A model generated the notes under the pieces. It searched no databases. It worked only from the letters and a program-made list of their open reading frames with translations, and was not told the DNA's origin. A stretch of DNA of 64,000 nt, taken from Rhizophagus irregularis. Lineage: Eukaryota; Glomeromycota; Glomeromycetes; Glomerales; Glomeraceae. The DNA is taken from contig NC_089430.1 of assembly GCF_026210795.1 (NCBI RefSeq), positions 3,968,001 through 4,032,000 of the forward strand, in the 5' to 3' direction. Positions 1-64,000 of the stretch are shown in pieces; the stretch's first letter is position 1; each line of letters begins with the position of its first letter. The translations under genes were made by a program, and so were the position numbers.

Positions 1-933
1 TTTAAGGCATTTCAAAATAATTTTAGCAACATATAGGTCTGATCTAAAAAATTAAGGTAAAAGAATTTTTTGGTTAAAATTTAAAAGTTATTGTATTTTA
101 ATCTAATTATATCAAAAGTATAATGCAAATTTTAAAAAAAATTCTCTAACCTTAATTTTTCTAGATCAGGCCCATTATGTAATCTATTCAATCATAAATA
201 TAATACCTATATTATAAATTAATTAAGAAGATATTATTGATTTTTAGAAAGTTTTTTGGAAGTATTTTAATCAAATTTTTTTTTAACAAGTATAAATATA
301 TAAGCTTCCTGAGTATATCTGCTGATTAGGTAGAATACAATGCTTTATATATTTTATAAAATTTATTTTTAAATAAAATACTAGTAAAGATAAAAAAAAA
401 ATCATAAATAAATGGAAAAATGTAATGTTTACTAATATATTTGAAATTTTTGTACTTTGCAAATAAATTTTATTCAATAAAAATAAATAAAATAATAGTC
501 TGGCTTTTTATTAATTTTCATTTAATAAGAATAAAATATTTTTATTCTAAAACAAAGAGCTGCTTACATTTTTAAATTGACTTTTTTGACTATTACTTGT
601 TCACATTTTTAGAATTGATCGTCATTTGAGCTACAAATCCCTTTGTTCTGCAACACCAAGCAGCTATGAAAGCTTTTCAATTCTTCGCAAATTATTGATT
701 CCAAATATATCATACAAATACTATTTGTGGAACAACTCCTCATGTTTCACGAGAAATATAAAGACTTTCAAACACACACATCCGAATTACTTTACTTCTT
801 GTTGCGGGGACTTCAGGAAGCTTTGCAATAAAAAAACTATAAGTAGAATTATCATAGTTAACACAGATCTCGTTTTCTCTCGATTTTATCAAGTATATAT
901 TTAAACAATTATTGGAAATCAGGAAAATTCAAA
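1..933. other. AT-rich upstream region of the eIF4E-family gene
   Basis: Very AT-rich sequence with homopolymer runs. The last ~330 bases are less AT-rich and hold a short open frame (626-904) that I read as 5' leader of the next gene, because it has no recognisable domain and ends 30 bases before the strong ATG at 934. No gene, RNA or mobile element is recognised. Confidence 0.5.
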
Positions 934-3266
934 ATGCCTTCTGAACATTCTCGCTCTTCATCGAGCTCTTCGGTAACATCGCCCATTCCGACAATTAACG
1001 TCAAGCTTGTCAAGTCCAACGGTAAAGATGGTCATGGTCAGTCAAATTCGAACAGTAGAGGATCTAATAGTGACCTTTTAGACATCTTCAACGCTCGTAC
1101 AGGTCAAACAAAAGATAAAGGCTCTAGGGATAAAAGTCCGTCTTCTAGGGATAGAAGTCCCTCACGTGGTAAGAGTCCTGGAAGAAGTAAAAGTTCTGAT
1201 AAACGAGGAAAAAGCCCTTCGGGCCGTAAAAGCCCTTCTGGTGATAAACTTCTTAGTTCGCCTAGAAGTCCGGGTTCGAGGTCTAGAAGCCCAGGGCCTC
1301 GTTCAAAGAGTCCAAATCGTAAAGAAACATCTTCACGTTCAAAGAGTCCCCGATCAAATAGCCAGAATCGTGATAACTCGATGAATAGATCTTCTTCTCA
1401 GGATGCTCGTCTTGGTATGGGTAGCAAAGGGGCGCACCCTTGGATTGCTCCATCACTTTCTTCTGAAAAAGGCGGCAATTCAAAAAACTCCAACAGATTA
1501 AGCCTTCCTCCTAACTTTGCTGACTTTAACATAAACAGCGTTATACGTGAAAGTAATGAACGATGGGCTAGATTAAATCTTGTTCCAAGTGATAAGGATA
1601 GCAAAACTAGTAGTATGGGAAATTTCTCTAAAACTGCTAGCCTTCGAGTGGTGAATCCTATTGCTCGCCCAAAACTTTCCGTTGAGACCTTTAATAGTTT
1701 GCTCGGTAGCAGGTCTATGCAAAGAACTCCTTCAGGTGGACGCACTGGAAATTTAAGTAATCCTTTTGCTGCTGGGGTTCCCTTGACCAGATCTAGAAGT
1801 CATAACTCTGCCATGGATGATTCCAAAAGAGTATATTCAAAGGATGATAAACCACACCCTCTTCAACATAATTGGTTAGTGCAATACACAATACAGTTAT
1901 ATAGAGGGATTTTTTTAACAAATTATTTTATTGATATATGTATATTTTTTACAGGACTATGTATTATGATAGTAAACCTGTCATGACACCTGGACCAAAA
2001 ACACCAACAGGAAAGCTTACATACGAAGAGAATCTGCAGACTATTGGTACTTTTGATACGGTAACTAAAATGAAAATTAAGTTTATTACGACTATATAAT
2101 TTATATAAATATTACTTAAATGTGCTAAAGAAAATATTATTATTCTTTACTCAGGTTCAAAGTTTTTGTCGCTATTTCAACTGGGTTAAGAAGCCCAGTC
2201 AATTAGATATGAATACGAATTTCCATATATTTAAGGATAAAATTAAGCCAATGTGGGAAGATCCAGCTAATGCTAATGTAATTATTTTCAAATAAACCCT
2301 TTTTCTATTAATTGTAATTTTAAAGGTATTTTTATTTAATTCAGGGAGGAAAATGGGTGATTTCAATGAAAAGTCCCCAGTTATTGGATCGTTGTTGGAG
2401 TTGGCTTGTGTATGCATTGGTTGGAGAAGAGTTGGATGAAAATGATGATATTTGTGGTGCCGGTACGTTGAGATTTATTAAATTAGAAAGTAGAACATAT
2501 GTGGGACATCTTGGAGACTAACACTCTTTTTTCCTTTGGTTAGTAATGTCTCGTAGAGCTCGTGGTGATAGAATTGCAGTTTGGGTAAGAGACAAAGATA
2601 ATGTTCCTGTAATTAATGGAATTGGGTAAGTTATTTTTGTATAGTCTGTTATCTTCCTTTTATATTATATTAAATTCAGTTTATAACTTTTTAATTTAGA
2701 CGACGTTTATTGAAGATTCTTGATTTACAAAATGAGAAAGGAATCGGAATGGATTTCCAAGTAGCGTATAAATTTTAAGATTATATTTATACACCAATTG
2801 TTTTTTGCAAGAACATATTCTAATTTTAAATTTTTCATCTTTCTAGTTCAATGAAGATGCATTAAAATCTGGAACATCATATAATAATCGTGTATATTTA
2901 TCTTTGGAAAGTTTGAAACAAGAATTGGAAAGCGAGGAAAAAGCAAAACAAGATGAACTTGTTATTGCGGAGAAGAGACAAATTGAAATACAAAAAAATG
3001 ACAAAGACTCATCTAATGCAGAAGTCAACGTAAGCACACCAGAGATTGTTACTATTGATGTGGATGCGGAATCAGGAGCAACAACTGGAAATAATCATAA
3101 TTTAGATGAACAAAAGGACGATGATAATGTTACAAATGATAATAATAATGAGAATGAGGATGATGACGATAATGAAGATAACAATAATAAGGATGTCAAT
3201 AATGAGGATGTCATTATTGATGAAATTAAAGAAGATGAGCCACAATCAAATGAAAGTCAAAATTAA
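934..3266 (+). CDS. eIF4E-family cap-binding protein, 4E-HP (class II) type, with SR-rich N-terminus
   Basis: Seven exons: 934-1874, 1955-2060, 2155-2277, 2345-2462, 2544-2625, 2700-2760, 2847-3266, giving 616 aa. Residues 1-305 are Ser/Arg-rich with many RSxSP-type repeats, unlike ordinary eIF4E. The cap-binding fold spans about 305-500: HPLQHNW near 308-314, TYEENL (Y337), IKPMWED (W383, E384), GGKWVI, and a SRRARGDRIAVW stretch for phosphate contacts. A Tyr in place of the first cap-stacking Trp is the class II (4E-HP/nCBP) signature, and W383 would be the second stacking residue. The C-terminal ~110 residues are acidic Asp/Glu/Asn-rich. Class II proteins usually bind m7G caps and repress or tune translation rather than drive bulk initiation. 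Position 354 is Cys where these proteins normally carry the eIF4G/4E-BP-contacting Trp. Class assignment is from recalled family features. Confidence 0.9.
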
Positions 3267-4548
3267 CTCTTAAAATTTAATTATTTTGATGAAATTTAAT
3301 TCCGCTTTATTTTTAAAAAAAATTTTTTTTTCATGTAGAAATTTTATTTTTGGCTTTTTATTTTATAATTCATATATATTTGCACTTTTTATTTGTTTTT
3401 TAACATTATTCATTTATATATATTTTTGGCATGTAAGATAGTTCATTTTATGTTAGTAGACAATTCAAATTTTATCCTTTGATTTTTAATCAATCAAAAA
3501 AATTCATAATTTCTTTATTATTTTTTTATCCTTTGAACAAAAAGTGGGAGTTTATTTTTGGCATTTAATTTAAACTTTTTTTTATTAATGTATTTATTTT
3601 ATATGTATATAATAAATACAATAGATTTATTTATTAAACGGTTATCTTTTTTTTTAAAATAATATATTTGCATATATTTTATATTAACAGTAAATCTTAT
3701 TTTTTAAGGGTTATTTCTTAATTATTATTTTTTTTTCACAATATAATACTTATATAATTTATATTATTTTAATTATCTGATTTTTACAAATCAACTAACT
3801 CTATATTAAAATTATTTGGCTACTTGTTAAAGATTATTAATTATTTATTAATTTTATTTTTATTCACAAAAATAACTGCTATAATTCTTAAAGTATATTA
3901 TGAAAATTCTTTTTCTTTTTTAATCTTTATAATTATCTTTTGATTTTTTTTTGATTTTTTTTTGATTTTAGTATTAGCAAATTTTATTATTTTATAATGT
4001 ATACTTTTTAAAACTAAATTAAATTTTTATAATATTTTTATAGTTTTTAATTAATACCAGTTTATAAATACAATAAAATAAATTAAATGAATATATAAAT
4101 AAATATAAAATAAACTTATTAATGTTTTTTTAGTAGGTCTTGTGGTCTACCAGATAAAGACATCAGGTTATATGCTAAGATGATGCGTTTTATATATTGC
4201 CTATTTGATTAGTTATCATAACTATCTGATAGTGCATATGTAAGGTTTTATAGAGAAATGATGAATGGTTTACAAATTAATCATATTAGTATATTTTATA
4301 GTTTTTTTTATCTTTGTATAATTACTAATATTATACTAATAAATTTGTAAATGTATTGCGATTATCAAAAAAAAAAATAAATAAGTTCTTTTAATATAAA
4401 TTTTTAAAACAACAAATTATCAAATAATTAAGTAAAAGATTTTTGTGATTTCTATGGTTACTTGTATCTATTGGTGATAAGATCAGTTAAGTAAGCCTTA
4501 TATTTAATTATGCTATTAATAAAGTTCTACATGACTAGCTTCGTACTT
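3267..4548. other. AT-rich gene-free spacer
   Basis: 3' flank of the eIF4E-family gene followed by about 1.2 kb of A/T homopolymer-rich DNA. I see no supported gene, RNA gene or clear repeat. Confidence 0.5.
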
Positions 4549-4616
4549 AAAAGTACTTTAAAAATATATTGGCTCACAAGCTGGCTCGTAAGCTAATATA
4601 TTTTTAAAGTACTTTT
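4549..4616. repeat. Perfect 22-bp inverted repeat with 24-nt loop
   Basis: The arms at 4549-4570 and 4595-4616 are exact reverse complements (22 of 22). The loop contains GGCTCACAAGCT followed by GGCTCGTAAGCT, and a third CTCGTAAGCT lies just outside. The stem is AT-rich with one central AAGTACTT palindrome. It could be a tiny fold-back MITE or an extruding hairpin; no gene is nearby for it to terminate. Confidence 0.75.
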
Positions 4617-5127
4617 GACTCGTAAGCTGATTCATATAGAGCTTTAGCTATAATAAGAAATTTATATCAATTATTAGATCAATGTTCTATAAAATTTCTG
4701 TTCAAACCAGCATTATTTAAAAAAAATAGTAGGAATAAAGGAGAAGAGTTTGATAAATTTGGTAATACTAGCATTCTTTTCAATTTGAATTATATTATTA
4801 CATCATGATTTTCAGATATATTTTTGGAATGCATTATGAAAAAATTTAACTATTTTTCTTGCAATAATTTTAAAATTTTTTATAAAGTTAGTTTTTGTAT
4901 ATTAAATAGAATCGTACTAAAATTTTTAGTTAATTTTATACAATTATAAGTTTTCAATTCTGATAAAATGGCATTTTTATATTCAAAAATAATTTTTTTT
5001 CAAGTTAAAAAAAGGTATTATTGTTTTTTAAAACTCTTTTTAATAAGTAATTATTATTATTTTTTTTTTTATGTTTTAGGAGATATCGGCATAAGCCTAG
5101 GTTCGCTAGAGTTACGTGGAGGGAAGC

Positions 5128-5374
5128 ATAAGGTTGCTTGTCTAAACCTCTTCAAAATCTTACGATTAGTTTTGTTAAAATTTTACTATAGATTTATTAT
5201 AGTTTTGGCAGAGTTTCAGCAGTTTCGGCATTTATAATAAGTTTCGGCAGTTTTGCCTTTCTCCAAAGTTTTGCCAGTTTTTTAATATAACTTTAATATA
5301 GTTTTGGCAGAATTTTGCTTTTCGGCAAAACGCCATCTTGCCTAAACCCCTAGGTTTCCGGCAAAGCAACTTAA
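5128..5374. mobile_element. Non-autonomous hAT-like MITE, copy 1
   Basis: A 247-bp element starting ATAAGGTTGCTTG and ending near GCAACTTAA, flanked by the 8-bp direct repeat AGGGAAGC (5120-5127 and 5375-5382), the duplication size of hAT transposons. It is about 90% identical by eye to the copy at 62175-62418. The interior is made of GTTTCGGCAG/GTTTTGGCAG-like words, and C/T differences between the copies fall mainly at TTTCG/TTTTG positions. It has no coding capacity; the short open frame across it is incidental. Confidence 0.75.
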
Positions 5375-5441
5375 AGGGAAGCTGCTACAACTTAAAGTTG
5401 TGGAAATACTGCTCCTACATTAAGCAAGCACTAACCAGAAC

Positions 5442-5804
5442 TAAAGATGTAGTATGTAATTGATAATTACTACCCTTGTGTTGTAATAGTAAGGGTTGCA
5501 ACCTATTACTACTTTTAAAGTTAAAGTGTTGTAATATTACAACACTTATGATTGTTCAAAAATTTCCTTTTTGAAAAATAAAAATTACAAAAATAAGTTT
5601 TTATAGAACAAATATCATCATAAAAGAAATAATTAATATATAATAATACATATTTATATAATTGGAAATAATTACAATACTAGTAGTAATTATAATACTA
5701 TATAATAATTATAATATTGTGTAATTACAACAAAAGTGTTGTATGTATGTTGTAATAGTTGCAACCTTATAACCTTCTAAAAATAATTACATATTACATC
5801 TTTA
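5442..5804. mobile_element. MITE with about 20-bp terminal inverted repeats
   Basis: The left end TAAAGATGTAGTATGTAATT is matched by the reverse complement of ACATATTACATCTTTA at the right end. Inner parts also mirror each other around TTGCAACC and TTGTAATA motifs. Length is about 363 bp, with no coding capacity. TA at both edges would fit a Tc1/mariner-type duplication, but the exact ends are uncertain. Confidence 0.55.
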
Positions 5805-5829
5805 AACCAAACACCTACTCTAATTATTA

Positions 5830-6767
5830 GAAGTAACCAGATGTACATTCCCTTACCCCTATATACCACACTGGAAAGACGACCCAAGTTTATACTTACA
5901 CAAGGATAGATCGTGCGTAGCAGGCTCCGACACAGTTATACTACCCACTAAGACTCCGTCAGAAGTTTGAAGAACCACCCACGTACGGCAGATATAACGG
6001 AGCAGACATCTAGAAGTCCTTCCATGATGGTTAGCTTAGAGGTACTGCAATACTAAGACTACTAATATGGTCTCACTCAAAGCCCACTACAGGTCGCGAT
6101 TACTATACCAGCCCATCATAGTTGTAAATCCCCCAGTAGTAATAGTAGTGACTACCAGGACAGTAAGCTGCTAAGAGTACTGGGATCACCCCTTTATTAT
6201 AAGTAACCAACCCAGTTACCCAGGGATCACCCACCAGTACGTCAAATTCACTCGATGAATCAAACCCTCACCTAACCTTATATACCTGTGAGCTTACAAA
6301 CGTCTCCAATCAGCCTAAACCTATTAAAAGGTAAACTACTGCTAAGACATTGCACTTGAGACTTTACCATCTATGAGGACCATCTAGCATAGTAAACTCC
6401 CACAGTAAAGTTTACCACACTCTTAGTGGTATCGTAGATGTAAGACCAAGATAAGAAAGACCTGCAGATGGTATGACAAGTAGAACGACCATCCAAACAG
6501 GACAATAGGCTTCCCAATGGCCTCATAGGGAACGCTAGGAGAACACCATAACCCTTTGTTAAAATATGTCGTCGACAGATACATACTAATTCACCATGAT
6601 GCAGTTCAGCCTACACTAATCCCTGTACCTTCACATTATTAGTAGTAGTGTCCGCAGTAAAATTCTTTTAATTTTCATGATTGGCAGAATCGAACCTATG
6701 ACCTCACCATACTCAGACTTCCCAAAAGGACTCACAGACTTACCAATGAGCCAGGGGTAATCAACTC
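5830..6767 (-). mobile_element. Long tRNA-derived SINE, minus-strand copy
   Basis: On the minus strand the element begins near 6767 with a tRNA-like head: an A box at 6753-6743 (TGGCTCATTGG) and a B box at 6697-6687 (GGTTCGATTCT), the pol III internal promoter. It then continues for about 0.85 kb. The stretch after the head (AATTTTACTGCGGACACTAC, then AACTGCATCATGGTGAATTAGT) matches the plus-strand copy at 56281-57255. Base composition is clearly less AT-rich than its surroundings. It encodes no protein. The distal end near 5830 is approximate. Confidence 0.7.
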
Positions 6768-7930
6768 TAATAAGTAATTATTATATTAGTAAATTTTATA
6801 ATATAATAAAAATTTTTATTATAATTTTATATAAGGCCATACAAACTTGATTTTATAGTTTTCATAATATAAAAATTTCATTAATAACCCGGCAACCCGG
6901 CTTTTAATTTTTTTTTCAAAAATTTTATATGTGAAATTTTTTTTGATTTTTTAAAAAATTACCTGCAGGCATAGTAATAATATAAAAAAATTTTTTTAAG
7001 AAACAACTTGAAAGCCTGATTCCCGGCCGGACTATAAAAACCATTTTTAGCCACTTTGTATGCTAATTATAAATATAAAAAAATATTTTTATATAACAAA
7101 TTTAAAATAATTAGTATTAATAAATAACTTTTTAATAGAAGAGGATGATTTCTACATTTGCTTTTACCTTACTGATTATTTGGCCATTTTTCCAGTAAGG
7201 AAAAACTTTGATTTTTCTCATTCGAGTAGCTGTAGAGTACTTTGTTTTTTATTGTGAACTTCTTGGTCATTCTTTCAAAATTTGAACGGACCTTTAACTT
7301 AAAGTTTTAGTGGAGTTACAAAACTATGGAGTGGTTTTTACCAAAAATAATTTTATTTCTGCCACCACCGAGTTCCTAAAAGTTGTAACAGTTATGTATT
7401 GAGCGGCTGGACTTTGAATTCTGCACCAATATGAAGTTTTTCCATTAGTTTCTTTATTTTTGGAAGCATTGCAAAAGTTTTTTCCATGAAGTATAAGTTG
7501 AAATAGAGGTGATCACTTAAGAAGTGGGCTTTTCTTTATTATTAGTTAACGTTTGAGACTTTGAAATGTTTGTAGTGGTAGACAAAGGCTTAGGATTTAT
7601 TTCTTTTTTTACTCAGTTTTTCCTCTAGGGATTTTCTGAGGTTATGACTTTCCTTTTTGTTTTTGTTTTTTTTTTTATCCTTGAAATTTCAGCATTTTCG
7701 CTCTTGGTTTTCTTTTGGGAGTTAGGGATATTGGAATGTTAATCATCTGGGCTAAAGGTTTGGTATTACTTAATTTTTTTGGATTTATGTAGATCTTTAG
7801 GGAGCGAAGCTGATGGGATTGGTGAATTTTAGTTTTTAATTTTTACTAATCAAAGTTAATCAGCAGTAGAAATGTCAAAATTAGATACATTAAATTACAT
7901 TAAAGTGTATAGGTTGGACCTAGTGTATCC
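6768..7930. other. Gene-free stretch, possibly a decayed coding remnant
   Basis: 6768-7080 is AT-rich. 7140-7850 is less AT-rich and T/G-skewed. Read on the minus strand it gives Lys/Ser-rich protein-like strings broken by many stops, so it may be an old transposon ORF remnant. I cannot name a family. Confidence 0.3.
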
Positions 7931-8107
7931 TATACATGCTGTCCAAATTATTTTGGGATGCCATAATTATAATTTGGGATGTCGTAATTCATTCAATTTA
8001 TATATAATTTACTATGTAAAGTGCCAAAATAATTTGGGATGTCATAATTGAATTTGGGATTTTACTTATAATTACGGCAGCCCAAAATAATTTGGGTGGC
8101 ATATATA
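7931..8107. mobile_element. Mariner-type MITE with about 33-bp inverted ends
   Basis: The left end (CATGCTGTCCAAATTATTTT...) is mirrored by the right end, whose reverse complement starts ATGCCACCCAAATTATTTT. Inside, the word AATTTGGGATGTCATAATT recurs. Both ends abut TATA, compatible with a TA target duplication. About 177 bp, non-coding. Confidence 0.6.
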
Positions 8108-8110
8108 GTG

Positions 8111-8390
8111 TATTCACCTGGATGTGATGGAAGTTAAGGCTATATAATGTGATCTATGAATTTCATTCCAGAACGTGCCAATTCTTTATAGGATTGCACC
8201 ATGATGAATTAGTGTATACAGTAATAAAGCTGTACATTTTAATAAAGTGTAATGGTGTCCTTTGGAGGAACCCTATGAAGATCATAAAGAAGTTTAATTT
8301 TTTACATTACTTTTTTGTTTTTAATGTATTTATAATGGTAATACAGTTCATATTTGGGTAATTTTGACTCAAAGGTCTATCTGCATGCAG
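8111..8390 (+). mobile_element. Degenerate SINE fragment
   Basis: The block GCACCATGATGAATTAGTGT, then a GTACATTT...AATGGTGTCCTT stretch, then CCTATGA, lines up in order with the SINE at 56281-57255 (GCATCATGGTGAATTAGTGT, GCACATTT, CATGGTGTCCTT, CCTATGAGG). The tRNA-like head is not recognisable here. A 70-aa open frame across it is incidental. Confidence 0.6.
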
Positions 8391-8934
8391 GTATGGTCTT
8401 ATTTATTTTTTGTAAATATGTTGTGATTATTGTAATTACATCATTAAATAAAAATGACTGATCTCCTTTAAGTATAATTAAAAAAAAAAAAAATTTTTAA
8501 TAAAAGTAAATTTATTTCTAATTCTATGTAAGATTTAATATTTTTTATTTTTTTAAATTATAAATTATAACTCATTGGGAACATTTGCTTGTTGAGTGAA
8601 ATATTTTAGAGGTTATTGTTTATGATTACATAAACTTTTTACCATAATTAAATATCAATTTTTATGAGAGTAAATAAAAATAAAATAAAAATAAATTATA
8701 AATTATCAAAATCTTTTTTAAGATATTAAGTAAATTTGTAAAGCAGGCAAAATTATCTATAAATTATAATTTAAAAGTTATATGAATTTATATTGAATTT
8801 TATTTTTTATCAAAAATTACTTGAAAATAATTGCCAAATAATTGGCCTAACATTATTTTTATATATTAAATTCAGGAAAATGAAAAATAAAATTTTCTTT
8901 TAATAATATTATTTTTTGAATATTTTTATATGAA
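8391..8934. other. AT-rich spacer
   Basis: Homopolymer-rich AT DNA; nothing supported. Confidence 0.4.
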
Positions 8935-9222
8935 ATTAAAATTTAAACATACCTGCATTTAAACGTATTCTTATAATATAAGTCAAAAATGAAGTTTTAA
9001 ACCCTTTTTGCTATAATAAATAAAGTTGTAGAAGAGGTAAAAATATATATATAATATGAGTTTATTTATAAATATATAAGATATAAATTGCATTTATTCA
9101 AAAAAATCAGTAATTTTTTAATATTATATGATAAAATAATCAGCATTTTTATTATATAAAAATTTTCAAAAAAGAAGAGTACATTCAAAATGCAGATGCG
9201 TTTAAATTTTAATCCCTTTTTA
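8935..9222. mobile_element. MITE with imperfect about 34-bp inverted ends
   Basis: The left end runs AAAATTTAAACATACCTGCA and on; the reverse complement of the right end runs AAAATTTAAACGCATCTGCA and on. TTAA/TTAAT sequence lies at both borders, so the duplication could be TTA or TTAA. About 288 bp, non-coding. Confidence 0.5.
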
Positions 9223-9601
9223 TATTACTATATAATATTACATAATATCTAAAATTACTAGTAAAATTAAAGAATTTTAATAGCATATTAAAAACGTTAG
9301 TATTTATAGTGACTGCAAATTAATGTAATATTAAAAAAATAAAACTTGGCAAAATTAGTGTAAAATTATAATAAATTTTTATTAAAAAGTTAGTAAAACT
9401 AATTGAATGCTAAAATTACTGAAATTATATTAGTGATAGGTATATATTAATTTTTTATTATCATATTAATATTAATTTTAATGATTTAATTACTATTAAA
9501 TTTATTTTAATAATATTTATTAATTTTTGATAATTAATTGTTAAAAAAATTGAAAAAAATCCAAATTTTTAATTTTTTTATATAATTTAAAGTCTAATTT
9601 A
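9223..9601. other. AT-rich spacer
   Basis: About 380 bases of AT-rich DNA; nothing supported. Confidence 0.4.
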
Positions 9602-10605
9602 GGGCGTTCTCAAGCACCCCAATTGATAGACTGATTAATGATCTGATTGGTCAAAAAAGTTTCAAAGAGTTTCTTATTTTGATGATCAACAAGCGAGCTA
9701 AAAACCACCTTTTTTTCTCAATGATCTTCAATTGATAGATGATGTTCAATCATTACAATAATTTACTTTATTTTTTTATGACAAAAATGAGTTCTCAGCA
9801 AGCTCTTTCACAATATAAAAAAATTATTATTTTATTCTTAATGCAAGAAAATTTTAAAAGAAATAATAGAGACTTTGACACAAATATGAATTATCTTTTA
9901 ACTTTTACTCAAATTATAGAAAGTACTCTCTATATTTTTGAAAAACTGTGTCCCACTTTTGTTAAATAGAAGCTTTAGAACGCTCTTTTAAAACGGAACT
10001 TGCAACATTAGAAGATTGTATATTAGAAACAATATTATTCCAAATTTGGCCTTTTTCCTTTGGATCTTTAACTTTTTGCAAAGCTTGTTAATGTTCTCCA
10101 ACCTCTTTAATAAATATCTAAATTTCTGCTGATGTTCATCGATTTGATGGCTTGCTAGCATGAATTGGTGTAAGTGGAATTGAAGTTGAAGTTGCATAAT
10201 CAGGAGAAATAGCGACATGATTATTACAATCAATGGAAGAAGATACCTATAAAAAAGAAATCAATAAAGATCTATATTACATTTAAAAAGAATATGTATT
10301 TACTTTTTTTTGTCGTTTAGAGCCAATATTTGACTTTGCTGTTGCAAAAAAGTTGCAAGTTCGTAAAATCATTTAAAGTGGTTGCATTAAAAATTGGATT
10401 TGAAACTTCATAGACATGTCGAAAACTATAAAATTGGTTATCATAAAAAAAAACTGTTGCTTAAAAAATTTATGTTAAACTATAAAAGAGGCATGCTCAA
10501 GCTAAATCGAACTTATAATTCTATTGATCTTGTCATTAATTGTGATACTTGAGTACAATGACATCACTATCAGGTCTAATTGAGGGAGATGCTTGAGAAC
10601 GCCCT
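9602..10605 (-). mobile_element. PIF/Harbinger-like element of about 1 kb with decayed cargo
   Basis: Ends GGGCGTTCTCAAGCA and TGCTTGAGAACGCCC are a perfect 15-bp inverted pair, with weaker similarity further in. TTA flanks each side, the 3-bp duplication typical of PIF/Harbinger. On the minus strand 10110-9965 reads as a protein-like string (KVKDPKEKGQIWNN...VLKERSKASI) interrupted upstream by stops, so the cargo is a dead ORF remnant. No DDE domain is recognisable. The 76- and 81-aa open frames across the element are not supported as genes. Confidence 0.65.
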
Positions 10606-10751
10606 TAATCTAATTTAAATCTGATATTTTAAATTAATTTATAATTTAAATAAAAAGAAGCGAACTATTAAGCAATTTTTAAATGTATATATTTTATATA
10701 AATAAATTTATTAATTTTTAGTTAAATAATTTAAAATTAACTCTATTTTAC

Positions 10752-10922
10752 ATATATGAAGTCTTTGCAATAGAAAAGTACAAAACTCAAAAAATATTAA
10801 AAATTGAATTAATATTAAATTTGCATTTATTTCAGTAAAAAAAACATAATTATTAACATATAAAGTAAAATTAAATTTTTTTTTGAGTTTTATACCTTTT
10901 TATTGCAAAAACCTTATATATT
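10752..10922. mobile_element. Mariner-type MITE, about 170 bp
   Basis: The left arm TATATGAAGTCTTTGCAATA and on mirrors the right arm (reverse complement TATATAAGGTTTTTGCAATA) for about 43 bp, down to an ACTCAAAAAA block. Both ends lie in TATATA, compatible with a TA duplication. Non-coding. Confidence 0.6.
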
Positions 10923-11790
10923 TAAATAATCTTTACAAAACTTGAAAACTTTTGAAATAAAAGTAATAGAACTAAAAAAATTTAAAAAAAAATGCTTTAT
11001 TATTCAAAGCATATGCATAGAACACTTCCATTTTACTTCAAAGTATTATCTGTTTGCATACATATATGACCAATAAAATCTTAGAATTAAGTGTAATCTT
11101 AAATTTATTTATATGTATTATATATAATATTTTTTATTTATGTCTCCTGATTTAAAATTTCCTTAATTTTTTAATATTTCTTAAAAGTTTTTTACACCAT
11201 TCAAAAGATAAATAAATTTTTTCTTATAATTTTTATAATATATTTTTTATGTTTTTTTTAATTTGTATTTGTTTTTTTTAAAATAAAAATTAAAATAACT
11301 GAAAATAAATAAAAAATAAAAAAATAAAACAATTAATTCATAAATAAACTGAATTTTTAATTATTGTGTTGTTGATTTCTTACATTTTATTATGAACATA
11401 TGATTTATGACGCTTCAAACGTATCAATTTTCTAATATGTATTTAGAATGTATTTTTAAAGTATGCAAATTATTTTTAAGGTTTAAAAGTTTATATTTAT
11501 AGAATTATTTAATTTTAAAAAATGAAATTTTTATAATTTTAATGAATATTAATTTGTATTAATTTATTATTTAGTGATTATAAAAGGATAAAATATAGGT
11601 ATATAACTATTAAATTTGCCTTAATGAGATATGTCAAATGGTGCTATATTTACTTCAATTAAAGTTATAATCTGTTAATTTGTAAATAAATACATTTTAG
11701 CCATTTTATAAATATTAAGTTAATAAAAAGATTTTTTTTTTAAATATTTTATAAATATCTATCAATATATAATTCTATATATTAAAAAAC
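10923..11790. other. AT-rich spacer
   Basis: No supported gene or repeat; long A and T runs. Confidence 0.4.
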
Positions 11791-12118
11791 ACTGCAATCA
11801 CGTAGGCGTTATGTTTAGATTAACCATATAAATAAGTCATTTGAATTGTGTAACCCTACTCCTATTCGTCGCCAATGTTACACAAGACCAAAAAAGGAAA
11901 TTTTATTTCTGGCGAAAAACTGAAATTTTGGGTTACACAGGATTCCATAAAAGGAAATTATCGGTTACGCAAATTTCCAAAAAAGGAAATTTTATCTTCT
12001 GTTACTTTTCAGAGAAATTAAAAAAATTGTGTTGCTCAAATTTCCAAAAAAGGAAATTCTTTGCAGATCTTTTAATTCTGGCCGGAATTACATATTAACT
12101 GTTGTCGTAGACAACAGG
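11791..12118. repeat. Repeat patch with recurrent AAATTTCC/GGAAATTT words
   Basis: The word TTCCAAAAAAGGAAAT occurs three times (near 11970, 12043) or as close variants, and is itself an inverted repeat. TGTTTAGATTAACCATATAAATAA near 11811 recurs almost exactly near 12308. An 85-aa open frame crosses the patch but shows repeat translation, not a domain. Probably a relic of a mobile element. Confidence 0.35.
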
Positions 12119-13040
12119 TGAACACTAGTATAATAAAAAAAAATTGTCTTTAAAAATAAAAGTAAAGAGAAAATTAAAACAAATTGAATATTCAGGTTGG
12201 ATGAAAAATTAATCCATTTTTATTTTCTCTTTTTTTTTTATATTAAATAGATTAAATTGTATATTGGAATGCAATCTTATAATTTATATAATTAAAAAAA
12301 TTTGTAATGTTTAGATTACCTATATAAATAAATTTTAAAACATAATATTAAATAATTTAAAAAAGCAAAATTTATATGATAACTATATAATTCCAGTCAG
12401 CATTACAATTCTAATACAAAATAACAAGTTACAACAACTACTCTAAGAACATTATTAAAAAATTTTTAGTAATGTAATTTTGTACTACTAATCTAAAAAT
12501 AATATATTAATAAAAAGTAATATTTTTCACAGTTCTTACTTTTCACTCCAACAGCTCAACTGTTTGTATTTACATGTTTTTTTGTAATTTTATCTTGAAA
12601 TATATGTTATTCTTTTTTATTATAGTTTACTTTATTTTATTTTCTTAATCTTATTGTATTTTATTTTATTATGAAAATAAAAATGTGTTTTTTATATTAA
12701 ATACAAAATTTATTTACAACCTTGGAAGTATAAAGGTGAACTGAACTATCAAGTTTTGAATAAGAATAAGATTTTTCCATTTAATACATTATAAAAATTA
12801 CCTTTTTATTACTATTATTAAATTATATAAATAATACATGTATTTACTGAGTTATACTTATTCTTTATATAATTTTGTAAGTTAACAGTAAAAAATATCT
12901 TTATTTTCAAAATGTAAATGAGGTATTTATATATATTTTATAAAATTTTTGTTATTACATATGATTTATATAAAACATAAAAATATAAAAAAAAATGATT
13001 TTTTTCTTAAAAAGTCCTTGCTCTTTCCTATTACTATTGA
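12119..13040. other. AT-rich spacer, 3' flank of the 603-aa gene
   Basis: Mostly A/T runs. The part nearest 13040 should contain the 3' end signals of the minus-strand gene. Nothing else is seen. Confidence 0.4.
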
Positions 13041-14852
13041 TTATTCCTCTTTAAATAAAACACCTTCTTTTAATGCCTTCTCTTTTTTAACCCATTCCAT
13101 CATACCTTGACCAATATTTAAAACAACTTCGTCAGCAGTCACTTTAACACGATCTTTTAATTCCACAATGACAGGTTCATATTTTTCATAAGCATTCATT
13201 GCATACTCTTTGAGTGTTTGTACTTGCCTTAAAATGACTCCAGTAAAATAATTCATAAATGAAGGAAAGTATTCTGCCACCAAATTATTAATTGCTACAT
13301 ATAACTCATACATCATATCCTTTGTTGTTTGTAATATTAAAGAAAGATAAGGTAAGAGAGCATTATACATTGATCCTAATATAGAATGTAATGTTGATAA
13401 ACCTTTTTGTACTAAAACTAATGCCTCTTTAAGTGCTTCGATTGATATTGATACTACAAAATTGCCCATCTTGAATGCTGATAAAAGTACAACTAAAATT
13501 ACTGTTGTATAAAAGAAACTTAAAGCTAATATTATGGGACGTAATAAAGGAGCGAATATTGTCCATAATGATTTCAAAATTTTCGATACACGCTCCTTAA
13601 CATTTCTATAGAATTCATTACAAATTTGTTTAAATTCATTATAAATTACTGGCATGTTGATGAATATTGGTAATAATATGGTATAATAAAAGTATGCTGA
13701 TCTAGATATTTCCAACGCTGACATAAATGTGAATTCGATTAATTCCAGTCCACATTGTTTAAGACGATTCATAAGTTTTGGTTTAATGATTTGTAGTATA
13801 CTAGATATATCGCTGATAAGTTTTTTGATTATATTATAAATAATTGCAGATTGTAAGATAGAATAAATGTATTCTGCACAACTACGAAATAATGGATCTC
13901 TACAGATTTCGTATATAATATAAATCGCTTCATTTGTTATAGCCAATATAAATCTTACATATAAAATTTTTTGGAGTTTAGGAAAATAATGTCTAAACTT
14001 TTCATAAATTCTATTAGCCAATTTTCCGGCTGGGTGTAATACATTATTGTATATTAATACGCTAATTTTCCATCCAACACAAAATAATTCTTTAAAATCT
14101 TCTGCTAAATCTCTGGCGAGGAAACATCCACAATACCAAAATATCCTTCCTAAATAGACACTACTAGATATCATCCATTTACCTGGTTCAATAATGAATG
14201 TGGTTACTACCCATGACATAAAGTTTAATGATGGAAATATTATTTCATCCCATCCAATTTTAGAATATTTTACTAAAAACTTCCATGAATATATTGTAAC
14301 TTCCCGTCCTTTTGTCCATGTCACAATGCTGATGTCCCACGCAATAATTACCGTAGATTTAAGTACCGGCCATACATATAAATACGACCAATCTAACAAA
14401 AGATATGACATCTTAAGAAATGGGGTTTGAATGTAAGTTTTCCATAATGAAGGTATTGCTGCACAAACTTTTGGTATCATTTTAATATTTTGTATTAAAA
14501 AGTTTCCAAGCATTATTAAGCCCATTTCAATTAAATCTAATGAATAAAATACGAATAATCTAAATGTGTCCCATATTATTCTTAATGTTAAATATATTGC
14601 TGCAAAAGGAATAAATGGAATATAAAGTAACGGATTTTTTTGTTCCGTTGTTTCGGGTTTGGGATCAAATTTTAAATTATTTTTGGATTTTGTGAAGAAA
14701 TTTTCTCGCAATTTCCTCCATTTTGGATATTCTTTAATAGCAATATAAAAGTACAACATTGACAATATAAATATTGTAACAATTGAATAATAACTATGTT
14801 GCTGTTTTGATGAAGTTTGTTCGATAAGTAGTGGTTCAATGCTCTCCTCCAT
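13041..14852 (-). CDS. Orphan hydrophobic/aromatic-rich protein, 603 aa, intronless
   Basis: A single open frame with no introns, unlike most neighbours. I start it at the ATG at 14852 (MEESIEPLL); the frame can be extended 18 bases upstream only to a TTG. Residues 21-39 form a clear membrane segment after a short polar N-terminus. Most of the rest is a series of 20-30 residue hydrophobic or amphipathic stretches rich in Trp, Tyr, Phe and Ile, separated by Pro/Gly and short charged turns (for example around 76-105, 150-250 and 435-460), ending in a charged Lys/Glu tail. That suggests a membrane-associated or multi-span protein. I recognise no family. It lies head-to-head with the BTB gene, 251 bp apart. 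Confidence 0.8.
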   Translation of the reverse strand: MEESIEPLLIEQTSSKQQHSYYSIVTIFILSMLYFYIAIKEYPKWRKLRENFFTKSKNNLKFDPKPETTEQKNPLLYIPFIPFAAIYLTLRIIWDTFRLFVFYSLDLIEMGLIMLGNFLIQNIKMIPKVCAAIPSLWKTYIQTPFLKMSYLLLDWSYLYVWPVLKSTVIIAWDISIVTWTKGREVTIYSWKFLVKYSKIGWDEIIFPSLNFMSWVVTTFIIEPGKWMISSSVYLGRIFWYCGCFLARDLAEDFKELFCVGWKISVLIYNNVLHPAGKLANRIYEKFRHYFPKLQKILYVRFILAITNEAIYIIYEICRDPLFRSCAEYIYSILQSAIIYNIIKKLISDISSILQIIKPKLMNRLKQCGLELIEFTFMSALEISRSAYFYYTILLPIFINMPVIYNEFKQICNEFYRNVKERVSKILKSLWTIFAPLLRPIILALSFFYTTVILVVLLSAFKMGNFVVSISIEALKEALVLVQKGLSTLHSILGSMYNALLPYLSLILQTTKDMMYELYVAINNLVAEYFPSFMNYFTGVILRQVQTLKEYAMNAYEKYEPVIVELKDRVKVTADEVVLNIGQGMMEWVKKEKALKEGVLFKEE

Positions 14853-15103
14853 TTTTGATATATTTTTCAAAAAGTAAAGAATTTTAAAAACAGGTGAGAC
14901 TTTATAGTCATTTTATAATGCCGATAATGCCAAGCAAATATTCTAAAAACGGTACTATTATGTATCTTGAACACGTAATTTTTCCGGCCATTATTTCACA
15001 AATACAAAAATAGTATAGCGCAAATCTAATTGGCCGATAATTGATAGTTTGATTTTAAATTCACGCGCGGCAAATATTAAACTGTCAATATTCCGTGAGA
15101 ATA

Positions 15104-16213
15104 ATGGATGACGCCAGAAAAAATTTGCGCAACAAAAGACCCCGAGTAACAGAAACTCCTCAAGAAGTATCAACAAAAACCAATGATACTACCGACGAAG
15201 AATGCGAAGACTACAAAACAACCACTAACTCTCCACCTAAACCATATACACGAGGAGATTCATTAATTGTGGATTTAACAGACATGATAGATAATCCACT
15301 TTACAGTGATCTTATTATTAGGTGTAATGATGATGAAGAATTACATGCTAATAAATTATTTTTAGCCGGTCGTTCAAATTATTTTCATAATTTATTATTA
15401 TCCACACAAGAGCAAACAAAATCAAACAAAATCATTATTAAAGAAGTAACGTCATCGATTTTTAAAGTAGTATTAGAATATTTTTATACTGGAAATGTAT
15501 CTGATGAAACGTTAACAATCGATATAGTACCAGATGCATATTATGGGGCTACGGCCTTCTTACTTCCAAATTTAAAAGAAATAATTGTTCAGTTCATGAA
15601 ATCCTATATGGAGCATTGTCATAATGTTGGTAGTAGTAATCAAATAGCAAAAATTTTATCAAAAATCTCGGATAATTCGATTAATGATATTAATGATGAT
15701 GATGACCAACTTATTGATGAAATTTGTAAATTTTTAATGTCAAAATCTTTATATAATATTGATTATCACAATTTATCTTCAAAAGCGTTGGAATTCCTTC
15801 TTTCCCGCACTTTAAATCTGAAGGAAGGAAATTTTGTCACTACAGAATATGATGTATTCAGATATTGTGTATTATGGGCTGTAGATCAAATTGAGACGAA
15901 TGATGTTATCTATTTTTCATTACTTTTACCGAATATTGCCGGTTTGGAAGGACAAAAAGGCTCTGGTATAAAAGAATTGGATCCAGTTGATCCAAATAGT
16001 AGTAACTTATTAGAACAACATAGAGATAAAATTAAATCAATTTTGAATTCTATCTTAAATTTTATTGATTTCCGTTTAATTCATGCTAGTATATTAGCTA
16101 AGATTATTGAACCTTTGGATATTGTTAAATCTTCAATCATTACAGCTGCATATCGGTATCAAGCTCAATTTGCTGATGGTTTAGTTCAAATGAAGCGAGG
16201 TTCTCAGGAATGA
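15104..16213 (+). CDS. BTB/POZ-BACK domain protein, 369 aa
   Basis: A single-exon frame. The first ATG (MDDARKNL) is at 15104; the frame upstream is open only to a GTG. Residues ~1-45 are polar and basic. The BTB fold begins near NPLYSDLIIRCND, continues through LHANKLFLAGRSNYF and VLEYFYTGNV, and is followed by a BACK-like helical region to about residue 300. There is no Kelch, MATH or TLD domain in the frame. BTB-BACK proteins are typically Cullin-3 substrate adaptors; BTB-domain families are often expanded in these fungi. The substrate cannot be guessed from the sequence. Confidence 0.88.
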   Translation: MDDARKNLRNKRPRVTETPQEVSTKTNDTTDEECEDYKTTTNSPPKPYTRGDSLIVDLTDMIDNPLYSDLIIRCNDDEELHANKLFLAGRSNYFHNLLLSTQEQTKSNKIIIKEVTSSIFKVVLEYFYTGNVSDETLTIDIVPDAYYGATAFLLPNLKEIIVQFMKSYMEHCHNVGSSNQIAKILSKISDNSINDINDDDDQLIDEICKFLMSKSLYNIDYHNLSSKALEFLLSRTLNLKEGNFVTTEYDVFRYCVLWAVDQIETNDVIYFSLLLPNIAGLEGQKGSGIKELDPVDPNSSNLLEQHRDKIKSILNSILNFIDFRLIHASILAKIIEPLDIVKSSIITAAYRYQAQFADGLVQMKRGSQE

Positions 16214-16606
16214 TTACAATACTGCAGCAGTTGTTTTCTTCAAAACATCTTTTTAATGAGTGGGATTAGTTATAGTACGGTTGGAATATGAACATTGGTT
16301 GCGGGTTAGGAAGTATTCAAGTAGCACATGATTATCGCAATCTGATTAGATAACCAATCTTCGATCTAATCGGAGATTGTGACATTATTATCTTATCAAA
16401 TGTAAATTCGATTTTCAAGTAAAAATCTTATCAAATTTATATTTTTTTCTTTTTTTTACCATTTACCTATTGTACATTTTCACCAAAGATTAAAACTAAA
16501 ATTATAAAATATATAAAATTGATCTTACTTACCTTTGTTAAAAATCATAAAAAAATTATTTCTTATTAAGGATTGACAAAAATAATATAATCTATATAAC
16601 CTTAAA
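16214..16606. other. Convergent 3' flanks of BTB and VAMP7 genes
   Basis: Contains a short imperfect hairpin at 16345-16380 (CAATCTGATTAGAT paired with ATCTAATCGGAGATTG) and AT-rich 3' flanking DNA. No gene is seen. Confidence 0.45.
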
Positions 16607-17832
16607 TTAATTACCACCTCGACAAGCAGCCCAAGCTTATGAAATAAAAGAAAGAAAAAGAATTTTGTGTTAATGTATATTGTAAAATAAATTTAGCATT
16701 TTAAAAAAGAAACTTACTAGGAAACCCACAAGCAGTACTGATGATAAAGTAGATAATCAACTAATAAAAAAATTGTTTTTCCTATCAGTAAAATATATTT
16801 ATCTTAAATAAAAAGTTTTAATTTTATACTTACAATGATGACGAATCCTAAAAGGATCATTAATTTTGTGTTCTTCCACCACATTGACCGCTATAAGCAA
16901 ATAAATTATTAGTGATATTTTACATATAGAATATCCAAAAGAAGAAAATATGGTTACAAACCCTCAATGCAGTACTTCTCTTTCTAAAGGCAAATGCTTG
17001 TTGATTTAGATTATCAGTCTTGTTGACCAAAAGTTCAATTCTTTCACCACGTGCCAAAACACGTTCTATGATAAAATCGTTAGAAAAAAAATTGAAATAT
17101 TAAATTACATTTATAAAAAAGATAGCGAGTAATTACCAATATTAGTAACCATAACATCCTTAACTTGTTCAACCTCTCCATGCACTTGCTTAATTTTGTC
17201 AACATCTGGATTATTCGAGAAATATTTCTATATCGAGAATTTCAAAAAAAGTTAAAATTTAAATTATAATTACGAATGATTTTCCTATTAAATTCATAAT
17301 ACATACCATTTGTTTTTCAATGACTTTTGAAAATTCGTTCATACCGTAAGGCAGAGCTGTGTTTGCTCTGTCTTTTGAATAATTAGCTAAAAACTTTTCC
17401 TTTATATCTTGCAAAAAAGCAAAAGGAATTCGTCGTCCAAAAGAATCATCAGCCATACACAAATAAGTGAGACCATCCTCACAAATATAATGGAAAAGAT
17501 ATCTTTTTTATAGTCAAAATACATACACATACATACACATTAAATATAATTAAATTTAATAGTATAACAAAACCCTTCTATAAAAGATTTCAAATTATTA
17601 TACCTGTCATAAACGTAAGTTAATTTTGAATTATTTGGTGGAATTTTTTCAAGAATTGCCTGAGTGACTGTAAAAATGAAAGAAAATTGATTAATCGGAG
17701 TTTAACGAACTATTTGAAAAGCAAACGAAAAACCTTGAAATATTATTTACCTTGAGTGAAATTGCCAGAAGAATCAGTGTGTTCAGCCAGAATGACTGAG
17801 CCTCGAGCTACTAACCCATAGATAAGAGACAT
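16607..17832 (-). CDS. VAMP7: VAMP7-type longin R-SNARE
   Basis: Eight exons on the minus strand: 17832-17751, 17667-17604, 17502-17307, 17227-17137, 17065-16962, 16890-16834, 16760-16718, 16635-16607, giving 221 aa, the usual VAMP7 length. Residues 1-115 are the longin domain (MSLIYGLVARGSVILAEH start). The SNARE motif covers about 124-182 with RVLARGERIELL, whose central Arg is the zero-layer residue that pairs with three Gln SNAREs. A tail-anchor membrane segment (~186-207) and a short Cys-containing lumenal tail (CGFPTWAACRGGN) follow. The protein drives endosome/vacuole fusion and also serves autophagosome fusion, so it has a functional link to the ATG7 gene 10 kb away, but proximity alone means little. 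All splice sites are GT-AG. Confidence 0.95.
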
Positions 17833-18430
17833 TTTTCTAATAAAGTTTAAATTAATTTACGAAAGCAAAGAATCTAAATTTTCAATAAGAGTTTAGGGAA
17901 AGTAAAAACAAGCATGTAGAATACGGATCATATATATATTTGACAATATAAAAATATTGTCCGTCACAAATTTGACTATTATAGGCCAATACTATTCTTC
18001 TGCATAAATAATGTTGTCATTATCTAATGTGTGATTTTTACCGCCATAATCTAACGCCATTATGTAATGACCTATAAAGGATGTCAAAGTATAACTCCAA
18101 AATCTTGCATTTAAAAAATATGGTAAATGAAACTTTGGAATATTTAAGGGGATTTTACAAAAGGAATAGATGTATAAAAGTAAGTTCATTAATGCATTAC
18201 AAATAAGGTTTTATTGATTATATTTAGCGAAAATCAGCCGATATTATTATAATTCATATTTTTTACCCTGTTTATTTAATTTTTTTAAAAAAATTTATAA
18301 AAAAGTAAATTACGTTATATTTATTAATTGATTATCTTAATTGTTTAATTAAAAAAATATTTAATTTGAACCTTCTGTTTTATAAATAATATTCAAAATT
18401 TTGGAATAATAATAAAACCCTATTTAGTAA
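17833..18430. other. Upstream region of VAMP7, gene-free
   Basis: AT-rich. A 65-aa open frame at 17992-18189 has no domain and no splice partners, so it is not called. Promoter elements of VAMP7 presumably lie at the left edge. Confidence 0.4.
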
Positions 18431-18575
18431 ATTGCTAAAGCTCACCGGCGGTAATGGTCACCGTACCAGCATTATGATGTATATTCGACCAGAATTAAAA
18501 CCTAATAAAATACTGGCCGGCATTACATCATAATTTCACCATCGGTGATCATCACTACCGGTGATGTTTAGCAAT
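18431..18575. mobile_element. hAT-like MITE with CACCGGTRRT subterminal repeats
   Basis: The left arm ATTGCTAAAGCTCACCGGCG mirrors the right arm (reverse complement ATTGCTAAACATCACCGGTA), about 32 bp each, around a core holding CATTATGATGT/ACATCATAAT. The right terminus continues into ACCCT. A solo end with the fuller terminus CAGGGTATTGCTAAACATCA lies at 18858-18885; CAGGG is a common hAT terminus. Confidence 0.6.
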
Positions 18576-18857
18576 ACCCTATTAATAACCCTATTAATTA
18601 ATAACATTAAATAAAATCTATATTTGCTTAATTTAATACTTTTTATTTTTATTTCTTTTTTAAAATTTATAATAATGATATGATAAATAATTCATGAACT
18701 TAAACAATAATTCTTATTAATATTGAAATTTAAGGTTTTAAATTAATATTTAAATTATATATATTTAGTTGCTAAATTGATAACATTAAAAAAATATTTA
18801 ATTTTAGAATTAGTTTTTAATTATAATTGCAATTCAAATTTATTTTAAAATAAATAT

Positions 18858-18885
18858 CAGGGTATTGCTAAACATCACCGGTAAT
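18858..18885 (+). repeat. Solo end of the 18431 MITE family
   Basis: CAGGGTATTGCTAAACATCA followed by CCGGTAAT matches the terminus of the element at 18431-18575, with no partner end nearby. It is a truncated copy. Confidence 0.5.
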
Positions 18886-19468
18886 ATATCTTATATAGAA
18901 AAAGCAAAATATTATTTGAAATACAATTTGTATATTAGTGAAGAAAGAAAATAATGTTACTTAAGTTACTGATATTATTATATATATAATTTTCTATATT
19001 AAAAGATTTTTGTCCTTATCTTGTAAACTAATTATATTTAGTTTAAAGTTATAAAATGAAATCTATTTCGGCTCATATAGTCCGTTTTACTTTCAGCCCA
19101 CGATTGCACGGCTGTAATTTTAGTGTAAGGTAGGAATTTAAAAATGTGAAACAAAGTTACCCGCAGTTTATCGGAATTTCTACTGGGACACATGATTATC
19201 ACATTTATAATTTCATTTACCTTCTTATTTTCTCCTTGTAAAACTACAAAAACTCTTTTCCGTTGCCGCTCGGCTAATAATTTACAGGAGACAATCTCGC
19301 TTAACCTTTTATTTATTGTAGGATATTTTTATAATATCGTGAATACCATTTTTAATTTATATCTAATTATTATCATGTGTTTTTGTCATTTACTTTAGAT
19401 CTGAACAGTTCATCTTTCACACTCGTTTACATCTTTCCATTTCTTCCATTCTCAAGTAACAAAACACA
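18886..19468. other. Upstream region of the UBL3-type gene
   Basis: The part after about 19070 is less AT-rich and likely holds the promoter and 5' leader. A 68-aa hydrophobic open frame (19192-19398) has no supported start context or domain and is not called. Confidence 0.4.
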
Positions 19469-20423
19469 ATGAGCGCTGAACCTCAATATTCTCCTACTCA
19501 CAGTAGTAGTAACGATGATACTTCACAACCTTCAGTAACTAAAACTTTGGCTGCTGATAATAATGGTGATTCAAAACAGTCAACTGTTGTAAAAACGCCG
19601 ACACAATCGGAAAACAGAAAATCGCAATCGGGAGGCGATTCAACAACATCGTCCTCCGCATCATCTTCACAAGCTTCACAACAAGATGCAGAGTCTAAAG
19701 ATTTAGAAGACAAGGTCAATTTGACCCTACTTTTAGTTTCTGGCAAAAGACATACATTTGCTTTTGATCCCACCGATACAATAACAGTGGTTAAAAGTCG
19801 AGTTTTTAATAATTGGCCCAAAGGTAATAACTGGGTAGATTTATTTATTTATTTATTTTTGGTCAATTGCTCATTTTAGTGATGCAGGAAAAGTTATTAG
19901 TCTCTTACAATATTATTTTTTTTTGGATTTGAATTGAAAAAGTATATTAAATTGTGACAATCAGTCGACTCGAATTTTGCTCAATCAAATTTTATATATA
20001 AATATTCAGTTCTGGAATGGGTTTATTTAACTTAGTTATAATAAAAAAAAAAATTTGTTACTTATAGAATGGGCCGATGAAACCCCTGTGGCGGTGTCAA
20101 GTTTGAAGATCGTGTACCAAGGTCGATTCTTGGAGGATGGAACCACGCTTGAAAGTAAGCAGGTTTAATTTTATGTTTTTTTTGCATTTTTATACTTTAT
20201 AACTAGTATGTAATTTAAATTTGTTTCATTTAGCAAACAAGATTCTACGTGGACAGACCACTATTGTACATTTGACTATAAAAAATGTGTCGCAACATGA
20301 CAATGATGGTTAGTTAATTAATATTGTTCCGGTTTAATTTTTTCAATTAACTTAAATTTCACAAATATTTTAGGTCCTAAATCTAAAGACGAAGCACCAA
20401 AATGTCATTGCATAATACTGTGA
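19469..20423 (+). CDS. UBL3: Membrane-anchored ubiquitin-fold protein (UBL3/MUB type)
   Basis: Four exons: 19469-19823, 20068-20154, 20234-20308, 20374-20423, giving 188 aa. The first ~82 residues are a Ser/Thr/Gln-rich disordered leader. The ubiquitin-like fold covers about 84-166 (VNLTLLLVSGKRHTFAF at its start, then SSLKIVYQGRFLEDGTTLES, and GQTTIVHLTIKNV at its end). The protein ends CHCIIL, a CaaX box (CIIL) predicting prenylation, with an extra Cys two residues upstream that could be palmitoylated. This layout defines UBL3/MUB proteins, which sit on membranes and recruit E2 enzymes or sort proteins into vesicles rather than being conjugated. The last exon is only 50 nt and carries the whole lipidation signal. 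Confidence 0.92.
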
Positions 20424-21264
20424 TAGGCTATTGAATACTTTCGAAAATAATTATTAAAACTATTATAATTTTTGGTATCTTTTTTTTTTTTATAAAAAAA
20501 AAAAATTATAAAAAAATCTGTTTAATTTTGTCTTTTTTTTATTAGATATTTTTTTTTGCAGTCAGCATTCGAAAAAAAAGTGAAGAAAATAATTTAAATT
20601 ATATATATAAATTTTTAATCTCTGTATTTGATATAGTTTTCCTCCAAATTTTGTATGGAAAAAAGCAAACTAATATCAAAGAAAAATGAAAATTCCGTAA
20701 TATTGAAGTATTTTTTTTTAATTAATTATTATACGGCCAAAAAAAATGGCCCAAAGGAAAAAAAATTCACATGCAAATTATGAAATTTTTATTCAAATTT
20801 TATTTTCATCTAATAGGGTAAAAGAAAAGAGTGTATGGAATACATAAATTTATAATATGGCATAAAAATTATTTATTGGGTAAGGGAAAGATGGAACCAA
20901 AAAGACATTAGAAATAAATTTTCTTAGTTTTTGTATACAACAACGAAAACGTATTGATTTATTTGGAGGATTTTGACAAAAATAATTATGTACTTTAATT
21001 ATGGAATTTACTATGGGGTAGTTAGTGGAATGATATTGTATTTATTACGAATTTATTATTATTAATATTATTATTATGTTAATTTTTTTTTTTTTAAAAG
21101 AGGTGGAATATTAAAATATATTCATTTTGTATAATATGCTGGTTGTATAAACATTTAAATATGCATTCTTTTCATAAATAGATTATGGTCTTTAATAAAA
21201 TTACATTCTGAAATGATATTAATAAAAAAAAAGTAATTGTTACGCTTACTTTACATTGGATTAA
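20424..21264. other. Convergent 3' spacer between UBL3 and PIH1 genes
   Basis: About 840 bases of AT-rich DNA with long T and A runs. It presumably contains the 3' UTRs of both converging genes. No other feature is seen. Confidence 0.45.
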
Positions 21265-22492
21265 TCAATCTTTCTCTGCTCTAATAACCAATCTTTTCTT
21301 AGGTTTTATAAATCTTGCTTTCGCAGATATGATATTCACTTTTGAAGGTAACGTGATATCCAAATTATATTTCCTGGGCGAATTAAAAATTAGACGCAAA
21401 GGTTCTAAGTCTAATGTGCTATCCTTTACTGATTGCTATATAAATAAATAAAAATAATTTTTTTTTAAAAAAAAAAGAAAAAGAGGTAATTTATTACATA
21501 TTAAATTTAGTTAATTTACCATAGAAGGCGTATCAATAGTTATAATCAGGAATAACCTTTTATCTCTAAATTCTTCTGTGATGGTATATTTAGGTTTATC
21601 CAGAGTTCTGACATTTTTGGTTGATTTTTCATCAATTATTTTTCGTTGGCTCGGTTTCGTGGAAATCTCCGTTATTAAAGATTTCTGTTGTTTAGGAATC
21701 ATAACTGGTTTCTCTTCTATTTTGCCTTTGTAACTTATTTTCGGATATGCAAAGTCTGAATAACATACATAAATTAATTCTTCCAGATTCATGTTCTTAT
21801 TGAAAATCACAAGAACAGAATAGTGACGTACTGCGAGTTAATTCTAGATTAAATTGTTCTTCAATCATTTCCACCGCCAGTTCGATTATATATAATTTAA
21901 AATCGGAATCTTCTCTTGTTCTTTTAAATGGTAATGTATGAATAATAGCATCACAAACATAACAAAGATCCTCCTCTAACATTTCAATATTTCAAATCAG
22001 TTATATTACTAAAGAAAAAAAATACAAAATAATCAAAAACATACTATTGTCTTTATCTTCTCGAATATTACTAATAACGGTCGGAACACGATAAATTGAA
22101 TCCTCATCGCCATTCATTGATTTTTTTATTTCAGTTTCAGTAGCATTTGGTGGACATGGTACTTTATTTGAATAACAAAAATTGATGAAAAATTTTGAAT
22201 TTAATTTATATAGTTTTTTATTTGAGGATGCTATACGAATTTTTATTACAAATCCAGGATTAGGGAGCAGTTGAATACTCTCAAAATCTTGTCCATCTGA
22301 TTTAGTGGTTTTCATGTATTCTTCTGTTATTGCAGCCATTGCTTTTGGATTTTCTGCTAATTGTGATGAAAGTTCTTCTAAAAATACTTCTTCCGCAAGT
22401 TCTTCTTGTTCATTACGTACAATATCCTTTATAATTAATGAAGAAGGTGTTTTAGAAGAATTTTCATCAAAATCCAATTTAGTATGAGCCAT
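21265..22492 (-). CDS. PIH1 domain protein (PIH1D1/Nop17-like)
   Basis: Four exons on the minus strand: 22492-22045, 21975-21832, 21755-21520, 21435-21265, giving 332 aa. After a Glu-rich leader the PIH1-N domain runs from about residue 55 (MKTTKSDG, then LLPNPGFVIKIRI, then NFCYSNKVPCPP and YRVPTVISNIRED) to about 185. The C-terminal half ends in a CS/p23-like beta sandwich (YTITEEFRDKRLFLIITID, then YNLDITLPSKVNI). PIH1 proteins are the adaptor of the R2TP co-chaperone that works with HSP90 on snoRNPs, RNA polymerases and PIKK kinases. It is divergent from NAA15 with 292 bp between start codons. Distinguishing PIH1D1 from PIH1D2 or kintoun-type proteins would need a tree. Confidence 0.85.
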
Positions 22493-22784
22493 CTTTTTAG
22501 TTGACGAAACAAAAAATTATTGAAAGTTAATATTGCGATTCGATCTTAATATCTATCTTTTATCACGTAACACAAGTCATTGTAAATTATGATTCACATG
22601 ATAACAGTGATTATTTTTTTTGATCAAGATTTTATTTTCCATCACACAAATAACTAAAAAGTAAAATTTACTTTTTTTTCGCAAGGGTTAAAAAAAAATT
22701 TTTTTTTTTAACATTCGAGAGATCAGTTTTGTAGCACATTTTATATCGAGTGCAATCTTCAAAGCTTTTATTTAGCTTAAAGAA
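22493..22784. promoter_or_regulatory. Shared divergent upstream region, PIH1 / NAA15
   Basis: The 292 bp between two head-to-head start codons must hold both promoters. It contains long A/T tracts (22668-22712) that could exclude nucleosomes. No specific box is claimed. Confidence 0.5.
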
Positions 22785-25700
22785 ATGAGGGAATTACCGT
22801 CCAAAGAATCTGCTCTTTTTAAGCAAATTCTTGCAAGTATCTTATATAGTGATGGCTACTTCTGGTATATTATTATATATGTATATTTAGCATGACTGAC
22901 CGAAAAGTTATAAATTTTATATTAGAAATTCTATGAGTATAAACAGTATAAGAAAGGGTTGAAAGCTGCTGATCAAATATTGAAAAAATTTCCTGAACAT
23001 GGGGGTACATATATGATATTATTTCTTTTTTTTTATATCTGTTGATATATGTTAAATTTTGTTTTATTTGCATAATAAAGAAATTATTTTGAAAATGAAT
23101 TCATTTAATTGATGTTTATCTATTGTAATTTTGATAATGCGATTATCATCATTTAATTATTGATGCAGAGACATTGGCTATGAAAGGATTGTTTCTTAAC
23201 CATATGGATAGGAAGGAAGAAGCTCATGATTTCGTACGCAAAGGGCTTAGGTTTGATCTGAAGAGCCATATTTGTAATTATATTTTTGATGATTACTTGT
23301 TTAGAAACAATTTTCCATCATTCAAACTTTTTATAATCGGACAGGTTGGCACGTATATGGATTGTTACATCGATCCGATAAAAACTACGGTGAAGCTTTA
23401 AAGTGCTATAATCAAGCATTAAAATTTGATAAGGTATGAATGATTTAAATATTATTTTCGCATTCACTTGAAAATCATTTATTTAAAATTTTTTTGGTGA
23501 TAGGATAATATGCAAATCCTTCAAGATTATTCCTTGCTCCAAATTCAAATGCGAAATTATGAGGCTTTTAATGTAAGATGTAGAATCATTATGTTTATTT
23601 TAACAATTATTAATATTAAATTATTGTTCGATGGGAATATTACTTAATTAAAAGGAATCAAGACTTCGTCTTTTGAATTTAAGACATAATAATCAAAGAT
23701 ATTGGATTGGACTTGCTATATCTTATCATCTGCTAGAAAATTATGAAATAGCCGAAAAAGTATTGAAAGCTTACGTGGATACTTTAAAGGTGAATATAAA
23801 ATCTCATTAAGCTATTTGCGTTTAATTACATTTAATGATGATGGCATCCTTCGTAGGAAAAACCAGGTCCTATGAATTTTGAACACAGCGAGATGCTGCT
23901 ATATCATAATCTTATAATAGAAGAAAGTGGCAAGTTTGATAAAGCTTTGGAGCACTTAGAATCCATTGAAAATGATATTTGTGATCGTCGCTCATGGAAA
24001 GAAAAGAGAGGTTTGAATATCAATTATAGACTATATCATAGTTATATTATGCTAAAATAATCATATATTCGTCTTTTTCGACTAGCCTTCTTTCTGCTGA
24101 AACTTGAAAGATATCAGGAAGCAAAGATAGCTTATGAAGACTTGATTGCTGACAATCCCGATTGTTATGATTATTATAATGGCTTGTTATTAGCTTCCCA
24201 AATAAATACCAGTAAGTATTTCATTAGTATATATCAATTAATTTAACGTGTTAACTCACTATAATAAGTTCATTTAATAATGAGAATTGAATCCTGTTAG
24301 ATGAGTTGTCCTCTGAACAACGCGAAAAAGTTATTGAAATTTGTCAAGAAATGGCAACAAAATATCCAAAGTCAAATCTTTTAAAGCTACTTCCTATAGA
24401 ACATACAGCTGGTCAGTTACTTGAATGTGGTTTGCATGGATTGTCTTGTTTGTAATATTCTTATATTTTATTATATGGTTGTAGATGAAAGATTTAAAGT
24501 AGAAGTAGATAAATATATGCAAGCAGCTCTTAGAAAAGGTGTCCCTTCATTATTTGTTAATCTTAAAAAACTTTATGCTGATCCGATAAAGGAGGATACA
24601 ATTGAGAAATTGGTTGAAGAATATCTCCAAAATCTAAAGACGTGTAACACTTTCACCAAAAGTTCGGATGCTGGTGACGAAATTGAAGAACCTACAGCGT
24701 ATCTCTGGACTCTCTATTTGTTGGCTCAACATTACGATAACAAACGTGATACTACAAGGGCTCTCAAGTTGATCGATGAAGCAATCGAACACACACCAAC
24801 TTTAGTAGAATTATATATGACAAAGGGCCGTATACTCAAGGTCCGAACTTTAAATAGATATTTTAGGTGGCATCATAAATTGAAACCCAATCTTACCAAT
24901 TACCAATTATTTGCATCTTTGACGTATATAGCATGGGGGAGACCTTAATAATGCCATGAAAGTTATGGACGAAGCCCGAGAGTTGGATCTTCAAGATAGG
25001 TTCATCAATTCGAAATGCACAAAGTATATGCTTCGGAATAATCAACCAGAAGAAGCTCTAAAAACAATTGGATTATTTACTAGAGTGTGTATAATTGATT
25101 GAATGTTTTTTATATGGTTTTTTATATATTATTTAGATTATTTATATATATATTTTTTTTTAAAAAAAAAAAGGGCGACGCTCCTGATCCATTAACGGAT
25201 CTTATAGACATGCAGTGTATGTGGTATGCACTCGAGGAAGGGGAGTGTTATAGGAGGCAGAATAATTTAGGCAAAGCTCTTAAACGTTTTCATCAAATCG
25301 ACAAGGTATAATTCAACATTTAAGTTAGTAATTTTCTACATACATAAATTTTAAATACTTTAAATTATTAATATAAATAATGCATTTTTAATATGGTTTA
25401 TTGTCAATCATATTTAAGCATTTTGCAGATATAACGGATGATCAATTCGATTTTCATACATATTGTCTACGCAAAGTTACTCTTAGAGCATACTTGAGGT
25501 ATGTCGCGATTCATTCTTATATTCTCGTGAAATTTTTACACTTATTTATTATTGCTATGATGTAAAAGCATGTTACGACTTGAAGATCAGCTACGTTCAC
25601 ACCCCTATTATTTCCGTGCCGCGAAAAATGCCATAGAGGTAAGTATAAGTAATATTCTCATATGTTGTCTCCTTTGTTCTTATTATGAATCATCATATAT

Positions 25701-26991
25701 GGAAAAATCCAGATCTATCTTTATCTAAAAGACAATCCAAAATCAGCCAATGGTGAAGAAAGTCAAAATTATGGTACGTTTCATTTGCGAATTTTTAATA
25801 TAATGGAAAATTTCTAATTGAATAAAATTCGAACAAAATAATTTCAAAAGAAAATATGACAGAAGAAGAGATTAAGGCTGCCAAGAAAGCCAAAAGTAAA
25901 GCCAAAAAAGCTGCGCTTAAGGAGGCAAAAAAAGGTAAGAGTTAATTTATTAAGTGAGTTATATATATATATATATATATATTTTGAAATAAAATTTTTT
26001 TTTCATAAAGCTTCTCCGGCAAAAGAGGATCAATCGAAAAAGAAAGTACAAGATGATGACCCGGAAGGCGAAAAATTTCTGAAGGTTCAATTATGTTTGA
26101 TTATTATATAATAAACATTATTAATAATTTAATTAACTTCTAGAATGATTTACAGGTAGAAGATCCTTTAGGGGAAGCATTCAAGTTCCTTCAACCTTTG
26201 CAAATATTGGCTTCGAAAAGAATAGAAACACATTTATTAGGATTTGAATATTACATTCAAAAAAGTTTGTTTTCTGATTTCAGATAAATATTATTATGCT
26301 TAGTTACTAATAATCGTCATTATATTTCAGAAAAGTATTTACTCGCTCTTAGGGCTCTAAAACGAGCATATAATATTGATAAAGAAAATCCAGAATTACA
26401 TGTAAATATAATACGATTCAAGTTTGAAGGTATGGTAACTATTCTAATAATATTATGTTTATTATAATTTATGAAAAATATTTCAACAGATTATCTTATT
26501 TTAGTTTCTAGGCTTGAGAAAGAAGAAAACGAAAAAAGAGAACCGTTACGTGATTCTACTGAATATCAAACAATTTTTAAAGTTGTTAATACAGTATTAC
26601 CAACCATACTTCCCGATAATACTTCCTTAGAAGTATATACTGAGGAATTTTTAGCAAGGAATAAAGGGTCCATGTCACATTTATTAGCTGGCTCTAATGC
26701 ATTATTGCAAATAAATCCTGATAATAAACAAGAAGTCACAAATTTATTGATGAACTCTATTAAGGATGAATTTTTGAGTACGAGAACACTAAAGGTAATT
26801 ATTCAAGTAATATGTATGTATTTCTCTTTTTCGATTCGACTATTTACAATTTATTTAATTTTATGAAGAATTGCATATCAGTATACGAACAACTTAAAAA
26901 CAAGTTAGATTCATCAAAAGCCGAAGAATTTAAGAATAAGTGTAAAGAATGGTTTCCGATTTCAACTTATTTCAAGGGACTCGACGATTAG
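22785..26991 (+). CDS. NAA15: NAA15, auxiliary subunit of the NatA N-terminal acetyltransferase
   Basis: Twenty-one exons, 848 aa: 22785-22832, 22926-23004, 23169-23273, 23345-23433, 23504-23572, 23655-23789, 23857-24010, 24086-24211, 24301-24411, 24485-24840, 24932-25084, 25174-25305, 25419-25498, 25569-25638, 25713-25773, 25851-25934, 26011-26084, 26156-26264, 26331-26429, 26505-26794, 26869-26991. TPR helices fill the protein (for example [20 protein letters not shown], then [18 protein letters not shown]). A Lys-rich segment at about 575-620 matches the basic linker of NAA15. The protein scaffolds NAA10 and docks NatA at the ribosome exit tunnel. Intron 1 (22833-22925) begins GCAAGT and ends AG; using its nearby GT instead would create an immediate stop. 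Exon 18 could alternatively start at 26144, adding four residues. Confidence 0.95.
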
Positions 26992-27492
26992 AAATAAATT
27001 ATTTGAAGAGTATAGAGGAAAATATCAATGAAATTATTGTTTATTTAATTATCATAAAAAACAATTTATACGGAGAGTCAATTATTTTTTTGCAATTCTG
27101 TCGAAGGTCAAAAAAAATATGCATGAATATTGAATATATTTAATTTTGATTCATACAAAAAAGTTTGTATTTTTAGTGATGTTTGTTTTCATTAATTAAA
27201 AAAGAAATTTTTTTGAAAAATTAAATCACGGATTTACGAGACGATTTTTTGCATCTTATTCTGATTTGTAATATATATTTTAAAAGTTGGTTAAATTCTG
27301 TTATTTTTAGCATTCATTATTATTAAAAGCTAAACGAATACGCGACATAAAAAATAACGTAGCCAAAAGGGTTTATTCGCAATGTGGCAAAGATATGAAA
27401 ATACATTAATATTAAAAAAAAATAATTATAGTTAATATGAAAAGCCAAGACATTTTGAAAACGTCAATAATCTCTTTATGATCAAATAATCT
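26992..27492. other. Convergent 3' spacer between NAA15 and ATG7
   Basis: Ends of two converging genes; AT-rich 3' UTR-like DNA. No further gene is seen. Confidence 0.45.
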
Positions 27493-30353
27493 TCACAATT
27501 CATTATCTTCTTCATCCCAAACAAAATCACCAGCAGCTTCACTTTCTTGATGTAATTTAGCTAATCCTGTTAATTCTTCAAGATATGTGGGTGAATCAAA
27601 AACACGTTTAAGAAATTCAAATCCATTTGTTTTATATTCTTCTGATATTTTATCAGAACAAGCTGTACACTTATCGTAGGCTTGCCCAACTATTAACATA
27701 TTATTAAAATTGGTTAAAAATCCACGTATTTGATGTGGTATAATACCTAAAGGAGTTGAGGTGCTAGTATCTGTTGAACCAGAAAGATCATTAATAGTAT
27801 CTGCTGGTGCCGCTGGTCTATTAATTAATAGAATGAAAAAAAAATTTTTTTTTGTAAACCAGTCATAAAAAGATTAAATTATACGAATAGAATTTACCCT
27901 TTTTCATGATGTAAAACAGAAACCATTAGTTCAACGGCATATGCACTAGCAATTGCAGATAATCCCGGCCGCGTCACCGTGCATTGCTGGTCAAGTGTAC
28001 GATCCTTAAGAGAATCAGTCGGTGCCACAATATCGTTACAAAAATAGCATCCCAGTTGCTTAATTTCTGGCATTTTGCTGCTAGAAACTCCTGTTGATTT
28101 CGAAGTGAAATCAAGATCTTTGACGCCATGCCTCATTACTACGTAAGTATCAAAACCCAATGCTGCATTTATGACAAGCTAATAAATAAAATATACTAGT
28201 AAATATTATATTATTTTATTAAAATCAAGTAGAATTGAATTATTTTAAAAACCTTTCGCATGCTTGCCCCCAACAAAGTAGGTAACCATCGACTTTCCCT
28301 GCTATCCATTAATAGAAAAATAACATCGTGTGAATCAATTAGTTGTGTTATCTTTTCAATATCACTACGAACTTGTGATTCTGAAATAACTGGATGTCCT
28401 GGCATAGGAATATTTATATGATGCCCTTCAGTTATCTAAATTTCAATATTGACTCAATATAGGTTTAAAAAAAATGTTTAGGGAAACACAAATTTATACA
28501 TACTGAGCCAGGATAAATTTTTTTTAAATTTTCAGCAGCGGTCTGTGCTTTAAACTTGCCTCCCTCGAGACTATCTTCAAAGAAGAATAATGGTTGTCGA
28601 ACAGGGTTGGAAAATGAGATACGTGCATTATCAACGAATGTTATATGACGAACACCCCATCCCTATATAAGATAAGAAGCCACGTAAATTAACATATTTT
28701 ATAATTTTAAAATATAAATAATCAAATAATCAACCTACCAAAAGACATCTTGCCACATAACAACCCAAAGTTCCGGCACCGAGTAATAAACATTTTGTTT
28801 CTCTAATTTTTTCCAGTTGTAGATTTGGTACAATCCTCCATCGCATTAATTTTAAGTTTAGGTCAACTGACGTGTCGGCCAACCTTATATATAGAATGTT
28901 AAAATCTCAATTCGATGTAATAGAGACTTATACGCGTTTCCTTACCTTACTGGATCCATAAGATGTGCTAGGTCAACAGAACGAGGAGCAAGTTTACCTT
29001 GAGAATTTTTTTCCCATCCTAAACCTTTTGGACACTCATCTTATGATTAATGAAAATTATTTAGCATCAACAGTGCTATTATAAAGATAATATAAATAAA
29101 TTTCCAAAAATCCAATACAGTACCAGAGATTGTGTCAGTTTCAGGTATTTCAACTGTCAATATACAAGTTTGTGATACATCCTTTTTGCCTGGAACCTCT
29201 CTGTAACATAATATTTTAATCTTATGTATATTCCAACGACGTTGCAAAAGTACTAAAAGATTACGCAATGGCCATCCGGGATTTGTAGGCAAGCTTGAAG
29301 GATCAGCAAATCCAACAATTCTCTAACATTATATACTATAAAAGTTAATTAGTTTCTCAATTGAAAAAAAAACATTGAATCGAGTCCTAAATTCACCTCA
29401 TCACTACCACAGCCTTCAAAGAATGTGTCAAATTCAGATAGGCTACCGATTATCATTTCTTTACTATTGGATCGTTTGACGAGGAAAAATCCAGCATTTG
29501 CACAAGACTGTTTTTGTCTAAAAAGATCATAATTTTCTCTGAAGCTTTCAATCTGATCAAGTTTTGAACATGTTAATTTATGTTGTTAATATATATGATA
29601 TTCTTAAATAATGATAAGACTAACATCGCTAGATATCCATAAATCCCTAATGCTTTTTATTTCGCCATTTTCGGAAACATGCCATGGTGGTTCGGTTATT
29701 AATGCAGGAAAACCAAACCAGTAATGATATTTATATTTTTTCAAATCTGCAAAGGTCACAAGAAGGAATCGGGTAAGGAGATACGGATTTTTTACCGCTT
29801 CTCCAGATTTAATATCCTGCCAAATCTAAATATTGGACAGAACAAAGTTGAGATGATGATTTTATTTCAGAATTTTAAAAAAACCGTTAAAGTATAAGTT
29901 CGAATTTATTTGAATTTACTTGTTCTGTGATCTCTTTAAATAAAGCAGCTTTGTCAAGAGCTTTAAAATCTTCAATTGTATTAGTATTTTTTATTTTTCC
30001 AATTGAAGGATAGGCGAAAGGTGGTAAGCTGTAAATTGAATATATATATATTACGCGAATTAACATATGAATTTCGATAAGTTCGCAGATTTTAGTTCTT
30101 ACCGTGAGAAAGAAGCGGAATTGGTGTCATCGAAAGCATCAATTCCAAGGCACAAACGAGCTGGCATGGAAATATTTGCTTCAGTGGCATGTTGTGAAGT
30201 TATAGTATGACCAGTAAAGTAATGTCCCAAAATATCATGTGAAGTATCATCTAATTTATACAAATCAATTTTTCGCGTTGATAAAGTGTGCCAGAATATG
30301 GCTTCAACAGCTGAGGAGTAAGCTACGAATTGTACAAGTGGACCAGAAGACAT
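27493..30353 (-). CDS. ATG7: ATG7, E1-like activating enzyme of autophagy
   Basis: Eleven exons on the minus strand: 30353-30103, 30028-29920, 29825-29625, 29552-29397, 29322-29124, 29039-28946, 28883-28739, 28662-28504, 28435-28253, 28178-27898, 27817-27493, giving 700 aa, about the size of known ATG7. The N-terminal domain (1-320) binds the E2 enzymes ATG3 and ATG10. The adenylation fold has [11 protein letters not shown] near 370 as its nucleotide loop. The catalytic Cys is in [13 protein letters not shown], at about residue 565. Zinc-type Cys pairs are CYFC (~543) and CTAC further on. The tail ends WDEEDNEL, an acidic ATG8-capturing type. The enzyme activates ATG8 and ATG12 for lipidation and conjugation. 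All introns are GT-AG. Confidence 0.97.
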
Positions 30354-30519
30354 TTATTAAAAAAGTTATAGTTATTATATAATATATAATATACAAATGT
30401 TGAATAACGCGAGAGATTAAGATTACTGTGGCGCAGTTATTCATCTATTTCATCTCTTTTTAATTACGTAATCTTAAATGCGAAAGTGAAGTTTTTTTCT
30501 GACGCGGATCTATTTAATA
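30354..30519. promoter_or_regulatory. Compact bidirectional upstream region, ATG7 / PRS
   Basis: Only 166 bp separate the ATG7 and PRPP synthetase start codons, so both promoters and 5' leaders must fit here. GACGCGGATC near 30501 and GTGGCGCAGTT near 30430 are GC-richer words in an AT-rich setting. No TATA box is obvious. Confidence 0.55.
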
Positions 30520-31809
30520 ATGCGCAATATCGTTATTTTTGGAGGCTCGTCGCATACTGAATTAGCTGAACAAATAGCTTCTCGTTTAAATGTGCAACTT
30601 GGACGTGTAAAACTTTCAAAATTTTCAAATAAAGAAACAAATGTTGAGATCCATGAGAGTGTTAGAGAAAAGGACGTTTATATAATTCAATCTGGCTGTG
30701 GCCACGTCAATGACAATCTAATGGAACTATTGATTATGATATCGGCTTGTAAAATTGCATCAGCGGCAAAGGTTACTGCTGTGATACCTTGTTTTCCATA
30801 CGCGCGACAACCCGATGCTCCTTACAAGAAAAATGGTGAACTTTTGCCACGCATTCCAAAGGATGCTTTTATTGGTTATACCTATAATACACCAGATTCA
30901 ACTCCTGCAAACGAAGTGAAAAATCCATTTGGAGAGCAAAGCGCTAATGGTACTAGTTCGTCCGAAATATCTACTCGTAGCGCGGGCGGATATAAACATT
31001 GGATTGCTCGATCTGGAACACTTATAGCCAATCTTATAACGTGTGCAGGTTGTTACATGATAATGTAAATAATGTTGTTCTTTATAAAGAATAAAATATA
31101 AAATATTAATATACATACGGCTCATTTACTTTAGGAGCCGACCATATAATAACTATGGACCTTCATGATCCTCAATTTCAAGGGTTTTTCGATATACCGG
31201 TTGACAATCTTTACGGACAACCTTTGATGATTAAATATATTAAGGAAAACATTCCAAATTATCAGAATGCAGTAATTGTTTCTCCGGATGCTGGTGGTGC
31301 TAAAAGGTAGGATTTGCTTATTGGTGTTTTAACGATTGATTTATTTCTTAAAAATGTATTTGTTATTATTTAGAGCAACAGCAATTGCAGACAAACTTCA
31401 TATGGATTTTGCTTTGATTCATAAAGAACGTCGTTCTCAAATTAAGCCTCATAAAACTGATATGATGCTTGTTGGTGAGGTTAGAGACAAAGTGTGTGTT
31501 CTAATTGACGATATTGCAGATACATCTGATACAATAACCAAAGCCGCAAAGATTCTTAGTGAAAGCGGAGCAAAAAAGATTTGTGCCATTATCACTCATG
31601 GAATTATGAGTGGTGATGCTATTCAAAGAATTGTAACAAGTGAGATTGATCAAGTCATCGTAAGCGATAGTGTTCCACAAGTTGATCATTTAGCGCAATG
31701 TTCTAAGATGGGAGTTTTTAGTATTGCTCCAATGTTTGCAGAAGCAATTAGAAGAATACATAACGGTGAGAGCGTCAGTGCATTGTTCAGTCTTATGGAC
31801 TTGATATAA
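30520..31809 (+). CDS. Ribose-phosphate pyrophosphokinase (PRPP synthetase), fungal type with loop insertion
   Basis: Three exons: 30520-31048, 31135-31306, 31374-31809, giving 378 aa. It makes PRPP from ribose 5-phosphate and ATP for nucleotide, His and Trp synthesis. The N-terminal fold begins [20 protein letters not shown]; the metal/ATP region [19 protein letters not shown] is near 177-195; the PRPP-binding motif [13 protein letters not shown] is near 293. Between FPYARQ and the next helix ([15 protein letters not shown]) sits an extra ~55-residue polar, Ser/Pro-rich insertion in place of the short catalytic flexible loop, as in the non-homologous-region fungal subunits. Such subunits act in hetero-oligomers, so this polypeptide may need a partner. 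The usual family length is near 320. Confidence 0.93.
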
Positions 31810-32479
31810 TCAAGTGAAACGAACTTTTTTTATAATATATAATATTCACTACCGTGTATGATCTGGTTGCCATTTTAAAGAACAAAATGAGTTTTCTATT
31901 CTACATATAATACATGTAATGAGTTTTCGCGTAGATGATTTATTATTTATTCGCGAATTAATTAGTCATGTAATACCAGTCAATTAAAAGATTCATTGTT
32001 TAATATGGTTCTTTATAATTAATGTAATCAATGCCATTATATAATAAAATTTAAATACTGTCTTAATTATGACTGCTTCCGGTTCTTTTTTTTTTTTGTC
32101 ATTAAAGCTATACTCCGGAAATTTGCTCTCTAATTGTATCGCAATTTATTTTGTAAGCCTAAATTCACCCTCTCTAATAGCAATATAAATCTATCCTGAC
32201 AATTTAATAATTTTGTGTTACCTTGTGATAACGAATGAATCTTTCCTACTAATTTGTCTTACCAAAGCTGCCGCATAAATGTACATTAATTAACTTCCTT
32301 TTTTTAAAAAAAAATTTTTAATAATTTTCTGTCTCCGCTTATTTTACCAATCAATTTTTCCTACAAGAATTAACAAGATTTGTTAAAATCGATTTTCGAT
32401 TTAGTAAAGAAAGTACGTCTGTTAGTATCATATTTCTACCAACAATTGTAAATAGAATAGTGGTATATAAATAGTAAAT
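31810..32479. other. Spacer between PRS and CDF transporter
   Basis: 670 bases holding the PRS 3' end and the upstream region of the transporter. Pyrimidine-rich tracts lie near 32200-32370. TATATAAATAG at 32464 is only 6 bases from the ATG, too close for a TATA box. No gene is seen. Confidence 0.45.
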
Positions 32480-34196
32480 ATGGTAGAAACTAGCAACGAC
32501 TACTTGAACGCTAATACAATTGAACACTCTGCGGACGACACCTCCGTCCGCCCTATTCCACCAGACTCACCTGCTTATCCTTCCTCACTAGATACATCGG
32601 CACAAGATATTTCACTACCTGTCGACGTTCAACCACAAATGAATATTCCAAGAGGCGCATCTTTCGAGTCTTATCATGATAATCCGAGCATTACTTCTCT
32701 TCATTCATCAACCCCACTTTTATATACTTCGTTTGAAGGTCCCGATATTCGTGAAGATGAAGAGGATAAGTGTGGTTTAGAAGACGAAGATGATGGATGT
32801 CGTATGGATAGAACCTCTAAAAGATATGCTTCAAAATTATGGATTGCTATAGTAATTTCTCTTTTATTTTTTGTAATTGAACTTATCGGCGGTTTTATTG
32901 CTGGAAGCTTGGCTTTGTTAAGTGATTCTTTTCATTTGCTAAGCGGTAAGAGATCAACTAATTATTGTAGTTTTGTTGAATTTAATATTTGCATAATTAA
33001 GTTCTTTCCTTTTAAACAAATCAGATGTAGTTAGTTTCGCAATTTCACTCTTATCTATATATCTTGCGCGAAGACCAGCTACGAAATGTTTGTATAATCA
33101 ACAAATGGAACTAGCATATTTTATTTTTTTTTCGATTTCAAATTAATATCTGACCTATAATAATTCGGTCTAATTTATGACATTAGCACTTTCGTATGGT
33201 TACCATCGGGCAGAAATTCTAGGTGCTCTTGTATCAATTTTCTTGATTTGGGGCCTTACTGGCTATCTATGTTACGAAGCCTATGACCGTATACAACATC
33301 CAATAGATGTAGATGGAAAAACCATGTGCTTCGTAGCCTCAATAGGGGTTGCAGTAAATATTGTGTAATTAACATTTATAATTATATAAATTTTAACAAA
33401 AAAATATATTGACATCATATTATATTATAGGTTGATGCTTGTTTTAGGACATGATCATGATCATGGTCATGGTCATGGTGGACATAGTCATAGTCATGGG
33501 AGTGATCATGGAAATAGTAGTGTTAATGTTCGTGCAGCTTTGCTTCATGTATTGGGAGATTTCTTGTCTTCCTTGGGAGTTTTAATATCATCTATAGTTA
33601 TTATGTTGGATGATAGTAAGACTTGGGTCGATCCATTATGTACATTTTTTTTCTCAGCTCTTGTAATGGCCACTACATTTGGTATATTGAGAAGTGGTAT
33701 AAGAGTTTTGATGGAAGGTTTGTACCGTAAAAAAATATAATTTTTTATTTATTAAATATACGTTTTAACTTTTTCTCTAATCATAGCAACTCCGTCTCAT
33801 ATTGACGTACATTCTGTAAGAAAAGATTTAAAGGGAATTGAAGGAGTAAAGAATATACATGAATTGCACAGTAATTATCCCTAATTTTATGTCCTAATTT
33901 TTGTTTGATGGGAATCAATTTATTAATCTTAACCTTTTTCTAATAAAACGTTCAGTCTGGGATTTAACAGTTGGCCGAGTAAGAATTTACTTGTGAAGAG
34001 TCTTTAGTTTATTGCTTATCACTAAACTACAATTTTTTCTTTGTAGACAACTCTTACATGCCATTTGGTACTTAATCCATATGATCCAGATGTTTCAGCA
34101 GAGCCATTGGTTCCTGCAACAATTTTATCACAAGCCAGACGGATTTTAAAACAAAAATATGATATATCACATGTTACAATTCAAATTGATTCATAA
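32480..34196 (+). CDS. CDF family zinc transporter (Zrc1/ZnT1-like)
   Basis: Seven exons: 32480-32945, 33025-33087, 33187-33364, 33431-33717, 33787-33870, 33956-33978, 34047-34196, giving 416 aa. A ~110-residue polar N-terminus precedes six membrane spans. The transport-site signature is present twice: SFHLLSD in span 2 and LHVLGDFLSS in span 5 (HxxxD pairs, the zinc-type arrangement). Between spans 4 and 5 is a His-rich loop at about 242-262 (GHDHDHGHGHGGHSHSHG). The cytosolic C-terminal domain ends VTIQID. These H+ antiporters move zinc from the cytosol into the vacuole or out of the cell. Exon 6 is only 23 nt. Location (vacuole or plasma membrane) cannot be read from the sequence. Confidence 0.95.
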
Positions 34197-34479
34197 TGTT
34201 ATTAAATTTAAATATATATATATAATATATAAGGTAAGTTTCTGTTAGTTAATTTTTGTTTTCATTTATTTTTGTTAAAAAACAAGATTACATAAGAATA
34301 TAATATATAAAAATCACGTATTAAATAATAGCATATTTATAATGATGTTCTTTATATTCAGAGAAACATCCGATAAATATAACTTCTTTACCGTACTTTT
34401 CATCTTATTTTATATTATTCAAATTCATATACACAGCATTTCAATTTTTTTTTCTTTTACTGATTATTATTTATGTACA

Positions 34480-35802
34480 TTATAGTTTTTTTAAAAAAAT
34501 TTTCTCTTTTATAATATTAGCAACTACATCAATAAATTTTTCAATGGAAATAGGAGGAATTTGATAATGCAAAACTAATCTAGTAGTAGTAGAATTGTTA
34601 CCAGAAATAAGAATGTTGTGTGAAGCTAATCTATTAGCTAATTCTCTAGTCGTAATATTAATTGATTTAGTATCAATAAAAATCATATTAGTATGAACAG
34701 GAAGAGTAACATGAATACCTAGATTAAGTAATTCATTAGATAATGTTTTAGTTAACAAATGAGATTTTTTTAAATTATCTGGAAAATTGGAAATAATAGC
34801 ATATTTAGCGGCGGCAGCTAATGAACCACATTGTCTCCAACCACCCCCGAATAATTTTCTTAAATGTTTGGCAGTTTTAATAAATTCTTTATTACCTACT
34901 AGCACTGAACCAATTGGTGCACCAATACCTTTTGATAAACATATACTTATTGAGTCAAAATTTTCTGTAAACTTTTGTAAAGATAAGCCAGTTTCAGCAC
35001 ATGCATTCCATAATCTTGCTCCATCTAAATGCAATTTTATGTTCGTTTTTTTAGCTAATTTAGAAATTTTTTGAATTTCGTTAAGAGGAAAGAGTAAACC
35101 ATGTAATGTATTTTCTAAAGAGATTACACGAGTTGGTGCGTAATGATTATCATCTGTTGTAATTAATTCTGATTCAATTTCGGAACAGGTTAAGAATAAT
35201 TTGTTGGATGGTATTAGCGGTGTAACGGAAGCCCGAGAATGATATGCTATTCCTCCGGCTTCGTAATTATAAATATGGGATCTAAAGTCGCATAATACCG
35301 AATGTGGCGGTGTTGATAAATGTGCTCGAATTGCTATTTGGTTGGTCTTAAATGGTGGGAATAGAATATTTTCAGTTTATACTTAAATAATGATAAATTT
35401 TGAATGATTTTACCATTGTACCAGATGGTGCAAATAAAGCTGTTTCATGTCCTGTTAATTCCGCTATATAAGTTTCAAGTTCATAAGTAGATTCATCTTC
35501 CTAATAAAATTATTATTATTATTATTATAATTTCTTAAATTCTATAAGAACTTTATCCAAGAGTGGACATTTACATTATATACATCATCCCCTCGTGATG
35601 CATTACGCATAATATCAAACATTTCATCAGTCGGTTTAGTTACTGTATCACTCCGAAAATCATATATTTGATCCGAATTAGATTTGATTTTGATTTTGGA
35701 AGGAGAGGACGGGTACGTTGAATAAAATCGAAAAAAGTTAGAATGGAAGAGAGAAGAATAAAAAATGTTCGTTATATTTTTACGAAGAATTAAACGAGCC
35801 AT
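34480..35802 (-). CDS. GLY1: Low-specificity L-threonine aldolase
   Basis: Three exons on the minus strand: 35802-35575, 35500-35414, 35346-34480, giving 393 aa. A PLP enzyme cleaving threonine (and allo-threonine) to glycine and acetaldehyde. Motifs: YDFRSDTVTKPT at the start of the catalytic fold, SRGDDVYNEDEST, HETALFAPSGTM, HLDGARLWNA, and the PLP-binding Lys in SICLSKGIGAPIG at about residue 244. The first ~45 residues are Arg/Ser/Phe-rich without acidic residues (MARLILRKNITNIFYSS), which looks like a mitochondrial targeting peptide. It converges with the CDF gene (283 bp) and is divergent from the branching enzyme gene (458 bp). Confidence 0.95.
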
Positions 35803-36260
35803 GCCTAAAGAATAGATTGAATAGATTAAAATCAGGAAAAATATATCTGAACGTGATTTACTGCGCCGATATCTTAGTATCAGATATCATTATATCTTCC
35901 AATATGATGAAATGATGATGGGCTATGATTTGAACGTGAATTTCATGACATAAAGTTTAACTCGTGCAATTCCTAATTTTAGTATAAACTAATATGTAAA
36001 TCTCCAATTAAAGTAAATTAAAGTTAATAGTTATCCCACGCTTTCAGTGTTAAGATACGCTTACTATAAAATAACTTCGAAAATCTAAAAACGCCTTTTC
36101 TTTCATTCTTTTCAATTCTTTTTATATACGCCCACGTACATTAATTTGTATCCATTTTAACTTTTTTGTATATCTATATCCCATTTTTTTTTATATATAA
36201 ATAGTTACGTTAAGCTTTAATTAAGAACAAACTCTTTTTCTTACTTTCCAATTAACTAAA
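35803..36260. promoter_or_regulatory. Divergent upstream region, threonine aldolase / branching enzyme
   Basis: 458 bp between head-to-head genes. TTATATATAAATAG at 36191-36204 lies 56 bases before the branching enzyme ATG, a plausible TATA box for that gene. A pyrimidine-rich stretch (36090-36180) precedes it. No box is identified for the aldolase. Confidence 0.45.
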
Positions 36261-39182
36261 ATGTCCCCTACAGAAATGATAAGTCAAGAAAATTATGAGC
36301 CTGGTATTTGTAAAATTGATCCTTGGTTAAAACCTTTTGCTCCCGCAATTAAACGCAGGTTTGTGTAAATTCATTTAATTCCTTGACTATAATTATATTT
36401 TAATTTAAAAAAAAAATATTTGAAATAGACTTGAATCATATAAAAAATGGGTAAAAGAAATCAACCAAAATGAAGGTGGTTATGATAAATTTTCGCGTGG
36501 ATACGAACGTTTTGGTCTCAATGTACTACCAAATGGCGATATTATATACCGCGAATGGGCACCTAATGCCGTTGCTGCAAGTTTGATTGGCGAATTTAGT
36601 GAGTCTATATTTAATTTAAGTACATAACAACATCCTATAGTAAGTTTAGTTTTGTTTCAGATGATTGGGATAGGTCTAAACATCCAATGAAGAAGGATTC
36701 TTTTGGTGTTTGGGAAGTTCATATCCCTGCCAAAAATGGTATTCCTACTATTCCTCACAATACTAAAATAAAAGTAAGTATATTGTATCCGATCATTCTC
36801 AATGAAATTTTGTTAAATAATCATCTTTCTATAAATAGATCTCCATGACTACACCAGAAGGCGAATGTATCGATCGTCTTCCAGCCTGGATAAAACGAGT
36901 TACACAAGATTTAAATGTAAGTCTTGCATATGATGCCATCTTTTGGAACCCACCTCAAAAATATCAATGGAAAAATAACTCCCCAAAAAAACCAACAAGT
37001 TTAAGAATTTATGAAGCCCATGGTACGTAGTTAACCTGCTACACTCATTCGTAAAACTTTTGGAATTTAACACACTTTTTGTTTTAGTGGGAATTTCTAC
37101 AAATGAAGGGCGTGTTGGAACTTATAATGAATTCACGGATAACGTGTTGAAGCGTATCAAAGACCTGGGTTATAATGCTATTCAATTGATGGCTATCATG
37201 GAACATGCATATTATGCATCCTTCGGATATCAAGTGACAAGTTTCTTTGGTGTATCCAGTCGTTACGGTAAACAATCATATATTAATAATCGACATTTAG
37301 CGCCTTCATAAATATTGACGACTCCTTTGATATCAGGTACGCCTGAAGAGTTGATGCGACTCATTGATACTGCCCATGGCATGGGTTTGTATGTGCTATT
37401 AGACGTTGTTCATTCTCATGCATGCAAGAACGTGCTAGATGGGTTGAACATGTTTGACGGGTCGGATCATTGTTACTTCCATGAAGGAGGAAAAGGCCGA
37501 CATGACCTTTGGGATAGGTAATAACCCGTTGGCTATTTTTCTAACTATTCTTACTATCTTTAAATTCTCAACAATACTTCATTTGATTTACTAGTCGATT
37601 GTTCAATTATGGTCATTGGGAGGTACTTCGATTTTTACTTTCAAATCTTCGCTTCTTTATGGAAGAATATAGATTTGATGGATTTAGATTTGATGGAGTC
37701 ACTAGTATGATGTATCATCATCATGGCATCGGGACGGGATTTTCCGGTGGTTATCACGAATATTTTGGCGATACTGTGGATGAAGGAGGAGTCGTTTATT
37801 TAATGTTGGTGAGTTGTATTTTCTTTCTTTTTTTTTAAAAAAAAAAATTTGCATTCTTGCAAGTTTATATTTTTTAATCAATATCTTAAATTTAATAGGC
37901 AAATGACATGCTTCACAAGCTTTATCCCCGTATAATTACAGTCTCAGAAGGTTAGAAAAATTTTTTCCCATTTAATAATTGATAGAAAAATATTAAATCG
38001 TAATTTTCCTCAGACGTATCTGGAATGCCTGGTCTCTGTCTACCAGTAGAAGAGGGAGGGATTGGCTTTGATTACCGATTAGCCATGGCCATTCCCGATA
38101 TGTGGATTAAATTATTGAAAGAACAACGTGATGATGATTGGGACATGGGTAATATTTGTTGGACATTGACTAACAGAAGACATATGGTACGCATTTAAAG
38201 AAGTTAATAACGCAGAATTTTGAAGTTTGTTAACGAATTTATTTGTATCGTGGAATGTTCATAGGAAAAAACTATTGCCTACGCTGAATCTCACGATCAA
38301 GCTCTTGTAGGCGACAAAACACTTGCCTTCTGGTTAATGGACAAGGAAATGTACACGCATATGTCGGACATGACTCCACTTACTCCAATCATTGATCGTG
38401 GTTTGGCCTTACATAAAATGATTCGGTATATATTATTGGTCCGATAATAAATCCTCCTAATATTTTTCTTTTTTTTTTCTTCTTTTTAAACAAAGTAATC
38501 TTCAATTATTAGATTGCTTACACATGGCCTTGGCGGTGAAGGTTATCTAAACTTTGAAGGAAATGAATTTGGACATCCGGAATGGTTGGACTTTCCCAGA
38601 GCTGGAAACAATAATTCGTTCCATTATGCTAGAAGACAATGGAATGTAGTAGACGATGATTTGTTAAGATATAAATATTTAAATGAGTTTGATAAAGCAA
38701 TGCAACATTTAGAGGAACAATATGGATGGTTAAGTTCGCCACAGGTAAATTAAGTTTATTATTTCCTTTTTTGATATGGGTGATTACTTACTTATACAAT
38801 TTCATTCTCGAAAAGGCATATATTTCTCTAAAACATAATGAAAATAAATTAGTAGCCTTTGAGAGAGGAAATTTACTTTGGATTTTTAATTTTCACCCAA
38901 CTCAATCTTTTGCTGATTATAAAATTGGAACTGAATGGGCGGGAAAATATTCGATTGCCCTTAATACTGATCGCAAGATATTTGGGGGTCATGATAGGAT
39001 TGATGAAAGTATATCATATCATTCACAACCACATGAATGGGACGGAAGAAAGAATTATATTCAGGTAAAGGCTTAATTGCTTATTCTCTTATTGATGTTA
39101 CAACACCTTAGCAATTAACATTGTTTGTTTATTACAGGTATATATTCCGTGTAGAGTTGCTCTCGTTTTGTCTCATTGTTAA
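36261..39182 (+). CDS. GLC3: 1,4-alpha-glucan (glycogen) branching enzyme
   Basis: Thirteen exons: 36261-36358, 36429-36598, 36661-36773, 36839-37022, 37088-37267, 37337-37517, 37595-37808, 37899-37950, 38014-38186, 38265-38425, 38513-38744, 38816-39064, 39138-39182, giving 683 aa. A GH13 enzyme that creates alpha-1,6 branches in glycogen. The N-terminal CBM48-like module ([20 protein letters not shown]) precedes the barrel. Catalytic motifs are [21 protein letters not shown] (nucleophile Asp near 342), ITVSEDVSGMPG (acid/base Glu near 397) and [14 protein letters not shown]. The C-terminal all-beta domain ends [15 protein letters not shown] readthrough frame after SSRYG is intron. Glycogen is a main carbon store of hyphae and spores in such fungi. 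Confidence 0.97.
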
Positions 39183-39495
39183 ATAATGAAATTTATGCGA
39201 TAGGATTATTTTTTGATGGGTTATGTTAAAACCTCTTAATCAAAAATTATTAAATTATTAAAATAAAACTTCAGAACATTTATTTAAGAATTTTGCTAAA
39301 TTTTTAAACCGGGGAATTCCCATCCTTTACTGTGAGACCTATAACCAGTGATATTAGCATTTTGCACCAAAAAAATTCTATTTTCACAATATTATCATCC
39401 CCTATTCCAATTGAGAAAAGATAAAACAATAGTAATATTCAAAAACTTACGTACGATTATTTTTTTTTGTCCAAAATTGAAAAAGTATTTATCAA
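39183..39495. other. Convergent 3' spacer between branching enzyme and RPF1
   Basis: 313 bases of 3' flanking DNA of two converging genes; nothing else is supported. Confidence 0.45.
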
Positions 39496-40749
39496 TTATA
39501 AGAAAAATCGTCGTCTACTCGTTTCCAGATCCGGCTATTTAAAGAATCCATAATTAAAACAATTAAACATTAATATAAACAAATAAAATCCATTATGATA
39601 AATGCACACCTTAAACATCCATTCATATTCCCCATCTTTATCAAAGGCTCCTCTTTGTAACCATTTAAGTTTTAACGTAAATCTCGGACCAATTTCTTGT
39701 AACTCAGCTTTATCCTTACTCTTAAATACGTATCTAAATATGAAATACATTTTTTTTTTTAAAAAAAAAAATATTCTATAAATCATAGTTTTATTTCAAT
39801 AATATTACCTATGTCGCCTAAAAAATATGAAATCCCTTTGATTATGAAAAGTGGCAACCTGTCTTCCTTGAAATTCCGGTACATGAGGGAATAATGCTTG
39901 AAGCCACCTTCCAATTGTATGACCTAATCTCGTATTAAAATTGTTTAAAATAAGCTCAGGCTTATGACATGAAGATCTTCCATGGCCCTATAATAAATTA
40001 AAGTTAATATATTAATGCAAAGACGGTATTTACGAATTGATTATCATACTTGAATTTCGTGATTAAGCTTTATACTTGTTAATTTAAAGTATGCTGTAGG
40101 TCCATCTGGCAAATGTATCAAAGTAATAGCATCTAATCGAAAAATTGTTAAATTATTACGTTGTATTTCTTTTAAAAAAGAAAAGTTTCATTTGAAATAA
40201 TAGAATGCTTACATGGAACTTTCTTATCCTCGTTAACAACTAGGACATCTGTATAGTCTCTATTCGTACAAAATCCAATAATTTGTTTGATAGAAAATTT
40301 ACTTCCCCTTTTAACAAATTGACTATTTGGAAATATATCAATTAATTCAGAGGCAAATTCATATGTAAATTTTGACGGTCTTTTACTAGTAGTAATAAGC
40401 ATCTTTGGTGATATTCCTTTGAAATATGAAGAAAATTCATCTGACGCTTCGTCTTCAAATACTTCAGTATCTTCAGCATCTACTATTGTCTCATCAAATT
40501 CTCGTGTATTTTCAAGCGTTTTAGGAACATTCTTTGCTAAGCGTTCCTAAAAATCAAATTAAGATTAAAATGAAACTTTGTATATAGAGTTGAAAGGCAT
40601 ACCTCTTTTTTGGATGGATCTTCTGCTTCCTCTTTTCGCCTTTGAAGTCTAAGCTCCAATTTTCGGCGATTTTTCTCTTGTCGTTGTCTAGCATGGACTT
40701 CTTCTCTCTTAATTTTATTTTTAATTTGTGATGGAAGTATCGAATTCAT
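39496..40749 (-). CDS. RPF1: RPF1, Brix-domain ribosome production factor
   Basis: Six exons on the minus strand: 40749-40603, 40546-40213, 40132-40050, 39987-39809, 39733-39610, 39534-39496, giving 301 aa, the usual RPF1 length. A basic coiled N-terminus ([19 protein letters not shown]) is followed by an acidic linker. The Brix domain starts at about 100: [21 protein letters not shown], then [19 protein letters not shown], then [14 protein letters not shown], then [20 protein letters not shown]. The end is [10 protein letters not shown], the conserved tail of RPF1. It acts in 60S pre-rRNA processing in the nucleolus. The last exon is 39 nt. Confidence 0.95.
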
Positions 40750-40879
40750 TTTTGTGATAAAAAAAAAATGCTGATCCGAAAGAATCAGATGTGCGACTGA
40801 CGTACGTACGGAAGATCGTTCAGATTTATGGATAGAATTTAATAGTGAATCTATTGCTATATATAAAATCGATAATATA

Positions 40880-41017
40880 GATAATGAGTGATATGATCTC
40901 CATTGTATATAAGGTATGGACGTATGGTACTAAAAATTGGTATGTATGGTCCTACTTTCATATTAAAATTCTTGACCATACCATACATACAACGAGGGTC
41001 ATATCATACTCATTATC
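40880..41017. mobile_element. Fold-back MITE between RPF1 and the peroxidase gene
   Basis: The left arm GATAATGAGTGATATGATCT and on mirrors the right arm (reverse complement GATAATGAGTATGATATGAC), with pairing through ATTGTATATAAGGTATGG for about 46 bp around a ~45-bp loop. It sits in the 476-bp divergent upstream region of two genes, so it may supply or separate promoter sequences. Flanks share TATAAAATCGA. Confidence 0.6.
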
Positions 41018-41225
41018 ATTGTACTGTATAAAATCGAAATAAATATGACTAGCAAAGAATATTTATTCTAAAATTTTTTAATTTTACCGAAAATTCAAAC
41101 GGATGTCTCTAGTGAGTTGTGCGTACCAACTAAAATATTACGTCATCAATGATAGTATTGCTAAATTTAGGTATAAATAACTTCTAATTATGGATGCTAA
41201 ATTAATTATTTTATTTCTTTCAAAT

Positions 41226-42026
41226 ATGTCTCATCCTGAATATAGACCTCCTGGTGAAAATGACGTAAGGTCACCTTGTCCTGCCCTTAACTGTTTGGCT
41301 AATCATGGTTTCCTGTAAGTTTATTATATAATTTTATATATACACACACATGGTAAATATTTTATTCTTTTTCTATAGTCCAAGAAGTGGAAAAGATTTC
41401 TCTATGTCCGAATTAATTGAAGCTCTTAATAAAGGTTTTAATACCAGCAGAGCTTTTGCTTCAGTACAAACGCTTGGCGCTTTTACTATGTACGGAAAAT
41501 TATTTCAAAAAATGTATGAAATTTTCTTATATTGATGAAAAATTATATTTTTCAATTACACTTAAATGATTAATTTTAAAACAGGTCTTTAAGTGATCTT
41601 CAAAGACATGGTATTCTCGAACACGACGCGTCTTTATCTCGTCAAGATGCCGCGATTGGCGATCATGTAAATGTCGATAAGACTTTAGTAGATTTATTAT
41701 TAACATATAAAGTTGGTGAAAAAATTAATATTGAATCACTCGCAAAACTACACCATGTACGATACACAGACTCCAAAGAACGTAATAAAGATTTTTATTA
41801 TGGTTGGAGGCAACAATCTTTGTCATTTGGTGAATCATCTTTATTATTGTGCGTTATTGGTGGAGCAACAAATAAAGAAGTTGATGCCAAAGTTGCTGAA
41901 ATTTTTTTTAAAGAAGAAAGACTTGCTGATGAATGGAAATCATCTGAGACACCTATTGGATTATTTGAAATACTTAATTACCAAAAAGAAATTGAGAAAA
42001 AAGCTGAAGAAGTAAGGCCAAAATAA
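41226..42026 (+). CDS. Short heme-thiolate peroxidase (chloroperoxidase / peroxygenase-like)
   Basis: Three exons: 41226-41314, 41379-41513, 41585-42026, giving 221 aa. The PCP motif RSPCPALNCLANHGFLPRSG carries the proposed heme-ligand Cys18, and GILEHDASLSRQD (87-89 EHD) is the matching acid-base/metal motif of peroxidase family 2. These enzymes use H2O2 to oxygenate or halogenate organic substrates. No signal peptide is visible (MSHPEYRPPGENDVRS), whereas many relatives are secreted, so an intracellular role is likely. The size fits the short subfamily. The upstream region carries a fold-back repeat at 40880-41017. Confidence 0.88.
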
Positions 42027-42192
42027 AAATTTCTTCAGTTATACGTGCCTTATTACTTATAATATTTCTATATTTTATACTGAAAAATATATTAAAAATT
42101 ATATCCAAACGAATATTTTTATTTATAACTGCCACACTCCGAATTATCATTTTTACAACTTAATAAACAAATAAAGTTCTTAAGCCCATAAT

Positions 42193-42684
42193 CTATTCAA
42201 CTTTGTTTTTTCCTTCTTTTTCTAATCCAAAGAATTCCTTTAGACATCCAATGACAAGATCATGATCTTCCGTATGTATCAATCCACTAACAGTAATTGA
42301 TCCTACGACACCAACACCTTTAACAATCAATGGAAAAGCACCACCTTGTGCCACGTATTCTTTTTCATCAACAAAATATATTTCTCCTTTTTGCTGGCTT
42401 AAATATTCTCCTACATAAAGAGAAGAATGACGGAATTCACTAACGACATTACTTTTTTTCCTTGCCAATTCTACATCTGCTGGTGATGTTCCAGGCATAG
42501 AATAGTGAAATAAAAGATGTCCATTAAGTTTAATAGAAATTACTACAGGAATTCCTTTTTGTTGAGCAGTTTTGATAATCAAAAGACCAAGTTCTAAAGC
42601 AATTGTTGAATCAAAAGCAAGAAATTGGAAGTCTTGTTCTTGTTGTAAAAGTTGTGCCGCCGTTTGAAGATCTGAAGCGGCCAT
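42193..42684 (-). CDS. UPF0303 / heme-degrading-domain family protein (YBR137W-like)
   Basis: Single exon. I start at MAASDLQTAAQLL (42684), giving 163 aa; an ATG 42 bases upstream (MFGSIYLF) is possible but its extension looks non-coding. Family features: DSTIALELGLLIIKTAQQKG, VVISIKLNGHLLFHYSMPG, RKKSNVVSEFRHSSLYVG, YVAQGGAFPLIVKGVGVVGSI and GLIHTEDHDLVIGCLKEF. The fold is that of GlcG/HbpS-type proteins; the yeast relative is linked to tail-anchored protein handling and its biochemical role is not settled. It is head-to-head with the small gene at 42835, with 150 bp between starts. Confidence 0.88.
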   Translation of the reverse strand: MAASDLQTAAQLLQQEQDFQFLAFDSTIALELGLLIIKTAQQKGIPVVISIKLNGHLLFHYSMPGTSPADVELARKKSNVVSEFRHSSLYVGEYLSQQKGEIYFVDEKEYVAQGGAFPLIVKGVGVVGSITVSGLIHTEDHDLVIGCLKEFFGLEKEGKNKVE

Positions 42685-42834
42685 TGTATTATTTTCGAAT
42701 AAAAACAAATAAATACTCCCAAACATCCACAATCGTTTTTATATTTGGCAACTAAGCCACTATATGCTGTGTTACATTTAATCTTTATGAAAATTTTAGC
42801 AGATTAGATTTTCTCTTGTTCTGCCTCTTACAGT

Positions 42835-43575
42835 ATGAACCATTTCGTTCTTCGTCTTTTACAGTTTCGAAATTGTCTTGGAACTCGCAAAATTTATCAT
42901 CATAATAATTTTCAACCATATTTTCTCACTTTAACAATGAATTATTTCTTTTCTTCAAACACTAAGTCTGTTCCTTCAAATATTTGTTACCATATCGTAA
43001 GTTAATAATAAAGTTTTACGTAATTTCTTAACTGACTTTTATAAATCCTTTTATTGTAAATTTAGGAAGGATTTATCAATTGTTCATATTTTAGTGCTGC
43101 AGTAGAATTAGGTTATAAGTTGAAAGATCCTTCTTTTAACAAAAATGCTGATACACGTATTCAAGTTAGCGTCGACGCGCATAAAAAGGAAACCGTAAAT
43201 ATGTTTAATAAAATTATTTACTTGATTTTCTTTAAACACTAACTTCTTGAATTTATTGAATGATCACGAAATCAAATTAAACAAGTGGAGCGACAAAATA
43301 AAGGACCTTCATTCGGTAAGTTATTCAATTCTCTGTGTCGGTGTATATCTGTTTGTTTTCACTCATTTATTTTATTTTTTCTTAAGCTAATTCCTAAATC
43401 AAAAAATCACACATCATCTCCCTTAATTTATGAAGGATGTAGCCCGGGTAAGTATGAATTTATTGGAGGATATTCGGAATTTGTGAAATTAGTAAGAGCA
43501 AGGCACAAGTTAAATATGCAAAATGATATTAAAGAAGGTGGTAGAGAATGTGTGGGTGATGTTTGTAAAATATAG
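42835..43575 (+). CDS. Small orphan protein, four exons, 169 aa
   Basis: Exons 42835-42996, 43066-43194, 43286-43315, 43387-43575, all joined in phase 0 at GT-AG sites; the third exon is only 30 nt. The N-terminus (MNHFVLRLLQFRNCLGTRKIYHH) is basic and hydrophobic without acidic residues, like a mitochondrial presequence. The middle (GFINCSYFSAAVELGYKLKD) and the end (SPGKYEFIGGYSEFVKLVRA, then GRECVGDVCKI) hold six Cys in total. I do not recognise a family. The model rests on splice signals and frame closure only; the first-exon ATG fits the short divergent spacing to the UPF0303 gene. Confidence 0.65.
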
Positions 43576-43959
43576 TTGATTAAAATAATTACACTAAAAA
43601 GCTAAAAAATGGTTCAAATTACAAAAAATGCATGTAGTTTATTCAAAATAAATCCAAATTTTTATTTAAGAGACAATAACCTTGAATATCAGGGTTACTT
43701 CTTATGATTTTAATGCTTTATTACTTTTGAGAATTAATTGCAAATGTTGGATTTTTAAAGAAAAATCATAATGTAAAATTTGTAAACTAAAAGTGAATGC
43801 AGTACTTTATTAAAAAAACATTATTATAATTTTTTATGTTATTATATATTTTGGTTTAAAGTTTTAAAAAATATATTGTTTATATAAGTAGTGTACTACT
43901 GGCCATCACCTGAAATTCGAATATGTAACGTTGATTTTCCTGGAATTAAAATTTCCCGT
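43576..43959. other. AT-rich spacer
   Basis: 3' flank of the small orphan gene and spacer up to the pseudogene; nothing else is seen. Confidence 0.4.
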
Positions 43960-44960
43960 TTAATGTAAAATGGAATAATATAATTTAAAATGTTTGTTAT
44001 ACGTCATTGTCCACCTTTTCCTACTGATTCCAACATGTTAATGACAATGGTATTATCTATAATATCTGGGTTTTCTATAATTAATACAAAATCAGTTGGT
44101 TGTAGCAAATCAACAAGTGTTAATGGAATCATTTTTTTCATTTCACTATTTATTTTTTGTTAGATATTATATACATCTCCTTCACGTGGAATATTTGGTT
44201 TAATTTTTGCTATAGATCGATATGCTTCTCTAGAAACATGTCCCTTATCCAATGATTTAACTACTACTTCAATTCTTTTTGTTTTTTTAACTTTATCTAA
44301 TTGCCCAAAATTAACACTATACACATCATCATTGCAAGTTTGAAATGTTACTTGCTTAAGTTTTATTTTGTCCGTCTTATGAAATGTATTTTCTTTTTCT
44401 GATTCAACAACATTTAATATATGTTGTGATAGGCCTAATATTTTGCGTCATTTTGTAGTGTTACTAAGCTTAGTAAGTGGACGAATTTTATCTAGAGATA
44501 TTGTTTTACGTATTTTTTCAACACTTGATAATTTAAGACCAAATAATAAAGAGCCAGATATTTTAGTAGTACTACCTTCTTTAAACTCCTAATAATTTAA
44601 AATAATTTTAAGTATTTGCAATAAAAAAGTCCTTTAATAAATATTACCTGATAGTATTTGCAAGCAGCATCCATTGAAAATTCTGAGGATTGTACTTCAC
44701 TTGTAAAATTTGTACCAAAACAAACTTTAAATAAAGGTTTTGACTCCACATATTCAATTGAACATTTACAACATAATCCGCTTTTTCATATTTAGTTTTA
44801 ACAACATAATTATGAGGAATTGGATGTTTTAATTTTTTAGTATAACAAAGTTGTTTACCAAGAGGATATGTTCCTTCTTTTATAATTTTGTAATGGAAAG
44901 TTCTTTTGCTATCAAATATTTAATGAAAGGACTTTGTGGATATATGCTTTCTTCTTTCAT
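43960..44960 (-). pseudogene. Decayed multi-exon gene of unknown family
   Basis: The minus strand reads as protein-like blocks in several frames. Near 44960 is MKEESIYPQSPFIKYL. At about 44770-44650 is SIEYVESKPLFKVCFGTN leading to SMDAACKYYQ with a splice donor. At about 44590-44460 is STTKISGSLLFGLKLSSVEK, followed by a TGA inside TTK*RKILGLSQ. Then come VYSVNFGQLDKVKKTKRIEV and SLDKGHVSREAYRSIAKI, then a TAG, then LVDLLQPTDFVLIIENPDI. At least three stops and frame changes break it. The wording of the blocks suggests a repeated lineage-specific family, but I cannot name it. Confidence 0.6.
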
Positions 44961-45428
44961 TTTATTCAAATTTTAATTGTTATGATTTTTAAAAACTTTT
45001 TATGCTAAACATTTTTTATTTTTATTTTTATTTTTCATAACGATGAAAAATTTTTTTTTCCATGAATATTTTTAATAGAATAATGCAATACCACATGTAA
45101 AATATAAATAATCATCATCTCATAACTTAATTAGTTAAAGTTTAAAAATAGATTACTAAAATAGTATCGTCTCATTGCTAAATTGGTTAAATTGATGCTA
45201 ATTATAATCTATATAAATAAATACGAAATAAACAAATATGAACTTTCACAATTTTTGAATTTTTGTGATGTACAGTCAACTCTCTTTATAGTCACACATT
45301 TGGAACAGTCCATATTTGGTGATTATAAAGAGATGTGACTATATAAAAAATTTCTTATATTTGTATATCATAATTCCGGCCAAAAATTAACATAATTTTA
45401 GCCAGAATTATACTTAAAACTTTATTGT

Positions 45429-45860
45429 ATCGTAACTCCGCCAATATTAATCGTAGAGAGATGATCTTACCGCCATTCGATTCGTCTTGATGAGACGGTT
45501 CTAATGGTATAAAATACGTCGAAATCCAATCACTAGATTAATTTCCGAAATTAAAAAAATATTAATGGTTTTTGTGTAATAACTCTGTCAATATTGATCC
45601 TAGAAAGACGATCTTACTACCATTCGATTCGTCTTGATAAGACGAATCTAATGGTGTAAGATACATCGAAATCTAATCACTAGATCAAATTCCGAAATTA
45701 AAAAATATTAAATGGTTTTTAAGTAGTAACTCCGTCAATATTAATCACAGAGAGATGTGCTTACCACCATTCGATTCGTCTCGATGAGGCGATTCCAACG
45801 AGCTATAAATCGTCTTTTTACAATCACTAGGTACCGAGAAATCTAGCAAAATGTTAAATG
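45429..45860. repeat. 147-bp tandem repeat, three units
   Basis: Units start with TAACTCCGYCAATATTRATC and contain TTCGATTCGTCTYGATRAGR. Spacing between equivalent positions is exactly 147 bp twice. The third unit diverges at its end. It belongs to the interior of the Tigger-like element. Confidence 0.75.
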
Positions 45861-45937
45861 GCGCAGTAAACGTAAATCAAGAAATATTATAATGCCGATG
45901 TTTAACATTTTGTTGAATAACTCGTCAGCCAGTGATC

Positions 45938-45952
45938 GGAAAAGGATAAAAA
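45938..45952 (+). repeat. Target-site duplication, copy 1 (left of LINE)
   Basis: GGAAAAGGATAAAAA. The same word occurs at 56265-56279 (LINE/SINE junction) and 57256-57270 (right of SINE). The two right copies share one further T. Confidence 0.8.
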
Positions 45953-46692
45953 AAAAAAATAAAACTCTCTCCCGTTCTGCTCACTTGACAATATTTACGA
46001 AAAAATAAAAAATTTTTTCGGAGTTTTTTATTACTTTTTCTTTATAATTTCTTTATTTTAGATAACTACTACGACACTTTACAAATGGGTAAAGATAACA
46101 AAAAGAAAAATAACCAGTCTAACAAAGATACTACATCTAAACGTCCTGCCTCTAGCTCTCCAACCGGCAACGTTTCTGGTCAAGGTTCCTCTATGTCTGG
46201 CCCTTCGAACACTCCACCTTCGACCACCTCTACTAATAAACGTACCAGAGTCAGTGCTGAAAACTCTGTCATGGATGTTGATAAACCTCTCACGCCTCCT
46301 GGCCCTGTTGAGACAACTTCCGCTGAGATACCTTCTCAACCCGATACCTCCTCTCTCGATGCTTCGCAACACGCCCCTGCTACCAACAACGATAAAGGCA
46401 AAAGCCCTGAAATTACTCCCGCAGTCTCTTTCCCTGAACGTGCTGCCTCTCCGGACGCGTCCCAAGCTGCAGTACAATCTCAACCTACACTTTTCTACGC
46501 CTTGGCCGCTCCTAATGACGTTGATGGCTTTTGGAATCATTTCGCTTCGAACCACGACGCGTGCGACGCGGTTGATCGACAACTTTTCTTGTTCTCCTCT
46601 TATGGTAGTCGTGCCACGTGTAGTGGATCCAACGATTTGAAGAGGATCATCGTCCACTTCCGAAAAAAGGAAGATCTTGACAACGCCACAGC

Positions 46693-49119
46693 CAGGGACG
46701 ATGATTCTATGCAATCACATAATTTCACGTTAAATGCATAATTATGCGATAAATGCATAATTTAAGTTGATCGCATCATAAAATCACATAATTTAAATTA
46801 TCCCATATCAGAGCGCATAATCCGCAGTAAAACATATTTAATTTGCTACGGATTATCAGTTCGATCATCTTTTTTTCTTTCGCAATGCCAAAAAAACAAA
46901 AAACCTCATCAGTTTATACTAGATGTAATGAATATAAAGATATTTTTCGAGTAGATGACAATGTTCTCTTTTGCAATCATTGCAATATTTCTATAGACTG
47001 GAAGCGTAAATCTACTGTAGATAATCATTGTAAAAGTCAGAAACACGTTTTTAACGTAAGAAGTCAAGAAGAAAGCCAGAATAAAACACAACAACTTACC
47101 CTTTCATCTACTCAGGCAGTTTCAGAATCAAAAAACAACTTATTGAAGACCTTATAGAAGCGTTTGCAACAGCAGACATTCCTCTTGAAAAAGTCAATTC
47201 ACTACTTCTATTTTTTAAAAAACACGTTAAAAATGGAGGTTCCATTCCTCAAGCTCCTACTCTCAGACAAAATTACCTACCTAGCGTTTTTGATAAACAC
47301 TTCCAGTCACTTAAATTACTTTTTGATTCAAAACCTGTGGCTATAATTATGGATGAAACTACTGATGATTGTGCTCGGAGTGTTGTCAACACCCTTTTTT
47401 GTTATCATAATGAAACAAAATTAGTTTCAGTTGATTTTCTTGAACGTGTAAATAATACCACAATGGGACAAGTTCTCACAACCATTCTTACTCACTTTAA
47501 TATATCCTTCAATTTGCCATGCCTATTTCTTTCAGATTCAGCCGCGTACATGAAAAAATGTCATCGTGAAGTTCTGTCTCCATTAATGCCTCAGTTAATT
47601 CATGTGCCGTGTTGTGCACATATTATAAATCTTATCGGGTATGTAAGCTGCTGGTAGACATTATTTTTATTGTAAGAGGAGGCGAATTTCATCATAATAA
47701 TAATTATGGTTACATAGTGGTCGATATTTTCTTTTTTCTTTTTAATTATTTTGCATTAATTTTCTTGTTTAAAGTGTTTGTACAATCTAATATAAAAAAG
47801 TTCTAATTAATAAAAAAGGATTTGTTCTTTTCTATATAAAATTAAAGGGATATGTGGAGAACATTACCTCAATTTAATACTTTAAAATGTTTTTTGGATA
47901 AAATTAAAGAGGTTTTTGTTAATTCTCCTTCCCGAAGAGGACGATACCTGGCTTATTTAAAAATGCATGGAATTCCCTCACCATGCAAAATTCCTTTATA
48001 TAACAAAACGCGTTGGAACTCTTGGTTTCGGATGGTTTCATATGCAAAGGATCATATTATCTATTGGCCTTCTTTTTTTAAAGAAGAATTCAATAATGAT
48101 AAGAAACACAACACTTTGGCTGCTATTAATTCTTGCTTGGAAAATGAAAAGGAATTGGGAGTCATTACAATTTACCTTAATTTCATTTCCTCTTATGCTA
48201 AAGAATTTGTTCAAGATCTTGATTTTTTCCAACAATTAAAAAAACCTGTTTTTCCTTTTGTAGAATTACGCCTTCAACAACTTACTGCATATATCGAAAC
48301 ATATAGGAATTCAAATGATTTTGGTCTTTTCTTAGAAAACTTAATTAATAGTCTCCGATTTAATACACATGAATTCTATTCCATTTTTCGAGCAGCATTT
48401 GAAGCAGCTTATAAGTCGAAGCTTCACTGCACATATTCCTAATCATCCAGCTCGGCCACTTTTCTATGCATGTCAAGTATTTGATCCCAAATTTATTCAT
48501 TTTGGAGATGCTTTACGAAAAAACATTCGACAGTATAGTATAATTAAAGAATTTGACAACCTATCGGATGAATTATTACGAGAATGGGGAATTTATTGTG
48601 GATTAGATAACGAATTTTTAAGTGAAATGGAATTGGATCGATATTGGGAAGATAAGGCAACACAACTGCCAATCCTTTCTAATATTGCAATGGATTACAT
48701 TTGGCTGCCGATTTCAAGTTGTACCGTTGAACGAAGTTTTTCTATGTATAATTCTCTTTTAGACAGTGATCGTCAAAACCTGTCTCAAGATTCTCTTAAA
48801 AGATTAAGTATGATGTACTTTAATGGTGCTAAAATTTAGAAGAATTGGGATTTAAGGAATAGGGATTTAAATTTACGCAATAACACTTTTAAATAAAGAA
48901 TAAATGAAATTCTAATTATAAATAATATTTTTTTATATACAAAAATTTAATTTTTTTGATTTTTACTATAATAAAACTGCGCATAATTTTACATAATTAT
49001 AAATTTTGGTGCATAATTTGCACATAATCGTAAAAAAAATATGCACCTTAAAAATGCATATTTTGCTTTTGTTGCATACATAATTCATGTTTTATTGCCG
49101 CATAAAATCATCGTCCCTG
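46693..49119 (+). mobile_element. hAT DNA transposon inserted in LINE ORF1
   Basis: 2427 bp with ends CAGGGACGATGATT and AATCATCGTCCCTG (perfect 14-bp inverted pair) and an exact 8-bp duplication GCCACAGC on each side (46685-46692, 49120-49127). Terminal CAGGG and 8-bp duplications define hAT. Words ending in GCATAATT and TGCATA repeat just inside both ends, candidate transposase-binding sites. Because the duplication and frame are intact, removing the element rejoins ORF1 in frame, so this is the younger insertion. It carries one transposase gene, now frameshifted. Confidence 0.93.
46885..48839 (+). pseudogene. hAT transposase with BED zinc finger, frameshifted
   Basis: Begins MPKKQKTSSVYTRC. 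A BED finger has CNHCNISIDWKRKSTVDNHC and then KSQKH (CxxC...H...H). A frame change in the A-run near 47120-47146 precedes QLIEDLIEAFATADIPLEKV. The catalytic region follows: KPVAIIMDETTDDCARS (47326-), LPCLFLSDSAAYMKKC and HVPCCAHIINLIG. An intron fits 47639-47847 (GTATGT...AAAG), leading into GDMWRTLPQFNTL. TRWNSWFRMVSYAKD is the conserved TRW block. A second frame change near 48410 leads to the dimerisation domain (PISSCTVERSFSMYNSLL). Two frame breaks make it non-functional as assembled. Confidence 0.88.
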
Positions 49120-50595
49120 GCCACAGCCTCCCCTATGGATTCTTTGTTTGGCTTGCATTTCCATGCATATGATCCCCAGGCTATTAAGGCTGCTGAACAG
49201 CGCGCGTACCTACCAATTGGTTACCGATATACACAACTAACCTGACGGCTTCTTTTGCGTGGTACCTTTTCTCGTTACGGCAATATTACTCGTTGCCATA
49301 CCCGTTTATCTAAACTTTATCATACTGCATACATTACGTTTGAATCTACTAGTGCTTTACAGAACCTCAACTCTACCTGGGGCGTCCTTTGTGGAGGACA
49401 TTGTTTGCGAATCTGCCCCGCTACTTTCTCTCCTGACCAACGCGCTGAAAGACGCACTTATGTTGCTTTACTTGCCGGTCTTCCGCGTGGTACTATATCG
49501 GTCGATCTTGCTGAAATTGCCGATGAAATTTCCGCTAAATCTATCAATGTTCCCTTCTCTATGAATTCTTACAATCCCAAACCCTACGCCTATTGCCATT
49601 TTGCCTCTGAAACTGCTATGGAAAATGCTAAATCTATTTCATGTGCCCTTAAGAAAAGTTGGGCCTTACCTGGCATTCTCCGGATGAAGTCACTTCTCTT
49701 TGTCATCGATGTGGTCGCTCTAATTGTAACCCTGATCGATGTGGTTCTTCATCTAGACCTAATCGCTCTTCTCGCCCTTGGCAATCTAATGATAAATTAC
49801 GTGCTTTATATAACAAGCATCTACCTCCTTCTCATCCTGCTAAACGACATAACCGTTTTGCCCGCCCTGATAACAATAATGATGGACAAAGCCGTACCAA
49901 CGCTTCTCGCCATCGTTCTAAATCCAGACCTAATAACCGACAACAATCTCGTTCTCGCTCTCAACATCGGCCATGGAATCGCGACAACCTTAACAACAAC
50001 AATAATAATCAACGTCGCGGTATTCCTGATGCAAATGAACTTGATCACTATGCTGATGGCATGGATGTTACATACCCTGCTCCTCCTACTGTGCTTACTG
50101 ATTGGAAATCTATTGGTGCTGCTCTTGAAAAAGTAGTTGAAGAATTAGCCCTTCTTACCACACAATTTGCTTCTATGAACAGCCGCATCACTAATTTGGA
50201 ATCTGCTATGGCTGCTCGTACTCCTATTCCTGGCCCCTTTGTCACTAAACCTCCTTCCTACATCCCTTCCTCTATGCAAGGATGGGATGATACAGTGAAT
50301 CGAACTGATAATAATATCCTCGTTGATGTTAATTCTCCCCCTTTGCAATCAACAAGTGGTTTTTCCCCGATTCCTCATTTTGCTCCCATTCCACCTTCCA
50401 ACGTCGCTCCTTCCTCCCCTATTGATATGGAACAGCGTCTCTCCTCTCTTTCCGATACTGTTGCCTCTTTGGCTGGCTCGATTAAAGAAGGAATCCAACA
50501 AAACAACCTCATCTTAGCTCGGCAACAAGGCCAAGCTAATCAATAATTGTTCTCTTTTTCCCCCTTCTTTATTACCGATTTATCAGTGTGTAATA

Positions 50596-53500
50596 ATGTT
50601 GGACAACAATAAACATAATTTTTCCCCTCACCCCTCTCCCCTTATCAAATTTGGTCAATTAAATGTTAATGGTTTATGTTCTCCAGTTCGACAACAACAT
50701 TTGCTTAATTTTTTTCTTCACTCCTCTTTTGGTGCTTTATCTATTAATGATACGCGTCTTTCCCCTTCAAATGCTAAATTTATTTTTAAAAATGAACACT
50801 CCCAACATCACTTTAAGTCCTATTGGGCTTGTTCATCCTCTTCTTCTCGCCCTCATGATGGTGTTAGTATTTTGTTACGTAATCCCCTTCATAAACATGT
50901 TCAAACAATTGATCCTTGGAACGGTCGACTTCTTAAATTAGATTTGTTCTTTCATCAAACTAAAATTTCTATTATTTCTATATATTATCCCCCTTCTGGT
51001 TCTGTTCATCAATCTATTTGCAATGATCTTATTGCCAAACTTCTTTCTTGGCTCGACTATGCCCGAGCTAATAATTATTTTGTAGTTATTCTTGGCGACT
51101 TCAATGCTGATGTAATCGCTCATTCTAATTATTCACCTAATCATTTTAAGCTTCTTCGCTTGCTTTCTTCTCGGTTTTTTACCGATCATCAAGCCACTCA
51201 CCTCTACAAATGGTCCTGATCCCACCTTCTTTCATGATAATGGATCTTCGAGACTGGATTATATCTGGTCTTCACCTGGTTTCCCTGCTCCTGGTCTTTT
51301 TTCACAAGTGGTTACTTGCCCGGGTCTTCTTGATCGACCTTTTACCGATCACAAAGTTCTTACAACTGTTTTTGACTTCAGTTCTTGCCTGGCTATCTTG
51401 GCTAAATCTCGTCTTAAACAAAAAAAAAAATTGCGTACTATTTTCTCTTACGCTTCCACTTCAGTTGAACAATGGAATAATTTTACCACTGAAGTAGATG
51501 ATTCTCTTGGAGTTTATTTAGATAGACAATATCACCCTAATTTTGATTTCTCCTCTCTTTCTCTTGATCGTATGTGGCATGCATTGAAAGCTGCCATAAT
51601 TAGTGCTGCAATTGAAACTTTACCCTTTCAAAAAGTCTCCAATACACACCGACATTCGTACTCTCCTGAATTAACTAAACTTATTGCTATTAACAAGTTT
51701 TTAGATCGATTTTTATATCGCCTTACTACTCGTCGTTCTAATCGGCCTATTCAGATTGCGCAAATGACTGCCGCTTTGCCCTCCCATCTTGAAAATCTTG
51801 CATCCTTACTCCCTGATTACTCAGTTCCTACCTATTCTACAACCCCTGCATCTGTATTTAAATCATTTTTACGATCACAGAAGAATTTAGTTTCTGCCTT
51901 TTTATCTACTAAATTCGCCCAACACCTTACGGACTCAGTGGAATATTATACTGCACTACGTGACGAACACTTTTTGAACTCGCTCGGCACCTTTATAGAT
52001 TCTGCCTTATCAGTAGAAAAACGTTCAATTGTTCTTGACCGTGTTTTGGTCGTTTTGGACTCTACTCCTACTCTTTTAACAGATCCTTCGGATATTAAAC
52101 AAGCTGCTATTTCTCATTTTCAATCAATTGTTTCTCCTCCGTTGACCCGTTACTCTTCCATCATTTCATTTCCTGCCCGATGGCAACAAGCTTACACTCC
52201 TCTTGCTAATGTGTCTGCTTCACTATATAAAATGCTGCACAGTGACGCAGGGGAAGAGATCCTGTTTTGGCGCCTATTTCGCTATGAAATGGTCTACTGT
52301 GATTTCCTCCATGCCAAATAACAAAGCTTCCGGCCCTTCAAAAATTTCTTATGAGATGATTAAACATCTGTCCGGTGAAGCCTTGGATTTCTCTCTTTTA
52401 TTGGCCAATACCTGCCTTTCTCGCGGTGATATTCCTGCTGACTGGCGTGAAGCTGTGGTTTATCCTATTCCTAAACCTCACGAATTTGATGCTCAACTTA
52501 AGAACACTCGACCTATTACTCTTCTGGAAACAGTTCGAAAATGTGTAGTTAAGGTCGTCACGAATCGTCTCTCCAACATTCTTGCTGATAATAAAGTTCT
52601 CCAAGGTGGTAATTTTGCTGGCTTACCTGGTGGTTCTACTGATGTCCCTATCAAAATGCTTGATGCGATTATCCATCAACATAAACACGACTCTACTGAT
52701 GATCAGGAACTATGGATCGTTTCTCAAGATATCTCTAAAGCTTTTGATTCTATGGATTTAAATATGCTTAAATTAGCTTTAGATAGGTTACATATCCCTG
52801 CACTTTTAGTGCGATTTATTTTAAATCTTTTTACACGACGAAATAATAAGATAATTACTTGTCATGGTGATACAGCTGCTTATAGAGTACGTGTTGGTAT
52901 CGATCAAGCAGAAATCATTTCCCCTCTTCTTTGGGTTATTTATTTGGATCCTTTACTCACTGTTTTGAATCAAGAAGCACGAGATCCTTTTATTTTAAAA
53001 TCTTCAGCTCTTTTAAATTATTCTCCACTTGAATTTGAACAACATTCTTTACCAATTTCACATTTAACGTTTATGGATGATTCTACACTTATTGCTTCTT
53101 CAAAATCTGGAATAGAAGACCGACTTTCTATTACTGCTGAATTTTATACTTTAAATAATGTTCAAGCTAATTCAGCTAAATATGTTCTTCTTTCATCTTC
53201 TTCCCCTTCTTCAAAGATTATTTTTGATCTTACACCTTCTTTTTTAGTCTCTGATTTGTCTCTTTCCCTTTCCTCTTTATCTTTGCATGCTTCCTTTCGC
53301 TTTTTAGGCGTTTGGTTTTCTTTATCCGCCTCTTCTGATTTTGTTCTCAAACAAGCGCGCTCCATGGTTAAAGATATGGCAGCTCTCCTGGGACCGAAGA
53401 AATTATTAGCACAACATGTGGCCTATCTCTACAATGCTGTCCTTCTTCCGCGATTGGAATTTCGTCTTCAAACTACCCTTTTCTCTGAAAGTACTATTCA

Positions 53501-55980
53501 ATCAATTGTCGAAGCCTCTGTTTTCAGTACTTCGAAGAAAAGCTGGTCTTGCTACGACTACTCCGTTGCCCCTGTTATTTCTCAAACTTCCCTTTTCGAT
53601 TCAAAATGCTTTCTATCGCTTTCTTTCTTCCCATATTGCATCTTGGCAAAAAATTTTCACTCATCCTGATTTCAAAGATTTTGCCCTTTATGCTATCTCC
53701 TATTTTCAAGGATATCTGGGTGCTGAAAGTTGCCCGACTACTATTAACTTAGAACCATGGTCACAGATCGTTTCTTTGAGAACGCACACTTTGTTTAATT
53801 CGTTATTGTTTTCTTCGCGTTTGAACATCACGTGGTCTCTTTCCTTCCGGCCTCCGAGGCATGATCTACAACCTGCTCTGCCACTCCGATCTATTCTACC
53901 TCATTCCATTTTTCAATCGAGTTGGAAACTTTGGAAAAACTTGAATATATTTGTGCTTGCTCAGTTGGTTTCTCCTTGTGGACGTTATCTTATGAATTGG
54001 CCTGACCTTCGTTATCTTGGCATCGTTGGTCGTAAAGGACGGATCCCTAATTGGTTTACTTTTATCAATAATAATTTTCTCTCTTCTTCTTCTTCTACTT
54101 TACTTTTATCTTCATATTTTATTAACTCTTCTTTTACTTTAGCTTCTCCTTGTTTATTAGATCATACTGTTAAAGATTATTCTTTTTATCCTCAATGGGC
54201 TATTAATCTTGACTCTGCTACTCAAACTTTATCTGTTGGTCGTGTGTGTATCACTTACAAGAAACAAAACTCGGCTATTATGTCTCATTGGCTTCCTGTA
54301 TCTACCTCGGCTGATGAACGATCCTATGACCCTTGTCCCAGTTGTGCTCTTAACATTCCCGTCTTATCCATGAAATCTGCCATCAGACAACACTGTAATA
54401 GCGAGAAATGCTTTTTTAATGTAACTCTATTGGATACAGTGGGCTATCCTACCAGAAACGCCAAAGTTTTCGCGGCTTACCTCCCCATTACTCTATCTAC
54501 TTCATGGAGTTATGCGACTTCCTTGGCTCTTGTTCATTTTTCAAACGCGTCTCCCGCTCTTTCTCCTCTCTTTAAGGATAGAATCGATAGAATTGATGAC
54601 ACTATCTTACCACTTTCTGTGCAATCTTTGTACACAGATGGTTCGTTCCATCCTGCCAATGATTCTTCGCCTTCTTCCATGACTTCTGCTTGGATTGCTC
54701 TTGATGATGTTGGACTTGTTCTGGAATCTTCTTCCATACATCTCCCTTCTTACTTTCCTTCCGCTTTGCGTTCCGAAATTTCTGCTGTTCTATTAGGATT
54801 GAACGCCCTTTTCCGTGATTCATCAATCTCTATTCATACTGATTGTAGTCAGTTAATTTCGCTATGGACACGGTTTGTTGATGCTCCTTTCTCACCGAAG
54901 TTGCTCCGAGAACCTAATCATCTTCTTTGGCTTTCTATTCGACAACTTATCATGGATCGTAATCTTAATGTCGAATTGATTAAAGTCCCTGCTCATGGCG
55001 ATGATATCTACAATATACAAGCGGATTCTTTGGCAAAAGATGCTCATTCGTCTTTACAACCCACTACTCTACTTTCAACATTTTGTTATGCTCCATGCTT
55101 GTTGACTTTTAACTCCTTGCCTATTGACGTGAATATTCGACATTTTCTCCGCTCTATTGCAGATGCTCGTGCTCTTTTATCTTTTTGTTCACTAGCGCGT
55201 TTTACTGCTCTTGGTTCTCCTTCACTTTTTGATTGGGCTGGTATATATTTTTGCCTTTCACAAATTAAAGGTTTCGCTTCACATAGGAATGGTCATCCTG
55301 AATTTTGGGTCTTCCGCATTAAACTTCTTTTGGATATGTTGCCTACCTTAGCTACTCTTCAACAACGCAAACTTTACTTATATTCTCCTGACTGGCTCTG
55401 TCCGCAGTGTAATTCTGCTCCTGAAGATTTGAATCATCTTTGGACTTGTCCTTATATTTTACCGGATTTAAATCCCTGTTTAACACACCGGTCTGAAGTC
55501 ATTAAATTTAGAGATTCTTGTTTATCTTCTTTCCTATCCTTGAAATCTTTGGATATTTCCTTTCATACCGAATTCTTTGCTTTGGATTGTTGGAACTATG
55601 ATGCTCCTTCTTCATCCTGTCTTTGGCTTACTCGAGGATTGTTGCCTGCGCATTTAACGGCATTTTTGAATCAACACTTTCCTCTCTCTGTTATATATAA
55701 GATTATTTCTCCCCTTCTTAATGACTTCCAAGTCGAATTATATGGTGAAATTTGGCTGTGTCGGAATGTTCTTTTCCATGCTTGGGAGGAGTCGCAGGGT
55801 ATCTCGGCTGCTTCCAAATTACGTGGCCCATCTACTAATTCTTTCCCTAATACTACTTCTCCACAACAACACAACTCTTCTTTGGCGTCAGTTTCTCAGG
55901 ATTCCTGGATTTCTTGGATATCCTCTTCTATAATTCGGGTGGATCTTGGATCTCGCACTTGGATTTTCTGCGCCGCTTAA
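50596..55980 (+). pseudogene. LINE ORF2: endonuclease, reverse transcriptase, RNase H
   Basis: The APE-type endonuclease lies at 50596-51430 (FGQLNVNGL start, VVILGDFNAD, then SRLDYIWSSPG and DRPFTDHKVL). The reverse transcriptase lies at about 52310-53300, with NNKASGPSKISYEMIKH, ITLLETVRKCVVKVVTNRL, IVSQDISKAFDSMD, GIDQAEIISPLLW and the catalytic FMDD (in LTFMDDSTLIASS). RNase H lies at about 54630-55050 (SLYTDGSFHP, SEISAVLLGL, IHTDCSQL, VPAHGDDIYNIQADSLAKDA). A terminal Cys/His knuckle is CPQCNSAPEDLNHLWTC. Frame changes occur near 51195, 52296 and 53535. GIDQAEIISP has lost the Gly of the usual GxxQGxxLSP, so the RT was probably damaged too. Confidence 0.87.
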
Positions 55981-56264
55981 CAGTTCAACCTCTTAGGATT
56001 TCTTTCTGGTAACGGACTGGATTTTTGGATGTTGGATAGTTGACTCACACTGGCCTTCGGGTAAAGTTGGGGTATGCGATTCTGTAATAGTTCAGTTTTT
56101 CTTTGCTTTAAATTTTTTTAGTTTAGATTTCTTTACTTGTATGAGTCGTGAAGCTACTCTTTTTATTTTTTATTAGTTTATTTTCTTATTTTTGTAATAT
56201 TGTTCGATTACTTTTCGAAGTCTAAAGTATAAATAAAAGATAAAGTCATAAGACTGTTTGCACA

Positions 56265-56280
56265 GGAAAAGGATAAAAAT
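56265..56280 (+). repeat. Target-site duplication, copy 2 (LINE/SINE junction)
   Basis: GGAAAAGGATAAAAAT, shared by the LINE on the left and the SINE on the right. Confidence 0.8.
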
Positions 56281-57255
56281 AGGGTTGGTCACCCTATCTC
56301 GGTGGTTAGTCACTGAGACCCTCATTAAGCCTGAGTATGGTGAGGTCGCAGGTTCGATTCCCATGACCACGGAAATAAAAAGAATTTTACTGCGGACGCT
56401 ACAACCAATAGCGTGAAGGTACGGGGATTAGTGTAGTTGGACTGCATCATGGTGAATTAGTGTGTACGGTTAGGCCGCACATTTCAACTAAGGGTCATGG
56501 TGTCCTTCTAACGTTTCCTATGAGGCCATTGGTATGTGCGCAGTCCTGTCCTTGAGGTCACTACTATACCTTGGGGACTTCCTGTTCAGGTGGTCACTCC
56601 ACGATACCACTTGGGGTCAGTAATGGCTAGATGGTCGTCCTAGATGGTAAAGCTGAGGGTGCAATGTCTTAGTGGTAGTTTGACCTTCTGTTAGGTCTTA
56701 GACCAACCAAGGTGTTCGTGCACAGAACAGGTAGCATGGTTATGGGGTTTGATTCCGGATCTTATGGCCCTTGGTGGATCCTGGTGGTTGATACCCACCA
56801 TAAGGGGTGATGCCTGGGACAGAAGCCTGCTACTTCTGTCCGAGTGGTCACTACAAAGTATACCACTTGGGGTAAACAACTGTACTATCGGTGCTAGGTA
56901 ATCGCGGGCTGTAGTGGCTTTGAGTGAGGCTTAGTACCTAAAATGGTGGTATGGAAGGGTGCTTAGATGGTTGATGTTACCTGTCGAAAGTCCTCCATGA
57001 AAGTAGATGCTCTCTAAAGGTCATTAAATAAATTGAGTATCAGTATCATGCAATGGGTATAGGATGAGTAGGCGGCGTGTGGCCTAGCTTCAGATCAGCC
57101 TATAATGGCCCGATGGGGGATGTCTTCTATAGTGGTGCTGTTACCTGAGGAATTAAGTACTCGGTATAATGGTTGCCCATTGAAGATGATAGGACACAGA
57201 CCCAAGATTAGTCTCATAAGAGGCAATGGGTGGTCTGGCCGTAAACATTAGCAAA
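56281..57255 (+). mobile_element. Long tRNA-derived SINE, plus-strand copy
   Basis: The head (56281-56373) is tRNA-like: A-box region TATCTCGGTGGTTAGT (56295-56310) and B box GGTTCGATTCC (56351-56361), an exact pol III consensus. It is followed by AATTTTACTGCGGACGCTAC and a ~0.85 kb body with no ORF. Inside the body GTGGTCACT...ATACCACTTGGGGT occurs twice (~56599 and ~56842). GC content is visibly higher than the host DNA. Related copies are at 5830-6767 (minus) and 8111-8390 (fragment). At ~975 bp it is far longer than typical tRNA SINEs, so the body may be a distinct unit fused to a tRNA head. Confidence 0.75.
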
Positions 57256-57271
57256 GGAAAAGGATAAAAAT
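57256..57271 (+). repeat. Target-site duplication, copy 3 (right of SINE)
   Basis: GGAAAAGGATAAAAAT, immediately followed by the resumed Tigger-like repeat AACACCATTCGATTCGTCTC. Confidence 0.8.
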
Positions 57272-57553
57272 AACACCATTCGATTCGTCTCAGTGAGACG
57301 ATTCTAACAAGCTATGATACATCTTTGTACGATTATTAGATGCCAAGTTATTTAATATATTCTTTATATAACTGTGATTATAAACGGTTCTTTTTAATAT
57401 AAGATTTTTGAGGATAGGTGTGATAGTGACTATAGATAGATTGTGACTATATAGATAGATTTTAATAATAAAGTGTTTTGAACATTCAACTGGTGTGACT
57501 ATATAGTAGAATGTGACTATAACAGGAAGTAACTATAAAGGGAGTTGACTGTA

Positions 57554-58873
57554 CCAAAAAAAAAAAAATATCTTATTAAACTCTCGTACAATTAAAAAAA
57601 ACATACTCAAATTCTGGGATCTCATGTAAGTATATTAAGTATATTCTCTCATATAATTAAAAATAAGATTTTATCATCCAGTTTACATTTTAAAAATCAA
57701 ATAAAAAGTGTTAATATATAGAAAAAAATATTTATATAGGAATAGTTCTAAAATTTTAATTTTGCATGCGAGGTTTTTTTAAGGTTTTTTTTTTAAATAA
57801 ATTAATAATATTTTTTTTTTAATCTCATACTTTTGTAGATTGTATAATAAAGAATGGTCAATATTTCTTTTTTATTTAAATGTGGAATTGCTTAGTATAT
57901 TATAGCAGGATACAATATATAGTAACGGTAAGTTGTGTAATTTAGTTTGTCACAAATGGGTATAATTATACTAATGTATAAATTCATTTTATCCTTTATA
58001 AGATATAGCATTCAAATTTTTAGAATGAAGATTAAATTTTTAAAAAGAATTGTTAATTAATAATTAAAAATTTTTTATTTATTGTATTGATTTCAAAAAC
58101 AGATATATTCGCGAAAAATTGGAGATTGTATTTATAAGGAGGATCAATGAACAAGATCAAATTAGATAGGGAATAATATAAACACTAGCGGCCTGTACAA
58201 AACTTTTATGACTCAGCAAACATAATGGAAAAGGCACAATACAACATTTTCGTGAGAGAGAGAGAGAGAAAGAGAGATTTAAATGAAGAGATATGAAGCA
58301 CATATGCACGGGATGCTAGTATTGAAACTATTGTTGTAAAGTTTATTATCAATTGTAATTTTTCGTTAACCCTCAAAAATTTAGCTTTTTTGTATAAACG
58401 GGTTCTTTATTTTTATAGGACTAGAGATATTGTTGGAAATACTAGAAATGGCACATTGTTGGTGACATAGAAGTAGCTAAAGTTGAATGCTGGTAAAGTA
58501 GTAAAATGTTTTATCAAAGCATTTTGATTCTCTTATAATATAATAATAATAATAATGTGCAAATCAAATTTTCACTAATAATTATATTATTGTCTCGTCT
58601 TACTCATAAATAGATTTTGTATTTTTTACATTAAAAGAAGGTTATTAAAATTGAATAATTTTATGAACCAATTTATAATAATTATTATTTTATAAATTTC
58701 TTATAGAAGTAATTAATATTTTAGTTGAAGCCCAATTCATAGAAAATTTTTTTTAAAAAAAATAATTTTACTGCCAGAACAATATTAACTTTTAATACTA
58801 GATGTGTAAATTCTTTCAGAAAATATATGTAAAAGCAATAATAAAAAAAATTGACAATTTTCTACATATAAAT
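57554..58873. other. Gene-free AT-rich stretch with a GA microsatellite
   Basis: About 1.3 kb of AT-rich DNA. The only distinct feature is a GA run at 58253-58277 (TGAGAGAGAGAGAGAGAGAA and on). No gene is supported. Confidence 0.45.
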
Positions 58874-59471
58874 TTAAATTTGACATTGATCTAAAAAAAA
58901 ATGAAATTGAGCAGAACCTGCTTCAAATTTATGATTTTCTTTATCTTTACCACCTGTTACTTTCCACTTAACGGTCATTTCTCCATTGACTAATATTTTT
59001 TTGTTTATAACTATTATTTTCAAACTCTTCAGATACATATAAATGGCAAAACTCAGTTGGCCTTTTATATAATTATGTTCCCCCCAGTTTTTATCATTTA
59101 GTAACCTCCCTATTTTATCAAATGCTCCTTCTCCTTTAAAACTACAAAAATAAGATGATCTACAAGGAGAATAATGCGTAATATATTTTTTAAAAAGACC
59201 AACAAATGCATCTTCACTGCAATGTATTGAGAATGTTTGCTCTCCTACTGCAGTATGATGGTTATTGAGCCGTTTCTGCAATTCTTTAACTATAATCCTT
59301 TTGAGATGTAAAAGTTCTGATTTTGAAACTGAACAAATATGCTGTGGAGGCATGTTATATGCTATGTGTTTTAATGTCTCATGTCTTTGCAGTTCTACTT
59401 GACTTTTGAAACCTTTAGTACACCTTTTGCAAATAGAGCAGTAGAACCTGGCTGGATTTTTGAACGAGTGT
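58874..59471 (-). CDS. C2H2-like zinc-finger protein, terminal exon (partial)
   Basis: The minus-strand frame runs from a good acceptor (TTTCTTTATTTAG at 59484-59472) to a stop at 58874, about 199 codons. It reads HSFKNPARFYCSICKRCTKG, with FKSQVELQRHETLKH completing a C2H2-like finger, then a basic helix (LKRIIVKELQKRLNNHH) and a mixed domain containing SIHCSEDAFVGLFKKYITHY and CSFKGEGAFDKIGRLLND. It has no ATG of its own. The intron would run up to a donor-like AAAG|GTATGA near 59590, but the exon before that shows no start, so the gene is 5'-incomplete, mis-spliced or decayed. Extension of the frame upstream (MNVCIIQIAF...) is hydrophobic intron translation. The family is not recognised. 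Confidence 0.55.
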
Positions 59472-59813
59472 CTAAATAAAGAAATTATTAGAAAAAAATA
59501 ACAAAAAACAAAAAAAAAATAACTAAAGAATAAAAAAAAGTCAAATATATTATCAATAAAAGCTATTTGTATAATACATACATTCATACCTTTAGTTAGA
59601 TGGATTGGTAATTATGATAGATAGGTTGGCCGCTACCCTTAAATGAACTTATTTTTATTTTGACGTGAAAATTGATTAAAAATATATATATATTTTTTTT
59701 GATCTACATATCACCTAGTACAAGATCTTTGCGTAGCTTGTCAATCTTATATTACACAAAATAACAATAAAGCATTTATGTTATAAAATTGTAATGAACC
59801 AAATCCGCCCATA

Positions 59814-59951
59814 TGATAAGTTTTGTCAGGGTTTGCTTTTTTCAAAGTTTCACCAACTTTTTAACAAGACTTTCATATAGTTTTGGCAAAGTTTTGCTAT
59901 TTCAGCATTTCACCAACTTGCCAAAACCCCTAGTTTCTTTAGCAACCTTAC
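59814..59951. repeat. Decayed relative of the 244-bp hAT-like MITE
   Basis: CAAAGTTTCACCAACTTTTT and on, then TATAGTTTTGGCAAAGTTTT and CTTGCCAAAACCCCTAG, ending TTTAGCAACCTTA, follow the order of the element at 62175-62418 from its middle to its right end. The left end is missing. Confidence 0.55.
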
Positions 59952-59961
59952 ATATGACTAG

Positions 59962-60316
59962 TACAGATAACTCTTCTTATAACGAATTTTAATATAACGA
60001 ATTTTACAATATAACAGATCTTCAGTGTGGTACAGATTTTAAAATATGAAAAAAATCTCATTATATCAAATTTTACTAATTAAATGCCATATACTATTTA
60101 ATAAAGTAAAATTTATAAATCATATATAAAAAATACCTCTTTTAATAACAAATTTTCTTTTATAACAAATTTTTTTTCAATATAATGAAATATTTTGTGT
60201 AATTTGCAGTTTTGCATTACAAAATACAATTATCATACAACAATATATTTTAATATACCAAAATTTTTCATTATATTAACAAATATTTCTATAATAAAAG
60301 TCTGATCAATCTGAAC
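59962..60316. mobile_element. Possible Tigger-like MITE, degenerate
   Basis: The left edge TACAGATAACTCTTCTTATA followed by ACGAATTTTAATATAACGAA resembles pogo/Tigger termini. The right edge (reverse complement TTCAGATTGATCAGACTTTT) is only roughly matching. Interior TATAACAAATTTT words repeat. Ends and class are uncertain. Confidence 0.35.
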
Positions 60317-60329
60317 TAGTGTTTCGCAA

Positions 60330-60670
60330 ATGATTTGGTCAAATCGAATCAATTCAGATTTGATTCGTAATTTGATTCAATTCGATTCAAAAATTTTGAT
60401 TTGCAAATCGAATTCGAATTTCAAATCCAGATTTGAGCTTCAAATCCAAATTAAAAATATAAGATTTGATTTGATTTCAAATCAAATTTAAATCAGCCTA
60501 AACTAATTTGATCAAATCCAATCCAAATCAAATCCAAATCAAATCCAAATTAAATCCAAATCAAATCCAAATCAAATCCAAATCAAATCCAAATCGATTT
60601 GATTTGACTGAATCAAATAAATTTGACTTCAAATGATCAGATTTGGTCAGATGACTCAGATCAAATCACA
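60330..60670. repeat. CAAAT/ATTTG satellite with 11-bp AAATCCAAATC tandem core
   Basis: About seven direct copies of AAATCCAAATC lie at 60525-60600. They are flanked on the left by the same words in both orientations (GATTTGATTTGATT, AATTCGATTC, CAAATCGAATT), so the block can fold back on itself. It lies about 180 bp upstream of the hAT pseudogene. Confidence 0.7.
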
Positions 60671-60849
60671 ATAAAATTAGATCATCTAGTGATCTACATC
60701 ACTATTCACTACATATGATAAATTGATAATCTCTTTTTTTTCGCTTTCATTTTACCATTTTGCCACTTTGAATTTTTCCAAAATTAGACTTAAAATTAAA
60801 ATTAATTAATTTACCAAAATTTTACTAATTAAATGATATTTTTAAAGAT

Positions 60850-62174
60850 ATGGATTTAGAGGATATGAATATTGATGAAGACATTGAAGTTGATAATGAT
60901 GCGTCTAATAAATCAATAATTTCGGAAGAAAGAGAAGGTGTTAGTAAAGCAAGTGACGTATGGAAGTATTTTACGAAGGATGTAAGCTATAAACAAAATA
61001 AAAAGGCGAAGTGTAATTTATGTGGAGTTACTTATATATGTACTGGAGGCAGTACATCGAATTTGAATAAACATATAAAAAACAAACATTCTGGCTCTGA
61101 AAAATTACAAGAAATGTCTATTAAAGATATTCTTAAGGCTGTGCCAAAGGTAAATATATAGAATTATAATTTATTTAAGTAATTGTTATTAAGTATTAAC
61201 AAATCTATATTATTTATTAGTGGAGATACAATAATAATGAAATGTTAAAGTGTCTTATTAAGTGGATCATTATTAATCAGCACTCATTTACAGTAGTTAA
61301 AGAATCAGCTTTTGCAAATCTTATATATACACTCCAACCCGATGCTAGACTAATCTCAGCTGATACTGTCAAAAAAAGAATTATGGATTTATATGAAAAT
61401 AATGTAAACAAAGTTAAAGAATCTTTTAAGAATATTAGAGAAAAGATCTCTTTTACCATTGATATTTGGACGTCTCCCTCTTCAAAATTATTTTTATCAT
61501 TAACTGCTCATTATATTGATAATGATTAGAAATTGAGAAATGTACTGGTTGATTTTATATAAATCTTTGTTAATTTTTTTTTTTTATTAATTTTTTTGCT
61601 TTAACCTTCAATTTAAATATTTAATTCATTTAATTTTGATTAATTTAAGGTAAACATACGGGAGAGAATATTAAAAATACATTTATGACTGGAATAAGTA
61701 AACTATCATTACAAAATAAGGTAAATTTCGGTTTGTTTTATTAAAATTATATTGTTGTAATTTATTAATTTAATAATATTATTTACAGATAATGGGAATT
61801 ACGACTGACAATGCAGCCAATAATCTAACATTTATTGATGCATTAGCAAAAAATAATAGTTTTTTTCAAAAGGAAAACCATTTTAGGTGTTTTGCTCACG
61901 TCATTAATTTATGTGTTCAAGATATTTTAAAAGAATTAGATGATAGATTTTTAAGTCAGGTAAGATAATTGTATTTATTTATCAATAAAATTGTATGATT
62001 TTATTAAACAAATATTTTATTTCATAATATATAGCTTCGAACACTTTTAGGTAAAATCCACTATTCTCCACAACGTCAAGAAAAATTGAGTTCCAACTGT
62101 AAACTACATGAAATCATTAATTTAAAAGTTGTTTTAAACGTGTCAACTCGTTGGAATTCTACATTTGATATCAC
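60850..62174 (+). pseudogene. Second hAT transposase gene, 5' part, with in-frame stop
   Basis: Five exon pieces: 60850-61149, 61221-~61556, 61650-61720, 61789-61959, 62035-62174. It starts MDLEDMNIDEDIEVD. The BED finger is SDVWKYFTKD...CNLCGVTYICTGG...NLNKHIKNKH. Then come REKISFTIDIWTSPSSKLFL, then YIDND followed by TAG at 61527-61529 where this family normally has Trp, and the donor of that exon is also lost. The catalytic region continues GKHTGENIKN, then MGITTDNAANNLTFIDAL, then CFAHVINLCVQDIL and NVSTRWNSTFDI. There a MITE splits the gene, and the C-terminal half (dimerisation domain) is absent. It is distinct in sequence from the hAT at 46693. Confidence 0.82.
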
Positions 62175-62418
62175 TAAGGTTGCTTGTCTAAACCTCTTCA
62201 AAATCTTACGATTAGTTTCGTCAAAATTTTACTATAGATTTATTATAGTTTCAGCAGAGTTTCAGCAGTTTCGGCATTTATAATAAGTTTCGGCAGTTTC
62301 GCCTTTCTCCAAAGTTTCACCAGTTTTTTAATATAACTTTAATATAGTTTCAGCAGAATTTCGCTTTTTGGCGAAACGCCATCTTGCCTAAACCCCTAGG
62401 TTTCGGCAAGCAACCTTA
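62175..62418. mobile_element. hAT-like MITE, copy 2, inside the hAT pseudogene
   Basis: 244 bp with perfect 12-bp inverted ends TAAGGTTGCTTG / CAAGCAACCTTA and an exact 8-bp duplication GATATCAC (62167-62174, 62419-62426). The insertion point is the TRWNSTFDI codon block of the transposase. It is nearly identical to 5128-5374 and more intact, so it is probably the younger copy. Confidence 0.88.
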
Positions 62419-62426
62419 GATATCAC

Positions 62427-62710
62427 TGGTCAAAATAGTCCATTTCGTCCAAATTTCAAATTGACGAATATTGGACGAAAGTTGGTCTAATTTTGGCTGA
62501 TCATTACCAAAAAAATCGTCAAAATTAAAATGCACGATTTGCACAGTTCGCCTGCCACTTGGCAATTACAATTCGGCAAAAATTCATTAAAAAATCGGAA
62601 ATAACTATTCGTCAACTTTTACTAGACATTCGTCCAAATTTCAAATTGCCGAATGTTGGACAAAATTGAGTCTAATTTTGTCTAATTATTAACGATTTTT
62701 ATGTATTTAG
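62427..62710. repeat. Direct repeat of about 75 bp, 185 bp apart
   Basis: CGTCCAAATTTCAAATTGAC at 62446 recurs as CGTCCAAATTTCAAATTGCC at 62631. Each copy is followed by GAAT(A/G)TTGGAC and a GTCTAATTTTG block. CGTC/GACG words in each unit are partly palindromic. It replaces the expected continuation of the hAT gene, so it marks a second, unclassified insertion or a rearrangement. Confidence 0.55.
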
Positions 62711-62827
62711 CTTATTTTTAATTTTGTAATAGCAATCAATTAATTATATTTTACTATTTCGCTTTATTAAAAATTACATATTAAAAAGTATTATATTAAA
62801 TTTCTAATATCTACAGTATCTGTCTAT

Positions 62828-62990
62828 TTACACCTACCATCTACCATCCACCATTTACCATTTACTATCGTCAACCATTGTCAACCATTATTAACTATCG
62901 TCCACATCCATTGTCCACTACCCATCATTCACCATCCATCGTTCACCATCATCCACCATCATCCACCATTATCTACTCATCCAAAATTAT
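62828..62990 (+). repeat. CCACCAT microsatellite-like tract
   Basis: Irregular runs of CCATCCACCAT, CCATCATCCA and CATTCACCATCC words. Translation of one frame gives a His/Pro/Ser-rich string with no meaning beyond the repeat. Confidence 0.65.
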
Positions 62991-62999
62991 CTACAACTC

Positions 63000-64000
63000 A
63001 CTCAGCTATCTGACAAAAGTCCGAAAGAGAAACCTAATAAAAAAAATAAAGAAATGGTTAGTAAACCGATTCTTTAATAAAAAAAAATTTAAGTTTCAAA
63101 ATATTTTGCAACTTACCCAACCAAAAATCTGAAGTGGAAACTTACCCATATATCCAAAGCCCAACCAAAAGTCAAAACCTACAAAATAGAAAAAAAATTA
63201 AAATAAAATTTAAAAAAAATCCTTTTTAAAATAAGTTTTGAAGTTTCACTTCAAAACTTACCCATATATCCAAAGCCCAAGAACTGAAAGTTGAAACCTA
63301 CAAAATAGAAAAATAATCAAAAATAAAATTAAAAAATATTTTTTTTTAAATTAAGTTTCAAAGTTTCTTCGAAACATACCCACATATCCAAAGCCCAAGA
63401 ACCGAAAGTCGAAACCTACAAAAAAGAAAAAAGAAACAATTAAAAAATATTTTTTTTTAAAAGTTTCGATTCTTTCATTCCGATCAAAATTTACATATAA
63501 TATATTCAACGTCCAATAACCAAAATCCTAAACCTACAAAATAAAAGAAAAAAAAATTAAAAAAATAATTTTATTTAAAAAAAGTTTTGAAGTTTTTACT
63601 CCGAAACTCACCCGTATATTCAACACCCAAGAACCGAAGGCTAAACCTACAAAATAGAAGAAAAAAAAATTTTAAAAAATATTTTTTAAAAAAAAGTTTT
63701 GAAGTTTTACTTCAAAACCTACCTATATATCCAACGTCTAAGAACTGAAAGAAACCTACAAAATAGAAAAAAGATACAATTAAAAAAAAATTTTGTTTAA
63801 AAAGTATAAAGATTCGTACTTACAAATCTTGGGTATTCTGTTCTTTGGAATCCCACCCGAGACACCTGAGACCTAAAAAAAAAATAGAAAAAGAACGGTT
63901 AGAAACTGTTCATAATATTAAAAATAAAAAATAAAAAATTAAGATTTATAGTTACTTACGAATCTTGATTTTTCATTGTTCTTCGGAACTCGAAAGCCTA
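63000..64000 (-). repeat. Tandem array of about 118-bp units resembling intron plus micro-exon
   Basis: CCTACAAAATAG-type words recur at 63178, 63297, 63415, 63533, 63646, 63755 and 63872, spacings 109-119 bp. On the minus strand each unit shows a T-rich tract, TTCTATTTTGTAG, a short conserved block, then GTAAGT or a similar donor. The blocks are 63297-63262 and 63415-63380 (36 nt each) and 63178-63146 (33 nt). In phase 0 these read VSTFSSWALDIW, VSTFGSWALDMW and VLTFGWALDIW. The other units carry stops or a 35-nt block. Two outer units at the right edge (ending AAGATTT|GTAAGT and AAGATTC|GTAAGT) have a different block. The array continues past the window. Confidence 0.7.

What the first reader, a model, noticed from the sequence alone, without database searches (positions are those of the whole stretch)
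63000..64000. Tandem array whose units look like repeated micro-exons on the minus strand
Seven or more units of about 118 bp each carry a pyrimidine-rich AG acceptor, a 33-36 nt conserved core and a GT donor. Selection or drift history shows in the pattern: the core and both splice-like borders are better conserved than the A/T linker between them. Three cores are multiples of three and read the same peptide theme (V-x-T-F-x-x-W-A-L-D-x-W), while others have stops. This could be the decaying 3' end of a gene built by tandem exon duplication, coding a repeat peptide, whose 5' end is beyond the window, or a minisatellite that happens to mimic splice sites.
Basis: partly seen in the sequence, partly recalled or inferred. 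Interest (0 to 1): 0.72.

Follow-up and report, generated by a model that had tools for sequence, protein, structure and literature searches.

The report
Tandem tiny exons in a eukaryotic gene
The edge of this window holds a run of very short, repeated exon-like blocks with believable splice signals, most likely the tail end of a gene that grew by copying one exon-plus-intron unit, but nothing in the sequence shows that it still encodes a working protein.

Summary
The array is real. On the minus strand, nine blocks of 32-49 nt (63997 to 63002) alternate with eight GT-AG stretches of 68-112 nt. These resemble 11 introns that I placed in two ordinary genes of the window in length, base composition and consensus match of donors; their pyrimidine tracts are stronger. 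Seven of nine blocks pass a strict micro-exon rule that is met only three times elsewhere on both strands. It is not simply one accident copied many times: two exon families without detectable relation (U0/U1, U2-U7) each end in a donor, and both border introns carry a CTAAC motif that inner ones lack. Against this, a weight model from the 11 introns ranks four of nine array donors below every reference donor and scores some plus-strand sites as high. The coding reading is not supported: no frame is open through all blocks, an open chain with at most one skip is expected about 30% of the time, and 27 core substitutions show no codon-position bias. Best reading: the 3' end of a gene grown by tandem exon duplication, now drifting or non-coding. 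RNA evidence is missing.

The parts
63960..63997 (-). U0, exon-like block of 38 nt (start assumed at the TAG at the window edge); same family as U1
   Evidence: similarity to U1, 0 of 1000 shuffles as high
63873..63959 (-). I0, 87 nt GT-AG intron-like stretch with CTAAC 30 nt before its end
63824..63872 (-). U1, exon-like block of 49 nt, no detectable relation to the U2-U7 core
63756..63823 (-). I1, 68 nt intron-like stretch similar to the inner introns
63723..63755 (-). U2, 33 nt core
63647..63722 (-). I2, 76 nt intron-like stretch with a predicted 5' hairpin
63612..63646 (-). U3, 35 nt core, 1 nt shorter than U5 and U6 in the alignment
63534..63611 (-). I3, 78 nt intron-like stretch
63495..63533 (-). 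U4, 39 nt core with weak donor GTAAAT
63416..63494 (-). I4, 79 nt intron-like stretch; its best fold is not the 5' hairpin
63380..63415 (-). U5, 36 nt core (VSTFGSWALDMW in frame 0)
63298..63379 (-). I5, 82 nt intron-like stretch
63262..63297 (-). U6, 36 nt core (VSTFSSWALDIW in frame 0)
63179..63261 (-). I6, 83 nt intron-like stretch
63232..63260 (-). 13-bp perfect inverted repeat in I6 that includes the donor's +2 to +6 bases; similar predicted hairpins in I2, I3 and I5
63146..63178 (-). U7, 33 nt core; a second GTAAGT donor lies 29 nt further on at 63116
63034..63145 (-). I7, 112 nt intron-like stretch; CTAAC 28 nt before its end; 3' part similar to that of I0
63002..63033 (-). U8, last exon-like block; each frame meets a stop in it or within 4 nt after it; no acceptor with 9 or more pyrimidines of 13 in the next 1.2 kb, so probably terminal

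Best explanation
This is the 3' portion of a spliced eukaryotic gene, read on the minus strand and entering the window from beyond 64000, in which one exon-plus-intron unit of about 118 bp was tandemly duplicated, presumably by unequal exchange. Each unit gives a micro-exon of 33-39 nt bounded by a U-rich AG acceptor and a GT donor. A different exon family (U0, U1) lies upstream and a probable terminal exon (U8) downstream. Shown: the repeat, the signals, their resemblance to the genome's own introns, and two exon families with separate donors. Inferred: transcription, splicing, the duplication mechanism. I think the transcript no longer encodes a conserved peptide; a non-coding or decaying transcript with variable exon skipping is the likely output.
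For: Intron-like stretches are 68-112 nt against 66-113 nt for 11 introns placed in NAA15 and PRPS of this window; pooled exon/intron GC is 0.40/0.18 against 0.37/0.22; donors match CAG|GTAAGT (recalled consensus) at 5-7 of 9 positions against 4-8 in the reference, while 8.1% of all GT sites reach 6. All 8 acceptors have 11-12 pyrimidines of 13; 336 of 6106 AG sites reach 10. Tract plus CTAAC occurs at 6 of 6106 AG sites, three of them in the array (two in one tract), at U1 and U8. The strict micro-exon rule gives 11 hits on the minus strand, 8 in the array, and 0 on the plus strand. U0-U1 are similar, U1-U5 not detectably; the 3' ends of I0 and I7 are similar to each other and not to I6. Random 118-nt units pass the rule 93 times of 20000; of units U2-U6, 4 of 5 pass on the minus strand and 0 of 5 on the plus strand.
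Against: No RNA data. Units are copies, so the signals are not independent. A weight model from the 11 introns gives reference donors 3.1-10.0 bits when left out one at a time; array donors U0, U1, U4 and U8 (0.3, 0.3, -0.0, -2.3) fall below all of them, and on the plus strand of the same region the best donors reach 8.3 and the best acceptors 4.9, as high as most array sites. Inner introns lack CTAAC; TTAAT-like motifs were seen in five of six, none in I2. The exon is not better conserved than the intron hairpin. No match in two collections, which hold viral and prokaryote DNA and so say little.
Confidence: 0.55

Rival explanations
1. A minisatellite that mimics splice sites: one ancestral unit happened to contain donor and acceptor look-alikes and was amplified; the locus is not spliced.
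For: Units are copies; no codon-position bias; substitutions pile up at CpG positions as in unconstrained repeats; the small weight model does not separate array donors from background, and plus-strand sites of the region score as high.
Against: Only 93 of 20000 random units pass the micro-exon rule. The U0/U1 family ends in its own GTAAGT donor and border introns carry a different, CTAAC-bearing 3' end, which one amplified accident does not explain.
Confidence: 0.28
2. A living micro-exon protein gene in which exon skipping varies the peptide, with U4 or U3 normally skipped.
For: With U4 (weak donor) skipped, U0-U8 are open in one frame; five of six U2-U7 cores are multiples of three. Traced by hand on the peptides, the path that skips U3 instead stays open to a stop in U8.
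Against: Chance gives an open frame for the U4-skipping path about 20% of the time and for any path with at most one skip about 30%. Substitutions fall 9/8/10 on codon positions; in frame offset 2 only 3 of 27 are synonymous against a null mean of 8.0. The length of U3 breaks the frame.
Confidence: 0.12
3. Introner-like intron multiplication: the repeated hairpin intron is the mobile part.
For: I2-I6 are alike; I2 and I6 fold better than all but 2 and 1 of 200 shuffles; I1 resembles the inner introns although it follows an unrelated block.
Against: Exons are duplicated together with introns in tandem, whereas introner-like elements are described as landing in seemingly random exons (PMC8469720, passages). 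Hairpin covariation is no better than shuffles. No convincing copy elsewhere in the window (best E 0.39 for the core model and 1 for the unit model).
Confidence: 0.03

Closest known systems
[quoted passage not shown]
   Same: Tandem arrays of near-equal exons and introns within one gene, for which unequal and ectopic recombination is proposed.
   Different: Those exons are exactly 90 bp, over 98% preceded by phase-2 introns, in genes described as having intact frames; here 33-39 nt, length broken in U3, coding not shown.
Schistosoma micro-exon genes (MEGs; review PMC8293314, passages)
   Same: Short exons of 36 bp or less that can be skipped without a frame change.
   Different: MEG exons are described as mainly symmetric and coding for exposed proteins; no intact frame is seen here and the 5' end is outside the window. 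Whether MEG exons are tandem copies was not looked at.
Aphid bicycle genes (PMC9168663, passages)
   Same: Many unusually small internal exons.
   Different: Bicycle internal exons are almost all phase 2 and divergent in sequence; here the blocks are recognisable copies without a fixed phase.
SP7-like effectors of arbuscular mycorrhizal fungi (PMC11333574, abstract and passages)
   Same: Imperfect repeat units in a fungal gene.
   Different: That paper describes a Y[KR]Rx[AP]x[AP] motif and a conserved intron before the first repeat; the motif is not in the peptides. That this window is fungal is itself untested.
Fungal introner-like elements (PMC8469720, passages)
   Same: Alike introns with inverted-repeat structure.
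   Different: Those are described in unrelated exons; here exon and intron are duplicated together.

Membership tests
Tandem exon duplication within a gene | Exon and flanking intron repeated head to tail | tested here: met
   (as sequence; that the blocks are exons is inferred)
Tandem exon duplication within a gene | Splice signals that fit the genome's own introns | tested here: inconclusive
   Lengths, GC, tract and consensus matches fit; the small weight model puts four of nine donors below all 11 reference donors
Tandem exon duplication within a gene | Blocks are spliced together in RNA | not testable with these tools
   no RNA data
Micro-exon gene (MEG-like, bicycle-like) | Symmetric or same-phase exons that keep one reading frame | tested here: not met
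   U0 38, U1 49 and U3 35 nt; no frame open through all blocks
Micro-exon gene (MEG-like, bicycle-like) | 5' end of the gene with a start codon and signal peptide | not testable with these tools
   the 5' end lies outside the window; feature recalled
SP7-like effector | Y[KR]Rx[AP]x[AP] motif at repeat ends | tested here: not met
   read by eye in the three-frame peptides, visible part only; motif from PMC11333574
Introner-like element | Copies of the intron in unrelated exons | tested here: inconclusive
   none convincing outside the array in this window (best E 0.39), but I1 follows a block unrelated to the core; the genome is not held

The most novel reading that the evidence does not exclude
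A micro-exon gene of a kind described in schistosomes and aphids, but in a different eukaryote (perhaps a fungus), where exon and hairpin-bearing intron are amplified together and the hairpin over the donor tunes which micro-exons are kept, so that one locus yields many short peptide variants.
Probability: 0.1. Interest if true: 0.7.

Novelty: new member of a known kind. Interest (0 to 1): 0.35.

Why it matters
If transcripts confirm it, the locus shows exon-intron units behaving like a minisatellite, which gives a direct view of how arrays of very small exons arise and decay, and adds a case to the few families named here. If it is not spliced, it is a useful warning about splice-like minisatellites in AT-rich genomes.

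Tried and rejected
Own-genome search was not possible (no genome held). One scan each of viral contigs and genome contigs with an exact acceptor-plus-core pattern found nothing; these are viral and prokaryote collections. No Rfam match at the gathering score and no tRNA in the window. Selection on a coding frame was tested in three frames on U2-U7 and not found (U0, U1 and U8 were left out of that count because they do not align, and gap columns were skipped). The hairpin as a conserved RNA structure: 91.4% of cells pair against at most 62.1% when slid, but 32 of 500 shuffles pair as well and 158 of 500 reach the covariation score (I4 was included although its alignment does not fit the stem). 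Nine pieces were folded; I2 and I6 stand out (2 and 1 of 200 shuffles as good), the other seven do not clearly (10 to 160 of 200). SP7-like effector was considered and rejected on its motif; a tandem-repeat surface-protein paper (PMC8786786, passages) describes genes with one or two introns, not repeated exons.

Literature: 'rhizophagus irregularis' with 'microexons' gave 0 papers. Listings that I read gave no matching case, but they are capped: 20 of 408, 15 of 46, 10 of 1,039, 12 of 107. So I do not claim that such an array is absent from print.

Full report
What is there. The last kilobase of the window holds a tandem repeat of about 118 bp (TRF 63200-63803, 5.3 copies, 71% matches, 12% indels; spacings 118, 118, 114 and 111). 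Read on the minus strand it resolves into nine short blocks, U0 to U8, of 38, 49, 33, 35, 39, 36, 36, 33 and 32 nt, separated by eight stretches of 87, 68, 76, 78, 79, 82, 83 and 112 nt that begin GT and end AG. The start of U0 rests on a TAG at the very edge of the window and is assumed.

The host. The window is AT-rich DNA with intron-bearing genes: a NatA auxiliary subunit (NAA15), a ribose-phosphate pyrophosphokinase (PRPS) and a threonine aldolase-like protein, among others, a reverse transcriptase (RVT_1) and a BED zinc-finger piece. I suspect a fungus, perhaps of the arbuscular mycorrhizal group, but that is a recalled impression and was not tested. No genome is held.

Yardstick. I placed 11 introns by eye where reading frames of NAA15 (nine) and PRPS (two) resume, helped by recalled conserved stretches of these proteins (frames). 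Eight NAA15 joins were translated and each continues an open frame; one further intron of that gene was left unplaced; the ninth NAA15 intron and the first PRPS intron were located, and their joins and the second PRPS join were not translated by script. The 11 are 66-113 nt long. Pooled GC is 0.18 in array introns and 0.40 in blocks, against 0.22 and 0.37 in reference introns and nine reference exons. Pyrimidines in the 13 bases before the acceptor triplet number 11-12 in the eight array acceptors and 4-11 in the reference. Matches to the recalled consensus CAG|GTAAGT are 5-7 of 9 in the array and 4-8 in the reference, whereas 8.1% of all GT sites in the window reach 6.

A result that goes the other way. 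A weight model trained on these 11 introns gives reference donors 3.1-10.0 bits (left out one at a time) and array donors -2.3 to 8.0; U0, U1, U4 and U8 lie below every reference donor. Array acceptors score 4.2-7.9 against -3.7 to 7.4 for the reference. On the plus strand of the same region the three best donors score 8.3, 7.7 and 7.7 and the best acceptors 4.9 and 4.5. With 11 training sites this model separates poorly, since reference acceptors themselves lie anywhere in the background, but it does not support the array donors as the consensus count does.

Chance. A strict rule (at least 10 of 13 pyrimidines, [CT]AG, then GT[AG][ATG]GT 24-60 nt on) finds 11 hits, all on the minus strand, 8 of them in the array (U1, a second AG inside U1, U2, U3, U5, U6, U7 and U8) and three elsewhere. 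Five hundred dinucleotide shuffles of the array region gave a mean of 0.11 and a maximum of 2. Because units are copies, the better null is a single random unit: 93 of 20000 random 118-nt units from the rest of the window pass, while of U2-U6 four of five pass on the minus strand and none on the plus strand. U4 fails the rule; U0 could not be tested.

Evidence that it is not one copied accident. A pyrimidine tract together with CTAAC upstream occurs at 6 of 6106 AG sites; three of the six are in the array, two of these in the same tract before U1 and one before U8. The 3' ends of the border introns I0 and I7 are similar to each other (0 of 1000 shuffles as high) and not to I6 (674 and 783 of 1000). 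U0 and U1 are similar to each other (0 of 1000) and not detectably to the core (U1-U5 211 of 1000, U0-U5 82 of 1000); U8 is weakly similar to the core (13 of 1000). I1 is similar to I5 (0 of 1000) (all). So two exon families, each with its own donor, and two intron types lie in one array. This is what duplication inside a gene would leave, and it is the main reason that I prefer that reading to a splice-mimicking minisatellite. Two caveats: the break between intron types need not lie at a splice site, and these comparisons were chosen after seeing the sequence.

Conservation. In U2-U6, substitution-only identity is 0.93 for the last 12 nt of the acceptor, 0.78 for the exon, 0.75 for the donor, 0.79 for the hairpin segment and 0.70 for the remaining linker; corrected for composition these are 0.88, 0.68, 0.62, 0.70 and 0.38; gap fractions are 0, 0.07, 0, 0.11 and 0.14. 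I6 holds a perfect 13-bp inverted repeat that covers the donor's +2 to +6 bases. I2 and I6 fold better than nearly all shuffles (2 and 1 of 200 as good), the other seven pieces folded do not clearly, and covariation is not above shuffles. A role in tuning donor use is possible and untested.

Coding. No frame is open through all nine blocks. With U4 skipped, one frame is open from U0 through the 32 nt of U8; 32 of 384 combinations of internal blocks and frames are open. Traced by hand on the same peptides, skipping U3 instead leaves a frame that runs to a stop in U8. Given which frames are open in each block, chance gives an open frame for the U4-skipping path about 20% of the time and for any path with at most one skip about 30%. 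The 27 differences of U2-U7 from their consensus fall 9, 8 and 10 on the codon positions, with no significant excess of synonymous change in any frame (P 0.10, 0.21 and 0.999). Twelve of 27 lie at the six CpG positions of 36 (binomial P 0.0007; 10 of 25 and P 0.005 if one shared change is counted once), which points to drift with CpG decay.

The 3' side. No acceptor with nine or more pyrimidines of 13 lies within 1.2 kb beyond U8, so U8 is probably terminal. An AATAAA lies at 62768, but six occur in that 1.2 kb, so it means little.

Verdict. The splice-unit reading is favoured and the protein reading is not supported. The closest known kinds that I looked at are tandem exon arrays in Tetrahymena LRR genes, schistosome micro-exon genes and aphid bicycle genes (passages). 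The defining feature of the coding micro-exon families, exons that keep one frame, is not met here.

Noticed in passing
62167-62427: A MITE-like insertion with terminal inverted repeats (AAGGTTGCTTG...CAAGCAACCTT) and a direct repeat GATATCACT on both sides; by eye it interrupts a stretch that continues the hAT-like frame to its left.
   Followed up: partly
60850-62170: BED zinc finger (PF02892) followed by pieces that look by eye like a hAT transposase with several short introns; the second piece had no Pfam match and its frame ends at a TAG at 61527, so the element may be decayed.
   Followed up: partly
59810-59950: A second stretch that by eye resembles the MITE-like insertion at 62176-62418.
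   Followed up: no
62800-63000: A short degenerate minisatellite just beyond U8 (unit CCATCATCCA on the plus strand).
   Followed up: no
45433-45792: A 147-bp tandem repeat, 2.4 copies, 84% matches.
   Followed up: no
60513-60595: An 11-bp CAAATCAAATC array, 7.5 copies.
   Followed up: no
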